Below, piece after piece: positions 1 to 48,857 of a stretch of DNA of 48,857 bases. Made by a program: the position numbers and the translations under genes. Each line of letters opens with the position of its first letter. The first letter of the stretch is position 1. The DNA comes from Candidatus Methanocorpusculum faecipullorum. Its GTDB lineage: Archaea; Halobacteriota; Methanomicrobia; Methanomicrobiales; Methanocorpusculaceae. The notes beneath the pieces were generated by a model. It made no database searches and was not told where the DNA came from. It was given only the letters and a program-made list of their open reading frames with translations. Where the stretch lies: contig JAHLFR010000041.1 in assembly GCA_018883755.1 (NCBI GenBank), positions 1-48,857 on the forward strand, read 5' to 3'.

Positions 1-182
1 CAATTATTCGGGACATTGCCCTCACGTTTGACGTAGAGATGGTTACAGTTACACGACCGCTGAACTGTGCCAACATGGTCAACGATGAACGTGAGCTGAT
101 TGCATTCCGCGGAAAACCTGATGAGGTCAAAAAAGTGGAAGCATTCCTTGTGGAAAAACTCAGGGAATTTATTGAGAGCTGA
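1..182 (+). CDS. C-terminal end of an unidentified protein (partial)
   Basis: An open frame enters from the left edge and ends at TGA 180-182. The visible 59 residues begin IIRDIALTFDVEMVTVTRPL and end VEAFLVEKLREFIES. The fragment looks like a small alpha/beta domain with a charged C-terminal helix, ending about 60 bases before the convergent DUF5714 gene. I do not recognise the family from this fragment and assign no function. It is called coding because the frame is open to the edge and its composition matches neighbouring genes. Confidence 0.6.
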   Translation, partial: IIRDIALTFDVEMVTVTRPLNCANMVNDERELIAFRGKPDEVKKVEAFLVEKLREFIES

Positions 183-197
183 ATGTATTTCCCTGCC

Positions 198-210
198 TTT
201 TTCTTTTTTT
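198..210. terminator. T-rich tract between convergent genes
   Basis: A pyrimidine run (CTTTTTCTTTTTTT) follows the stop of the first gene. Oligo-T tracts terminate archaeal RNA polymerase without needing a hairpin. On the plus strand this would end the partial upstream gene. The convergent DUF5714 gene ends about 30 bases further right. Confidence 0.5.
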
Positions 211-242
211 GCTCCAGTACTCTCCTGTGTGTGATATGCTGT

Positions 243-950
243 TTATTCCGGGAAATATGGGCACGTTTCCTTCAGACATTCACGATTTCTTTGGGAAAAG
301 ATACACTGAGGTTTTCTTTGCCATTCCATTGCAATACCGGTGTGTTCCCGCATAAACCGAACTGTTGTCTCAAGAGCAAGATATGTGTCGCGTTTACAGC
401 AGCGCGGCCCTCCGTGACTGCCAATTGCAGTAAGACATGCTGCAGTTAGTAGCTGGGCATCTCTCCAAGTTTCTTTGCTCAGGGGATTTGTTTTCGTTAC
501 AATGGAGTAAAACATCCCTGCGCTGATCGCAGCCCCACAGGTTCCTGCAAGTCCGCAGAATCCACCCGGGATCATTGTACCGCGGCGAAGCATCTCCTCT
601 ACTGCTGTGGGAAGATCCAGTTCTCCTCCTGCATTCCGATACGCTGCAAGAAGTGAGGCTCCTGCCAAGATGTGGTGTTCGGGTCCGTGCATATGTACAG
701 CGGGACTCTTCATCATTGCCGTTGCAATTACAAACGGATCTTTTTCTGATGCTGCCAATGCAATACTACGGATTACCACTGCTGCAGGGGTTGAGTGGCA
801 GTCATCACAGACAAAGTGACCGTGAATACACTCCGCATTGCTGAGGCAGATTTTTCCACAAATAGCACAGGTCATCTCGCGCGCACATTCAAGGTACCGG
901 AGAGGGGCCCCGCAGATGAGGCAGGCAGGTTCTGTTGAATCATTTTGCAT
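243..950 (-). CDS. DUF5714 domain protein, cysteine-rich
   Basis: This 235-residue soluble protein begins with a paired zinc-ribbon-like region (CLICG about residue 10, CAICGKICL about 28, CDDCH about 49). A conserved alpha-helical domain follows with GGFCGLAGTCGAAISAGMFYSI near the middle, GGPRCCKRDTYLAL, and a C-terminal CLKETCPYFPE. The arrangement matches the DUF5714 family common in methanogens, whose biochemical role is not known to me. The abundant Cys and His suggest metal or Fe-S binding, which is inference. The gene starts 7 bases after the CSCS permease, so it is probably the last gene of the arsD-like/arsR/permease transcription unit and may act on the same metalloid or organometal. 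Confidence 0.75.
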   Translation of the reverse strand: MQNDSTEPACLICGAPLRYLECAREMTCAICGKICLSNAECIHGHFVCDDCHSTPAAVVIRSIALAASEKDPFVIATAMMKSPAVHMHGPEHHILAGASLLAAYRNAGGELDLPTAVEEMLRRGTMIPGGFCGLAGTCGAAISAGMFYSIVTKTNPLSKETWRDAQLLTAACLTAIGSHGGPRCCKRDTYLALETTVRFMREHTGIAMEWQRKPQCIFSQRNRECLKETCPYFPE

Positions 951-957
951 TTTTGCA

Positions 958-1842
958 TCACCAAGTTATTATCTGAAGGATACAGCCAGTGAGTACGGCT
1001 GAAGCAAATATCATTATCACAAATACACCCACAAGTTTCTTTTCAAATATTGCAGATAGCATAGTGATTTCTGGAATACTCATCCCGGCACCTCCAATAA
1101 GGAGGGCAGCAACCGTTCCGGTACCCATCCCTTTCTCAAGAAAGACTGCTGCGATAGGTAGTATTGTTTCTGCCCGGATGTATAAAGGGATCCCAATGAG
1201 TGCAGCTATTGGAATTGCAAAGATATTCTCCGGGCCTGCTGCTGCCAATACCCAGTCTGAGGGAAGAAATCCATAGATGAATGCCCCGATACCTGCTCCC
1301 AGCAGAAGATACGGCAACATTTGCCGGAAAATGGTGAGTGCGAAGTTGACAATCTGCTGAAACTTTGTACCAGCTTGATCTATCCCACCCTCAACAGCAA
1401 CTGGTTTGAGATATTTCCGGTATCCTGCGCGTTCCAAAATAAGACCGATTCCCACAGCAAAGACAAACATAATCACTGCATAGACAACAGTAATTATTGG
1501 TCCGAAAATGACCAACATCATTGCTAAAATTATAGGATTTAGTAATGGGGAGGCAAATAGAAATGACATCGAACTTGAAAATGCGACCCCGGATTTCAAA
1601 AAGCCAAGCGTGATTGGGATGGTGGAACAAGAACAGAATGGTGTGAGTGCACCAAATGCTGCCCCAAACATGCTTCCTGCTACGCTCCCTGTATTTCCAA
1701 GCACTCGCTGCATTGTACGCGGTGAAACGTACACCTGTAATACTCCCACGAACAAACTGACTACAACAAAAAGAAGTACCAGTTCTGCTGTAATGATGAG
1801 AAAATACTCTCCAGCAGAAACTAATGTGTCGGCAAGACTCAT
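958..1842 (-). CDS. DUF318/ArsP-type permease
   Basis: This is an integral membrane protein of 294 residues with about eight hydrophobic segments. It has the diagnostic TPFCSCSTIPI motif near residue 68, and a related GIPLYIRAE repeat region in the second half. It belongs to the predicted permease family PF03773. Members include ArsP, which exports trivalent organoarsenicals, and YraQ-like proteins of unknown substrate. Its start codon overlaps the stop of the 41-residue CCCC peptide (ATGA), and that peptide is coupled to arsR, so expression should follow the ArsR repressor. Metalloid or organometal efflux is inferred from family plus context; the exact substrate cannot be read from sequence. 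Confidence 0.85.
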   Translation of the reverse strand: MSLADTLVSAGEYFLIITAELVLLFVVVSLFVGVLQVYVSPRTMQRVLGNTGSVAGSMFGAAFGALTPFCSCSTIPITLGFLKSGVAFSSSMSFLFASPLLNPIILAMMLVIFGPIITVVYAVIMFVFAVGIGLILERAGYRKYLKPVAVEGGIDQAGTKFQQIVNFALTIFRQMLPYLLLGAGIGAFIYGFLPSDWVLAAAGPENIFAIPIAALIGIPLYIRAETILPIAAVFLEKGMGTGTVAALLIGGAGMSIPEITMLSAIFEKKLVGVFVIMIFASAVLTGCILQIITW

Positions 1843-1964
1843 TTAGTGTTCTCCTCTTTGTTATCCTCAGACGTCTCAGGTACAATTTTAATATTGCAGC
1901 AACAGCATTGTTCTCCGGTAACAGCTTTTTTCAACTTTTTAAAAATCCCTTTTTCTTCTTTCAT
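1839..1964 (-). CDS. 41-residue CCCC microprotein in the ars-like cassette
   Basis: A complete small frame starts at ATG 1964-1962 and stops at TGA 1841-1839. The product is lysine-rich at the start (MKEEKGIFKKLKKAVTGEQ), then carries four consecutive cysteines (residues 20-23, CCCCNIKI) and an acidic tail (ETSEDNKEENTK). Its ATG overlaps the arsR stop (ATGA), and its stop overlaps the permease ATG (ATGA). This double coupling is strong evidence that it is translated. It resembles in layout the small vicinal-cysteine metal-binding proteins found in metalloid resistance loci. A metalloid or thiophilic-metal shuttle handing cargo to the permease is my inference. Confidence 0.8.
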   Translation of the reverse strand: MKEEKGIFKKLKKAVTGEQCCCCNIKIVPETSEDNKEENTK

Positions 1965-2308
1965 GGCGAATCACCCGTGGTTGTATGTTTACATCCGTCT
2001 GCTACAGTGCAGGTTTCCAGCCGTTTTCTATCTTCTGCATAGAGGGGATCTTCGGAAAATGTTCGTGAAAGATACTGGTACAGTTCCGGAGGCAGCATTT
2101 CGCTGATTTTGTAGTATGCCCACTGTGCCTGCTTTCTCCCGGAGAGTACTCCTGCATTTTTGAGAATGGTCAAATGTCGTGATGCATTTGATTGAGAGAG
2201 ATTCAGGACTTCCATAATCTCACAGACACACAGTTCACGTTTCATTACCAGACTAACCATACGAAGTCTTGTTCTGTCACTCAGAGCTTTGAATATCTGT
2301 TCAGTCAT
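1961..2308 (-). CDS. arsR: ArsR/SmtB-family metalloid-responsive repressor
   Basis: This is a 115-residue winged-helix repressor. The sequence MTEQIFKALSDRTRLRMVSLVMKRELCVCEI contains the ELCVCE motif at about residues 25-30, the classic As(III)/Sb(III) site of the ArsR alpha3 helix. The recognition helix LSQSNASRHLTILKNAGVL follows. A second cysteine pair (CTVADGC, about residues 99-105) may add ligands. Such proteins leave DNA on metalloid binding. Its ATG overlaps the stop of the ArsD-like gene, and its own stop overlaps the CCCC peptide start. The likely operator is the dyad at 2669-2690 upstream of the operon. Confidence 0.92.
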   Translation of the reverse strand: MTEQIFKALSDRTRLRMVSLVMKRELCVCEIMEVLNLSQSNASRHLTILKNAGVLSGRKQAQWAYYKISEMLPPELYQYLSRTFSEDPLYAEDRKRLETCTVADGCKHTTTGDSP

Positions 2309-2652
2309 ACTATTTTCTCCTCTCGGTTACACCCTTGAATACAACAGCATCCTTCATTTTTTTCTGCAATGAGGCTGGCAGGAACTGTAAGGATCTGGCG
2401 TATTTCCTCGTTGGACGGGTAACGTCCTGTAATCATTGCAAAACCGTCTACTAGTGTTATTGGGCAAATCTGTTTGCCATGTGTCGTGATCAGCTTCTCT
2501 ACTGTGTGATTCTCCTGAAATTTTTTTGGAGAGGTTCTCTGATTATACCGCTCAATACTGAATCCATGTTCTTTGAGGCGGGAAATCAACAATGTTATCC
2601 GCATATTTTCAGGGTCTGATGCTGATGGTGTTTTTGTTTCAAAGATTTCCAT
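2305..2652 (-). CDS. ArsD-like metallochaperone, first gene of the cassette
   Basis: The 115-residue protein aligns by eye with ArsD: a thioredoxin-like fold with KEHGFSIERYNQRTSPKKFQ, a conserved central strand CPITLVDGFAMITGRYPSNEEI, and a cysteine cluster near the C-terminus (GCCCIQGC, about residues 100-107). ArsD carries As(III) to the ArsA pump ATPase and is a weak repressor. The usual N-terminal CC...C arsenic site is absent; that region reads FETKTPSASDPENM. I chose ATG 2652 because GGTGA lies just before it; an in-frame ATG exists at 2661. The stop overlaps the arsR start. No arsA is visible, so the partner may be the permease or the CCCC peptide. Confidence 0.75.
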   Translation of the reverse strand: MEIFETKTPSASDPENMRITLLISRLKEHGFSIERYNQRTSPKKFQENHTVEKLITTHGKQICPITLVDGFAMITGRYPSNEEIRQILTVPASLIAEKNEGCCCIQGCNREEKIV

Positions 2653-2668
2653 CTTCACCATAAATCAT

Positions 2669-2694
2669 TATATGAACATATGTGCATATAATGG
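2669..2694 (-). promoter_or_regulatory. TATA box and near-perfect palindromic operator of the ars-like operon
   Basis: Positions 2669-2690 form a 22-bp dyad centred on CATATG, with outer arms TATATG and CATATA; only one symmetric pair is mismatched. Read on the minus strand, a TATA-like TTATATG lies at its upstream edge (2694-2688). Transcription would then begin about 25 bases downstream, just ahead of the ArsD-like ATG at 2652. A repressor here would block TBP or polymerase, as expected for autoregulated ArsR. Assignment to this ArsR is inference from position. Confidence 0.65.
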
Positions 2695-2764
2695 TTTTCG
2701 AAAGAGAGATCTATTGAACCGAATGTTAGTGGAAAAAATGAGATGGGGTTTTAATTCAGTGCTC

Positions 2765-3508
2765 TCAAAGGACTTTGGAAAGGAACTCCTGCAGTCTCTG
2801 ATTTTTCGGGTGTGTAAAGAACTCTTCGGGTGTATTTTCTTCCTGGATTACACCATCGTTGATGAACAGAACTCGGTCTGCCACCTCCCGTGCAAATCCC
2901 ATCTCATGCGTGACGATCACCATTGTCATCCCTTCATCAGCAAGCTGTTTCATGAGATTTAAGACTTCTCCGACCATCTCTGGATCTAGTGCAGAGGTCG
3001 GTTCATCAAACAGCATTACATCTGGGTTCATAGCGAGTGCCCGGATAATAGCAACGCGCTGTTGCTGCCCGCCGGAGAGTTTTTGCGGATGTACATCTGC
3101 TTTGTCCAAAAGGCCGATCCTCTGCAAAAGTGTTTCAGCTTTCTTTTCTGCTTCCTCTTTGGTCATCTTGCCCAGCCTGGTTGGAGCGAGCATGATGTTT
3201 TCTTTGACCGTCATATTTGGAAAGAGGTTGAACTGCTGGAACACCATCCCGATCTTTTCGCGCATCTTGTTGACGTCAACGGATTTATCCGTAATATTCG
3301 TTCCTTCAAAGAGAATTGTTCCCCCGGTTGGGATCTCCAGGAGATTCAGTGAACGGAGAAATGTAGATTTCCCGCATCCGGACGGTCCGATAATGGCTAC
3401 TACTTCTCCTGCATGAATGGTGGTTGAGATTCCTTTCAGGACCTCGTGATCACCGAATGATTTTCTGAGGTCATTGACCTCAATTAATACCTCACCTTCA
3501 GTTAGCAT
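2765..3508 (-). CDS. Polar amino-acid ABC transporter ATPase
   Basis: The 247-residue ATPase is of the GlnQ/HisP type. Visible motifs are Walker [16 protein letters not shown], the Q-loop [13 protein letters not shown], the signature [16 protein letters not shown], Walker [14 protein letters not shown] and the switch histidine in [10 protein letters not shown]. It powers uptake with the permease encoded immediately upstream, whose last codons overlap this start by 11 bases. The family suggests a polar or basic amino acid, or a related small substrate. Nothing in the ATPase specifies which. Confidence 0.93.
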
Positions 3509-4403
3509 TGTTTAACCTCCGCTCCAGCTTCTGTACCAGATGTGTCAGAATCAAAACCATCACCAGATACACTAGAGCAACCGCTATCAGAGGGATAAAG
3601 GCTTCCCAGGTCTGGCTTCTGATAATATCTCCAGCCTTGGTCAGATCAACGAGACCAATATATCCGCTGATTGCAGTTTCCTTCATCAGTGTGATACCTT
3701 CATTGCACAGCGCCGGTAGAATGTTTTTGATTGCCTGCGGCAGGATAATGGTCATCATGGTAAGTTTGAACGGCAGTCCAAGACTTGCTCCGGCTTCAAA
3801 CTGGCCTTTGGGAACTGCGTTGATACCAGCACGAATAATCTCTGCCACGTATGCTGCAGAATTAACTCCAAACGCTACCACCGCCACCAGTACTTTATCC
3901 ACATCCACCGCGGCAAATATCACGAAGTATATGATAAGCAGCTGTAGCATTACCGGTGTCCCCCTGATAACAGCAAGATATACTTTGCAGATGGCGTTTG
4001 CCACCTTTAGTTTTCCATGGAGATCGTGGATTGTTCTGACAATGGCTATGCAGGTACCGAGCACCAGTCCAAGGATCAGGGCAAATATCGTAATGACTAT
4101 GGTGTTGCAAAAACCTTCGATGAGATATTTGTACCGGTCATCTTCAATGAAGTTCTGATAAAGTTTGTCGGGGAGCTCTTCAAAAAACAACTTTAGTCCT
4201 TCAAAGTATTGGATTACGGCACTGGAGATGTCCCCAAAGAGTGTCATCGGCTCTTGGGAGATGGTAGCTCCGCTATTTTCATTTCCTGTATTATTGTCCG
4301 TTGCGGCGGATACAGCTCCCGTAAACATGGATGATACCAAAAGCACCGTTAATGCAAGGAAGAGAACCCGTTCAAGGACGTTTTTCATTGTTCTGTTACA
4401 CAT
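3498..4403 (-). CDS. Polar amino-acid ABC transporter permease with N-terminal extension
   Basis: Residues about 95-300 are a typical HisM/GlnP-type permease, with the EAA-loop region [40 protein letters not shown]. Ahead of it is an unusual extension: a hydrophobic helix resembling a signal peptide (residues about 12-34, ending GAVSAA), then a polar Thr/Asn-rich stretch and an amphipathic segment before the first true transport helix. The start ATG 4403 is uncertain; ATG 4388 would keep the extension. The gene overlaps the ATPase and follows the binding protein by about 110 bases. Confidence 0.88.
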
Positions 4404-4516
4404 TCAGAGACCCCGGTAAACGTATCGGTAACGTGCGTTCTCTAAAGACATAAGAATTATTACTTATCTATTGCAGCAGCCCAGAGACTGTGCTCCAGTA
4501 TTTTAGAAAAAAAAGG

Positions 4517-5425
4517 TTAGAATTTTCTCAGAAGGACAACTGCAGCGCCAAGACCTGCAAGAATTCCTAAAACCGGTGCTGGTGCTTTGGTTGGGGTTGC
4601 CTCTCCAGGTTCTGTTGTACTGGTTACCGGTTTTTTCACGATGATAACCTGCTGTGCAGTTGTGTATGGATCAGAGAAGTCTACGTTCTTCATTCTGTCT
4701 TCTGTAACTGACATTCCTGCTGCACCAACATCTGCTTTTCCTGAGGAAACTGCTGCAATGATGGAGTCAAATGCCATGTCCTCAATCTTCATCTCATAAC
4801 CGAGTTTGTCACAAATTGCCTGCATGATCTGCATGTCAATGCCAGTGATCTTTCCAGACTCCCAGTACTCGTATGGCGGGAACTCCGCATTGGTTGCAAC
4901 AACCAGTTTTCCGTTTGGTCGTTCAATACCCTCAGGCGACACATACGGGCAGGTACCTTTCAGCTCTGAGGTTGGGATAAAGTTCGCATTGATCTGGTCA
5001 ATTGTTCCGTCTGCTTTCAGTTCAGCAAGCGCTCTGTTGATAGCATCAACGAGTTCTGTGTTTCCTTTTTTAACAACCAGCGCATACTCTTCCTGATCAA
5101 AGCCTTCCGAAAGGATCATCAGATCGCTGTTCTTTTCCACAAAGGATTGGGCTGGTAACAAGTCAATTACGACACAGTCGATTTTCCCGGTTTTTAATGC
5201 CTGCACTGCGTCAGCACCTTTGTTGTAACGCTCGATTTTCGTGCCATTGGCGTCACCTTCAAAAGCGGTTACCAGTTCGTCCCCAGTTGTTCCCAGCTGA
5301 ACACCAATTACTGCTCCCGAGAGGTCATCTATCCCCGTAACTACTTTGTCTGCGGCAGATCCGGATCCTACCAGAAGGACTGCGGCAAGAAGAACTGCCG
5401 CAATGATCATCATGGTTTTTTTCAT
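4517..5425 (-). CDS. Circularly permuted amino-acid-binding protein, membrane anchored
   Basis: This is a 302-residue secreted binding protein: signal peptide 1-25 (ending GSGSAADK), then two halves of a GlnH-type fold in reversed order. Residues about 30-152 correspond to the second lobe plus C-terminal helices of normal family members (DDLSGAVIGVQLGTTGD ... EEYALVVKKGN ... LAELKADGTIDQINANFI). Residues about 172-266 correspond to the usual N-terminal lobe (GKLVVATNAEFPPYEYWESG ... FDSIIAAVSSGKADVGAAGM ... VDFSDPYTTAQQVIIVKKP). A Thr/Pro-rich stalk and a C-terminal helix (PVLGILAGLGAAVVLLRKF) resemble an archaeal PGF-CTERM-type anchor. The fold should still close because the native termini lie on one lobe. 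The ligand is unknown. Confidence 0.9.
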   Translation of the reverse strand: MKKTMMIIAAVLLAAVLLVGSGSAADKVVTGIDDLSGAVIGVQLGTTGDELVTAFEGDANGTKIERYNKGADAVQALKTGKIDCVVIDLLPAQSFVEKNSDLMILSEGFDQEEYALVVKKGNTELVDAINRALAELKADGTIDQINANFIPTSELKGTCPYVSPEGIERPNGKLVVATNAEFPPYEYWESGKITGIDMQIMQAICDKLGYEMKIEDMAFDSIIAAVSSGKADVGAAGMSVTEDRMKNVDFSDPYTTAQQVIIVKKPVTSTTEPGEATPTKAPAPVLGILAGLGAAVVLLRKF

Positions 5426-5443
5426 AGTCTAAACACACCTCTA

Positions 5444-5475
5444 ATACATATGAACATGTATTTCGCGTTTTATAT
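5444..5475 (-). promoter_or_regulatory. Promoter and inverted repeat of the amino-acid ABC operon
   Basis: On the minus strand a strong TATA box (ATATAAAA, 5475-5468) lies about 45 bases before the binding-protein ATG at 5425. The expected transcription start falls inside an 18-bp inverted repeat at 5444-5461 (arms ATACAT and ATGTAT, spacer ATGAAC on the plus strand). The inner word ATATGAACAT (5448-5457) is identical to 2670-2679 in the ars-type operator. A GAGGTG ribosome-binding site follows. Confidence 0.6.
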
Positions 5476-5570
5476 GAGTCTTTCGAGTTATTGATTGCTC
5501 AGGATTTAGGAGATTTATCTATCTGTCTCTACAGACATCCTTGATGAAACAAATCGTAAGAAAAGAAAAA

Positions 5571-5643
5571 AGCCTCAGGCGAGATTTGAACTCGCGACCT
5601 CGTCCTTACCAAGGACGCGCTATGCCGGCTAAGCCACTGAGGC
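5571..5643 (-). tRNA. tRNA-Thr (anticodon GGU)
   Basis: On the minus strand the acceptor arms GCCTCAG and CTGAGGC pair perfectly. The anticodon stem CGTCC/GGACG encloses loop TTGGTAA, giving anticodon GGT. The T-arm is TCGCGAGTTCAAATCTCGC-like. The 3' end T is followed by a T-run (plus-strand AAAAAA at about 5565-5571), a natural terminator. CCA is not encoded. A TATA-like GTTTAAATC lies upstream at about 5676-5684. Confidence 0.95.
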
Positions 5644-5760
5644 ACTGCGTGATAACAAAGTAGGAAGTTTGCAGATTTAAACATTATGGATTGAAAGTCT
5701 CTGGGCTGTACATGTAACATTTTCTTCTACTGAAAAAAATAGATGCGTCAATTCGAAAAA

Positions 5761-6984
5761 TCAGAGAATCTGTCGAATACGCTGCGCTGAAAGGAATGCC
5801 GTCGAAAAACATGCCTGTAGATTGTAACCCCCCGTATCGCCATCGATATCCAAAACCTCGCCAATGAAAAATAGACCTGGAGATATTTTTGACTCACACG
5901 TCTTTTTGTTGATCTCATCCAGTATGACTCCTCCTGCAGTAGCCATTGCCACCCGGAAATCTCCCAGGTGATCAATCTCTACAGGATAAGACGTGAGATT
6001 TTCTACCAGTCTGCTCCGTTGTGATGCCGTGAGCTGGGCTCCTGTTGTTCCCTCAGGAATTCCTGATTCCTGTACCATGTGTTTCACCAACCGGTCCGGG
6101 CATTCAGCATCATCCAGCAAATTCTGTATTTGTTTCGTTCCCGCAGAAGAACACGCGGCACGGATCAGTGTATCCAGCTCTTCCGGTTTCTTTTTACAAA
6201 ATCCAATCCTTAGTATGTCTCCTGTTCGCATCCATCGGGCAGAATCCAGAATCACCGGTCCGGAATAACCAAATCTGGTGATCAGCAGATCTCCGGAACG
6301 CACAAGCAGTTTCTTTCCCCCGCGCCAGATTGAGATCGTTGCTCCGGATACAGAAATCCCGGACAAATCAGCTAACTGGTGCCGTACCGCATAGACCGGT
6401 GTTAGTGCCGGGCAGGGTGGTGTAACGGAGTGGCCAAGTGCTTTCGCAAACAAAAATCCGTCTCCTGTTGATCCTGTCTGTGGATATGACATACCTCCTG
6501 TTGCAATGACAAGTATTTTTGCATAATATGTCGTATGCAGCGTTTTTACTGCATACATTCCGTTTTCACAGGCAACGCTTTCTGCAGGCGTGTAACTCAG
6601 AATCTCAACGCCTGCTGCATCGCAGGCATCCAGCAATGCGTCTAAAATATCGTCTGCGGAGTGTGATTCCGGAAACACCTTTCCCGATTCCTTTTCCACG
6701 AATGAAACTCCTAATCTCTCAAAGAATTCTCGCACTGCCGTGTTGGGGAATGCCATTAATGCAGGCCGCAAAAATGCACCGTGTTCTCCATAATGGGAAA
6801 CAAAATTTTTCACGTCCCCGGTATGCGTAATATTGCACTGGCCTGACCCTGCAATCAGCAGTTTTCGTCCCGGAAGTACCATCTTTTCCAAGACCAATAC
6901 CCTCGCAGGAGCAAGAAGTGATGCACAGAAAAGACCTGCTGGTCCTGCCCCGATAATGATACAGTCATAGTGCCGGCCTACCAT
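5761..6984 (-). CDS. HI0933/YhiN-family FAD-dependent oxidoreductase
   Basis: This 407-residue flavoprotein has an N-terminal dinucleotide-binding motif (CIIIGAGPAGLFCASLLAPARVLVLEK). The family marker GRKLLIAGSGQCNITH follows, then VFPESHSADDILDALLDACDAAGVEI, ATGGMSYPQTGSTGDGFLFAKALGH, and the C-terminal FIGEVLDIDGDTGGYNLQACFSTAF that holds the flavin. This is the HI0933-like family (PF03486); physiological substrates of members are mostly unknown. I chose ATG 6984 (MVGRHYDC) because the fold begins directly after it; a TTG at 7005 would add seven residues. The TATA palindrome at 7025-7032 may serve this gene and the divergent rps15. Confidence 0.88.
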   Translation of the reverse strand: MVGRHYDCIIIGAGPAGLFCASLLAPARVLVLEKMVLPGRKLLIAGSGQCNITHTGDVKNFVSHYGEHGAFLRPALMAFPNTAVREFFERLGVSFVEKESGKVFPESHSADDILDALLDACDAAGVEILSYTPAESVACENGMYAVKTLHTTYYAKILVIATGGMSYPQTGSTGDGFLFAKALGHSVTPPCPALTPVYAVRHQLADLSGISVSGATISIWRGGKKLLVRSGDLLITRFGYSGPVILDSARWMRTGDILRIGFCKKKPEELDTLIRAACSSAGTKQIQNLLDDAECPDRLVKHMVQESGIPEGTTGAQLTASQRSRLVENLTSYPVEIDHLGDFRVAMATAGGVILDEINKKTCESKISPGLFFIGEVLDIDGDTGGYNLQACFSTAFLSAQRIRQIL

Positions 6985-7024
6985 ACCCAGTATATTTTCC
7001 CGCAACCCTTATCTCATCTTCTCT

Positions 7025-7032
7025 CCTATATA
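7025..7032. promoter_or_regulatory. Shared TATA box (CTATATAG) between flavoprotein and rps15
   Basis: The perfect palindrome CTATATAG sits 41 bases before the minus-strand flavoprotein start and about 255 bases before rps15. It can be read as TATA on either strand. If it drives rps15, the mRNA has a leader of roughly 230 nt. Confidence 0.4.
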
Positions 7033-7049
7033 GAAGAAGCACTTTACAG

Positions 7050-7283
7050 TGCTGGCTGAAGTAAGTCCGACGTGTCTGTCTGTTACGACACTGCCATTCT
7101 TGGCTTTGGGATTACGATGAGTCAGTTCGGCTCCGCAGAATGTCTGCGGGAATGCTTGTTTGCAACAGATGTACTTGTTGCAGCTGCTCTTTTCGTGACT
7201 TACGGCTGTTTCTCTTTGATTCCGCAAAGGAAGCGGTTATCCGCCTGTACGGGGCGGACAGTCCTTAATCGGAGGTGAAAACA
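7050..7283 (+). promoter_or_regulatory. Structured untranslated leader of rps15 (possible RNA element)
   Basis: No convincing frame fills this interval. It holds several short perfect hairpins: CCGCAGA/TCTGCGG (7133-7149), TGCAACA/TGTTGCA (7161-7182), CCGC/GCGG (7222-7236) and TCCGCC/GGCGGA (7240-7258). The last two are enclosed by GGCTGT (7204-7209) pairing with ACAG-T-CC (7258-7264), suggesting a three-way junction just before the GGAGGTG ribosome-binding site (7271-7277). S15 binds a three-way junction in 16S rRNA, so autoregulation is a reasonable but untested reading. A separate small RNA is the alternative. Confidence 0.4.
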
Positions 7284-7742
7284 ATGGCACGCATACATGC
7301 AAGAAGAAGAGGAATCGCCTCCTCGGTCAGACCATTCCGTCAGGAAGTTCCTGAGTGGTCCAACACCGATGTACAGGAGATTGAAAAGAAGATCATCGAG
7401 CTCCGCAAAGCAGGTCTTTCCTGTGCAGAGATCGGTCTGGTTCTGCGGGACAAATTTGGCGTTCCGAACGTAAAACTTGTTACCGGCAAGAGAGTCAATG
7501 CCATCGTCCGTGAAAACGACCTTGACACCGACATCCCTGAAGATCTGCGCAACCTGATGCACAAGGCACTTGGCATGCGCAAGCACCTTGGCGAGAACAA
7601 GAAGGATCTTCACAACAAGCGTCAGCTCCAGCTGACCGAGTCGAAAGTCCGCAGACTGGTGAAGTACTACGTCGGTACCGGCCGCCTGCCCCAGGGCTGG
7701 ACCTACAAGCCGGAGACCGCAGAGATTCTCCTGTCCAGATAA
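7284..7742 (+). CDS. rps15: 30S ribosomal protein S15
   Basis: The 152-residue archaeal/eukaryotic-type S15 (MARIHARRRGIASSVRPFRQEVPEW at the start; LTESKVRRLVKYYVGTGRLPQGWTYKPETAEILLS at the end). The N-terminal extension is characteristic of archaeal S15; the C-terminal part is the helical domain binding the central domain of 16S rRNA. ATG 7284 is the start because GGAGGTG lies at 7271-7277 with proper spacing; the in-frame GTG at 7275 is within that site. It heads a four-gene cluster with a DHH nuclease, Pcc1 and S3Ae. Confidence 0.97.
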   Translation: MARIHARRRGIASSVRPFRQEVPEWSNTDVQEIEKKIIELRKAGLSCAEIGLVLRDKFGVPNVKLVTGKRVNAIVRENDLDTDIPEDLRNLMHKALGMRKHLGENKKDLHNKRQLQLTESKVRRLVKYYVGTGRLPQGWTYKPETAEILLSR

Positions 7743-7759
7743 GATTTCCATTCCGCCGT

Positions 7760-8971
7760 ATGTCACTAGAAACCGCAGCAGAATCCTTGGCAAAACATCT
7801 CGCATCACTTGAGTATGTGGAAATCTACTCACATTACGATGCGGATGGCATTGCAGCTGCTGCGATCATGTCACTCGCCCTGTCCAGGGCAGATATCGCC
7901 TTCAAACTCCGGATCCTTCCGGGGATATCTGAAGATGACGTGGAGAACCCGGACATATCTCTTCTGTGTGACTTCGGTGCGTCGTGTGCCGGTCTTGAAG
8001 AGAGCACGATGATTATCGATCATCATGTTCCCTACAACACCTCTCCCTATCATGTCAACCCGCGCCTCTTTGGTGAGAACGGTGAATCCGAACTTTCCGG
8101 AGCAGGGTGTGCATATGTGGTGGCAAATGCCCTTGGAGACAACCGTGATCTGGCAGGTCTTGTAATGCTTGGGATCATTGGTGACAATCAGATCATTTCC
8201 GGAAGGAATCAGATGATTGTCGGTGATGCAATAGCAAATAATCTGATAAATCCGGGTCGCGGCATTCTCCTTTCGGGCAGAACAACAACAGAACAGATCG
8301 CAACATCTCTGCATCCGTATCTTCCGGCATTATCCGGTAGTACGGACAAAGCTGCAGCAATTGAGAACGAATGCATCTCCAAGCCATCGGATGAGGCATA
8401 CACTGCCTGTATGCTCTCCCATGTCGTTCTCGAGTCGGATGCTTCATACAACTCCTTGATGACTCTCTATGGGGATTCGTGGAGTCTGGAGCGCGAAGTT
8501 ATCCAAAATGCCCATGCATTTACTGCGGTGGTGGATGCATGTGGAAAAGCAGGGAAATCAGGGATTGCATATGCGCTCTGCTGTGGTGACGCATCATATC
8601 TGGATGAAGCATGGGAGACTGCAGTCTCCTACCGGAACCGCGTAATATCAGCAGTACGTTCTGCTGAAAAAATCCGTGATGTTCCTACAGTCTGGCGTGT
8701 TGAGGACTCCGTTGCTGCAAGCGATGTGGCAGATATTTTCATTGAATCTGCAAGCGGTCCGATGTTTGTTCTTAGCCGTGATGATGCGTCAGTGAAGATA
8801 TCTGCCCGTGCCCCGCATAATGTTTCAGTGAATCTCGAACAGATCATGAAAGCAACAGCAGAAGCTTGCGGTGGTTCCGGCGGTGGGCATCAGTTCCGTG
8901 CCGGAGCAGATATTCCGCTTGATCGTGAAGATGAGTTTCTTGCCTGTCTGGAGGCAGCAGCATGTACATAA
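7760..8971 (+). CDS. DHH-family RecJ-like exonuclease
   Basis: A 403-residue DHH/DHHA1 phosphoesterase. The metal site is visible as SHYDADGIAAAA (residues about 24-35), CDFGASC (about 71-77) and IIDHHVPYN (about 85-93). The DHHA1 RNA/DNA-binding tail has CGGSGGGHQFRAGADI. The family includes archaeal RecJ-like/GAN nucleases acting on single-stranded nucleic acid, some in the GINS-CMG replisome, and related oligoribonucleases. Linkage to rps15, pcc1 and rps3ae is typical for this archaeal paralog. It begins 17 bases after rps15 and overlaps pcc1 by 10 bases. Choice between DNA and RNA substrate is uncertain. Confidence 0.88.
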   Translation: MSLETAAESLAKHLASLEYVEIYSHYDADGIAAAAIMSLALSRADIAFKLRILPGISEDDVENPDISLLCDFGASCAGLEESTMIIDHHVPYNTSPYHVNPRLFGENGESELSGAGCAYVVANALGDNRDLAGLVMLGIIGDNQIISGRNQMIVGDAIANNLINPGRGILLSGRTTTEQIATSLHPYLPALSGSTDKAAAIENECISKPSDEAYTACMLSHVVLESDASYNSLMTLYGDSWSLEREVIQNAHAFTAVVDACGKAGKSGIAYALCCGDASYLDEAWETAVSYRNRVISAVRSAEKIRDVPTVWRVEDSVAASDVADIFIESASGPMFVLSRDDASVKISARAPHNVSVNLEQIMKATAEACGGSGGGHQFRAGADIPLDREDEFLACLEAAACT

Positions 8972-9168
8972 GCGGGACAATCACGTCAGCCCATGTTCAT
9001 CCAGAGCATGTAGTCTCGGCATTGTCTCCTGACTCGGACGGGTTTATGACTGTTGAGGTTCTGGATGGTTGTATTGTGGCAAGAGTAGAGGGAGAGTCGC
9101 TTCGATCGGTGATTGCGACGGTGGATGATTATCTGATGAATTTATCCGTCTCGGAACAGTTGTGTTAG
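8962..9168 (+). CDS. pcc1: KEOPS complex subunit Pcc1
   Basis: A 68-residue protein (MYISGTITSAHVHPEHVVSALSPD ... VARVEGESLRSVIATVDDYLMNLSVSEQLC). The pattern of an N-terminal strand pair and a C-terminal helix with SLRSVIATVDDYL matches Pcc1/CTAG. This is the dimerisation subunit of KEOPS, which with Kae1, Bud32 and Cgi121 makes t6A37 in ANN-decoding tRNAs. Its start lies within the end of the DHH gene, implying coupled translation. At 68 residues it is near the short end of the family. Confidence 0.85.
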   Translation: MYISGTITSAHVHPEHVVSALSPDSDGFMTVEVLDGCIVARVEGESLRSVIATVDDYLMNLSVSEQLC

Positions 9169-9219
9169 ATGCACGGTTTCCGGGTACAAAAATACAATTT
9201 CAAAAATTAAGGTGATACC

Positions 9220-9840
9220 ATGGCAAGAAAGAAGCAGAGTGGTGGACGCAAAGTTGAGGGATGGAAGGCAAAGAGCTGGTTCAAGGTTTACGCCCCGGAG
9301 TTCCTCGGCAAGCAGTTTATTGGGGAGATCGTCTCCTCTGACACGGCAAACCTGCCGGGTCGTGTACTGTCGGTTAGTCTTGGTGAGTTAATTCAGGACT
9401 ACTCCAAGCAGAATGTGAAGATTTCGTTCAAGATCAATGATGTTGCAGGAGATGCAGCATACACGCAGTTCCACGGCCACGAGATGACCAAAGATTTCAT
9501 CCGTGCAATGGTGAAGAGGCGGGCATCCCGTATCGACAGCACCATTACGATCCAGCCGCTTGGCAGCGTTCGTGAACTTCAGGTGACGATTACCGCCTTC
9601 ACTATCAACCACGCCAGACTTTCCCAGATTCACGAGATTCGTGCAATGATGGTGAAGGTTGTGCAGGACTATGCAAAGGAAGCAGACTTTGAGACCTTTG
9701 TCTCCGCAATGGTTAAGGGTGAGCTTTCCAAGAAGATGCTCGAGGCATGCAAGCCGATCTTCCCGATCCGTAAGATCGAGGTCATCAAGTCCGAGTCTGT
9801 AAGTTCTGCAGCAGAACGTGCAGCAGCACTTGTCCGTTAA
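9220..9840 (+). CDS. rps3ae: 30S ribosomal protein S3Ae (eS1)
   Basis: A 206-residue basic protein (MARKKQSGGRKVEGWKAKSWFKVYAPEFLGKQFIGEIV ... KKMLEACKPIFPIRKIEVIKSES). This is the archaeal/eukaryotic small-subunit protein eS1, located near the mRNA exit on the 30S platform. The start is preceded by AAGGTGATACC, a good ribosome-binding site. It ends the rps15 cluster, about 50 bases after pcc1. Length and ends match the family. Confidence 0.97.
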   Translation: MARKKQSGGRKVEGWKAKSWFKVYAPEFLGKQFIGEIVSSDTANLPGRVLSVSLGELIQDYSKQNVKISFKINDVAGDAAYTQFHGHEMTKDFIRAMVKRRASRIDSTITIQPLGSVRELQVTITAFTINHARLSQIHEIRAMMVKVVQDYAKEADFETFVSAMVKGELSKKMLEACKPIFPIRKIEVIKSESVSSAAERAAALVR

Positions 9841-10012
9841 ATCAACGGATACTTTTCTTTTTTAATTCTCTTGTGACAACCGAGACCCATTTTTTCACGA
9901 TAGATGGGCGATCTCAGTCTGAAATATAATTTCTAGGATAAATGATGAGTGAACCGATGTGTCCTGTTTTTTTTGCAGTAGTATTTGTTGCATGTTGGAA
10001 AATGTAAATGCA

Positions 10013-10843
10013 TTATTTCCAGATAACCTCCGGGATTTCTCGCGGAGGAATCTGTGAAAAGGAGACACCGGGGTATCCTGCAAGCATCGCATACTGCGGT
10101 ACCCAGTTTTTGGGAATTCCAAGTATCTCTCCTAACTCAGGCTTTATGTGCAGCATGATCATGACATAACCGACCCAGCAGGTACCAAGGCCGATTGACG
10201 GTGCAAATGCATCAATGTAGGACAGCGCAATGATACTGTCGATTAATCCATACTCTTGATCCGCATCGGACGCGGCGATCAGGAGAGCCGGGGCGCTGCG
10301 GCAGATGGGATCGGATCCGTTGTCTGCATTGGCAATCAGCATCTGTGAGAGTTGTGCCAGAGGATGATCAGGGGGGAGTGCTTTCAGCGCGGCGATTGAG
10401 GCATCTGTAAACTTCCGTATCGTTGCAGGATCAGAGATCACCACCCACTTTACCGGATGGATGTTGCAGGCTGACGGTGCATACGCTGCAATTCCGATGA
10501 GTTGTTCAAGATCCTTCTGTGCAACCTCTTTTTCTTTCCAGATACGTACTGATCTGCGGCTTTTCAGGTACGTTGACAGAAGATCAGGGTTTATTCCTGT
10601 TTTATATGCAGAATTATCTGCTGGTGTGACAAATACCGGAGTATCCGTGGATAACGCTGCTTGAGGACAAACTGCAATACATTGTCCGCAGGAGAGACAG
10701 GGTGCATCATCACAGATTTTTGGGGACTTTGTTTCTGACGCGACGATCTTGCCGGTCGTACACATTGTTGCGCACAACCCGCATCTGATACAGGCCGTAT
10801 CATCAAAGAGGATGTGCAATGGTGCGGAAAATATTGACTTCAT
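10013..10843 (-). CDS. Ferredoxin-nitroreductase fusion protein
   Basis: The N-terminus is a two-cluster 4Fe-4S ferredoxin domain (CIRCGLCATMC about residue 19, CLSCGQCIAVCPQAAL about 46). Residues about 90-276 are a nitroreductase-family FMN domain (LKSRRSVRIWKEKEV; AAYAPSACNIHPVKWVVI; a C-terminal LGTCWVGYVMIMLHIKPELGEILGIP). Such fusions are common in strict anaerobes and probably move electrons from ferredoxin clusters through FMN to an unknown acceptor. I prefer ATG 10843; GTG 10891 would add 16 residues unlike the family and lies very near the likely TATA (10920-10930), so the start is uncertain. Confidence 0.85.
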   Translation of the reverse strand: MKSIFSAPLHILFDDTACIRCGLCATMCTTGKIVASETKSPKICDDAPCLSCGQCIAVCPQAALSTDTPVFVTPADNSAYKTGINPDLLSTYLKSRRSVRIWKEKEVAQKDLEQLIGIAAYAPSACNIHPVKWVVISDPATIRKFTDASIAALKALPPDHPLAQLSQMLIANADNGSDPICRSAPALLIAASDADQEYGLIDSIIALSYIDAFAPSIGLGTCWVGYVMIMLHIKPELGEILGIPKNWVPQYAMLAGYPGVSFSQIPPREIPEVIWK

Positions 10844-11008
10844 CAGAAATACTCTGGAACGTGCGGGTGATAGAGTTTTGGGTTCTGACACCCTCTGGAC
10901 TATCGGTCTATCTGTTAGTTATGATATACTCACATAAGGTTCATGGTTTGGCAAACTGGAAAAAAAATCCTCGCGTATTGTACTTTTCCAAAATGGTACG
11001 ACAAACAG

Positions 11009-11093
11009 TGCGAAGGAAGGGATTCGAACCCCAGAACTCCTATGAGACCAGACCCTGAATCTGGCGCCGTTGACCTGGCTTGGCTACCTTCGC
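11009..11093 (-). tRNA. tRNA-Leu (anticodon CAG)
   Basis: A class II tRNA of 85 bases. Acceptor arms GCGAAGG and CCTTCGC pair perfectly, with discriminator A. The anticodon stem CCAGA/TCTGG encloses TTCAGGG, giving anticodon CAG. A long variable arm (CTCATAGGAG) and the T-arm GGGGTTCGAATCCC follow. A TATA-like AAATATAATA lies upstream at about 11139-11148 on the minus strand. Confidence 0.95.
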
Positions 11094-11175
11094 ATGAAAA
11101 TAGAAAACATCCTGCAATCAGGATTGTCTTCGTGCCCTATTATATTTGTGATTCTCATACTTAAATTTAGGCATA

Positions 11176-12018
11176 TTATCTTTTAGATGGAACCACCCCG
11201 TACATCTTTTTCCATCGTGAAATCAGTTGGTACCGGGGATCCGCATTCCGGAGCAGATTAGCAATCACAAGAGGATCATCCGCAAGATGATAGGTACAGA
11301 TGGCTATCTTTGGGGTGTAGTTTCGCAGCGTATCCCCCGCTCCTGCAAGCATCTGCCGCTCTGCCCCTTCTATATCTGCTTTGATAAAATTCACCGCATC
11401 CAGCCCTTCTGCCTCTACAAATGCATCTACTGTTGTTACCGGAACACGCATCTTTCTGCCTGTTTGTGGTAGTACCATTGACGATCCGACCAGTGTATCT
11501 TCAAGAATAGTAAACTCCGCAGTTTTTTCCTCATCACCCAGTGCGCAGGGGATCACATGTACCCGGTCAGCAAAGGCCGGGTTCAGCTTTAGCGTCTCTC
11601 TTAGGATCGTTCTGGCCTCAGGTATGGGTTCAAATGCAAACACTTCGGCTCCACGGTATGCGGCAAGTACAGTAAACACACCGAGATTTGCACCGCAATC
11701 AAACACCACATCATCACGCGCAATCCGTACATCTCCCCACTCATACGGCCCCTCGTCCACATACCCATACCTCTGAAACAAAGCTGGGATGAGAATATCT
11801 CCTATCTCCATTGCGTAATATGCATCCTCGCGTGTTGGGTGTTCCGATACGGACAGACGCGGTAGATGGAGCGGTCCGATACGCAGACATCTCTCCTCTG
11901 AGGAGTAGAATCGTGCAAAAAACCGTTCATACTGGTAGCGGTAAAAATCCTCGGTGCGGTCTCCCTTTGTCAGAATGTATCGGAGCCTATCGCGCAGGGG
12001 AATATAATCCCGGTTCAG
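11176..12018 (-). CDS. FkbM-family methyltransferase with probable CTG start
   Basis: The AdoMet site reads VVFDCGANLGVFTVLAAYRGAEVFAFEPIPEA, followed by VPVTTVDAFVEAEGLDAVNFIKADIEGAERQMLAGA, typical of FkbM methyltransferases that methylate sugars or lipid/glycan hydroxyls. The first ATG is at 11811, but the frame stays open and protein-like for 69 more codons upstream (NRDYIPLRDRLRYILTKG ... ARFYSSEERCLRIGPLHLPR). No ATG, GTG or TTG exists there. CTG 12018-12016 follows GGAGGAAGGAG and overlaps the TGA of the flippase-like gene, giving about 280 residues. The annotated start would otherwise leave a 211-residue protein lacking its N-terminal region. Confidence 0.8.
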   Translation of the reverse strand: MNRDYIPLRDRLRYILTKGDRTEDFYRYQYERFFARFYSSEERCLRIGPLHLPRLSVSEHPTREDAYYAMEIGDILIPALFQRYGYVDEGPYEWGDVRIARDDVVFDCGANLGVFTVLAAYRGAEVFAFEPIPEARTILRETLKLNPAFADRVHVIPCALGDEEKTAEFTILEDTLVGSSMVLPQTGRKMRVPVTTVDAFVEAEGLDAVNFIKADIEGAERQMLAGAGDTLRNYTPKIAICTYHLADDPLVIANLLRNADPRYQLISRWKKMYGVVPSKR

Positions 12019-13064
12019 ACTCCTTCCTCCTCAAGTTTTACCATTTCATCTGCGGCTTCACGTTTCACGATCCGGAAACTTGCAACAAACCCGATGAGAA
12101 GGTTTGAGTAGTACAGAATCAGCCGCAGCAGTACTACAAATATTCCGACTACTGCTGACGGAAGAACCAGCGAATAAAATGCGGCATAGCTGATCTCCGC
12201 CACTCCTGCACCGCCTGGTGTTGACGGAACCATCAGAATCACTGCAATAATCAGTTGAAACACAAGAGACAACAGGAAGTTCGGCGGGTACCCAAGACCG
12301 ATCATAATCACGGATGCGATTGCATACTCGCACGCCCAGAAGAGAATTGTTAACAGAAATCCAAACACAAGTCCCTGTTTTGCCCGGCCTGCAAACAACT
12401 CAAAAGTCAGGTAGAGCCGGTCGATTGCCTCATCAATCTGAATGGTAAGTTTTGCGAGCCGTTCTCCGTCCCATTTTTTTGTAAATAGTCCTGCAACCTT
12501 AAACACAATTTTCCGGATAAGCTGGGGTCGTGATAGCAGCACCATGAGAATTATCAGTAGTACTACAAAAAACCCGGTACCAACCCAGGCCGCTGCAATT
12601 ACCATCTCTGGGACTTCGCCGTTATTGTAGATGATAGAGAACAAACTCATGCCGATGATAACGCCAAGCACGAGCAGCACGGCCTCCATCAGTCTTTCCA
12701 CCAAGACAACCGCTGTTGCATCCGCAACAGGCATCTTTGCTTTGTACAACTCATGGATGCGCACCGGTTCTCCACCCACCTGTGACGGGGTGATTGATGC
12801 AATCAGCTGTCCGGCACAGACCATATTCAGACAGTGTTTCAGCGGAACAAGATATCCGAGCGATCTGCACATTACTCGGATGCGCAGTGCCCAGATACAC
12901 ATTGCCGCCATGTGCAGACAGAATGCGAGAAGAAGGAACCAGGGGTTCAAATTTTTCAATGATTCAATGGTGTTCTCGTTAAACGTTAGAACGATAACTG
13001 CAAGGAGAATCGCCATCGAGAGCCCTATAGAGATCCATAACCACTTTTTCTGCTTTGAATCCAT
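12015..13064 (-). CDS. UPF0104 flippase-like membrane protein (copy 1)
   Basis: A 349-residue protein with about eight transmembrane helices (start MDSKQKKWLWISIGLSMAILLAVIVL). It carries the family marks SLGYLVPLKHCLNMVCAGQLIASITPSQVGGEPVRIHELYK and MVPSTPGGAGVAEISYAAFYSLV. The family (PF03706) includes lysylphosphatidylglycerol synthase/flippase membrane domains and archaeal AglD-related proteins, suggesting lipid or lipid-linked glycan translocation. It lies 57 bases downstream of a close paralog, and its stop overlaps the start of FkbM. Substrate is unknown. Confidence 0.85.
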   Translation of the reverse strand: MDSKQKKWLWISIGLSMAILLAVIVLTFNENTIESLKNLNPWFLLLAFCLHMAAMCIWALRIRVMCRSLGYLVPLKHCLNMVCAGQLIASITPSQVGGEPVRIHELYKAKMPVADATAVVLVERLMEAVLLVLGVIIGMSLFSIIYNNGEVPEMVIAAAWVGTGFFVVLLIILMVLLSRPQLIRKIVFKVAGLFTKKWDGERLAKLTIQIDEAIDRLYLTFELFAGRAKQGLVFGFLLTILFWACEYAIASVIMIGLGYPPNFLLSLVFQLIIAVILMVPSTPGGAGVAEISYAAFYSLVLPSAVVGIFVVLLRLILYYSNLLIGFVASFRIVKREAADEMVKLEEEGV

Positions 13065-13121
13065 ACGGGTACTTAATCCTCTGTACTTACTGAATTGTCC
13101 GCTGGCAATTTAAATCTAGAG

Positions 13122-14162
13122 TTATTCTTGCGTCTTCTTTAAAGAGTCACGGGCTTCACGCCGCACAATCCTCAGGCTTGCGATAAGACCGACAACCACA
13201 TTGAAGTAGTACAGGATCAGCCGCCACAACAGTACAAATACACCAACCAGCGGTAGCGGAATAATTATCGAGTAGAATGCAGCGATACTCACCTCGGCAA
13301 CACCTACTCCGCCTGGTGTTAAGGGAATCATCATGATCATTGCGATCAGCAGCTGGAAGATGAACGAGATCAAAAACATTGGTTCAAGACCAAGACCCAC
13401 CATCAGGACTGAAGCTATAACGAACTCTGACACCCAGAAGGCAACGGTCATCAGCAGACCCAGTGCCATCCCAACCTTTGAACGCCCCCCAAAGTGTCCG
13501 ATGGTTACATAGAATCTATCGATGTTCTCATCAAGCATTCCAAGCAATCGTTCGATTCTCTGTGAATCCCAGCGGCGGGTAAAAAGACCAGAGGCTTTTG
13601 CAACAATAATCTTTGTCCACTGCGGCCGCTTTACCAGAACAGCAAACAACAGGAGTGCCCCTATGAAAAAGAACGTTGCGAAGTAGGCAACACCCATGTA
13701 TACTGCTGGGAAATCAAGATGACTGAACATTTTTCCAAGCAGATATACACCGATGATCGTCCCAATCCCAAGTACAATTCCGTCAAAGACCCTCTCCATC
13801 AGAACCACTGCGGTTGCATCAGCGGTTGGAACGTCGGATTTGTATAATTCATACACCCGTACTGCCTCACCGCCGACCTGTGAGGGGGTAACAGCTGCAA
13901 CCAGCATATTTGCACAGATCAGATTCACTGAGTGGAAAAACGGCACATGATATCCAAGCGACCAGCACATCAGTTTGATGCGCAGTGCCCAGAATACGAT
14001 TGACAAAATATGCAAAAGAAATCCAAGCAGAATGTACCAAGGGTTGCACTTTTCTAAGGCAACAATTGTGTTGGCGTCAAACGTCAAAAGAAGCATAGCA
14101 ACAAGTGCAATCACACTGATGCCGACTGATATATACAGCCATTTCTTTTGCGCCTTATTCAT
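13122..14162 (-). CDS. UPF0104 flippase-like membrane protein (copy 2)
   Basis: A 346-residue paralog of the next gene downstream, with the same frame of motifs: MNKAQKKWLYISVGISVIALVAMLLLTF at the start, SLGYHVPFFHSVNLICANMLVAAVTPSQVGGEAVRVYELYK, and MIPLTPGGVGVAEVSIAAFYSII. The two are co-linear over their whole length, so they arose by tandem duplication. They differ most in the central loops. As for copy 1, lipid or lipid-linked sugar translocation is inferred from family only. Confidence 0.85.
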   Translation of the reverse strand: MNKAQKKWLYISVGISVIALVAMLLLTFDANTIVALEKCNPWYILLGFLLHILSIVFWALRIKLMCWSLGYHVPFFHSVNLICANMLVAAVTPSQVGGEAVRVYELYKSDVPTADATAVVLMERVFDGIVLGIGTIIGVYLLGKMFSHLDFPAVYMGVAYFATFFFIGALLLFAVLVKRPQWTKIIVAKASGLFTRRWDSQRIERLLGMLDENIDRFYVTIGHFGGRSKVGMALGLLMTVAFWVSEFVIASVLMVGLGLEPMFLISFIFQLLIAMIMMIPLTPGGVGVAEVSIAAFYSIIIPLPLVGVFVLLWRLILYYFNVVVGLIASLRIVRREARDSLKKTQE

Positions 14163-14282
14163 GGAAAAAACCTGAAAATCATATGGTATTGGACATTTGC
14201 AAATAAATAGTTTTTAGCTTGTCTCCCGTGTAATGGTTTTAGTGTTGCCAAAAGAAGGTGCGGGTATCATGTTTCGTTTGGT

Positions 14283-14675
14283 TCATTTCACATACCGGTG
14301 CAGCAAAATATCTCCAAGATCCAGAACTTCTCCTCCGTTTTCATACAGCTCAAACCCGAGATGATACACAATCAGTTCGGCTCCGATTTGTTCTGCAAGT
14401 GCTATCATGGGAGGAATCATCTCGCATCCCGGTCGGATAGCATACAGTACATCTTTTCCCTGATAATAGGAATGTGTCGGGGAAAACACGTCATCTACAA
14501 CAGCAGGTACAACGGTCGTCTGATATGAGTGAATGTCAGTACACAGAATCGGAATTCCCGCATCCTGAATTATCTCTGCTGCGACTGTTTTCCCCCCGAA
14601 TCCGATCTCAACTGCGGATGAGTAATGATCGCGGATGTAGGTTCCTACGTATCTCTCAATCTGATATACTGACAC
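14283..14675 (-). CDS. UPF0146 family protein
   Basis: A 130-residue archaeal protein (MSVYQIERYVGTYIRDHYSSAVEIGFGGKTVAAEIIQDAG ... VLYAIRPGCEMIPPMIALAEQIGAELIVYHLGFELY). The region VEIGFGGKTVAAEII resembles a degenerate Rossmann methyltransferase motif. UPF0146 function is unknown to me. The start is GTG 14675 preceded by GGAGAAGG. It is divergent from the archaemetzincin gene, with only about 65 bases between starts, so the two may share a control region. Confidence 0.8.
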   Translation of the reverse strand: MSVYQIERYVGTYIRDHYSSAVEIGFGGKTVAAEIIQDAGIPILCTDIHSYQTTVVPAVVDDVFSPTHSYYQGKDVLYAIRPGCEMIPPMIALAEQIGAELIVYHLGFELYENGGEVLDLGDILLHRYVK

Positions 14676-14740
14676 ACGCCTTCTCCTTTTGATACGTGTT
14701 CAATATGTTTATGTCCCGTCACAATGAAATTATCTACCAC

Positions 14741-15346
14741 ATGGGAGTACACGTTTTTTGGGACAGCCGGGTTCCGATTGGTCTGAGCAGACCTGTCACA
14801 GAGGAGCTCTCAGGTGTACTGGAGATGCCTGTGTCCCGTATCGACAACGGTACTTTTCCGCTTGAAGGATTTGATCCGCTCCGCCAGCAGTGTGACGCGG
14901 TAAAAATTCTCACGAAACTTGATATTTTTCGCCGTCGATATCCCCAGCTCTTTAAGCCTGATGATGTTGATATTGAGTTTTACAATAAATTCAACCACAT
15001 TCATGAAAAAGTCCTGCTGGTAACTCCGGTAGATCTGTTTGAACCTCTTGCCGATTTTGTATTTGGTCTTGCTTATCCTGCTCTCGGAGTTGCTGTGGTG
15101 TCTCCAGCCCGACTGACGAATGAGTATTACGGCCGCCATCCTGATGACGATGCACTAATTGATCGTATCGTTAAGGAGAGTGCCCATGAGATTGCTCACC
15201 TCTTTGGTCTGGAGCACTGCAGCAACTCTAATTGTATCATGTACTGTCCGCGCAATCTTGATGATCTTGATCGAAAACGAAAATATTTCTGTGGCAAGTG
15301 CAGAATCCAACTGAACGGTCAGAACGAGGGAGATTTGTTCCAATGA
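14741..15346 (+). CDS. amzA: Archaemetzincin (zinc metalloprotease)
   Basis: About 201 residues from ATG 14741 (MGVHVFWDSRVPIGLSRPVTEEL). The zinc site HEIAHLFGLEHC is followed by the second cysteine site CIMYCP and FCGKC, the signature of archaemetzincins (HExxHxxGxxH then CMM-like plus CXXC). Natural substrates are unknown. In-frame ATGs at 14696 and 14711 would add up to 15 residues, but the family begins at the strand GVHVFW. Its stop overlaps the ATG of the Cas1-like gene, so the two are translationally coupled. Confidence 0.9.
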   Translation: MGVHVFWDSRVPIGLSRPVTEELSGVLEMPVSRIDNGTFPLEGFDPLRQQCDAVKILTKLDIFRRRYPQLFKPDDVDIEFYNKFNHIHEKVLLVTPVDLFEPLADFVFGLAYPALGVAVVSPARLTNEYYGRHPDDDALIDRIVKESAHEIAHLFGLEHCSNSNCIMYCPRNLDDLDRKRKYFCGKCRIQLNGQNEGDLFQ

Positions 15347-16278
15347 GTGATGCAGTTCCGTGGGTTACTGTCTGGGGATACGGTGCAGATATTCGTGCAA
15401 CTCGGAGAACCCTCACTATCCGCGAGGGACCTGTGCGGAGATCCTATCCTCTTTCCTCCATCCGCCATCTGCTCATTGCAGGCGGTCATACACTTGAGAC
15501 AGCTGCGGTTTCACATCTGATGGATAATAATGTCCCCGTTTCTTTCTTTGATATTCATGGAGAACCGGTTGGAACAATCCGTCCGTCTGGGCATAGTGCA
15601 TATCCCCTTAGACCCGCACAGAAAAGTATCCCGGTTCACCGGTTTGCAATGTCCGTCATTATCACTTCACTGAAATCGCGTATGGGGTATCTCCACGAAC
15701 TCGGTTCGCGCCGTGATGACGGCCTGTACTATAAGGGAGAACTGGAAATACTCACTGATGCATCCCATGAATTAGAGTATCTTATTACTCTCCCTGAACT
15801 ATCCAGAGTCTTTCTGCTTACTCGTACCATGTACTATGAGATTCTCTCGCGTGTTGCAGATCCTAGGCTTGGTTACCGGCGCAGGGAAAAACCTCCGTAT
15901 CTGGATCCCATAAACGCAATGCTTGCTCACGGGTATGCTGTTCTCTATGCAAGTACTTCTGTATCTGTTGCCGGTGCTGGACTCGATCCGGAGATCGGTT
16001 CTCTTTACGGAAATGTCATTCCCCCGGGGAAAAACCGCAGTGCATGTGTTATGGACATCATGGAGCCTTTGATGACACCGATGGTCGATCGTGTTGTCAT
16101 GGATATGGCACAGGAAGGTGTCATCGCCGGGAGATATGAGATAAGTTCGCGTTGCCTTCTTTCGGAAAAACTGATGGAAGAATGTAACCGCCGTTTTGCA
16201 GAGTCTATTAACTCAGATGATATTGACCGTGCGGTTTCAGAGTATGCGGCTGCGATCACAACCAGTACCAGTGCCTAA
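15343..16278 (+). CDS. Solitary Cas1-like protein with altered active site
   Basis: This 311-residue protein shows the full Cas1 layout: an N-terminal beta domain (VTVWGYGADIRATRRTLTIREG ... SFFDIHGEPVGTIRPSG) and a helical C-terminal domain (YLDPINAMLAHGYAVLYASTSVSVAGAGLDPEIGSLYG ... VMDIMEPLMTPMVDRVV). By hand alignment to canonical Cas1, the catalytic Glu (GIEG) is replaced at about F157 and the catalytic His (LHE/LHx) by Y222. The Asp at D238 and acidic E241 remain. No CRISPR array, cas2 or effector lies in the window. Start ATG 15343 overlaps the archaemetzincin stop. Integrase activity is unlikely; a DNA-binding or structural role is possible. Confidence 0.85.
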   Translation: MSDAVPWVTVWGYGADIRATRRTLTIREGPVRRSYPLSSIRHLLIAGGHTLETAAVSHLMDNNVPVSFFDIHGEPVGTIRPSGHSAYPLRPAQKSIPVHRFAMSVIITSLKSRMGYLHELGSRRDDGLYYKGELEILTDASHELEYLITLPELSRVFLLTRTMYYEILSRVADPRLGYRRREKPPYLDPINAMLAHGYAVLYASTSVSVAGAGLDPEIGSLYGNVIPPGKNRSACVMDIMEPLMTPMVDRVVMDMAQEGVIAGRYEISSRCLLSEKLMEECNRRFAESINSDDIDRAVSEYAAAITTSTSA

Positions 16279-16531
16279 GCTTCCCGGTTCTTCATGCAGT
16301 GCGGCTGAGTTTGCAGGTCTTTTAAACAGTCATCAGAGCGGAGCCAACTGCAAGACCGACTATCCGCAAACCCATCTGCAATCATCGATGGTTCCTAATC
16401 AAAATGTGTCGGATCATTGTCCCCAGGAATTCCGAAGGATACATCTGTCTGCATAACCTAATCATTTCTTGAAAATATGCCCGGCAGGAAAAATATCGTA
16501 CTCCGCCGGAAAAGTTCAGGAGATTCTACTC
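16279..16531. other. Gap between cas1-like gene and GTPase
   Basis: No convincing frame, repeat or RNA gene is seen. A short frame at 16196-16456 overlaps the end of the cas1-like gene and has low-quality composition, so it is not called. An AGGAG ribosome-binding site (16518-16522) serves the GTPase. Confidence 0.4.
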
Positions 16532-17704
16532 ATGTTGCTTCTTGCCCTTGCGGGAAAACCAAACTGCGGAAAATCGACATTTTTTAAGTCGCTGACTCTT
16601 GCAAACGTTGAGATTGCCAACTACCCGTTCACCACCATTGACGCAAACAAAGGTGTCGCCTATGTGCGGTCCCCCTGCCCCTGTAAAGAACTTGGTCTGG
16701 ACAACTGCACCTCCTGTGTTGACGGTGTTCGATTCATCCCTGTTGAACTCCTGGATGTAGCAGGTCTTGTTCCCGATGCACACCTTGGCAGAGGTCTTGG
16801 CAATCAGTTCCTTGATAATCTCCGGGAGGCCGACGGTATTATCCAGGTTGTTGATGCATCGGGAAGTACTGATGCAGAAGGTAACCCGGTTGATATTGGT
16901 ACCCGCGATCCCCGTGAAGATGTGGAGTTCCTCAGATACGAGTTTGCTATGTGGATGGCGGGGATTGTTGACAAACATCTTGCCAAACTTGTTCGTCAGG
17001 CACAGGGCAAAGAGGCTGTGTTAATCGATCTTCTGGCAGGAGCACTTGCCGGTTTACGAATCAACGCAATCCAAATCCGTGAAGCGGTGGATGAAACCGG
17101 CATCAACCTTGCAAAAGCAACACCTGAGGAGATAGAACAGATGTGCGAAGTTCTGCTTCGTGTTTCAAAACCCATGATCATCGCTGCAAACAAAGCGGAT
17201 CAGGCATCTGAGGCAAATCTTGCATCGCTCAAAGAACTTGGTGCTGTCCCCACTATTGCAGCAGGTGAGCTTGCCCTTAAGTCTGCAGCACAGGCAAAGA
17301 TCCTCCGTTATCTCCCGGGAGATGGTACGTTTGCGCCGATCGAAGGTGCAAAACTTTCGGCACCGCAACTAAAAGCGCTTACCATGATTGCGGAGAACAT
17401 GAAAAAGTTCGGTGGAACCGGTGTGCAGGAGGCACTCAACACTCTTGTCTTTGAGGAGATCGGTATGATTGTTGTCTATCCCGTTGAGGATGACAATAAA
17501 TGCTGCAATGCAAAAGGTGTTGTTCTGCCTGATGCCTTCCTCATGCCAAAAGGCAGTACCCCCAAAGATCTTGCATTCAGGGTGCATACTGATATCGGAA
17601 ACGGATTCCTCTATGCTGTCGACGCCCGTACAAAAATGAGAATCAAAGACAGTACCGAGCTGAAATCCGGTGACGTTATTCGGATCGTCAGTACCGCAAA
17701 ATGA
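16532..17704 (+). CDS. YchF/Obg-related GTPase with TGS domain
   Basis: A 390-residue TRAFAC GTPase. G1 is AGKPNCGKSTFFKSL at the N-terminus, G3 is DVAGLVPDAHLGRGLGNQFLDNLREADGIIQVVDASG, and G4 is AANKAD. A small cysteine cluster (CPCKELGLDNCTSC) sits between G1 and G3 as in archaeal YchF-like proteins. The C-terminal TGS domain begins about GMIVVYPVEDD and contains VLPDAFLMPKGSTPKDLAFRVHTDIG. Members act with the ribosome, and some prefer ATP. ATG 16532 is chosen because G1 follows directly and AGGAG lies upstream; upstream in-frame ATGs lack this. Confidence 0.92.
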   Translation: MLLLALAGKPNCGKSTFFKSLTLANVEIANYPFTTIDANKGVAYVRSPCPCKELGLDNCTSCVDGVRFIPVELLDVAGLVPDAHLGRGLGNQFLDNLREADGIIQVVDASGSTDAEGNPVDIGTRDPREDVEFLRYEFAMWMAGIVDKHLAKLVRQAQGKEAVLIDLLAGALAGLRINAIQIREAVDETGINLAKATPEEIEQMCEVLLRVSKPMIIAANKADQASEANLASLKELGAVPTIAAGELALKSAAQAKILRYLPGDGTFAPIEGAKLSAPQLKALTMIAENMKKFGGTGVQEALNTLVFEEIGMIVVYPVEDDNKCCNAKGVVLPDAFLMPKGSTPKDLAFRVHTDIGNGFLYAVDARTKMRIKDSTELKSGDVIRIVSTAK

Positions 17705-17746
17705 CGGCAATCTATATTACCTATCAGCCGCAAAGTTAGAGTAATT

Positions 17747-18064
17747 ATGGGAAGCGAGGTGTATCAGGCACAGGTCCTTCGGGCATTCTTTGATACCATT
17801 ACCGGTACCGACAGGAATCTGACCCGTATCTACATGTGTGTGATATCCCTTGCTAAACTCCGGGGTGAAGACCCTGAAAAGCTCAGATTTTTAGTTGAGC
17901 AGATGCGGGCAAGCAAAGAAAAGCGCGAACTCTCCATCGATATTCTTGATTATATGGCAGAAGCAGCCAACTCTCTTGAGCCTTGGGCGGGGCAGTCCGC
18001 ATTCGGCATCACAACCCCTGTGAAGTCCGAGGATTTCGGCGGAATCTCAATGGATTCCTTCTAA
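17747..18064 (+). CDS. Small helical protein of unknown function
   Basis: A 105-residue, probably all-helical soluble protein (MGSEVYQAQVLRAFFDTITGTDRNLTRIYMCVISLAKLRGEDPEKLRFLVEQM). It ends in an unstructured tail (GITTPVKSEDFGGISMDSF). No signal peptide, membrane segment or cysteine cluster is visible. I do not recognise the family. It lies 42 bases after the GTPase on the same strand and may be co-transcribed. The hairpin and T-tract after its stop mark the end of the unit. Confidence 0.7.
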   Translation: MGSEVYQAQVLRAFFDTITGTDRNLTRIYMCVISLAKLRGEDPEKLRFLVEQMRASKEKRELSIDILDYMAEAANSLEPWAGQSAFGITTPVKSEDFGGISMDSF

Positions 18065-18067
18065 ATA

Positions 18068-18100
18068 GTTCCATACGTTAGGAACTTCTTTTCATTTTTT
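18068..18100 (+). terminator. Hairpin plus T-tract terminator
   Basis: GTTCC (18068-18072) pairs with GGAAC (18081-18085), followed by a T-rich run (CTTCTTTTCATTTTTT). It lies four bases after the stop of the small helical protein. Confidence 0.6.
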
Positions 18101-18111
18101 GTTGTGGCGAT

Positions 18112-18133
18112 ACGTTACAACACGTTAATATGT
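18112..18133 (+). promoter_or_regulatory. Promoter of the AGCS symporter with ACGTTA direct repeats
   Basis: ACGTTA occurs at 18112-18117 and 18122-18127, exactly one helical turn apart, with a further copy at 18075-18080 and a related TGTTACG at 18131-18137. The second repeat runs into a TATA-like TTAATATG about 30 bases before ATG 18157, so the mRNA may be nearly leaderless. The repeats are placed as for an activator or repressor next to TATA; this is inference. Confidence 0.4.
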
Positions 18134-18156
18134 TACGATGAGAAAAGATTTATCTC

Positions 18157-19626
18157 ATGAGTGTGTTTGAGACTGTCAACGCAGTACTCACCTCAGCAGT
18201 AGCGGTGGTGAACGAGTACATCTGGTACCTCGCATTCATCATGCTCGGTTGTATGGGGTTGTACTTCACTTGGAAAACAAAGGGTGTGCAGCTTAGTATG
18301 CTCAAAGAGTCCTGCCGTCTTTCCTTCCATGGAATGAAGGCAAGTGATGTTCTTGGTGGTAAAAATGCTGTATCTTCTTTTCAGGCGTTTTGTGTCAGCA
18401 TGGGCGCCCGTGTTGGTGTAGGTAACATTTCTGGTGTGGGAATGGCCTTCATCATGGGTGGACCTGGTGCTATCTTCTGGATGTGGGTCTTTGCTCTGAT
18501 TGGCGCAGCAACGAGTTTTGTTGAGTGTACAATTGGTCAAATCTACAAAGAGAAAGGTGCCGATGGTCTGTTCCACGGTGGACCTGCCTATTACATCAAG
18601 AATGCCCTTGGTAAAGGTAAGTTTGCTATCTTTGTTGCACTTCTTGTCATTATCACGTATCCGATCTGCTTTACGCAGGTGCAGGCAAACACCATCACTG
18701 ATGCGTTTGTCACAGCGTTCAACATTGATCCTCTGATTATGGCAGTTATTGTGACAGTGATCTCTGCAATCGTCATTCTTGGTGGAATTGCTCGTGTTGC
18801 ACGGGTATCCTCATGGCTTGTCCCAATTATGGCGGTTGTGTACCTGATCATTGCACTGATTGTCATTGCAATGAACTTCACCAAGATTCCGGAAATGTTC
18901 TCCGTCATCCTTGGTTGTGCATTTGGCTTCCAGCAGATTGGTGGTGCAGCCCTTGGTACGGCCATTATCTGGGGTGTTAAGCGCGGTGCATTCTCTAACG
19001 AAGCTGGTATTGGTTCCATCCCCAATGTCACCTCTGCTGCCAAAGTCAAACACCCTGCACGGCAGGGTCTGATGCAGTCGATTGGTGTTCTTATCGATAC
19101 GCTTGTCGTCTGTTCTGCAACCGCCTTCATGGTCATGCTTCTTGGCGACTACACCCAGTATGTTGCAGCTGCCGGTGGACCGGACAACATCAGTGGTGTG
19201 GCACTAGTACAGAATATGCTGATGCAGGAATCAATCTTAGGTTCAGCAGCACCGATCATTATCGCAGTCTTCATTCTGGTCTTTGCATTCAGCAGTATGA
19301 TCGGTTATTACTCGATGGGTGAAGCCAACACGCGTTTCATCACACAAAATAAGACTGTCATCTGGGTCTTCCGGATAGTGGTTATTGCTATGATCTTCGT
19401 TGCCTGTATTGCCAACTTCGCGCTGGTCTGGGCAATGGCCGATGTCTTCATGGCTGTTATGTGTCTGGTGAACCTTGGAGCTCTCATCTTCATTGGCAAA
19501 CACGCCTTTGAGGCTCTGGCTGACTACAAGAAACAGCGTGCAGCAGGCATTGATGAACCGGTGTTCGATCCGTCTATCTTATCCTCCCAGAAAGGTATCT
19601 CCTGCTGGCCGGACAAGGACGACTAA
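18157..19626 (+). CDS. AGCS-family alanine/glycine:cation symporter
   Basis: A 489-residue membrane protein with about eleven helices. Family marks are FQAFCVSMGARVGVGNISGVGMAFIMGGPGAIFWMWVFALIGAATSFVECTIGQIYKEK, GGPAYYIKNALGKGK and KRGAFSNEAGIGSIPNVTSAAKVKHPARQGLMQ. It imports alanine or glycine with Na+ (or H+). Length and order match the family. ATG 18157 lies close behind the TATA-like sequence. A hairpin terminator follows the stop. It appears monocistronic. Confidence 0.93.
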   Translation: MSVFETVNAVLTSAVAVVNEYIWYLAFIMLGCMGLYFTWKTKGVQLSMLKESCRLSFHGMKASDVLGGKNAVSSFQAFCVSMGARVGVGNISGVGMAFIMGGPGAIFWMWVFALIGAATSFVECTIGQIYKEKGADGLFHGGPAYYIKNALGKGKFAIFVALLVIITYPICFTQVQANTITDAFVTAFNIDPLIMAVIVTVISAIVILGGIARVARVSSWLVPIMAVVYLIIALIVIAMNFTKIPEMFSVILGCAFGFQQIGGAALGTAIIWGVKRGAFSNEAGIGSIPNVTSAAKVKHPARQGLMQSIGVLIDTLVVCSATAFMVMLLGDYTQYVAAAGGPDNISGVALVQNMLMQESILGSAAPIIIAVFILVFAFSSMIGYYSMGEANTRFITQNKTVIWVFRIVVIAMIFVACIANFALVWAMADVFMAVMCLVNLGALIFIGKHAFEALADYKKQRAAGIDEPVFDPSILSSQKGISCWPDKDD

Positions 19627-19653
19627 TCTCCCTTTGGGAGACCATCCTTTTTT
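19627..19653 (+). terminator. Hairpin plus T-tract terminator
   Basis: TCTCCC (19627-19632) pairs with GGGAGA (19636-19641) around TTT, followed by CCATCCTTTTTT. It starts immediately after the AGCS stop. Confidence 0.7.
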
Positions 19654-19708
19654 CGACTGCCAAGTCGGGTGAATATATCTTGCAGCACTCCCTACCTACT
19701 ACGTGAAT

Positions 19709-20551
19709 ATGGAGTGCGTTCTGCTTGCAAGTGGAAGCAAAGGAAACAGCATCTACATCGGGAATGATACTGATGCGGTGGTAATTGATGCAGGAATCGG
19801 TTATCTCAAGCGTACGCTGGAGGATTTGTCTCTTGATACCTCACGCGTTCGTGCATTGTGTGTTACACACGAGCATTCGGATCACGTTCGCTCCGCAAAG
19901 GCGTTTGTTAAGGCACTGAAAATTCCGGTATATGGCACTGGTGGTACGCTGGATGCCTCCGTTCGTGGAGGTTTCCTCCCGCAGACTGCAAAACTGATTG
20001 TCTGCCGAGATAAACTTCCGGAAACCTGCGGCGGTCTTTCTATTACCACATTTCGTACATGGCATGACGCTGCCGAACCCTCCGGTTTTGTCATCGATGA
20101 TGGTGCTGCCCGCATCGGTGTCTGCCTTGATACGCTCAAGGTAACACCAGCGATGATTGATGTCCTTCGCGGCTGTGATGCCGTGGTGCTGGAAAGCAAT
20201 TACTGTTCTTTTGCCATGCAGAACGACACATTTCCTGACTGTACTGAATGTCGCAGTTGTGGAGCCCACTGCTGCGGTAACCGCCGTGTTCTCCGGATGT
20301 ATCCACGATATCTTAAAGATCGTATTCGGGAGGATGGGCATCTTTCCAATGAAAATTCTGCTGTTGCGCAGCGAATGCTTTCGGAAGATGTCGGCATTCT
20401 TGCCCTTGCCCATCTGTCAGAGAACTACAACCGCCCGAACCTTGCCCGTGAGTGTGCTGAAGATGCTGCGGGAGAATCGGGGATGAAAATCTATGTCAGC
20501 GACCAGCTTCCCGAATATCGGGAGCGGCGTCTTGTCCGTTTTACTGTGTAG
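19709..20551 (+). CDS. MBL-fold metallohydrolase with cysteine-rich insert
   Basis: A 280-residue metallo-beta-lactamase-fold enzyme of the YycJ/WalJ-like group. Metal ligands are THEHSDH (H54, H56, D58, H59), H119, D141 and H235 ([10 protein letters not shown]). The motif LESNY and the later HLSNENSA match the family. Between LESNY and the [11 protein letters not shown] segment is a cysteine-rich insert (C166, C178, C181, C184, C188, C189) that ordinary members lack; it may bind zinc. Function is probably phosphodiesterase or nuclease, with substrate unknown. ATG 19709 is preferred over GTG 19703. It lies 8 bases before the DNA ligase start, suggesting a DNA metabolism unit. Confidence 0.85.
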
Positions 20552-20559
20552 GTGTTGCA

Positions 20560-22206
20560 ATGCTGTTTCGTGAGTTTGCAGAATTGTGTGACCGGATTGA
20601 AACAATTTCTTCCCGGCTTGCAATGATAGAGGTTCTCGCTGAAATTTTTCCCTCTTTGTCTGTAGAGGAGCTGCCGGTGTTCGTGCGGTTTATGCGCGGG
20701 AGAATCTTTCCTGACTGGTCTTCGGAAAAACTTGGGTTTGGTCCGGGGCTGTTGTATGAAGCACTTGCCTATGTGATTGGGAAGAAACGACAGGTGGTCA
20801 TTTCAGCGATCAACAGTTCTGGTGATACCGGTCGGGTTGTTGAGGAGTTACTGGGGAAGCGGGAACAGACAATGTTCTTCTCCGAAGATCTTGAGTTACT
20901 TGAAGTACATGCACGGTTTTTGCAGATGGCAAAAACCTCCGGTAGAAAATCCCAGCAGGAACGTATGAGATCCGCGCAGTATCTCCTGTCAAATGCATCT
21001 CCCTTGGAAGGCCGATATCTGTCCCGGTTAATGCTTGAGGAGATGCGTATTGGTGTTGGAGAGGGTGTTGTCCGTGAAGCGGTTGCCAAAGGATTTGACG
21101 TACCTGTAGAGATTGTTGAGCATGCTCACCAGGCCCTCAATGATCTTGGGGAGGTTGCCCTTCTGGCCAAAACTGACCCAACCGCCCTTGCAAAGGTACA
21201 TATTACTCCCTTCCGGCCGGTGAAGATGATGCTTGCCCAGTCTGGATCAATTACTGGTATGGTGGAGGTACACGGGCTTCTTGCCGCAGAAAACAAATAT
21301 GACGGAAGCAGATTCCAGTTCCATAAAACCGGTAGTAAGGCAGCAATCTACTCGCGCCGCCTCGAGGAGATGACATCATCGCTTCCTGACGTGGTAGAGT
21401 TGCTTTCCGCTGCAACAGATCACGATGTCATTATCGACGGAGAAGTCATCGCAATACAGAATGGAAAACCTATGCCGTTTCAGACTGTGCTGCGAAGAAT
21501 ACGCAGGAAACATGGTGTTACTGATGCGGCGGATGCCATTCATATGCAGCCGTGTGTCTTTGACATCCTCGTTTGTGATGGTGAAACACTGATCGATCGC
21601 CCGTTCTCTGAGCGTAGACAGATTCTTGAAAAAGTGATGAAGGACTTTGTAGCCCCCCAGCTGGTGAGTGATTCTCCAGATGAGATCGAGTCTTATTATC
21701 ATGCGGCACTAGATAACGGGAATGAGGGCATCATGCTGAAAGTTCTGGATTCTCCTTACCTTCCCGGGAACCGTGGGAAACTCTGGGTCAAGATCAAGCC
21801 GGAGGTCGATACTATTGATCTTGTTGTTACCGGTGCTGAATGGGGTGAAGGTAAACGAGCAAAGATGTTTGGTTCGTTTCTGCTTGCCTGCCAGGATGAA
21901 AATGGTGATCTGCTGGAGTTGAGTCGGGTGGCAACCGGTATTGACGATGCTATGCTTGCAGAGTTGTATGGGTTGTTTAAAGACAAAATCATCGCTGAGC
22001 ATGGTAAGACCGTGGTGTTTGAACCGGATGTTGTCTTTGAAGTCGGGTATGCCGAGCTGCAGAAAAGTACTACCTATGCTGCGGGGTATGCCCTGCGGTT
22101 CCCGCGTTTCGTCCGCCTGCGTGAAGATAAAGATCCCAGTGAGGTTGAGACGATTGAATCTCTGTTTCGCAGATACAGCATGCAGAACAAGGCAGGAATT
22201 GAATAA
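20560..22206 (+). CDS. lig: ATP-dependent DNA ligase
   Basis: A 548-residue replicative archaeal ligase I. The N-terminal helical DNA-binding domain covers about 1-220. The adenylation domain has the active lysine in [13 protein letters not shown] (about residue 248), [48 protein letters not shown]. The OB domain ends with [40 protein letters not shown]. It seals nicks in Okazaki fragments using ATP. It starts 8 bases after the MBL protein. The start is an ATG just downstream of a weak site (GTAGGTGTTGCA). Confidence 0.96.
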
Positions 22207-22427
22207 TCTTGGATCTGACAGCAGATCCTGCCTAACTTCTCTGCTTGTCTGTTGATCAGGGCATCAGACACAGGATGTGTATTATTTACACGGGACAATG
22301 CAGTATTCTTCTTGTCTTTTTCGGCTGTTTTTCGTTGGAAATCCCGCAGATCCCCTTTTTTGTTATAAGGCAAGTTTATGTAGACTCAAAGAAGACATAT
22401 TACCAGCATTTTGGCGAGGCACTTCCT

Positions 22428-24707
22428 GTGATATCACCACTTGAAAAGATCAGTGACTTCATTGTACAACGGCCGTTTTTGGTAGGCTGTTTCCTGATTG
22501 CTCTCATTATGCTCTCACTTGTAGGAGCAAGTACTCTTTCTATGAGTACCGAGACGCAGGATGCGGACAAAAACGCTCATGGCGCGTACATCTCGGAAAG
22601 TTATTCGAATAACTTCCAGTCTGACTCCATCATGCTGATGGTGCAGGCAGACTCGGTAATGGACGTAACTGTTGTGGATCGTGTTTACACACTACAACAA
22701 CAAATGGCAACACAGCAGGGAGTTGCGTCGGTACAAAGTGTGTATGATGTTTTGGCCGCCTACAATGGCGGAACGATCCCGCAGAATCAGGCAATCATCG
22801 ATAACATCGTTGCAATGCTGCCCGAAGAGATTACCTCCTCTATCATGCCGAATGGTCAGCTTGCGATTATTTTGATCAAACTGAACACGGGAACGTCCTC
22901 TGATGCGCAGCAGAGTATTCTCGATAACTTAAGGAGCATGGCATCATCTGCTGATATTCCTCCTGGTGTCACGCTGACCTTTACCGGAAATGCAGCTATG
23001 ATGCAGGATATGGCCGGTGATCTTGGCTCGAACATGATCATTTTGCTGGTTGCAGCAATTGTTTTGATGATGATTGCCTGTAAAGTCCTGTTCAACCACG
23101 TACGTTTCCCTCTGTTGTCGATTGTGAGTGTGTTCACCGGTCTGATTCTGACGTTTGGTATGATGGGACTCTTTGGCCTGCCGTTCTCAATGACAACGAT
23201 TGGTGCAATGCCAATTCTCCTGGGTATTGGTGTGGACTATGCAATTCAGTTCCACTCCCGTTTGGATGACGAGAGGCAAAACAATCGCCCCCTTCCTGAA
23301 GCAATCAAACTTGCCGTATCCAAGACAGGAGCTGCGGTGTTTTACGCAATGGTTGCCAGTGCCCTTGGATTCATGGCAATGATGGTCTCAACTCTGCCGG
23401 ATATTCGCCAGTTTGGTATTACAGCAATCCTTGGTATTGTCTGTTGTTACATTGCTGCGCTGATTATCATTCCGCTGGCAGCTGTTATAACAGATTATCA
23501 GCCAAAACCACGAAAAGCTTCGGCAGATGGTGGAAAAAAAGAAACATTCTCCGAAAAGTACAACGAGCTTTTAAGAAAACTTGCCGTGAAGGTGACAAAG
23601 TTTGCCATCCCTATCATGCTTATTCTCTGTATCATTGGATTTACAGGGGTGTATCTGGATGAAGAAGTTCCTGTTAGTACTGATATGACATCGTATGTGC
23701 CGGTAGATATGCCTGCCATTGTGAATATCAATACAGTAACACGTGCAATGGGTGATACCGGAGGTTTCCAGGTCTATGTGCAGGGAGGAGATCTGACCAG
23801 TCCTGATGCGATAAAGTGGATGTATGAATGGGGTGAGCATGAGCTATCGTTGTACAATACACGGTTTACCAGCGTTTCGAGTATTGCAACCGTAATCGTG
23901 GAAAAGAATGGTGGTGTTCTCCCAACTACCCAGGTTCAGATTGATAATATTCTGAATTCCATGAGTGATGAGGACAAAGCGTCCTATATTATCGACAACT
24001 CCCAGGCAGTAATCAGCTTTGGCATGAAATCCTTGTCGGAGGCCCAGCAGCGGTCGCTCGTCTCAGAAGTTACTGCGGATGTGCAGTTCTTTTCACCACC
24101 GCCAGGTATTGAGGCTGTGGTTACCGGCAGTGCGTACTCCTTTGTTGAGATCATGAATGATATCCGCGAAGGAAAAACGAAGATGACATTGCTTGCGTTT
24201 GTAATCATCTTTGCATTCCTTGCACTTCTCTATCGCAGTGCAGGTATGGCTATCTGTCCACTGGTACCGATCGTGCTGATCATTGGATGGAACGGTGCGG
24301 CGATGTACTTCTTTGGTATTGATTATACGATCTTGACAGCAACAATGGGGGCGATGACCATCGGTGTGGCTGCTGAGTATTGTATCATGATGGTGGAACG
24401 TATTTATGAGGAGATGGAGCATCATGATACACTAACAGCGGTACAAAACGGTACCGGCAAGATTGGTACCGCAATTACCGTGTCCGGTTGTGCAACAATG
24501 TGCGGATTCTCAGCACTGATGTTCTCCAACTTCCCAATCATCAGCGGATTTGGTATGGTGACGGTAATTGCCATGGGCTTTACACTGTTTGGTGCGGTGG
24601 TTGCCGTTCCTGCAACTGTGTCGATTGTGTTAAAGAACCGCAAGAAGGACAGAATTGAGGGTGACGGTGATTGTACTCACACCTCAATGAACTGCCCCGC
24701 CTTATAA
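22428..24707 (+). CDS. RND/MMPL (HAE3-type) exporter
   Basis: About 759 residues with 12 transmembrane helices in two repeats: a helix near the N-terminus (RPFLVGCFLIALIML), a large extracytoplasmic domain, then a five-helix bundle (GNAAMMQDMAGDLGSNMIILLVAAIVLMM ... LLGIGVDYAIQFHSRLDDER), and the same again (NDIREGKTKMTLLAFVIIFAFLALL ... GVAAEYCIMMVERIYEEM). Archaeal HAE3 proteins export hydrophobic compounds or lipids; the substrate is unknown. I prefer GTG 22428 (GCGAGGCAC upstream) because the family starts just before the first helix. The frame extends to 22245 but with unlikely residues. Confidence 0.85.
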   Translation: MISPLEKISDFIVQRPFLVGCFLIALIMLSLVGASTLSMSTETQDADKNAHGAYISESYSNNFQSDSIMLMVQADSVMDVTVVDRVYTLQQQMATQQGVASVQSVYDVLAAYNGGTIPQNQAIIDNIVAMLPEEITSSIMPNGQLAIILIKLNTGTSSDAQQSILDNLRSMASSADIPPGVTLTFTGNAAMMQDMAGDLGSNMIILLVAAIVLMMIACKVLFNHVRFPLLSIVSVFTGLILTFGMMGLFGLPFSMTTIGAMPILLGIGVDYAIQFHSRLDDERQNNRPLPEAIKLAVSKTGAAVFYAMVASALGFMAMMVSTLPDIRQFGITAILGIVCCYIAALIIIPLAAVITDYQPKPRKASADGGKKETFSEKYNELLRKLAVKVTKFAIPIMLILCIIGFTGVYLDEEVPVSTDMTSYVPVDMPAIVNINTVTRAMGDTGGFQVYVQGGDLTSPDAIKWMYEWGEHELSLYNTRFTSVSSIATVIVEKNGGVLPTTQVQIDNILNSMSDEDKASYIIDNSQAVISFGMKSLSEAQQRSLVSEVTADVQFFSPPPGIEAVVTGSAYSFVEIMNDIREGKTKMTLLAFVIIFAFLALLYRSAGMAICPLVPIVLIIGWNGAAMYFFGIDYTILTATMGAMTIGVAAEYCIMMVERIYEEMEHHDTLTAVQNGTGKIGTAITVSGCATMCGFSALMFSNFPIISGFGMVTVIAMGFTLFGAVVAVPATVSIVLKNRKKDRIEGDGDCTHTSMNCPAL

Positions 24708-24830
24708 TCTCCTTTTTTACTCCGTGGGTAGTTCTGTAAGCCGTTTGTTTTGGGCCTTGGATACAGTATCCCACTTTGTTCGAAATATGTTCAAGACAGT
24801 TTCCGTATGGATGTATTGCCAAAATGAGAG

Positions 24831-24902
24831 AGCCGTTGGAGGGACTTGAACCCTCGACCTGCTGATTACGAATCAGCCGCTATACCGCTAAGCCACAACG
24901 GC
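24831..24902 (-). tRNA. tRNA-Thr (anticodon CGU)
   Basis: Acceptor arms GCCGTTG and CAACGGC pair perfectly. The anticodon stem GCTGA/TCAGC encloses TTCGTAA, giving anticodon CGT. The T-arm is GAGGGTTCAAGTCCCTC. No encoded CCA. A TATA-like TTATTTATT lies upstream on the minus strand near 24938-24946. Confidence 0.95.
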
Positions 24903-24988
24903 ACAAAAAATGTGCTTTATCAAATTGCACGTGACCCAATAAATAAGTTATCTGCCTATCCTTTAGGAAAGGCAGTCCCGAGGTCTGG

Positions 24989-25285
24989 TTAGGAGTATCC
25001 GCGCAGAGTGAATCCATCAGATCCAGCATCTGGTTGCGCTGATGGTGCGATAGATCCAAACTTTTCTTCATACTCATTGACACTTTTCTGGAGTGCAACC
25101 AGCAGTTTTTTTGCGTGTGACGGACTGATGGATACAATTGCTTTGGCTTTTGCCTGATTCACTGCCGGAAGCTGATGCAGAAACATCATTGTAAACTCAT
25201 CATCCTTGAAGGCAATCTGAATCATATTACTGTACACCGGGTCAAGATTCTGGGGAATCTGGACATTAATCTCGTTCCCTGCCAT
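24989..25285 (-). CDS. DUF3467 family protein
   Basis: A 98-residue protein (MAGNEINVQIPQNLDPVYSNMIQIAFKDDEFTMMFLHQLPAV ... SPSHAKKLLVALQKSVNEYEEKFG). The pattern of 'DPVYSNMIQIAFKDDEFTM' and 'SPSHAKKLLVAL' fits DUF3467, a small family of unknown function in archaea and bacteria. It is divergent from the Cas4-like gene, with about 45 bases between starts. Confidence 0.8.
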   Translation of the reverse strand: MAGNEINVQIPQNLDPVYSNMIQIAFKDDEFTMMFLHQLPAVNQAKAKAIVSISPSHAKKLLVALQKSVNEYEEKFGSIAPSAQPDAGSDGFTLRGYS

Positions 25286-25329
25286 AAGTATAATACTATT
25301 AGTGCGGATGTTATCTTATAGAATCGGTT

Positions 25330-26016
25330 ATGACGCCCAGAACGATCCCAGTACACGATCTTGTCCGTTGCAGTATCTGTCCATTACAGGTGTATTTGGC
25401 CCGTTCTGATTCGGAAGAGTTCCAGGAGCCGGTAAACTACAGCATCGCAAAACAGATATCCCTACATTTCGGGGATGAACTGAAGCCTGATGAGATATGG
25501 GATGAACTTGAAACCGTTTTGTCTGTTGCAGGAGCTGAAGAGTATGAACAGACTTTGGCAATGATTGATGCATGCCAAAAAACTGTTTGGCGTCCAGCCG
25601 TTGACACTGATGTCTTTGTGTCCTCACAGAAGTATGGTATTTCCGGAAAAGTGGATAGGCTGTTTGATGATGGTTTTGCAATCGTTCGGAGTAGTAAAGC
25701 ACCCAGCTCCGGTATTTTCGCAGCGGACCGACTCCGTCTGACTGCATACTGGCTTTGTCTCTATGAGGAGCACAAAAGATCATTTGATTGTTCCGTGGAG
25801 TATCTTGGTTCTGGAACTGTACGGAATCTTGCGTCTCCTACCCCCGCTGATCGCCGTGCGTTTCTTGCAGCACTTCACAGTGCTGAATCTGTTTTTCAAG
25901 GTGAAGTACCGCGTCCCCGTCAAGGGCACCACTGTCTTTCCTGTATATTTCATGAACGGTGTGACACAGTTTTACGCCCGAAATCTCTGTTTGAGCGTCT
26001 TAATCTCGTAAGATGA
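25330..26016 (+). CDS. Solitary Cas4-like protein with degenerate nuclease motif
   Basis: A 228-residue protein with the layout of Cas4/RecB-type proteins. It has N-terminal cysteines C14 and C17 (VRCSICPLQVYLA), a central KYGISGKVDRLFDDGFAIVRSSKAP ... RLRLTAY, and a C-terminal CLSCIFHERC (C202, C205, C211) able to hold a 4Fe-4S cluster. In canonical Cas4 the nuclease motifs are D, E-x-K and Q-xxx-Y. Here D109, K123 and Y140 remain, but Glu is S121 and Gln is R136. No cas genes adjoin it. A non-catalytic Fe-S DNA-binding role is possible. The assignment is by hand alignment only. Confidence 0.7.
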   Translation: MTPRTIPVHDLVRCSICPLQVYLARSDSEEFQEPVNYSIAKQISLHFGDELKPDEIWDELETVLSVAGAEEYEQTLAMIDACQKTVWRPAVDTDVFVSSQKYGISGKVDRLFDDGFAIVRSSKAPSSGIFAADRLRLTAYWLCLYEEHKRSFDCSVEYLGSGTVRNLASPTPADRRAFLAALHSAESVFQGEVPRPRQGHHCLSCIFHERCDTVLRPKSLFERLNLVR

Positions 26017-26031
26017 CGATATGTAGATATT

Positions 26032-26042
26032 TGTTCAGAACA
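26032..26042. promoter_or_regulatory. Small palindrome upstream of the DtxR-FeoA gene
   Basis: TGTTC-A-GAACA is a perfect 11-bp palindrome about 30 bases before ATG 26073, just downstream of a TATA-like GATATGTAGATATT. It could be an operator for the iron-responsive protein encoded next; this is inference. Confidence 0.35.
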
Positions 26043-26072
26043 GAAATGGTAGGTGCAATTGTGTGATTCTGC

Positions 26073-26723
26073 ATGACCTCGGTACTCTCTGAAGACGTTT
26101 TGGAAAAAATATTCAATACTGGCACTGATGAGGTGCCTCTTCATCATCTTACTTTTCCCCATCACTCTGAGTCTGAGATTGAAAATGTCCTGAACATCCT
26201 TGCTGAACGAGGTTTTGTGTGCCGCGGGAACAACACGGTCAGGCTTACTGGGAAAGGAAAGGAAAAAGCTGCGCAGGTTGCACGCAAGCACGCAGTTCTT
26301 GAAACCTTTCTGAAGGATGTTTTGGGAAAACAACCGGATGCTGCGTCTAAAGAAGCCTGTATTCTGGAACACAATATCTCATCAGAAACAATCGAACGGC
26401 TCGACAATTTCCTGGATCAACGTAAACCGGAACCAGTTCCTTCGGAGACGACCGGGTTCATCAATCACAATAATCTTACCCGCAGAAATCCGATTGTTCC
26501 GCTTTCCGAATGTCCGGAGGGTTCTCTTCTGCACGTTTCCATGATTAGGTGTTTTGCAAAACACAACAGACTAATTGATCTTGGTGTGATTCCTGGTGAG
26601 CTGATTACCCTGCGGCGTAAACTTGTCAACAACGCTGTGGTTATCACTGTGAAAGGCTGTGATATTGCGTTAAGCCCGGAGGTATCCGCCAACATTATGG
26701 TTGAACGGTGTGAAACACCATGA
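26073..26723 (+). CDS. DtxR-type regulator fused to FeoA domain
   Basis: A 216-residue protein in two parts. Residues 1-125 are DtxR-like: a winged helix (HHSESEIENVLNILAERGFVCRGNNTVRLTGKGKEKA), then the metal/dimerisation segment EACILEHNISSETIERLDNFL containing the C-x-x-E-H type motif. Residues about 140-214 are a FeoA SH3-like domain (IVPLSECPEGSLLHVSMIRCFAKHNRLIDLGVIPGELITLRRKLVNNAVVITVKGCDIALSPEVSANIMVE). It probably senses Fe2+ and regulates or assists FeoB. Its stop overlaps feoB ATG (ATGA). Confidence 0.88.
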   Translation: MTSVLSEDVLEKIFNTGTDEVPLHHLTFPHHSESEIENVLNILAERGFVCRGNNTVRLTGKGKEKAAQVARKHAVLETFLKDVLGKQPDAASKEACILEHNISSETIERLDNFLDQRKPEPVPSETTGFINHNNLTRRNPIVPLSECPEGSLLHVSMIRCFAKHNRLIDLGVIPGELITLRRKLVNNAVVITVKGCDIALSPEVSANIMVERCETP

Positions 26724-28588
26724 TGCCGCGTGCAGTACTTATTGGGAACCCGAGTGTTGGAAAATCGCTTATCTTTAATCAACTGACCGGTCTTGGCGTT
26801 GAGGTGAGTAACTATCCGGGAACAACAGTTGGGGTCATGCACGGTGTTGTCCGGTATGATGATGCCGAGTTCTCCCTTGTTGATCTCCCCGGTATTTACT
26901 CTCTGTCAGGTGACTCTATCGAGGAGAAGATGGTCCGCGAGTACCTGCTGGCAGAAGAACTGGATCTTCTGATTGCTGTACTGGATGCAAAACACCTTGA
27001 GCGCAATCTCTATCTTCTCTTGCAGGTTGCCGAAATCAAAAAGCCGCTTCTTGTAATTCTTAACATGATGGACGAGGCTGAGGCTGCCGGAAAGATCATT
27101 GACACCGTTGATCTTTCCCGGAAACTTGGCGTCCCGGTCATTGGTTCTGTTGCAACAAGCGGTAAGAATCTGGATCAGATTGCCCGATTTGTTCTTGCGA
27201 ATGATGTTCCAGTCCCTACCCTTGTTGTACCCTATGATCACCACATCGAAGCGGCAGTTCACAGTCTCCAAAAATACTACGGCATCAGTCAGTCTGAGGC
27301 GCTGTGGGCATTGGAAAACGTTTCAGTGAGCACAATCACGCCAGAAATTCATGAGAATGCTCTGGTGATTGCAGAGGAAATTGAGCGCAGGCACATGATG
27401 TCTCCGGAGCAGATTATCGCTGCAAACCGGCATAACCTCGCAAAGCAGCTTGCCGCGTCTGTTACTAGTACTGCTCCCCCGCGCCGCAGACGTGATTTTG
27501 ACGCCCTCCTTACACGCGGTTTTCCGGGACTGCCAATCCTTGCCCTCATCATGGTCTCGATTCTTCTGATCGTGTTTACTCTTGGAGGCATTTTGGAGGA
27601 GACAATCGTTTCTTTGATGACAACGTATATCTCTGATCCGTTCCACGCTCTTGATCTTGATCCGTTTGTGGATACGCTTGGTGGTGCAGTTATTCTTGCC
27701 CTGATGTCTGGTCTTGGCATTGCTTTTCCATATGTATTTCTCTTCTATCTGTTCATCTCGGTACTGGAGGATACTGGATATTTAACCAGGGCAGCATTTC
27801 TGGCAGATCGGGGTATGCACAAACTTGGTCTCCATGGTCAGGGCCTGATTCCCATGGTTCTGTCCTTTGGGTGTAGTGTACCTGCTATCATGAGTACGCG
27901 TCTGCTTCCGACCCGTCGCGAGCGAGTGATTGCATCAGTACTGGTTACCATGCTCCCATGTTCGGCACGGACTGTTGTCATTTCCGGAATTGTTGCATCT
28001 TTTATCGGGTTTGGCGCGGCGCTTTCCATTTATGTGATCGTGTTTGTTCTTGTCTTTGTTGTAGGGTGTATTCTCTCTCGGATTACCGCGGGTGAGCAGT
28101 ATGGAATGATTCTTGAGATGGCTGAACTTCGCCGCCCCATTGCTTCTCATGTTGTACGTAAAGCGTGGATGCGGGTGCGTGAGTTCATCTATATTGCAAT
28201 GCCGCTCCTGCTGGTAAGCAGTATTTTCCTCGGTCTCTTTGAATATTACGGCCTTGTTGCAATGTTTGAGGAGTTCATCGATCCGATTTCAACAGCGGTT
28301 CTTGGTCTTCCGGGATTTGCGTTTACTGCACTGATGTTTGGTATCCTTCGCAAAGAGATGGCATTTGAGACACTTGCGGTAATGGCGGGAACGACGGATC
28401 TTGCAGCGGTTTTGACGAGTGGCCAGCTCTATATCTTTGCGCTGGTATGCGCTTTGTTTATTCCCTGCATTTCCACCATTGCAGTTCTCATGCGTGAGAC
28501 CGGTGTGCGGTATGCAGCGATGATTACCGTCTTTACTTTGTGTCTCGGCATTGGTCTTGGGGCACTGACGCATCTGATTTTGTTGTAA
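26720..28588 (+). CDS. feoB: Ferrous iron transporter FeoB
   Basis: A 622-residue protein. The N-terminal G domain has [16 protein letters not shown], the switch region [25 protein letters not shown] and NMMDEAE. The membrane part has the gate motifs [48 protein letters not shown], and a second half [18 protein letters not shown]. It imports Fe2+. ATG 26720 overlaps the DtxR-FeoA stop, so regulator, FeoA and transporter are made together. At 622 residues it is somewhat shorter than bacterial FeoB, as is common in archaea. Confidence 0.96.
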
Positions 28589-28607
28589 TGAGCAAGAACT
28601 CATTACA
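28584..28607 (+). terminator. Perfect 9-bp hairpin at the feoB stop
   Basis: TGTAATGAG (28584-28592) pairs perfectly with CTCATTACA (28599-28607) around CAAGAA. The feoB stop codon lies in the left arm. There is no T-tract, so it may be an mRNA 3' stabiliser or processing site rather than a classical terminator. Confidence 0.4.
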
Positions 28608-28631
28608 TTCCAAACCCTACAGAATACATAC

Positions 28632-29392
28632 ATGCTGACATTTATCGGACTTGGACTCTGCGATGAATATGATGTCTCCGTACGAGGACTGGAAGCAATC
28701 CGTCAGGCTGATGCGGTATTCCTTGAGGTGTACACCTCTGTATTAACAGGGACCACCATTCCGCGGCTTGAGGAGTATTACGGAAAAAAGATCACCCTGC
28801 TGTACCGTGAGGATGTGGAACTCCACCCAGAGCCGATTCTTGATGCGGCAGTAAATGGTGATGCAGTATTTTTAACCGCTGGAGATTCGATGGTTGCCAC
28901 AACGCATGCTGATATCCGTATTCGTGCGGCAGAACGGGGTATCCCGACTCGCATTATTCATGGTGCATCCATAACAACCGCGGTATGCGGTCTGTCCGGC
29001 CTGCAAAACTACCGGTTTGGCAAGTCTGTTTCGGTTCCGTTTCCTTATGGCAAATGGTTCCCGATGACACCGATTGAGGTCATCTCTGCAAATCTCTCAC
29101 AAAATCTGCACACCCTGGTGTTCCTTGATATTCAGAAAGACAAAGAACGGTATATGAGAGAATTGCAGAAGCCGTTGATCTTCTGGAGGAGCAAGCATCC
29201 CGTGCAGGAACATCTATCCCATTGTATATCGGTATCGCTCGTGCCGGTTCCGAAAATCCTGTTGTTCACGCTGGAGATGCAAATGATATGCGGGAGTTTG
29301 AGTTTGGTGCGCCGCTTCACATTATGGTTGTCCCTGCGGAACTGCATGATGTTGAACGCGAATATCTCGAACGGTTTGCCGGATTATGCTAA
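28632..29392 (+). pseudogene. dphB: Diphthine synthase interrupted by a 2-nt frameshift
   Basis: The protein starts [36 protein letters not shown] with [50 protein letters not shown] and [14 protein letters not shown], all DphB landmarks. After ATGAGAGAATTGC (29154-29166) the frame is wrong. Dropping one GA restores [38 protein letters not shown] and LERFAGLC, ending at TAA 29390-29392 with the expected 252 residues. DphB uses AdoMet in diphthamide synthesis on EF-2. A sequencing error, real lesion or programmed shift cannot be told apart here. Its true stop overlaps the DUF357 start. Confidence 0.9.
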
Positions 29393-29955
29393 TCGAGTCT
29401 TACGGAAAGGAGTTTACAACTGACTCCTCTGCTGCATGTCCTGTAGCTCCCGCATCCACCCCGCTGGGAGCAACTGCCGCAGAAATTTTGGAGATGGTCT
29501 ACTGTTATGCTTCTGATGGGATGGTATTTTACCGGAAAGGCGATCTTGTTAATGCCATTGCATCCTTTGCTTATGGGTACGGGTGGCTGGATGCAGGTGT
29601 GTATCTTGGGTACTTGAATGGTCGGTCTGCCACTTCTCTTCCGGTCATTTCGGAACAAATCCCTGATACACTATTTGATCATCTGAGCGAGAAAACAAGC
29701 CGGTATCAGCGCATGCTTTCTTCAGCACTTGACGGCGTTGCTGTTCTTCCTGATACGGAGACACGGGCTTTTTCTGCCGCGCAGAATATTCGGACAACAG
29801 CTGAGGTTAACTATGCTGAGGGAACAACGCTGGTTCTTGCCAAAGATCTGACGAATGCCCTTGTCTCTTTTTCTTACGGGTATGGGTGGCTGGATGTCGG
29901 TGTCCGTACTGGTCTTTTTGGCATCACTGGTGATCGACATCTGTTTACTATCTGA
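29386..29955 (+). CDS. DUF357 protein with internal duplication
   Basis: A 189-residue soluble protein. It contains two copies of a DUF357-like unit: [29 protein letters not shown] (about residues 45-73) and [28 protein letters not shown] (about 152-180). Between them is a helical segment. DUF357 is an archaeal family of unknown function. ATG 29386 overlaps the restored stop of dphB by 7 bases, so the two genes form a coupled pair. T-rich runs after the stop (29958-29977) probably terminate transcription. Confidence 0.85.
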
Positions 29956-30078
29956 ATCGTTTTTTCAATACTTTTTTAAAAATCCCAAGATTCACGGGGA
30001 AAAATATTTTGCAAAGACAGATAAGTATTTATTCTCTGGGCATAATCTCTTCATCATAGAGAAAGAGGTGATATCACC

Positions 30079-31578
30079 ATGTCGGATATATACAAGAAAA
30101 TGGTTGAGGAAGCACTGGCCGCACAGTATGCGGATGTGAACGTCCTCAAAGAGAAGCGGGGTACTCGTTTCTCCCTGTCTGATGCAAAACCGTACGTTGA
30201 CGCGGTTGAGAAAATGACCGTCGCAGACGGACAGAGTGCTGCAGTTATCAACCTGCACAAAGCTTCTGTTAAGACCCATTTTGAGGTTTTATCAGGACTC
30301 ACGGGATACGTCCGCCCTGAGGATGATCCGTTCGTGGAGCACTACCAGACTCCGGCAATTCTTGAGATTCTCTGTGATGAAGACAAAAAGTTTGCCAAGA
30401 GTCTTGAGACGTTTGCGGAATCGATTAAAAAGAACGAGAACATTATTGGTCGTGAGGCTGCCCGCTGCTATGCTGGGTTCTATGGTCCGTCCTGTGTGGT
30501 GGACTTTGCCTTAATGCCGGGTTCAACCAGCAATGTGGTTAATCAGATTCTTCAGAAAACTGATATTCCGGTGGATCACAAGCAGGCAATTCTTGCCGCA
30601 AAGTCGTGGGGTATGAACACGTCCTACGGTATCGGTGATCTGTTTGCAAAACGGATTGAGGCTGGTGACACACTTGCCGAGGCCTCCGACAAGGAGGTAA
30701 AACAGCTCCAGGCACTGTACCAGCATCCAATTGATGCACAGGTTGAGCTGATGCAAAACTCCGGCATGTCCTCGTTTGACCCGCGAAAGTACATGGACAA
30801 CTACCGGAAAGGTATGGAGTCTTTCGTGAAGGCAGCAATCGATGACGGAGTTCACTACGGTAACATCGCAACGGTCCCAGCATACTGCGTTGGAGATATC
30901 TCCCACCACATCTCCCAGTCCACCTACAATATGTGCAAGGACGATGTGGTCATGGCAACAATCGAGGCAGTAACTGGTGTCATCGACAAGACGTTACATG
31001 CAGCATTACCAGAGGCAAAAAGCGGTTATCAGCTACTGGACGTTGCCACCGGTGCATCAGCCGCAGCGGCAGAGTATCTGCTTGAACTGGACGGATTTAA
31101 CGCACCGATGATTGTGGATCTTCTGACGAAACGCTATCATAATCTGGTAATGATCCGGCCGACCCGCGGTGCTGCAGCAGAGTTGCACAACTGTGATTTC
31201 ATGGATATGATCTATCGCGGCTGGAAGATTCTTGACAAGGCATCCCGTGCAAAGAACGGCTCAGGTAAACCGCTTGCAGCCCGTTCCGGTGGTGTATTGA
31301 TCGATCTTTCACCGATTCACGAGAACGAAGTTCTTATGAACCCACAGCGGTACGCCTATCCTGCCTGTGCAATTACCGTTCGTGCCTCTGCTCTGATGCG
31401 TATTGCAGATTATCCGTGTCTGTTAACGAGTGAACCGATTACGGCGACGATGATGACGAACATCATTGCACTTGACAAAGGAACACCCGCAGCTCCGGCC
31501 CGTGCCTGCAAGAGCTGTGCGACTGCGTGTCTGATTGGTTCGCGCCATCAGTACTGCCAGTATCGTGAGGCTGTGTAA
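30079..31578 (+). CDS. DUF2193 family protein
   Basis: A 499-residue soluble protein (MSDIYKKMVEEALAAQYADVNVLKEKRGTRFSLSDAKPYVDAVEKM). Landmarks are CYAGFYGPSCVVDFALMPGSTSNVVNQIL, DIPVDHKQAILAAKSWGMNTSYGIGDLFA, HYGNIATVPAYCVGDISHHISQSTYNM and a C-terminal cysteine cluster CKSCATACLIGSRHQYC that could bind a metal cluster. I assign it to DUF2193, a methanogen family of unknown function. A TATA-like AAGTATTTATT at about 30022 and GAGGTG before ATG 30079 are visible. It is followed after one base by the DUF2180 gene, so the two are an operon. Confidence 0.75.
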   Translation: MSDIYKKMVEEALAAQYADVNVLKEKRGTRFSLSDAKPYVDAVEKMTVADGQSAAVINLHKASVKTHFEVLSGLTGYVRPEDDPFVEHYQTPAILEILCDEDKKFAKSLETFAESIKKNENIIGREAARCYAGFYGPSCVVDFALMPGSTSNVVNQILQKTDIPVDHKQAILAAKSWGMNTSYGIGDLFAKRIEAGDTLAEASDKEVKQLQALYQHPIDAQVELMQNSGMSSFDPRKYMDNYRKGMESFVKAAIDDGVHYGNIATVPAYCVGDISHHISQSTYNMCKDDVVMATIEAVTGVIDKTLHAALPEAKSGYQLLDVATGASAAAAEYLLELDGFNAPMIVDLLTKRYHNLVMIRPTRGAAAELHNCDFMDMIYRGWKILDKASRAKNGSGKPLAARSGGVLIDLSPIHENEVLMNPQRYAYPACAITVRASALMRIADYPCLLTSEPITATMMTNIIALDKGTPAAPARACKSCATACLIGSRHQYCQYREAV

Positions 31579-31579
31579 G

Positions 31580-31786
31580 ATGAAGTGCTATGTGTGTGAA
31601 CAGTTAGGCGTGGATCGGGAAGCAACCGGCATCTGTATCGTCTGCGGAATGGGACTGTGTAGTGAGCACATGATTCGTGCTGATGTGTCGGTGTGGGAAG
31701 GGGGTTATCCCTTCCCGGCCAAAAAACTCACGAAGCCGGTTCCGCGGATTCTGTGTCCTGAATGCCACAATGCGCTGAACGGGTGA
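31580..31786 (+). CDS. DUF2180 zinc-ribbon protein
   Basis: A 68-residue protein from ATG 31580 (MKCYVCEQLGVDREATGICIVCGMGLCSEHMI ... ILCPECHNALNG). Cysteine pairs CYVC, CIVCG, C and CPEC plus a His form a zinc-ribbon or B-box-like fold; the family is DUF2180. It starts one base after the DUF2193 stop and ends 5 bases before the aquaporin start. The tight spacing suggests one transcription unit of DUF2193-DUF2180-aquaporin. Confidence 0.8.
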   Translation: MKCYVCEQLGVDREATGICIVCGMGLCSEHMIRADVSVWEGGYPFPAKKLTKPVPRILCPECHNALNG

Positions 31787-31791
31787 TTTAG

Positions 31792-32541
31792 ATGGATCTG
31801 TTGAAGCGAAGTATAGCCGAGCTGGTCGGAACGATGCTTCTGGTCTTTATCGGTTGCGGTTCAGTATCTGTCCTGCTGATGCTTGCAGCAGAAACACCGA
31901 CCGTTTCCGCTTTTGATATCGGCATTGGGACACTCGGCGGTCTTGGTGACTGGCTTGCGGTAGGTGTGGCTTTTGGTCTTGCAGTGGCAGTAGTTATCTA
32001 TGCGCTTGGTGGAGTGTCCGGTGCCCACATCAATCCGGCGGTCAGTATTGCACTGTGGTCAATCAAAAAGTTCCCGGCAAAGGATACGGTTGCCTACATC
32101 ATTGCCCAGTGTATTGGTGCGGTTATCGGTGCTGCTCTGTTCCTGTTCATTGCGGGACCTGATGCACTTACAATTGGCGGACTTGGTGCCACTGCTCCGT
32201 TCCCAGGTATTAGTCTCTGGCAGGCACTGGTTGCCGAGATTATCGGTACGTTTGTTCTGATGCTTGCAATCATGGGCGTTGCTGTTGACCGGCATGCTAC
32301 TCCGGGCTTTGCAGGACTTGTTATTGGTATGGCAGTTACCGGCGTCATCATTGCGATCGGCAACATCTCCGGCGGTTCTATTAACCCTGCTCGGAGTTTT
32401 GGTCCGGATCTCATTGCTACGATCATGAATGGTTCGACAGCACTGGTTACGACATATCCTATCTACATTGTAGGTCCAATTGTCGGTGCGGTTCTTGCAG
32501 CGTTCTTCTACAAGTACGTTGTAGGAATTGACGAAAACTAA
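31792..32541 (+). CDS. aqpM: MIP-family channel (aquaporin/aquaglyceroporin)
   Basis: A 249-residue channel with six membrane helices and the two NPA half-loops: GVSGAHINPAVSIALW and GGSINPARSFGPDL. The N-terminal helix (MDLLKRSIAELVGTMLLVFIGCGSV) matches archaeal AqpM. It conducts water and possibly small solutes such as glycerol or H2S; selectivity is not certain from the half-loops alone. It lies 5 bases after DUF2180. Confidence 0.92.
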   Translation: MDLLKRSIAELVGTMLLVFIGCGSVSVLLMLAAETPTVSAFDIGIGTLGGLGDWLAVGVAFGLAVAVVIYALGGVSGAHINPAVSIALWSIKKFPAKDTVAYIIAQCIGAVIGAALFLFIAGPDALTIGGLGATAPFPGISLWQALVAEIIGTFVLMLAIMGVAVDRHATPGFAGLVIGMAVTGVIIAIGNISGGSINPARSFGPDLIATIMNGSTALVTTYPIYIVGPIVGAVLAAFFYKYVVGIDEN

Positions 32542-32623
32542 TTTCCTTTTTTTCTTCCCGCAGTATTGATAACCGGTCAGGTTTTATAGTATTACAAGAA
32601 AATCCGGTGGTGATATACGCTTC

Positions 32624-33385
32624 ATGAAATGGTACTTTAAACTTATACTTCCTGCATTGTTCCTCGTTGCCTGGGGAGTCGCTGCCGTTCTGATTGACAA
32701 TTCCTACATCCTTCCTAACGTGTGGGATACGCTGGTTGTGTTCACAACGCCGTTTGCGGATCTGTTTGGATGCGGCAGTCTCGTTGAAAATTCACTTGTC
32801 AGTATCTACCGGGTCTCGCTTGGGTTTGTTATCGCATGTATTATTGCAGTGCCGCTTGGTATTCTTCTTGGCAGATATCAGGTTCTCGAGGATTTCTGTG
32901 ACGGTATAATTCAGATTTTCCGCCCCATTCCTCCAATGGCATGGGTTCCGTTGTCACTTGCGTGGTTTGGAATCGGGCTTTCCTCTATTGCATTCATCAT
33001 CATTATCGGTTGTATATTCCCGATCCTGGTCAATACCATTGACGGTGTGAAGAGGGTGAAGAAAAGCTGGATTGAGACAGCACGCATTTATCAGGCCGGT
33101 GAGTGGCAGATCATGAGTAAGATCATTCTGCCTGCAGCTGCTCCTGCTATATGGAGTGGTCTCCGGGTTGGATTTGGTATTGCATGGATGAGTGTGGTTG
33201 CCGCAGAAATGCTGCCGGGCACAGTGTCTGGTCTTGGTTATCTGATCATGTACACATACAACTGGGGTCAAGTACAGATAGTCATTGCCGGTATGATTGC
33301 GATTGGTATCATCGGCATTGTGATGGATCAGTTCTTCCAGTATGTGCAGAGGCGGAAGTTTGGATGGGAGGCACTTGACAAATGA
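32624..33385 (+). CDS. ABC permease of the nitrate/sulfonate/taurine type
   Basis: A 253-residue membrane protein with six helices and the SsuC/TauC-type EAA loop AWFGIGLSSIAFIIIIGCIFPILVNTIDGVKRVKKSWIETARIYQAGEWQIMSKIILPAAAPAIWSGLRVGFGIAWMSVVAAEML. It pairs with the ATPase that begins at its stop (ATGA overlap). No binding-protein gene is adjacent, so the substrate is unknown. ATG 32624 is preceded by a GGTGATATAC site. Confidence 0.9.
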   Translation: MKWYFKLILPALFLVAWGVAAVLIDNSYILPNVWDTLVVFTTPFADLFGCGSLVENSLVSIYRVSLGFVIACIIAVPLGILLGRYQVLEDFCDGIIQIFRPIPPMAWVPLSLAWFGIGLSSIAFIIIIGCIFPILVNTIDGVKRVKKSWIETARIYQAGEWQIMSKIILPAAAPAIWSGLRVGFGIAWMSVVAAEMLPGTVSGLGYLIMYTYNWGQVQIVIAGMIAIGIIGIVMDQFFQYVQRRKFGWEALDK

Positions 33386-34164
33386 CGGATAATGATAAGA
33401 TCTGGGTCCAGGTTGATCATGTAACTAAGAAGTTTGCAACCCGTAATGGTGAGGTTACTGCTCTGGAGGATGTGAATCTTGAGATTCATGACGGACAGTT
33501 TGTATGTCTTCTCGGTCCGTCAGGGTGTGGTAAGACGACGCTTCTCCGAATGATCGGAGGTCTTGATACACCGACATCAGGTACCATTACTATTGACGGA
33601 AAGGAGGTTGACGGACCGTCACCAAAGATGACAATGGTTTTCCAGGAGTACTCGCTGTACCCGTGGAGAACTGTTGCAGAAAATGTGGGATTTGGGCTTG
33701 AGATGAACGGCGTCACCCCTGAGGAACGGCGGGAAGGCGTGATGAAGGAACTGAAGCTCGTAGGTCTCGAAAATTTTGCGGACAGTTATCCGTATGAGCT
33801 GTCAGGCGGGATGCGTCAGCGTGCAGCGGTTGCGCGCGCCCTTGCGACGGATCCGGCTGTCATGCTGATGGATGAGCCGTTCGGTGCTCTTGATGCCCAG
33901 ACACGCAATAAAATGCAGCGCGAGTTGTTACACATCTGGCAGGAGACAAAAAAGACGATTCTGTTTGTGACGCACAGCGTTGATGAGGCAGTGTATCTTT
34001 CAGATAAAATCGTAGTTCTGACGCCCCGTCCCGGAACCGTTCATGAGATTGACGATATTGATCTGCCCAGACCGCGGGATCGGACGAGTGTTGAGTTTGC
34101 CCAGATTCGGAAAAACATTCTGCATGTTATTGAGAATCTGGAAACTGGCAATCAGAACATTTAA
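33382..34164 (+). CDS. ABC ATPase of the nitrate/sulfonate/taurine type
   Basis: A 260-residue ATPase of the SsuB/TauB group: Walker A GPSGCGKTTLLRMIGG, Q-loop VFQEYSLYPWRTV, signature LSGGMRQRAAVARALA, Walker B AVMLMDEPFGALD and switch VTHSVDEAVYLSDKIVVLTPRPG. It energises the permease encoded immediately upstream, with which it overlaps by four bases. The binding protein must be encoded elsewhere if the transporter works as an importer. Confidence 0.93.
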   Translation: MTDNDKIWVQVDHVTKKFATRNGEVTALEDVNLEIHDGQFVCLLGPSGCGKTTLLRMIGGLDTPTSGTITIDGKEVDGPSPKMTMVFQEYSLYPWRTVAENVGFGLEMNGVTPEERREGVMKELKLVGLENFADSYPYELSGGMRQRAAVARALATDPAVMLMDEPFGALDAQTRNKMQRELLHIWQETKKTILFVTHSVDEAVYLSDKIVVLTPRPGTVHEIDDIDLPRPRDRTSVEFAQIRKNILHVIENLETGNQNI

Positions 34165-34218
34165 TATCGTTTCCGTCAAACCTGATTAGCACATTTAGAG
34201 AGCGAGGAGTTATTCAAA

Positions 34219-34719
34219 ATGGTCAGAAAACCAGCACGAATGTACCGCGACCTTGCTAAGAAGGCATACTGCCGCCGTGAATACATGGGTGGTGTGCCTG
34301 GTGTTAAGGTTGTACAGTTTGATATGGGAAACCTCTCTGCTGATTTCCCGGTTGCAATTCACCTTGAAGTTCTTGAGGCATGCCAGATCCGCCACACGGC
34401 AATGGAAGCGGCACGTATCAACATGAACCGCCGTCTGATGAAGGATGTTGGAAGAAACAACTTCCACCTGAAGATCCGGGCATACCCGCACCACGTTATC
34501 CGTGAGCACAAGCAGGCAACCGGTGCCGGTGCAGACCGTGTTTCTGAGGGTATGCGCCTTGCATTCGGTAAGGCTGTAGGTACTGCTGCACGTGTTGTTC
34601 CGAGACAGCGCATCTTCACCGTCTGGACGACCGAGCAGTATATTAACCAGGCAAAGGACGCTCTTCTGCACAGCGGATACAAGCTTCCGACGCCGACCCG
34701 TGTTGTAGTTGAGAACTAA
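34219..34719 (+). CDS. rpl10e: 50S ribosomal protein L10e (uL16)
   Basis: A 166-residue archaeal L10e/L16 homolog ([38 protein letters not shown] ... [30 protein letters not shown]). It binds the large subunit near the A and P sites. The start is preceded by GCGAGGAGTT. It is read alone, well separated from the ABC genes and from fumarase. Length and ends match the archaeal family. Confidence 0.97.
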
Positions 34720-34951
34720 GCCTACCCTGGCTCTCAACCAATACTATATTCCTTTTGCAGTTTTTTGTTAGTGTTCGTGTCTTTTTCGATTTGTTCGTTG
34801 TTCGTCCGGCGTTTTTCGTGATATTTACCATCGCAGGATGTACTTTCTGTCTGTTTCAAACAAAGAACAGCCCTGCTGTTTCTTTTTCCCGTCTTATGAT
34901 GGGTCTGTTCAAACGACAGTCTTAATCCATATCTCCTGCAATACTCTTTTC
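34720..34951 (+). other. Intergenic region before fumarase
   Basis: This stretch is T-rich after the L10e stop (several TTTTTT runs at about 34759-34786), acting as terminator. The frame upstream of ATG 34952 stays open to 34838, but with poor composition. I see no RNA gene. The promoter of fumarase is presumably within the last 60 bases but is not clear-cut. Confidence 0.4.
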
Positions 34952-35776
34952 ATGGATTCCCTGCTGTTTGAACGTCTGGCCCAGGCTGTGGAGGATGCGG
35001 TGCGCGAAGCGGAGATTATTCTTCCTCCTGATGTTGAGGCGGCTCTTCGGCGTGCAGCAAATCGTGAAACAAATCCTGTTGCATGTGGTGAGTTTGAAAA
35101 TATTCTGGATAATCTTTCGAAGGCGAGGGATCTGCGTGTTCCTATCTGTCAGGATACGGGTATTCCTGTGATATATCTGACGGTGCCGCCAACTGTCCCG
35201 GTAAGTTGTGATCTGTATGATGCGGTTGCTGAAGGTGTCCGTCGGGCGACCTGGTCTGTGCCTCTCCGGCCAAATGGTGTTGATCCCATCTCTCGGGAAA
35301 ACTCTGGGGACAATACGGGCGCGGGTCTTCCACCGGTACACATTGTTCCAGGTGATGTACTTCGCGTAACAGTGCTTCCAAAGGGGGCGGGTTCGGAGAA
35401 CATGTCCCAGATTCGTATGATGTTGCCGTCGGAGGTTTCGAATATCCCGCGGTTCGTGGTGGATGTGGTGATGGCGGCAGGAGCGAGGCCTTGTCCGCCG
35501 ATAGTGGTTGGTGTTGGTATCGGAGGAACCTTTGATGGTGCGGCTGCGCTTGCAAAGGAGGCGCTTCTGGAACCGATCGACACAATGGATGCATATGAGC
35601 AGAAGATTTGTGATGCGATTAATTCACTTGGGATAGGTCCTATGGGTCTTGGAGGTGATACGACAGCACTTGCGGTAAAGGTCAAGCGCGGATTCTGTCA
35701 TACTGCCTCTCTGCCGGTTGCGGTGAATATCCAGTGCTGGTGCTGCAGGCGCGGGGTCCGGGAGGTGGCATTGTGA
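34952..35776 (+). CDS. fumA: Fumarate hydratase class I, alpha subunit
   Basis: A 274-residue subunit of the 4Fe-4S fumarase. Landmarks: VPICQDTGIPVIYLTV (a cluster cysteine), HIVPGDVLRVTVLPKGAGSENMSQIRMM, VVGVGIGGTFDGAAALAKEALLEPID, GPMGLGGDTTALAVKVKRGFCHTASLPVAVNIQCW. It interconverts fumarate and malate with the beta subunit. ATG 34952 gives the family N-terminus. Its end overlaps the beta subunit GTG (GTGA), giving coupled synthesis of the two subunits. Confidence 0.93.
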   Translation: MDSLLFERLAQAVEDAVREAEIILPPDVEAALRRAANRETNPVACGEFENILDNLSKARDLRVPICQDTGIPVIYLTVPPTVPVSCDLYDAVAEGVRRATWSVPLRPNGVDPISRENSGDNTGAGLPPVHIVPGDVLRVTVLPKGAGSENMSQIRMMLPSEVSNIPRFVVDVVMAAGARPCPPIVVGVGIGGTFDGAAALAKEALLEPIDTMDAYEQKICDAINSLGIGPMGLGGDTTALAVKVKRGFCHTASLPVAVNIQCWCCRRGVREVAL

Positions 35777-36318
35777 TTCGTCTGAGTACTCCGCTGGGTG
35801 CTGAGGTTTTGGATCTGCATGCAGGGGATCGCGTGCTTCTGTCCGGAACGATTTACACCGCACGGGATGAGGCCCATTTGAAGATTCAGAAGGATGGTTT
35901 TCCGTTTGATCCTGCAGGGGCCGTGTTGTATCACTGCGGACCGGTGGTGGATACCAAGCGAAATGTGATCGTTGCGGCAGGTCCGACGACATCGGCACGG
36001 ATGAATGGTCTGACTGCGCCGATGATCGATGCCGGGGTGAGGGCTCTGATTGGAAAAGGCGGAATGTCTGCCGAAGTACGTGAGATACTGTCAGGACGGG
36101 GTGTGTACTTCGCGTTTACCGGTGGTTGTGCTGCCCTTGCGGCATCATGCATGGAACTTGTTGCGTGTCATTACCCTGAGCTGGGTATGGCTGAGGCGGT
36201 GTGGGAAATCCGTGTACGGGATATGCCGCTGGTGGTGGGCATTGATGCCCACGGCGGCGATCTGTTCGCGGATGTCGCGTGTGAAGTTCGTGAGCGATAT
36301 ACAAAATTACCTCTCTAA
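35773..36318 (+). CDS. fumB: Fumarate hydratase class I, beta subunit
   Basis: A 181-residue subunit (VIRLSTPLGAEVLDLHAGDRVLLSGTIYTARDEAHLKI ... LYHCGPVV ... AAGPTTSARMNGLTAPMIDAGVRALIGKGGM). This is the C-terminal catalytic module of class I fumarase. GTG 35773 is the likely start: it overlaps the alpha stop, follows GGGAGGTGGC, and begins the family N-terminus. An in-frame ATG at 35734 lies inside alpha and would add poor sequence. It works with malate dehydrogenase encoded nearby in the partial TCA pathway. Confidence 0.92.
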   Translation: MIRLSTPLGAEVLDLHAGDRVLLSGTIYTARDEAHLKIQKDGFPFDPAGAVLYHCGPVVDTKRNVIVAAGPTTSARMNGLTAPMIDAGVRALIGKGGMSAEVREILSGRGVYFAFTGGCAALAASCMELVACHYPELGMAEAVWEIRVRDMPLVVGIDAHGGDLFADVACEVRERYTKLPL

Positions 36319-36414
36319 TATTTTTCAAAGCTGGTAAATATCTGTGTAAACTCAATGGGACAATCCCACAAATTCATACAGGGTTTATTACTGTTGCCTT
36401 CGTATAGATAAGAT

Positions 36415-36978
36415 ATGATTCTGGTAGATTGGGAAATCGCGGATCACATCAAACGCGGATTTATCGGTGTGGACCCGTATGATCCTGCGCTAGTACAGCC
36501 GAACTCACTGGATATCCGTCTTGGAAATCACTTTGTCTGGTACGAACCCTGTAACGACGTGATTGATCCGTACAAAAAAGAGACCATTCTCTCTCACACG
36601 AGCGAGCGAAAAAGTTCCTATTTTGACATCATGCCAGGACAGTTTGTCCTTGCAGAAACCCTTGAAACCATCACCCTCCCCGACAACATTGTATCCTCCA
36701 TTGAAGGAAAAAGCAGTGTCGCACGTCTCGGTATTGAACTCCATCAGACCGGCGGCTGGATCGATGCCGGATTTTCCGGGACAATTACTCTTGAAATGTG
36801 CAATGTTAACTGCCGTCCGGTCCGTGTCTATGCAGGGATGCCCATAGGTCAGCTCGTCTTCTATGTAACCAAACGCTGTTCCTGTCCCTATGACAAAAAA
36901 CCCGATGCAAAGTATCAGAACCAGAAAAATGCAACCATCTCGCGCTACGACAAGAATACTCTCAAAAACGTTGAATAG
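36415..36978 (+). CDS. dcd: dCTP deaminase
   Basis: A 187-residue trimeric enzyme converting dCTP to dUTP (or directly to dUMP in bifunctional archaeal forms). Landmarks: [67 protein letters not shown]. The catalytic region is GWIDAGF with SSVARLG. It is read alone, about 95 bases after fumarase. Whether it also has dUTPase activity is not clear to me. Confidence 0.92.
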
Positions 36979-37105
36979 ATCTCCCCCAATCTACTTTTTC
37001 TGATTGCCAGTAGGTGCCGTCTCATCCCCAGATGAAATCCACATTCAGTATGCTGTCTTTCACATTCCCAACCCTCATAACCTGCCCCGATCAATATAAC
37101 TGGAT

Positions 37106-37963
37106 ATGACAGTACTGGCATGCCTCGGAGCCGGACGGATCGGCGGAGAAGTGGCCTTCCTTGCGGCTGCTCTCGGTCTCGCCGACGAAATAATTCTGCA
37201 CGATATGTATGAGCCGGTCCTCACCGCACAAAAGCTCGATATCACCCACGCGATGGATATCCCTGTTTCCTGCGATACGAAACGTCTTCGGGATGCAGAT
37301 TTCTGCGTATTTTCCGCGGGTGCTGCCAGAACTCCTGATATTAAAACGCGCGCAGATCTCTTCGACGCGAACCTGCCGGTCGCCAGAGAGGCAGCAGAAC
37401 TGCTTACTGGATTTGGCGGTCATCTTATCGTCGTCACCAATCCTATGGATGTCTTTACCTGGTACTTTGCAAAACACACAGGCCTTGCCCAGGAACAGGT
37501 TCTTGGATTTGGCGGACTTCTGGACAGTCGGAGATTCTCCCTTGCGCTTGCCTCAGCCGGAGTTGCGGGAGATGCCCGCGTCCTCGGCGAGCATGGAGAA
37601 CATCAGATTCCCATCTTCTCGCGTCTTGGAATTGATGTCCCCGAGATGGTCCGCGAAGAGATACTCACTACAATCCGCGGCTCTTCAATGCCTGTTATCA
37701 AAGGAAAGTCCGGTACCATCTTCGGTCCGGCCTACCACATTTGCAGTATGATCAATGACATTACAACCGATTCGCACCGGTTAATCACCTGTTCTGTTCC
37801 TGCCGATGGTGCCTATGACATTGATGGTTGTGCGCTTGGTCTTCCAGTAACGCTTGGAAGAGATGGTGCTGCCATTGATGACTCCTGGTGCTTTGATGGC
37901 TGGGAGGAAAACAAACTTCGTGAAGCTTCCGACTATCTTGCCGGTCTTTGCAGGAGAGTCTGA
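37106..37963 (+). CDS. mdh: Malate dehydrogenase (LDH/MDH family)
   Basis: A 285-residue NAD(P)-dependent dehydrogenase. The dinucleotide motif is LGAGRIGGEVAFLAAALGLADEIILHD; the active-site loop is SAGAARTPDIKTRADLF; substrate and catalytic residues lie in VTNPMDVFTW, GFGGLLDSRRF and LGEHGEHQIPIFSRL (catalytic His). It links oxaloacetate and malate next to fumarase and thus the reductive half of the TCA path. Its stop overlaps the DNA polymerase start (TGATG), an unusual pairing of metabolic and replication genes. Confidence 0.9.
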   Translation: MTVLACLGAGRIGGEVAFLAAALGLADEIILHDMYEPVLTAQKLDITHAMDIPVSCDTKRLRDADFCVFSAGAARTPDIKTRADLFDANLPVAREAAELLTGFGGHLIVVTNPMDVFTWYFAKHTGLAQEQVLGFGGLLDSRRFSLALASAGVAGDARVLGEHGEHQIPIFSRLGIDVPEMVREEILTTIRGSSMPVIKGKSGTIFGPAYHICSMINDITTDSHRLITCSVPADGAYDIDGCALGLPVTLGRDGAAIDDSWCFDGWEENKLREASDYLAGLCRRV

Positions 37964-40380
37964 TGGCAGGGGACGAGTCATCCCCGGTAACCATTGCCAT
38001 CAATCAGGCAGAATATACAAATGCACCCGGCGGGCCGGTAGTTCACATCTTCGGTAGAACTGCGGAAGGTGTTGCCCACCACCTCCAGATAACCGAGTTC
38101 CGTCCCTACTTCTGGGTCTGGGAAAACGAAGCTGACCTGCCGCATTCGGATACAATTGAAGTCACACAGGACAAAGCGGTTTCTATCAAGGGAGAACCGC
38201 TTCGCCGCATCTACACCGGAAAACCAACTGATGTAAGGATCGTGCGTGATCACTACCACCACTACGAAGCAGATATTCCTTTTGCCACCCGTTTCCTTAT
38301 CGACACAGGCCTCACCGGCGGCGTTACTGCACCCTCTGAGGTATGCAGTTACACTGAACTTGCACCCGCAGTTGTTCACTCAAAGCCCCGTGTCTGTATG
38401 TGCGATATCGAGTGTGACGACCGGAACGGGTTCCCCGAACCGGAACGTGATCCGATAACCTGTCTCACCTGTCATGACTCTTACGACGACCATTACACAA
38501 CATTTGTCCTCCTCGGTAAAACACACGTTGACTACTATGATCACTCCGGTCTTGTGAACGGCTGTTTCATCCGCGACCGCCACACCATTTGTGTTTATCA
38601 GACAGAAAAAGAACTCTTCACTGCGTTCATAACCTACATTCAGGAAAAAGATCCTGATATCCTCTCTGGCTGGAATTTTGCTGATTTTGACGCCGATTAT
38701 ATCCTTAAGCGTGCTCAGGCTCTTGGGTTCAAATCGGATGTGTTTGCACGTATCCCGGGAACAACCGAACGCAATGCAATGCGTGGACGTGTCATCTTTG
38801 ATCTTCTTACCGCCTACAAAAAGATGCAGGGAAGCCAGAAGGAATCCTATCGGCTGGATGCTATCGCTGAGGAAGAGCTTGGTGAACGCAAAGTCCGCTA
38901 TACCGGAACACTTGGTGATCTCTGGAACAATGATCCTCTGAAAATGGTCGAGTACAACTTTAAGGATGTGGAGTTGTGCGTTGGGATCAATCGGAAAAAT
39001 AACATCATCGAGTTCTATCAGGAGGTCTCCCGTTATGTCGGTTGTCCCCTGGACAAAGCCCTCAACTCCTCTAACGTTATTGACATCTACATTCTCCGCA
39101 AAGCATACGGCAAATTCGTCCTCCCGTCCAAAGGAAACTCCGCTGGAGAAGAGTTTGAAGGAGCAACGGTGTTTGCTGCAAGCAAAGGTGTCAAAGAAAA
39201 CGTGATTGTGCTTGATCTCAAATCCCTCTACCCGATGGCGATGATGACGTTGAATGCATCCCCGGAGACCAAATCACCGGAGGGTGAGATCCATGCACCA
39301 AATGGCATCCGCTTTCGTCGTGAGCCAGATGGTCTTACCCGCAGCATCATCAGCGAACTTATGGCAGAACGTGACGATCGTAAAAAGCTGCGTAACACCT
39401 TCCCCTATGGATCTCAGGAGTACACGCTTTACGACATGCAGCAGAATGTCCTCAAAGTGATCATGAATACATACTATGGGGTATCGGGATTCTCTCGGTT
39501 CCGGCTCTATGATCGTGACATTGGTTCTGCTGTAACATCAGTCGGCAGAGCCATCATCCAGCATACGAAAAATATCATCACCGCCCGTGGTTATGAGGTC
39601 ATTTACGGTGATACTGATTCTTGTTTTGTCCAGTTGCCGAAGGTCTCGCAGGAAGAGACAATGAAGATTGCACGTGAGCTTGAAGCTGAGTTGAATGCAA
39701 GCTACATCGATTTTTCCAAAGATACACTTGCCGCAGATCAGAACTACTTCTCCATCAAGTTCGAAAAAATTTACCGCAGATTTTTCCAGGGTGGTGCAAA
39801 GAAACGGTATGCCGGTCATCTTGTCTGGAAAGAGGGACAGGATGTTGATAAGATCGACATCACCGGCTTTGAAATGAAACGTTCCGACTCGGCCCCTATC
39901 ACCCGCGAGGTACAGGAACGGGTGCTTGAGATGATCCTCAAAGGAAACGGGAAAGCCGAGGTCAAGGAGTATCTTCCTGAAGTCCTGCGCATGTATCGTG
40001 CAGGCCGCTGCCCTCTGGAAAAAGCCGGAATCCCAAGCGGGATCAACAAGTCACTTGATGACTACACTGTACTCGATGCCCATGGCCGGGGGGCAAAATA
40101 CTCAAACACGTATCTTGGTACTGACTTCAAACGAGGCAGCAAACCAAAACGGCTCTACATCAAACGATCTTACAACCCGGAAACCTATCCAAACACGGAT
40201 GTACTCTGTTTTGAGTATCCTGATCAGATTCCTGACGGAATGTTTGAGATCGACTGGGAGACTATGCTTGAAAAAACCATTCAGGCTCCATTAACAAGGA
40301 TCTTTGACGCTCTTGGATGGGATTGGGACGAGTTTGATCCGACCAAGACAAAGAAAACCACACTTGATATGTTCTTTTGA
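37963..40380 (+). CDS. polB: Family B DNA polymerase
   Basis: A 805-residue replicative-type polymerase. Exonuclease motifs are VCMCDIECDD (Exo I), LSGWNFADFDADYIL (Exo II) and the YNFKDVELCVGI region (Exo III). Polymerase motifs are VIVLDLKSLYPMAMM (A), KVIMNTYYGVSGFSRFRLYD (B) and VIYGDTDSCFVQL (C). The tail ends KTKKTTLDMFF, a probable PCNA-binding (PIP-like) motif. ATG 37963 is chosen because it overlaps the mdh stop; in-frame ATG 37948 lies inside mdh. Confidence 0.96.
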   Translation: MAGDESSPVTIAINQAEYTNAPGGPVVHIFGRTAEGVAHHLQITEFRPYFWVWENEADLPHSDTIEVTQDKAVSIKGEPLRRIYTGKPTDVRIVRDHYHHYEADIPFATRFLIDTGLTGGVTAPSEVCSYTELAPAVVHSKPRVCMCDIECDDRNGFPEPERDPITCLTCHDSYDDHYTTFVLLGKTHVDYYDHSGLVNGCFIRDRHTICVYQTEKELFTAFITYIQEKDPDILSGWNFADFDADYILKRAQALGFKSDVFARIPGTTERNAMRGRVIFDLLTAYKKMQGSQKESYRLDAIAEEELGERKVRYTGTLGDLWNNDPLKMVEYNFKDVELCVGINRKNNIIEFYQEVSRYVGCPLDKALNSSNVIDIYILRKAYGKFVLPSKGNSAGEEFEGATVFAASKGVKENVIVLDLKSLYPMAMMTLNASPETKSPEGEIHAPNGIRFRREPDGLTRSIISELMAERDDRKKLRNTFPYGSQEYTLYDMQQNVLKVIMNTYYGVSGFSRFRLYDRDIGSAVTSVGRAIIQHTKNIITARGYEVIYGDTDSCFVQLPKVSQEETMKIARELEAELNASYIDFSKDTLAADQNYFSIKFEKIYRRFFQGGAKKRYAGHLVWKEGQDVDKIDITGFEMKRSDSAPITREVQERVLEMILKGNGKAEVKEYLPEVLRMYRAGRCPLEKAGIPSGINKSLDDYTVLDAHGRGAKYSNTYLGTDFKRGSKPKRLYIKRSYNPETYPNTDVLCFEYPDQIPDGMFEIDWETMLEKTIQAPLTRIFDALGWDWDEFDPTKTKKTTLDMFF

Positions 40381-40760
40381 AAACATGGAAATCTGATTTT
40401 TCAGGGGAGGGGACTCCCCGAATAGTCTGATTTTATTGAGATTCTAGAACGACAGGCATAGATGAAGATGTGTGCGTTTTGGAATCATAGATGTTCTATC
40501 TTGCCATTTTGTGGAGGATTAACGGTTCCATGTGGTAAGTTCTGTGTTTTGTATGATATCACTTCCGGGCAGGGGTGTTGTACTGTCTTTCTCTGCCTAA
40601 GAGATACATTCGTCTCTAAGGTATTCCATCTCTTGAATGTACTCAAAAATCTCTTCAGGTCTGTAAAAAATACCAGCTACTGCATCTTCATACTTCATTC
40701 AATGATCCAGATATCCCACTGAGTTCAGGTTTAATATCGTATCACTGCCCATATGTATGC
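40381..40760 (+). other. 380-base gap after polB with hairpins
   Basis: No convincing gene is seen; a short cysteine-rich frame (40462-40722) has unlikely composition. Features are a stable hairpin GGGGAG/CTCCCC (40404-40419) with GGGA tetraloop, flanked by identical TCTGATTTT words (40392-40400 and 40426-40434), and a second hairpin near 40596-40621 (CCTAAGAGA with TCTCTAAGG, one mismatch). A TATA-like TTTAATATC at about 40731 precedes glnA. The region could host a small RNA or act as terminator plus leader. Confidence 0.5.
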
Positions 40761-42089
40761 ATGGTTTCTGACGAAATCGACGCTGTTCTCTCACAGCTTG
40801 AGAACGATAATGTGCGGTCGGTTCTTCTTCAGTTCTCGGATCTGGAGGGTAAGCCGAAAAACGTCGCAATTCCGACGAAACAAATGAAAAAGGCTCTTAC
40901 CGACGGTATCAGCTTTGACGGGTCATCCATTCAGGGGTTTGCGAGACTTGAGGAGTCGGATATGCTGCTCCGCCCCGATCCGGCAACATACCAGATCATT
41001 CCATGGTCCGATGAAAAGTTCCGGGCTGCACGGTTTATCTGCGATGTGTACACCACACGCGGCGAGCCATTTGCCGGTGATCCGCGCTACATTCTGCGTA
41101 CTCAGATCAACAAGGCGGCAGAGTCCGGGTACACCTTTAATGTGGGGCCGGAGATGGAGTTTTTCCTCTTCCGTCTGGTAGATGGTCATGCATCCGTTAA
41201 CCTTCAGGATCACAGCGGTTACTTTGATCAGACACCGACTGATCCTGGAGAAGATGTCCGGCGTGATTTGGTCATCTCGTTGTCGGAGATGGGGTTTAAC
41301 ATCGAAGCATCGCATCATGAAGTCGCTCCAAGCCAGCACGAGATCGACTTTACCTACGGTGATGCTCTCGGCATGGCTGATAAAGTTGTGACCTTCAAGT
41401 TTGCTGCCAAAACCCTTGCCCTAAAGCGTGGTCTGCATGCAACCTTCATGCCCAAACCCATCTTCGGCATCAACGGTTCCGGTATGCACGTCAACTGCTC
41501 ATTGATGAAGGATGGAAAGAATGCATTCTTCGAACCAGAAGGCGATCACCAGCTCTCCGACACTGCGCGTTACTTTATCGCAGGTCTCCTGAAACACATC
41601 GACGGGATTACCCGTATAGCAAACCCGACGGTCAACTCCTACAAACGCCTGATCCCAGGTTATGAAGCACCGGTTTATGTTGGCTGGTCTGCCTTAAACC
41701 GCTCTGCACTTATTCGCGTACCGTCCTCACGCGGAAAAAGTACCCGTGCCGAGCTACGCAGTCCTGATCCTACCTGTAACCCGTACCTCACCTTTGCCGT
41801 GATGCTTGCTGCAGGAATGGACGGTGTCATCAACAAGATTGAACCTCCGGAAAGTATCGATAAGAATATCTTCCGCATGACCCCGACTGAGCGTGCAGCC
41901 CAGGGTATTCGCTGCCTCCCGTGGAATCTGCAGGAAGCAAACAATGCTTTGATGCAGGATGAACTTCTCTGTAATGTCCTGGGTGAGCATGTCGTCGCCC
42001 AGATCAACCGTATCGGTGAACTTGAGTGGGCAGACTACTCCCGGGCCATTACTGACTGGGAGATCAAACGGTATCTGCCGAATTACTAA
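40761..42089 (+). CDS. glnA: Glutamine synthetase type I
   Basis: A 442-residue enzyme making glutamine from glutamate, ammonia and ATP. Landmarks: DGSSIQGFARLEESDMLLRPDP, VGPEMEFFLFR, EVAPSQHEIDFTYGDALGMADKV, TFMPKPIFGINGSGMHVNCSL, NPTVNSYKRLIPGYEAPVYVGWSALNRSALIRVP and RAELRSPDPTCNPYLTFAVMLAAG. It is a GSI-alpha type with no NLYDLP adenylylation site at the expected place, so control by metabolites or regulatory proteins is more likely. It is monocistronic with a TATA-like sequence just upstream. Confidence 0.96.
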   Translation: MVSDEIDAVLSQLENDNVRSVLLQFSDLEGKPKNVAIPTKQMKKALTDGISFDGSSIQGFARLEESDMLLRPDPATYQIIPWSDEKFRAARFICDVYTTRGEPFAGDPRYILRTQINKAAESGYTFNVGPEMEFFLFRLVDGHASVNLQDHSGYFDQTPTDPGEDVRRDLVISLSEMGFNIEASHHEVAPSQHEIDFTYGDALGMADKVVTFKFAAKTLALKRGLHATFMPKPIFGINGSGMHVNCSLMKDGKNAFFEPEGDHQLSDTARYFIAGLLKHIDGITRIANPTVNSYKRLIPGYEAPVYVGWSALNRSALIRVPSSRGKSTRAELRSPDPTCNPYLTFAVMLAAGMDGVINKIEPPESIDKNIFRMTPTERAAQGIRCLPWNLQEANNALMQDELLCNVLGEHVVAQINRIGELEWADYSRAITDWEIKRYLPNY

Positions 42090-42095
42090 TCAAAT

Positions 42096-42146
42096 ACTTT
42101 TTTTGCTTCCGGTTCTCGGATTAAAAAAATAGTTTTTAAAAATATA
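42096..42146. terminator. Bidirectional terminator region between glnA and helicase
   Basis: TTTTTTT (42098-42104) on the plus strand follows glnA, and an A-rich stretch (42123-42143) gives T-tracts on the minus strand after the helicase. This fits convergent termination. Confidence 0.6.
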
Positions 42147-42147
42147 G

Positions 42148-43977
42148 TTAGTCTTCGCCGTAGAATCCGTGGCTCTCGGTCCGCTGGCTTTTCCTGTCAA
42201 AACTCCTGCGGTCTGCACTCCAGCGATCCCCTGACCGGAATCCACTACGGCCGGTGTATCCTCTGCGGCTGCTGCCATATGATTTACGATCCCCGGACCG
42301 ATCGTTTCCGCGGAATGAACGTTCGCGTTCCTCTTCTTCACGTTCAGCTCTTGGTGTTGCAGTCTGAATCTCCAGCTCCTGACCGCGGATTGTTTTCTGA
42401 CCCATGGTCTCAAGGACAACTGCTGCATGTTCCAGGGGAACCTCGACAAACGAGTAATTGCCGTACAGATCGATTCGTCCGATACAGCTTCCAGGGATAT
42501 TGCACTCCCCCGCAAATGCACCTACAATGTCCTTTGGGCGGATCTGCTGGTTTTTTCCAAGCGTAATTCTGAACCTGACCATGCCTGGCTCAGCACCTGT
42601 ATTTTCAAAGGAACCAGGTTCTGCCTGCGGCGTACTGGAAGAGGTCTCACTACTCTCTGCCGAACCGTTTTTGCCGGTATCAAGATGCATCTTCAGAAGT
42701 GCTGCTGCAACCTCGATGCTGGTGATCTCAGAATCGTCCTCAGTCTCAAGCAGCTGCTCAACCATTGGCAGATACTTCTCAAGGTTTCCTGCAGTCATCA
42801 CTGCACGGACTTTGTCAAGGAACATCTGCATCTTCATCTCTGCAACATCATCCAGTGACGGCAGGGGCGTTTTTGCAATCTTGATCTTTGCATACCGCTG
42901 AATATCGCGGAGTTTGTAGATCTCGCGCGGTGCAACAAATGTCACCGATTTTCCGGTTCTGCCTGCACGTCCTGTTCTGCCGATTCTGTGCACATAGTAC
43001 TCAACATCCTGCGGAACGTCGTAGTTGAACACCATATCAACGTCATCAACATCGATGCCGCGGGCTGCAACGTCCGTCGCAATCAACACATCAATAGACC
43101 CACCGCGGAAACGCGCCATCACCCGATCGCGCTGCATCTGTTTCATATCACCATGCAGTGCTTCCACGAAATATCCGCGCGCAGACAGGCGTGCCATCAG
43201 ATCGTCAACCGTTCGTTTTGTATTACAGAAGACCAGTGCCAGCTCCGGGTTGTTCATATCCAGCAACCGGCAAAGTGCCTCAAGCTTATCACGTTCGCGG
43301 ACCTCAATGTAGGTCTGCTCAATCTGCGGCACCGTCAGTTCGCGGCGTGTAATCTTCACAAACTGTGGATCATGCTGGAATCTGCGCGTAATGTCCAGAA
43401 TCGGCGCAGGCATTGTTGCTGAAAACAGAATCGTCTGACGATCTTCTGGAGTGTGCTGGAAAATATTCTCGATATCCTCGCGGAAACCCATGTCCAGCAT
43501 CTGATCTGCTTCATCAAGCACGAACATCCGGACCGAATCAAGATTCAGTGTGCCGCGTTCAAGGTGATCAATAACCCTTCCGGGTGTTCCGATTACCACC
43601 TGAACAGAACCGCGAAGCACCTTCAGCTGGCGCTCGATCGGTTGTCCGCCATAGATGGGAACCACACTCAGTCCCTGTTTGTATTTCATCAGCCGGGAAA
43701 ACTCCTCGGCCGTCTGTATTGCAAGTTCCCTGGTTGGTGAGAGCACTAACGCCTGCACCGCTTTGTTATTTGGATCAAGCCCCTCGATAATTGGAATCCC
43801 GAACGCCGCCGTTTTCCCCGTACCCGTCTGAGCCTGCCCTGTCACATCGTGCCCCTCAAGGATCTGCGGAATCGCCATTGTCTGGATAGGTGTCGGCTCC
43901 TCAAATCCCATGTCCTCAATTGCCCGAAGAAGCTCTTCAGAAATTGCGAACTCTGCGAATGTCTTCGTATCCTCCAT
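42148..43977 (-). CDS. deaD: DEAD-box RNA helicase with DbpA-like RNA-binding domain
   Basis: About 609 residues. The core has the Q motif (FAISEELLRAIEDMGFEEPTPIQ), GQAQTGTGKTAAF, VLDEADQMLDMGF, FSATMP and HRIGRTGRAGRTG. Residues about 465-545 form a DbpA/CsdA-type RRM (VRFRITLGKNQQIRPKDIVGAFAGECNIPGSCIGRIDLYGNYSFVEVP). The end is an Arg/Gly/Ser-rich tail (RSFRGNDRSGDRKSYGSSRR...). The role is probably ribosome assembly or RNA unwinding in the cold. ATG 43977 is selected; a TATA box CTATATATCC lies at 44010-44001, so the mRNA is nearly leaderless. The frame extends upstream to 44040 without support. Confidence 0.93.
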   Translation of the reverse strand: MEDTKTFAEFAISEELLRAIEDMGFEEPTPIQTMAIPQILEGHDVTGQAQTGTGKTAAFGIPIIEGLDPNNKAVQALVLSPTRELAIQTAEEFSRLMKYKQGLSVVPIYGGQPIERQLKVLRGSVQVVIGTPGRVIDHLERGTLNLDSVRMFVLDEADQMLDMGFREDIENIFQHTPEDRQTILFSATMPAPILDITRRFQHDPQFVKITRRELTVPQIEQTYIEVRERDKLEALCRLLDMNNPELALVFCNTKRTVDDLMARLSARGYFVEALHGDMKQMQRDRVMARFRGGSIDVLIATDVAARGIDVDDVDMVFNYDVPQDVEYYVHRIGRTGRAGRTGKSVTFVAPREIYKLRDIQRYAKIKIAKTPLPSLDDVAEMKMQMFLDKVRAVMTAGNLEKYLPMVEQLLETEDDSEITSIEVAAALLKMHLDTGKNGSAESSETSSSTPQAEPGSFENTGAEPGMVRFRITLGKNQQIRPKDIVGAFAGECNIPGSCIGRIDLYGNYSFVEVPLEHAAVVLETMGQKTIRGQELEIQTATPRAEREEEERERSFRGNDRSGDRKSYGSSRRGYTGRSGFRSGDRWSADRRSFDRKSQRTESHGFYGED

Positions 43978-44081
43978 TCTCAATAATATAGGAGGGCTGA
44001 GGATATATAGTAACCCAGAAATTGGAATAATCCTTCTCAAAGATTCAGGTGTTGGTCTCCTCTTTTGCGAACCTATTGTCA

Positions 44082-44097
44082 GGGTTTTTCAAAACCC
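44082..44097. repeat. Short inverted repeat GGGTTTT/AAAACCC
   Basis: A 16-base inverted repeat lies between the divergent helicase and DUF362 genes, just upstream of an AATATTA element (44098-44104) that may be the DUF362 TATA box. It may be an operator or a chance AT-flanked palindrome. Confidence 0.3.
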
Positions 44098-44136
44098 AAT
44101 ATTAGAAATAGCAATCCTGACGAATGAGATTATTAT

Positions 44137-45240
44137 ATGGAGGATGTCTACATTGCCAGGGCAGGCGCACTTTCTGCTAAGCGCAACACCGAAAGTAAAA
44201 TTCAGGCTCTCTGTACCGCAGCAGGTCTTGAGACTATGGTTTCAGAGGGAGATCTTACCGCAATCAAAGTGCACTTTGGTGAGCGTGGAAACGATGCATT
44301 CGTTAATGCCCTGCATGTTGCAGGTGTTATTCACAGGGTAAAAGAGATCGGAGCAAAACCGTTTCTGACCGACACAAACACTCTGTATCTGGGGGGACGC
44401 AGAAATGCGGTAGATCACATTATGACTGCACTTTCTCATGGATTCTGTTTTCCAGTGACAGAGTGTCCGGTAATTATTGCCGACGGTCTCAAAGGAACAA
44501 ATTCCAGAGATGTTGAGGTGTATGGAAAACACTTCGATTCTGTGAAAATTGCAGCAGATATTGTTGCCGCTGACAGCATGGTTGTGGTTTCCCACTTTAA
44601 AGGTCATGAGGTTGCAGGATTTGGTGGAGCTCTCAAAAATCTTGGAATGGGTTGTGCTTCAAGTGAGGGGAAACGTGAACAGCATACAACTCGTCCGTTC
44701 CTCAAGAAAGACTCCTGTATCACCTGTGGGGCTTGTATTAATGCATGCCCTGAGTTTTGTATTAGTCTCGGTGGAAAAGAGATTGTTATCGATCTTGAAC
44801 ACTGTATCGGCTGCTTGATGTGCATGAACACCTGTCCGAAACATGCAATTGACATTGACTGGAAGGATGATGGGGTCGTGTTTGTGGAAAGGATGATTGA
44901 GTACGCTACAGGAGCTGTTGCAAATAAGACTGGAAAGGCATTCTACATTAACTTCCTGACAAACATTACTCCGCACTGTGACTGTACACCATGGAATGAT
45001 ATTCCGTTCGTGCCGGATATCGGCATTCTTGCATCCCGCGATCCGGTTGCACTGGATAAGGCCTGTTATGATCTGGTCAACAATGCTGAAGGTGTTTTTG
45101 GAAGTCTTCTGCCTGATCACCATCGAGAAGGTGAGGAGAAGTTCACACGTGTATGGCCAGGAACACAGCCAGAGCTCCAGTTCACGTATGCGGAAGAGAT
45201 GGGGCTTGGCCGAGCGGAATACCGGTTAAAAGAGATTTAA
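44137..45240 (+). CDS. DUF362 protein with two 4Fe-4S motifs
   Basis: A 367-residue protein. The N-terminal DUF362 domain includes AIKVHFGERGNDAFVNALHVAGVIHRVKEIGAKPFLTDTNTLYLGGRRNAVDH and VVSHFKGHEVAGFGGALKNLGMGCASSEGKREQH. The middle holds ferredoxin motifs CITCGACINACPEFC and CIGCLMCMNTCP, then a domain ending in ASRDPVALDKACYDLVN. Members are iron-sulfur proteins of unknown redox function in methanogens. It is read alone. ATG 44137 gives the family start VYIARA. Confidence 0.9.
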   Translation: MEDVYIARAGALSAKRNTESKIQALCTAAGLETMVSEGDLTAIKVHFGERGNDAFVNALHVAGVIHRVKEIGAKPFLTDTNTLYLGGRRNAVDHIMTALSHGFCFPVTECPVIIADGLKGTNSRDVEVYGKHFDSVKIAADIVAADSMVVVSHFKGHEVAGFGGALKNLGMGCASSEGKREQHTTRPFLKKDSCITCGACINACPEFCISLGGKEIVIDLEHCIGCLMCMNTCPKHAIDIDWKDDGVVFVERMIEYATGAVANKTGKAFYINFLTNITPHCDCTPWNDIPFVPDIGILASRDPVALDKACYDLVNNAEGVFGSLLPDHHREGEEKFTRVWPGTQPELQFTYAEEMGLGRAEYRLKEI

Positions 45241-45336
45241 GGTCTCTCTTTAACATCCGATTATTTTTGGTATCTTCTGATTTTTGTAAACCTTCTTGGT
45301 GGATGTAAAGTCTATTCGACGAACATCCTTATTGCA

Positions 45337-45360
45337 GAGTGTACTCTAACATGTACACTC
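45337..45360 (+). promoter_or_regulatory. Perfect 8-bp inverted repeat directly before the DUF92 gene
   Basis: GAGTGTAC (45337-45344) and GTACACTC (45353-45360) are perfect inverted arms with spacer TCTAACAT. The right arm ends one base before ATG 45362. As DNA it could be a repressor operator at the transcription start; as RNA a hairpin that hides the start codon. A weaker inverted repeat (GGATGT/ACATCC, 45301-45328) precedes it. Confidence 0.45.
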
Positions 45361-45361
45361 A

Positions 45362-46579
45362 ATGGAGTTCAAACCGCGCTTGGTCGCAATGCCGCTTGTG
45401 GTAACACTGCTGATGCTCATAGCGCCGGTTATCAACCCCTATATCGTTGGAATAGTGGTCATCCTTCTGTCCATTATTCTCTATACCATTCACAAAACCC
45501 ATTATCTTGCAATTTCTGTTGCAATTCTTGCCCTGCTGTATGGTATTGGTTTCATCCCTGTCATTGCCTTCCTTGGTCCTCTAATGATGATGGTGTGGGG
45601 AGAATATCTTGCCCGCGTGCTGCGGGACTACTCGCCGGAAACACTGGCGTTTGCCATAGGTGCGGTTCTTGGTATTGTTGCAACCATGTTCCGCTGTATG
45701 GAGATAGATAGCCTGGTTGCGATCATTGCCGTTGTTGTACTGCTCATGTTGCGTAGCATCCTTGTCGATCGCGAGGATGCAGGGATGATCGGGCTTTTAG
45801 GTGTGGCAATGACCATCACCCTGTTCTTTGATCTGGAGTTCACGTATGATGCAACGATGCTTGCTCTAGCCGTTGTTGTCTGTGCAGGGTTTGCCTACTT
45901 TGCCTACCGGGCAAAAACAGTTGATGCAAGCGGCGTTTTTGCAGCGGTTCTGTTTGGCATTATCTTGATTACGTTTGCAGGTGTGCCCTGGTTCCTTGTG
46001 GTTATCAGTTTTTTCATTCTGGGATCCTTCTTTACCAAATACCGGTATGCGGAAAAGGTCTTCCTCGGCGTTGAGCAGGAGAAAAGTGGTCGCCGTGGTT
46101 ACATGAACGCATTTGCCAATGCGCTTGTGGGCGTTGCCGGTGCAATTCTCTTCGGCCTCACCGGAAATGAGATATTTACGGCACTCTTTCTTGGATGTAT
46201 TGCAACCGCAACTGCTGATACCCTTGCCAGTGAGATCGGTGTTACAGGAGGGACTCCGTATCTGATCACAACCCTGCGGCCAGTACCTGCCGGGACGAAT
46301 GGAGGGGTAACGGTTCTCGGTGAGCTTGCCTGTCTGTTTGGTGCACTCATTATCTGTGGCATTGCATTCCTGCTGGAAGTTGCCCCCTGGTATGTGTGTC
46401 TGATAGGTATAGCTGCCGGAGTTTTCGGTACCAATATGGATAGTTTGATCGGTGCCCTGATTGAAAACAAAGGTGTTATCGGTAATTCGGGAACAAACCT
46501 GCTTGCAACACTTTCCGGTGGTTTGTTTGCCATGGTCGTTTACTGGATCTGTACGACAGCAGCTACTCTTCTTCTCTGA
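45362..46579 (+). CDS. DUF92 membrane protein
   Basis: A 405-residue membrane protein with about ten helices. The N-terminal half is several short hydrophobic helices; the C-terminal half is the DUF92 domain (DASGVFAAVLFGIILITFAG, FTKYRYAEK, RRGYMNAFANALVGVAGAILFGLTGNEIFTALFLGCIATATADTLASEIG and VPAGTNGGVTVLGELACLFGA). DUF92 includes plant VTE6 phytyl-phosphate kinase, so a role in isoprenoid or lipid alcohol phosphate metabolism is plausible for archaea. This is inferred by family. It is read alone. Confidence 0.88.
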   Translation: MEFKPRLVAMPLVVTLLMLIAPVINPYIVGIVVILLSIILYTIHKTHYLAISVAILALLYGIGFIPVIAFLGPLMMMVWGEYLARVLRDYSPETLAFAIGAVLGIVATMFRCMEIDSLVAIIAVVVLLMLRSILVDREDAGMIGLLGVAMTITLFFDLEFTYDATMLALAVVVCAGFAYFAYRAKTVDASGVFAAVLFGIILITFAGVPWFLVVISFFILGSFFTKYRYAEKVFLGVEQEKSGRRGYMNAFANALVGVAGAILFGLTGNEIFTALFLGCIATATADTLASEIGVTGGTPYLITTLRPVPAGTNGGVTVLGELACLFGALIICGIAFLLEVAPWYVCLIGIAAGVFGTNMDSLIGALIENKGVIGNSGTNLLATLSGGLFAMVVYWICTTAATLLL

Positions 46580-46598
46580 TATTTTTGAGCGGTGTAAT

Positions 46599-46644
46599 CC
46601 AGTATCGTGCAGGTTATTTTGGGATACTGGTTTTTCCAAAACCA
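46599..46644 (+). terminator. Overlapping hairpins after the DUF92 gene
   Basis: CCAGTATC (46599-46606) pairs with GATACTGG (46623-46630), and TGGTTTT (46628-46634) pairs with AAAACCA (46638-46644). The two hairpins share three bases, so both cannot be complete at once. They probably end DUF92 transcription. A TATA-like CTTATATC (46662-46669) follows, likely the promoter of the ACT gene. Confidence 0.45.
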
Positions 46645-46782
46645 TACTGTCTTCTAACCATCTTATATCACTGGGAAAACAGTTGTCCACTTAGCATCTG
46701 ATTTTGGAGTTGTGGTTCATCTCCGCTGACAAACCCCACATTAAAATGGATGGGTGACGGATTATTATTGGGATTAGATACG

Positions 46783-47286
46783 GTGCAGATATCACTACGA
46801 CTTGAACTCAATGACAAACCGGGTCAGCTCCTTGCGGCAATTAAGCCGGTTTCCGACAGCGGTGCGAATATTATCTCTATTATGCACCAGCGCGGTGCAG
46901 AAGCGAGCAACGGAACCCTGATCGTGGACATTGTAGTCTCACTCCCCCAAAGCCGTCTCGATCAGTTGAAGACGGCGCTCACTGAAAATGGCATTGAGAT
47001 CATCCGTATTGGAACAGAGCATCTGACCTGTACGAAGACGTTTATTTTAATTGGTCATATTCTGCATACAGATCTGACGGACACTGTTAACCGTATCGAT
47101 AAGGCAAATATCGCTGAAGTGACCGAGCTTCACATCATTATGCCGCACATAACCCAGCCGTCCACAGCAAAACTTACGATCAAAGCTGCGGGTGCTGCCG
47201 AGATGGAGCAGGCGTTTGAGATTCTGATGAAGATTGCTGAAGAAAAACATCTTTTGATTGTTGATGAGATGGAGGATGAGCCATGA
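46783..47286 (+). CDS. ACT-domain amino-acid-binding protein
   Basis: About 167 residues with a clear ACT domain at the start (VQISLRLELNDKPGQLLAAIKPVSDSGANIISIMHQRGAEASNGTLIVDIVVSLP) and a second regulatory half (TKTFILIGHILHTDLTDTVNRID). It likely binds an amino acid such as threonine and regulates or assists homoserine dehydrogenase, whose ATG overlaps its stop (ATGA). I prefer GTG 46783, where the ACT fold begins; an in-frame ATG at 46750 lies only some 85 bases after the TATA-like element and adds 11 residues, so the start is uncertain. Confidence 0.82.
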   Translation: MQISLRLELNDKPGQLLAAIKPVSDSGANIISIMHQRGAEASNGTLIVDIVVSLPQSRLDQLKTALTENGIEIIRIGTEHLTCTKTFILIGHILHTDLTDTVNRIDKANIAEVTELHIIMPHITQPSTAKLTIKAAGAAEMEQAFEILMKIAEEKHLLIVDEMEDEP

Positions 47287-48281
47287 CCCCCATGAAAGTT
47301 GCTCTTCTTGGCCTTGGGTCAGTTGGCAGAGGTGTTGCCCAGGTTCTTTCAAACCCATCCTACGGATTTGTGATAACTGCTGCAGCCGACTCAAAAAGCG
47401 GTGTTGTTGCTGAGCAGGGGACATCCCTTAATATGGATGATGTGTTTTCCCGCAAAGCTGCGACCGGCAAATGCGGGGATGCTGCATGGACCGCAGACCG
47501 GATTGTTAAAGAGGCTGAGTATGATATTCTTGTTGAGGTTACGCCAACCAATGCACAGACCGGTGAGCCGGCCCTGTCCAATATCCGTGCTGCACTACAA
47601 CGGGGGAAACATGTTGTAACCTCAAATAAAGGGCCGGTCTCTATCGCTTACCCGGAGCTTTCCCGGCTTGCGGCAGAACATAATGTGGCATTTCTTTTTG
47701 AGGGAACCGTTGCAGGGGCAGTTCCCATTATCAACGGTCTCACACACGGTCTTGCAGGAAACAAAGTCCATCAGCTGTTCGGCATCTTAAACGGTACCTG
47801 CAATTACGTTCTTACAAGAATGGAAGAAGAGGGTCTTACTTATTCCCAGGCACTTGATGAGGCGCGCGATCTCGGTTATGCTGAGGCCGACCCCACGTAC
47901 GATGTGAACGGAACGGATGCTGCAATCAAACTGGTGATTCTGGCAAATGCTGTATTCAACATGGGTGTTACGCTGGATGACGTGATCCGGATCGGTATTG
48001 ACAGGCTCACACCCGATGCATTGCGCATGGCAGGTACGACCGGTCATACCATTCGGCTGATTGCCTCCATTCATCCAGATAAACGACTGCTTGAAGTATC
48101 ACCCAGGCTGATCCCCAAGGATCATCCACTGGTAGTGGAGGGTACTTTGAACTCGGTGACGGTGGAGACTGAACTTGCCGGTCCCATTACGTTCATTGGA
48201 AGAGGAGCGGGATCTGTTGAGACTGCAAGTGCTGTTCTTGCAGATCTGCTTGCGGTCAAGGAGCGCTATGGTGGAGCATAA
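47283..48281 (+). CDS. hom: Homoserine dehydrogenase
   Basis: A 332-residue enzyme reducing aspartate semialdehyde to homoserine for threonine and methionine. The NAD(P) motif is LGLGSVGRGVAQVL; the catalytic domain has VVTSNKGPVSIAYPEL, LFEGTVAGAVPIINGL, GILNGTCNYVLTRMEEEG and LGYAEADPTYDVNGTDAAIKLVILAN. The fused C-terminal ACT domain of bacterial enzymes is absent; the separate ACT protein upstream probably replaces it. Start ATG 47283 overlaps the ACT stop. The next gene starts within its end. Confidence 0.95.
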   Translation: MTPMKVALLGLGSVGRGVAQVLSNPSYGFVITAAADSKSGVVAEQGTSLNMDDVFSRKAATGKCGDAAWTADRIVKEAEYDILVEVTPTNAQTGEPALSNIRAALQRGKHVVTSNKGPVSIAYPELSRLAAEHNVAFLFEGTVAGAVPIINGLTHGLAGNKVHQLFGILNGTCNYVLTRMEEEGLTYSQALDEARDLGYAEADPTYDVNGTDAAIKLVILANAVFNMGVTLDDVIRIGIDRLTPDALRMAGTTGHTIRLIASIHPDKRLLEVSPRLIPKDHPLVVEGTLNSVTVETELAGPITFIGRGAGSVETASAVLADLLAVKERYGGA

Positions 48282-48857
48282 ACCTCTGAAAAAGAGTTCG
48301 CCAGACGCAAAGACAGATGCAGCCGTTCCCGGAGGAATGGTTGCGCGGCGCGGTCAGTTTCTGCAGGCAATGCGTCAGATGACGTTTGAAGCTGGTCATT
48401 TCACCACTGCTGAACTTGCGGAGGCTGCTTCTGTCCCCCGCTCAACCGCGCAGGACTGGATCAACCGGCTTCTGCGGGAAGGCTGCATTTTTACCAAGGA
48501 AGAGAAGCACGGGAGAAGCCCCGCTCGGTACGCATCACGAAGTGCAATGCCGTCCACCACCTGCCGCCGGATTTTTACAACGGTGGACGGAGATGATGTT
48601 GAAATTTTTCATGAGTGCCTGAGCAGCGGATGTGCAGGGTTCTGCGAGTTCCATCACCGAAAAGCAGGGGGTGCTGCCCTGTCTGTTACACGGGATGGTA
48701 TGCTTCTTTTGGAACGCAGTAAAATTGGGATGCCTGTTTCCGAACCGGATCTCACCAATGCGGCTGTAGGTCTTGTTTCGGTCAGGCGGGAGGGGGATAC
48801 GATCGTTCAGACGATCCGTTCCGTGTATGGCGGTCCTGCTTATTCTTTGTCATCCAT
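48268..48857 (+). CDS. Winged-helix DNA-binding protein (3' end outside window)
   Basis: The frame from ATG 48268 is open to the right edge (about 196 residues visible). Residues about 28-80 form a helix-turn-helix (GQFLQAMRQMTFEAGHFTTAELAEAASVPRSTAQDWINRLLREGCIF). A second region has cysteines and histidines (CLSSGCAGFCEFHH, about 118-131), possibly a metal site. The ATG lies 14 bases inside hom, so it is probably co-translated with the ACT-hom pair. It may regulate amino-acid genes. I do not recognise the C-terminal family. Confidence 0.8.
   Translation, partial: MVEHKPLKKSSPDAKTDAAVPGGMVARRGQFLQAMRQMTFEAGHFTTAELAEAASVPRSTAQDWINRLLREGCIFTKEEKHGRSPARYASRSAMPSTTCRRIFTTVDGDDVEIFHECLSSGCAGFCEFHHRKAGGAALSVTRDGMLLLERSKIGMPVSEPDLTNAAVGLVSVRREGDTIVQTIRSVYGGPAYSLSS

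Follow-up and report, generated by a model that had tools for sequence, protein, structure and literature searches.

Vicinal cysteines, soft metals and ArsP-type permeases

Within ars operons, ArsD (PF06953, NF033727) is a small cytosolic protein with vicinal cysteines that hands arsenite to its partner, the ArsA ATPase. It is about 110-120 residues long and has a thioredoxin-like fold. The HMA-type copper chaperones (CopZ/Atx1) are likewise small, and they deliver a soft metal to an exporter by cysteine exchange, using an MxCxxC motif in a protein of about 70 residues with a ferredoxin-like fold. Bacterial and archaeal metallothioneins are also short, cysteine-bearing proteins.

After ACR3 and ArsB, permeases of the ArsP type rank among the most common arsenic transporters. 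Members of ArsP cluster 2 carry TPF before a C(S/T)C motif and do not have the HVxxCLVPAFFIAG motif; the C(S/T)C motif has been proposed to act in transport (PMC4435449). The ArsP of C. jejuni exports the trivalent organoarsenicals methylarsenite and trivalent roxarsone and does not export arsenite (PMC6205960).

The locus described here encodes a cysteine-bearing microprotein beside a permease of this type. ArsD offers a model of how it might work, although the microprotein belongs to a family with members of 34-60 residues, has an ArsP_1 permease as its partner, and matches neither PF06953 nor NF033727 at E values up to 10. It differs from CopZ/Atx1 in having CC instead of MxCxxC and in being, at 41 residues, probably mostly unfolded. 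Unlike a metallothionein, it has 4 cysteines among 41 residues, all in one cluster, with no cysteine-dense CxC/CxxC arrays, and no metallothionein family matches it.

The ars-like cassette

The stretch of DNA analyzed (the window) is 48,857 nucleotides from Candidatus Methanocorpusculum faecipullorum, and the features given below lie on its minus strand. An ArsD-like protein (2305..2661) with a C-terminal EGCCCIQGC matches PF06953 at 77.9 bits (cut-off 27); its NF033727 score, 63 bits, is under the 90-bit equivalog cut-off. A 4-base, ATGA-type overlap at 2305-2308 joins this gene to arsR (1961..2308), which encodes an ArsR/SmtB-family repressor with an ELCVCEI motif (NF033788, 89.9 bits, cut-off 55; PF01022). 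The microprotein gene (1839..1964) is followed by the gene (958..1842) for a 294-residue ArsP_1 permease of the cluster-2 type (PF03773, 186.8 bits, cut-off 32.3); four genes are thus chained by overlaps. The last gene of the cassette (243..950) encodes a cysteine-rich DUF5714/MbdU-like protein (PF18978, 224.5 bits; NF045648, 175 bits, under the 600-bit cut-off). It stands beside the permease only in the three closest loci (L002-L004) and is missing there in the others. A tRNA-Thr (GGT) gene is present at 5571-5643.

No true ArsA was found: the window's genome (G000, 80% complete) shows only 28-29-bit P-loop matches to PF02374, and the search in near-complete relatives had a similar outcome. 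ACR3 was looked for and not found in this genome, nor in G004, which is 99% complete. The ArsD-like protein at 2305-2661 is encoded in an operon with neither ArsA nor ArsB, and it may serve the ArsP-type permease instead.

The arsenic-related character of the operon, which had been assumed from the window, is borne out by its relatives. The island at L065 reads microprotein-permease-permease2-dom-ArsE-ArsE-DGC-ACR3-ArsC-DGC-ArsF-ArsG-microprotein, in which the ArsE-like proteins are thioredoxins, and L070 has the order ArsR-microprotein-ArsF-ArsG. Within the window's genus, G014 and G016 carry ACR3 after the permease, within about 0.4 kb. On bacterial plasmids, staphylococcal copies adjoin arsD and arsA, a Corynebacterium copy is followed by arsO, and a Paenibacillus copy lies beside arsN1.

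The microprotein is a conserved protein

The microprotein gene encodes MKEEKGIFKKLKKAVTGEQCCCCNIKIVPETSEDNKEENTK. The ORF translation agrees with the original prediction of a 41-residue CCCC frame between arsR and the permease. A basic/hydrophobic segment (residues 5-16) precedes the four cysteines (20-23), which are followed by N-I-K-I-V-P-E and an acidic tail. The two predicted ATGA overlaps are also present: one at 1961..1964, with GGTGAT upstream, joins the arsR stop to the microprotein start, and one at 1839..1842 joins the microprotein stop to the permease start. A ribosome-binding-like GAGGAG lies within the KEEN codons of the microprotein, just 5' of the permease start. AlphaFold, run with four sequences, predicts a helix at residues 5-16 and no structure in the rest, at low confidence (mean pLDDT 57). 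An amphipathic N-terminal helix was considered and rejected, as its hydrophobic moments are no better than those of shuffled sequences. With no significant amphipathicity in this segment, its attachment to the membrane is at most a possibility.

When the codons of the four closest copies are compared in pairs, pN/pS is 0.21-0.36; purifying selection acts on the microprotein at the protein level. By tblastn, close relatives have the frame next to their permease gene at 55-79% identity, and others have related CC-motif forms there. The frame is thus kept, beyond chance, in related genomes with the same operon, clearly the opposite of the lack of conservation that would have refuted the initial proposal. 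Stops that appeared to lie inside some profile matches are in-frame stops just 5' of the start codon and do not reflect readthrough. The double overlap had been put forward as the main sign of translation. Coding itself is upheld by purifying selection and by the homologues, but the overlap does not carry the argument, as it is not conserved: the microprotein/permease ATGA is kept in most Methanocorpusculaceae copies but not outside that family, and only close relatives retain the overlap between arsR and the microprotein. The frame encodes a genuine protein, and its family, which has had no name, can be called the permease-linked CC microproteins.

Linkage to one permease subfamily

The distribution of the microprotein was followed by profile search in 100 relatives from the Methanomicrobiales, with the permease subfamily defined by a permease score of at least 280 bits. 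The microprotein occurs in 37/37 genomes with the permease subfamily and in 1/63 without it (Fisher P = 1e-26, a nominal value given the kinship among genomes; very divergent microproteins could have been missed among the 63). In the sole exception, G075, the contig ends 15 bases past the microprotein, and the pairing has no true exception in the 100-genome set. In a quickly built tree of 67 permeases, 4 changes, 3 of them forced by the starred branches, account for the presence of the microprotein, versus a mean of 21 for shuffled labels. Many permeases of the superfamily in this tree do without the microprotein; these are chiefly cluster-1 paralogues, long forms from proteobacteria, three forms from haloarchaeal plasmids and the members of a thioredoxin-linked group.

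The window permease itself has the cluster-2 features, with TPFCSC at residues 67-72 (TPFCSCS, 67-73), no HVxxCLVPAFFIAG motif, and cysteines only at positions 70, 72 and 287; TPFCSCSTIP is invariant in the permease alignment, and permease2 of the larger islands shows the cluster-1 motif. SaoE (NF040736) and the SO_0444 CuZnOut permease (NF033936) belong to the same superfamily, but the window permease is a member of neither, scoring 83.1 bits versus a cut-off of 325 and 93.4 bits versus a cut-off of 300, respectively. These weak matches concern other substrates. The ArsP studied by experiment, that of C. jejuni, may belong to another cluster, so the substrate of the window permease may differ and may be copper, zinc, antimony, mercury or other organoarsenicals.

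The family in archaea and bacteria

The members of the family share a core made up of a basic/hydrophobic N-terminal stretch, a vicinal CC, the sequence x-V-[KRE]-I-[VE]-[PE] and a charged tail. The position after CC-x varies (V/I/M/T), and the invariant part is the CC pair followed by x-x-[KRE]-I. The tetracysteine, initially taken to be the key unit, is a local form, and the unit conserved across the family is the CC pair. Nor is the family confined to the Methanomicrobiales, as had been supposed: it occurs in archaea and in bacteria, although its bacterial distribution is known from plasmids only. The plasmid hosts include Staphylococcus, Paenibacillus, Priestia, Rhodococcus, Arthrobacter, Corynebacterium and Cupriavidus; the staphylococcal protein starts MGIKDALKKLKPQEQSCCSVEIEEK and that of Rhodococcus starts MGLKDLLTGRSSKEQSDCCNVEIVPADDD. 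Distant matches rest on a short motif together with a shared place beside the same type of permease, and several are weak by sequence alone. Matches on Vibrio plasmids and on phages were rejected as chance, and viral contigs contain permeases with no microprotein found alongside.

Gene order differs among these loci. Family f14 has arsR-permease-microprotein (L068), f23 and f25 have microprotein-arsR-permease (for example MSMLDRLFGGGEKDSDCCDVRIEEIDPDTDEGEA), and the plasmids have regulator-permease-microprotein. In f8 and f22 a protein of about 100 residues is encoded before arsR; its first 30 residues are the microprotein and the remainder is a second domain, described below. CC units are repeated in some members, three times in Cupriavidus P0003 and twice in L070 and Paenibacillus. 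Tandem repeats of two or three CC motifs were seen at L070:3489-3665, L085:4898-5167 and L145 (downstream of 2876). In several genomes the ars island carries, at its far end, an additional diverged copy of the microprotein (L065:4157-4315, after ArsG; L084, near 2914; G051:C8:92214-92366).

The family lacks a name in the resources searched. Neither the window microprotein (no family at E up to 10) nor the bacterial members have a significant match in Pfam-A or NCBIfam, 22 archaeal members have none in NCBIfam, and no relative of the microprotein or of the permease was found by sequence in the PDB. Searches of a limited literature collection returned no description of the peptide or of its motif strings, and no accessory microprotein turned up in the ArsP literature searched. 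On bacterial plasmids the gene is mostly annotated as a hypothetical protein and is missing from the gene table in at least one case (Paenibacillus). Poultry, turkey, pork and poultry litter are the sources of several microprotein plasmids (from Staphylococcus, Enterococcus and Corynebacterium), which would fit the past use of organoarsenical feed additives.

A second unnamed domain

At L009/L082 and L010/L081, in two genomes of the window's genus, the microprotein forms the C-terminal end of a 112-126-residue protein encoded directly before the permease; the L082 fusion is the same protein as that in L009. The f8 and f22 fusions contain the microprotein and the second domain in the reversed order. 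This second domain, of about 80 residues with the pattern VGI..LD...ADELL..VKK.NYIP....Y..AL..EY, has no match in Pfam and was observed at L081:3895-4275, L082, L118:3016-3318, L121, L127, L128 and L076:8253-8507. It also occurs alone in larger ars islands, where it follows the second ArsP_1 permease, and beside ArsE-like thioredoxins as well; this lone form has about 84 residues and a CCAAEAMRRI start of its own. BLAST relates the lone and fused forms at E values of 6e-8 to 6e-13, obtained with a tiny database. The two parts are fused in both orders, which argues that they act jointly.

A possible supply of cysteines in cis or in trans

Cysteine-rich, CC-bearing inserts in the central cytosolic loop, with up to eight cysteines, are frequent in ArsP_1 permeases that have no microprotein (L066, L075, L089, L130, L132, L136, L141, L142, L143, L146 and L150). 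The idea that any loop cysteine substitutes for the microprotein was rejected (one is present in 23/40 permeases with the microprotein and in 14/18 that lack it; P = 0.16, with just 2-4 independent pairs). A vicinal CC in the loop is present in 3/40 permeases with the microprotein versus 12/18 without it (P = 6e-6), a contrast that was picked post hoc, is confounded with a few clades and can serve as a hypothesis only. It is conceivable, though we think it more probably wrong than right, that a cluster-2 ArsP needs a cysteine-pair donor, which would be provided either in trans by the microprotein, as a separate protein or joined in either order to the second domain, or in cis by a CC-rich loop insert.

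Proposed function and alternatives

The best reading of these data is that the unnamed family is a metallochaperone-like accessory of an already known efflux system. More specifically, we consider it somewhat better than an even chance that the microprotein is a dedicated thiolate accessory of cluster-2 ArsP_1 permeases, which would bind a soft metal(loid) and pass the ligand on for export. The cassette would presumably be derepressed through ArsR. The microprotein, a small accessory in the cytosol or perhaps at the membrane edge, would then use its cysteine pair to bind a soft, thiophilic metal(loid), with a trivalent arsenical (As(III) or methylarsenite) as the likeliest ligand. The ligand would be handed to the CSC pair in a transmembrane helix of the permease and exported, by analogy with the way in which ArsD gives arsenite to ArsA. 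The chaperone reading is favored by the 37/37 versus 1/63 co-occurrence, by the persistence of the microprotein-permease pairing when gene order is shuffled (in f14, in f22/f8/f23/f25 and on bacterial plasmids), by the few changes on the permease tree, by purifying selection, by the ars islands and by the TPFCSC that the permease keeps. Counted against it are the doubt over the substrate, the weak matches of the permease to models for other substrates, the ArsD-like gene already present in the operon, the many superfamily permeases that lack a microprotein, the N-terminal segment with its insignificant amphipathicity, and the weak fold prediction for the microprotein.

The cysteine pair could instead sense a metal(loid) and modulate the permease or ArsR, with no ligand carried to the pump. 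In the window the microprotein gene separates arsR from the permease gene, and at other loci it adjoins one of them or both; ligand binding could act as a switch on a small, flexible tail that bears a CC pair. However, the microprotein stays with the permease subfamily under PadR (L085), MarR (L145, L147) and divergent ArsR regulators; because it keeps to the permease when the regulator changes, control of ArsR is unlikely, which would leave gating of the permease, and such a sensor role as a whole appears improbable.

We give a slightly lower probability to a structural subunit, whose N-terminal segment would pack on the permease for assembly or stability and whose cysteines would form a local disulfide or zinc knot. 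Such a role would account for the tight one-to-one pairing with a single permease subfamily and for the second small domain being fused to the microprotein in some loci and separate in others. Yet the part that is conserved is the CC-x-V-x-I core, whereas N-terminal segments differ in length and show no reliable amphipathicity.

Hardly different in standing, and also quite improbable, is a metallothionein-like buffer that scavenges cytosolic thiophilic metal(loid)s without contacting the permease in any special way. The members with repeated CC units (Cupriavidus P0003, L070 and Paenibacillus) would suit such a role, but cysteine content is low, 4 of 41 residues here and as few as 2 cysteines elsewhere, and buffering does not need so strict a linkage to one permease subfamily (37/37 versus 1/63).

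Finally, a chance ORF, or a translational-coupling leader kept for its ATGA overlaps and for the ribosome-binding site of the permease, as the GAGGAG in the KEEN codons might suggest, is ruled out for practical purposes by the homologues, since selection acts on the protein, the microprotein has ribosome-binding-like sites of its own, and bacterial homologues encoded downstream of the permease cannot be leaders.

Implications

A gene conserved in archaea and bacteria has thus gone without any Pfam or NCBIfam model. With two to four key cysteines, its product spans a range from methanogens to staphylococcal plasmids. If the tentative division into trans and cis donors were true, it would constitute a general two-part mechanism for the export of thiol-bound arsenicals across archaea and bacteria. 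The dedicated-accessory reading makes the microprotein a small, directly testable part in the question of how ArsP-type permeases acquire ligands that cytosolic thiols hold bound.
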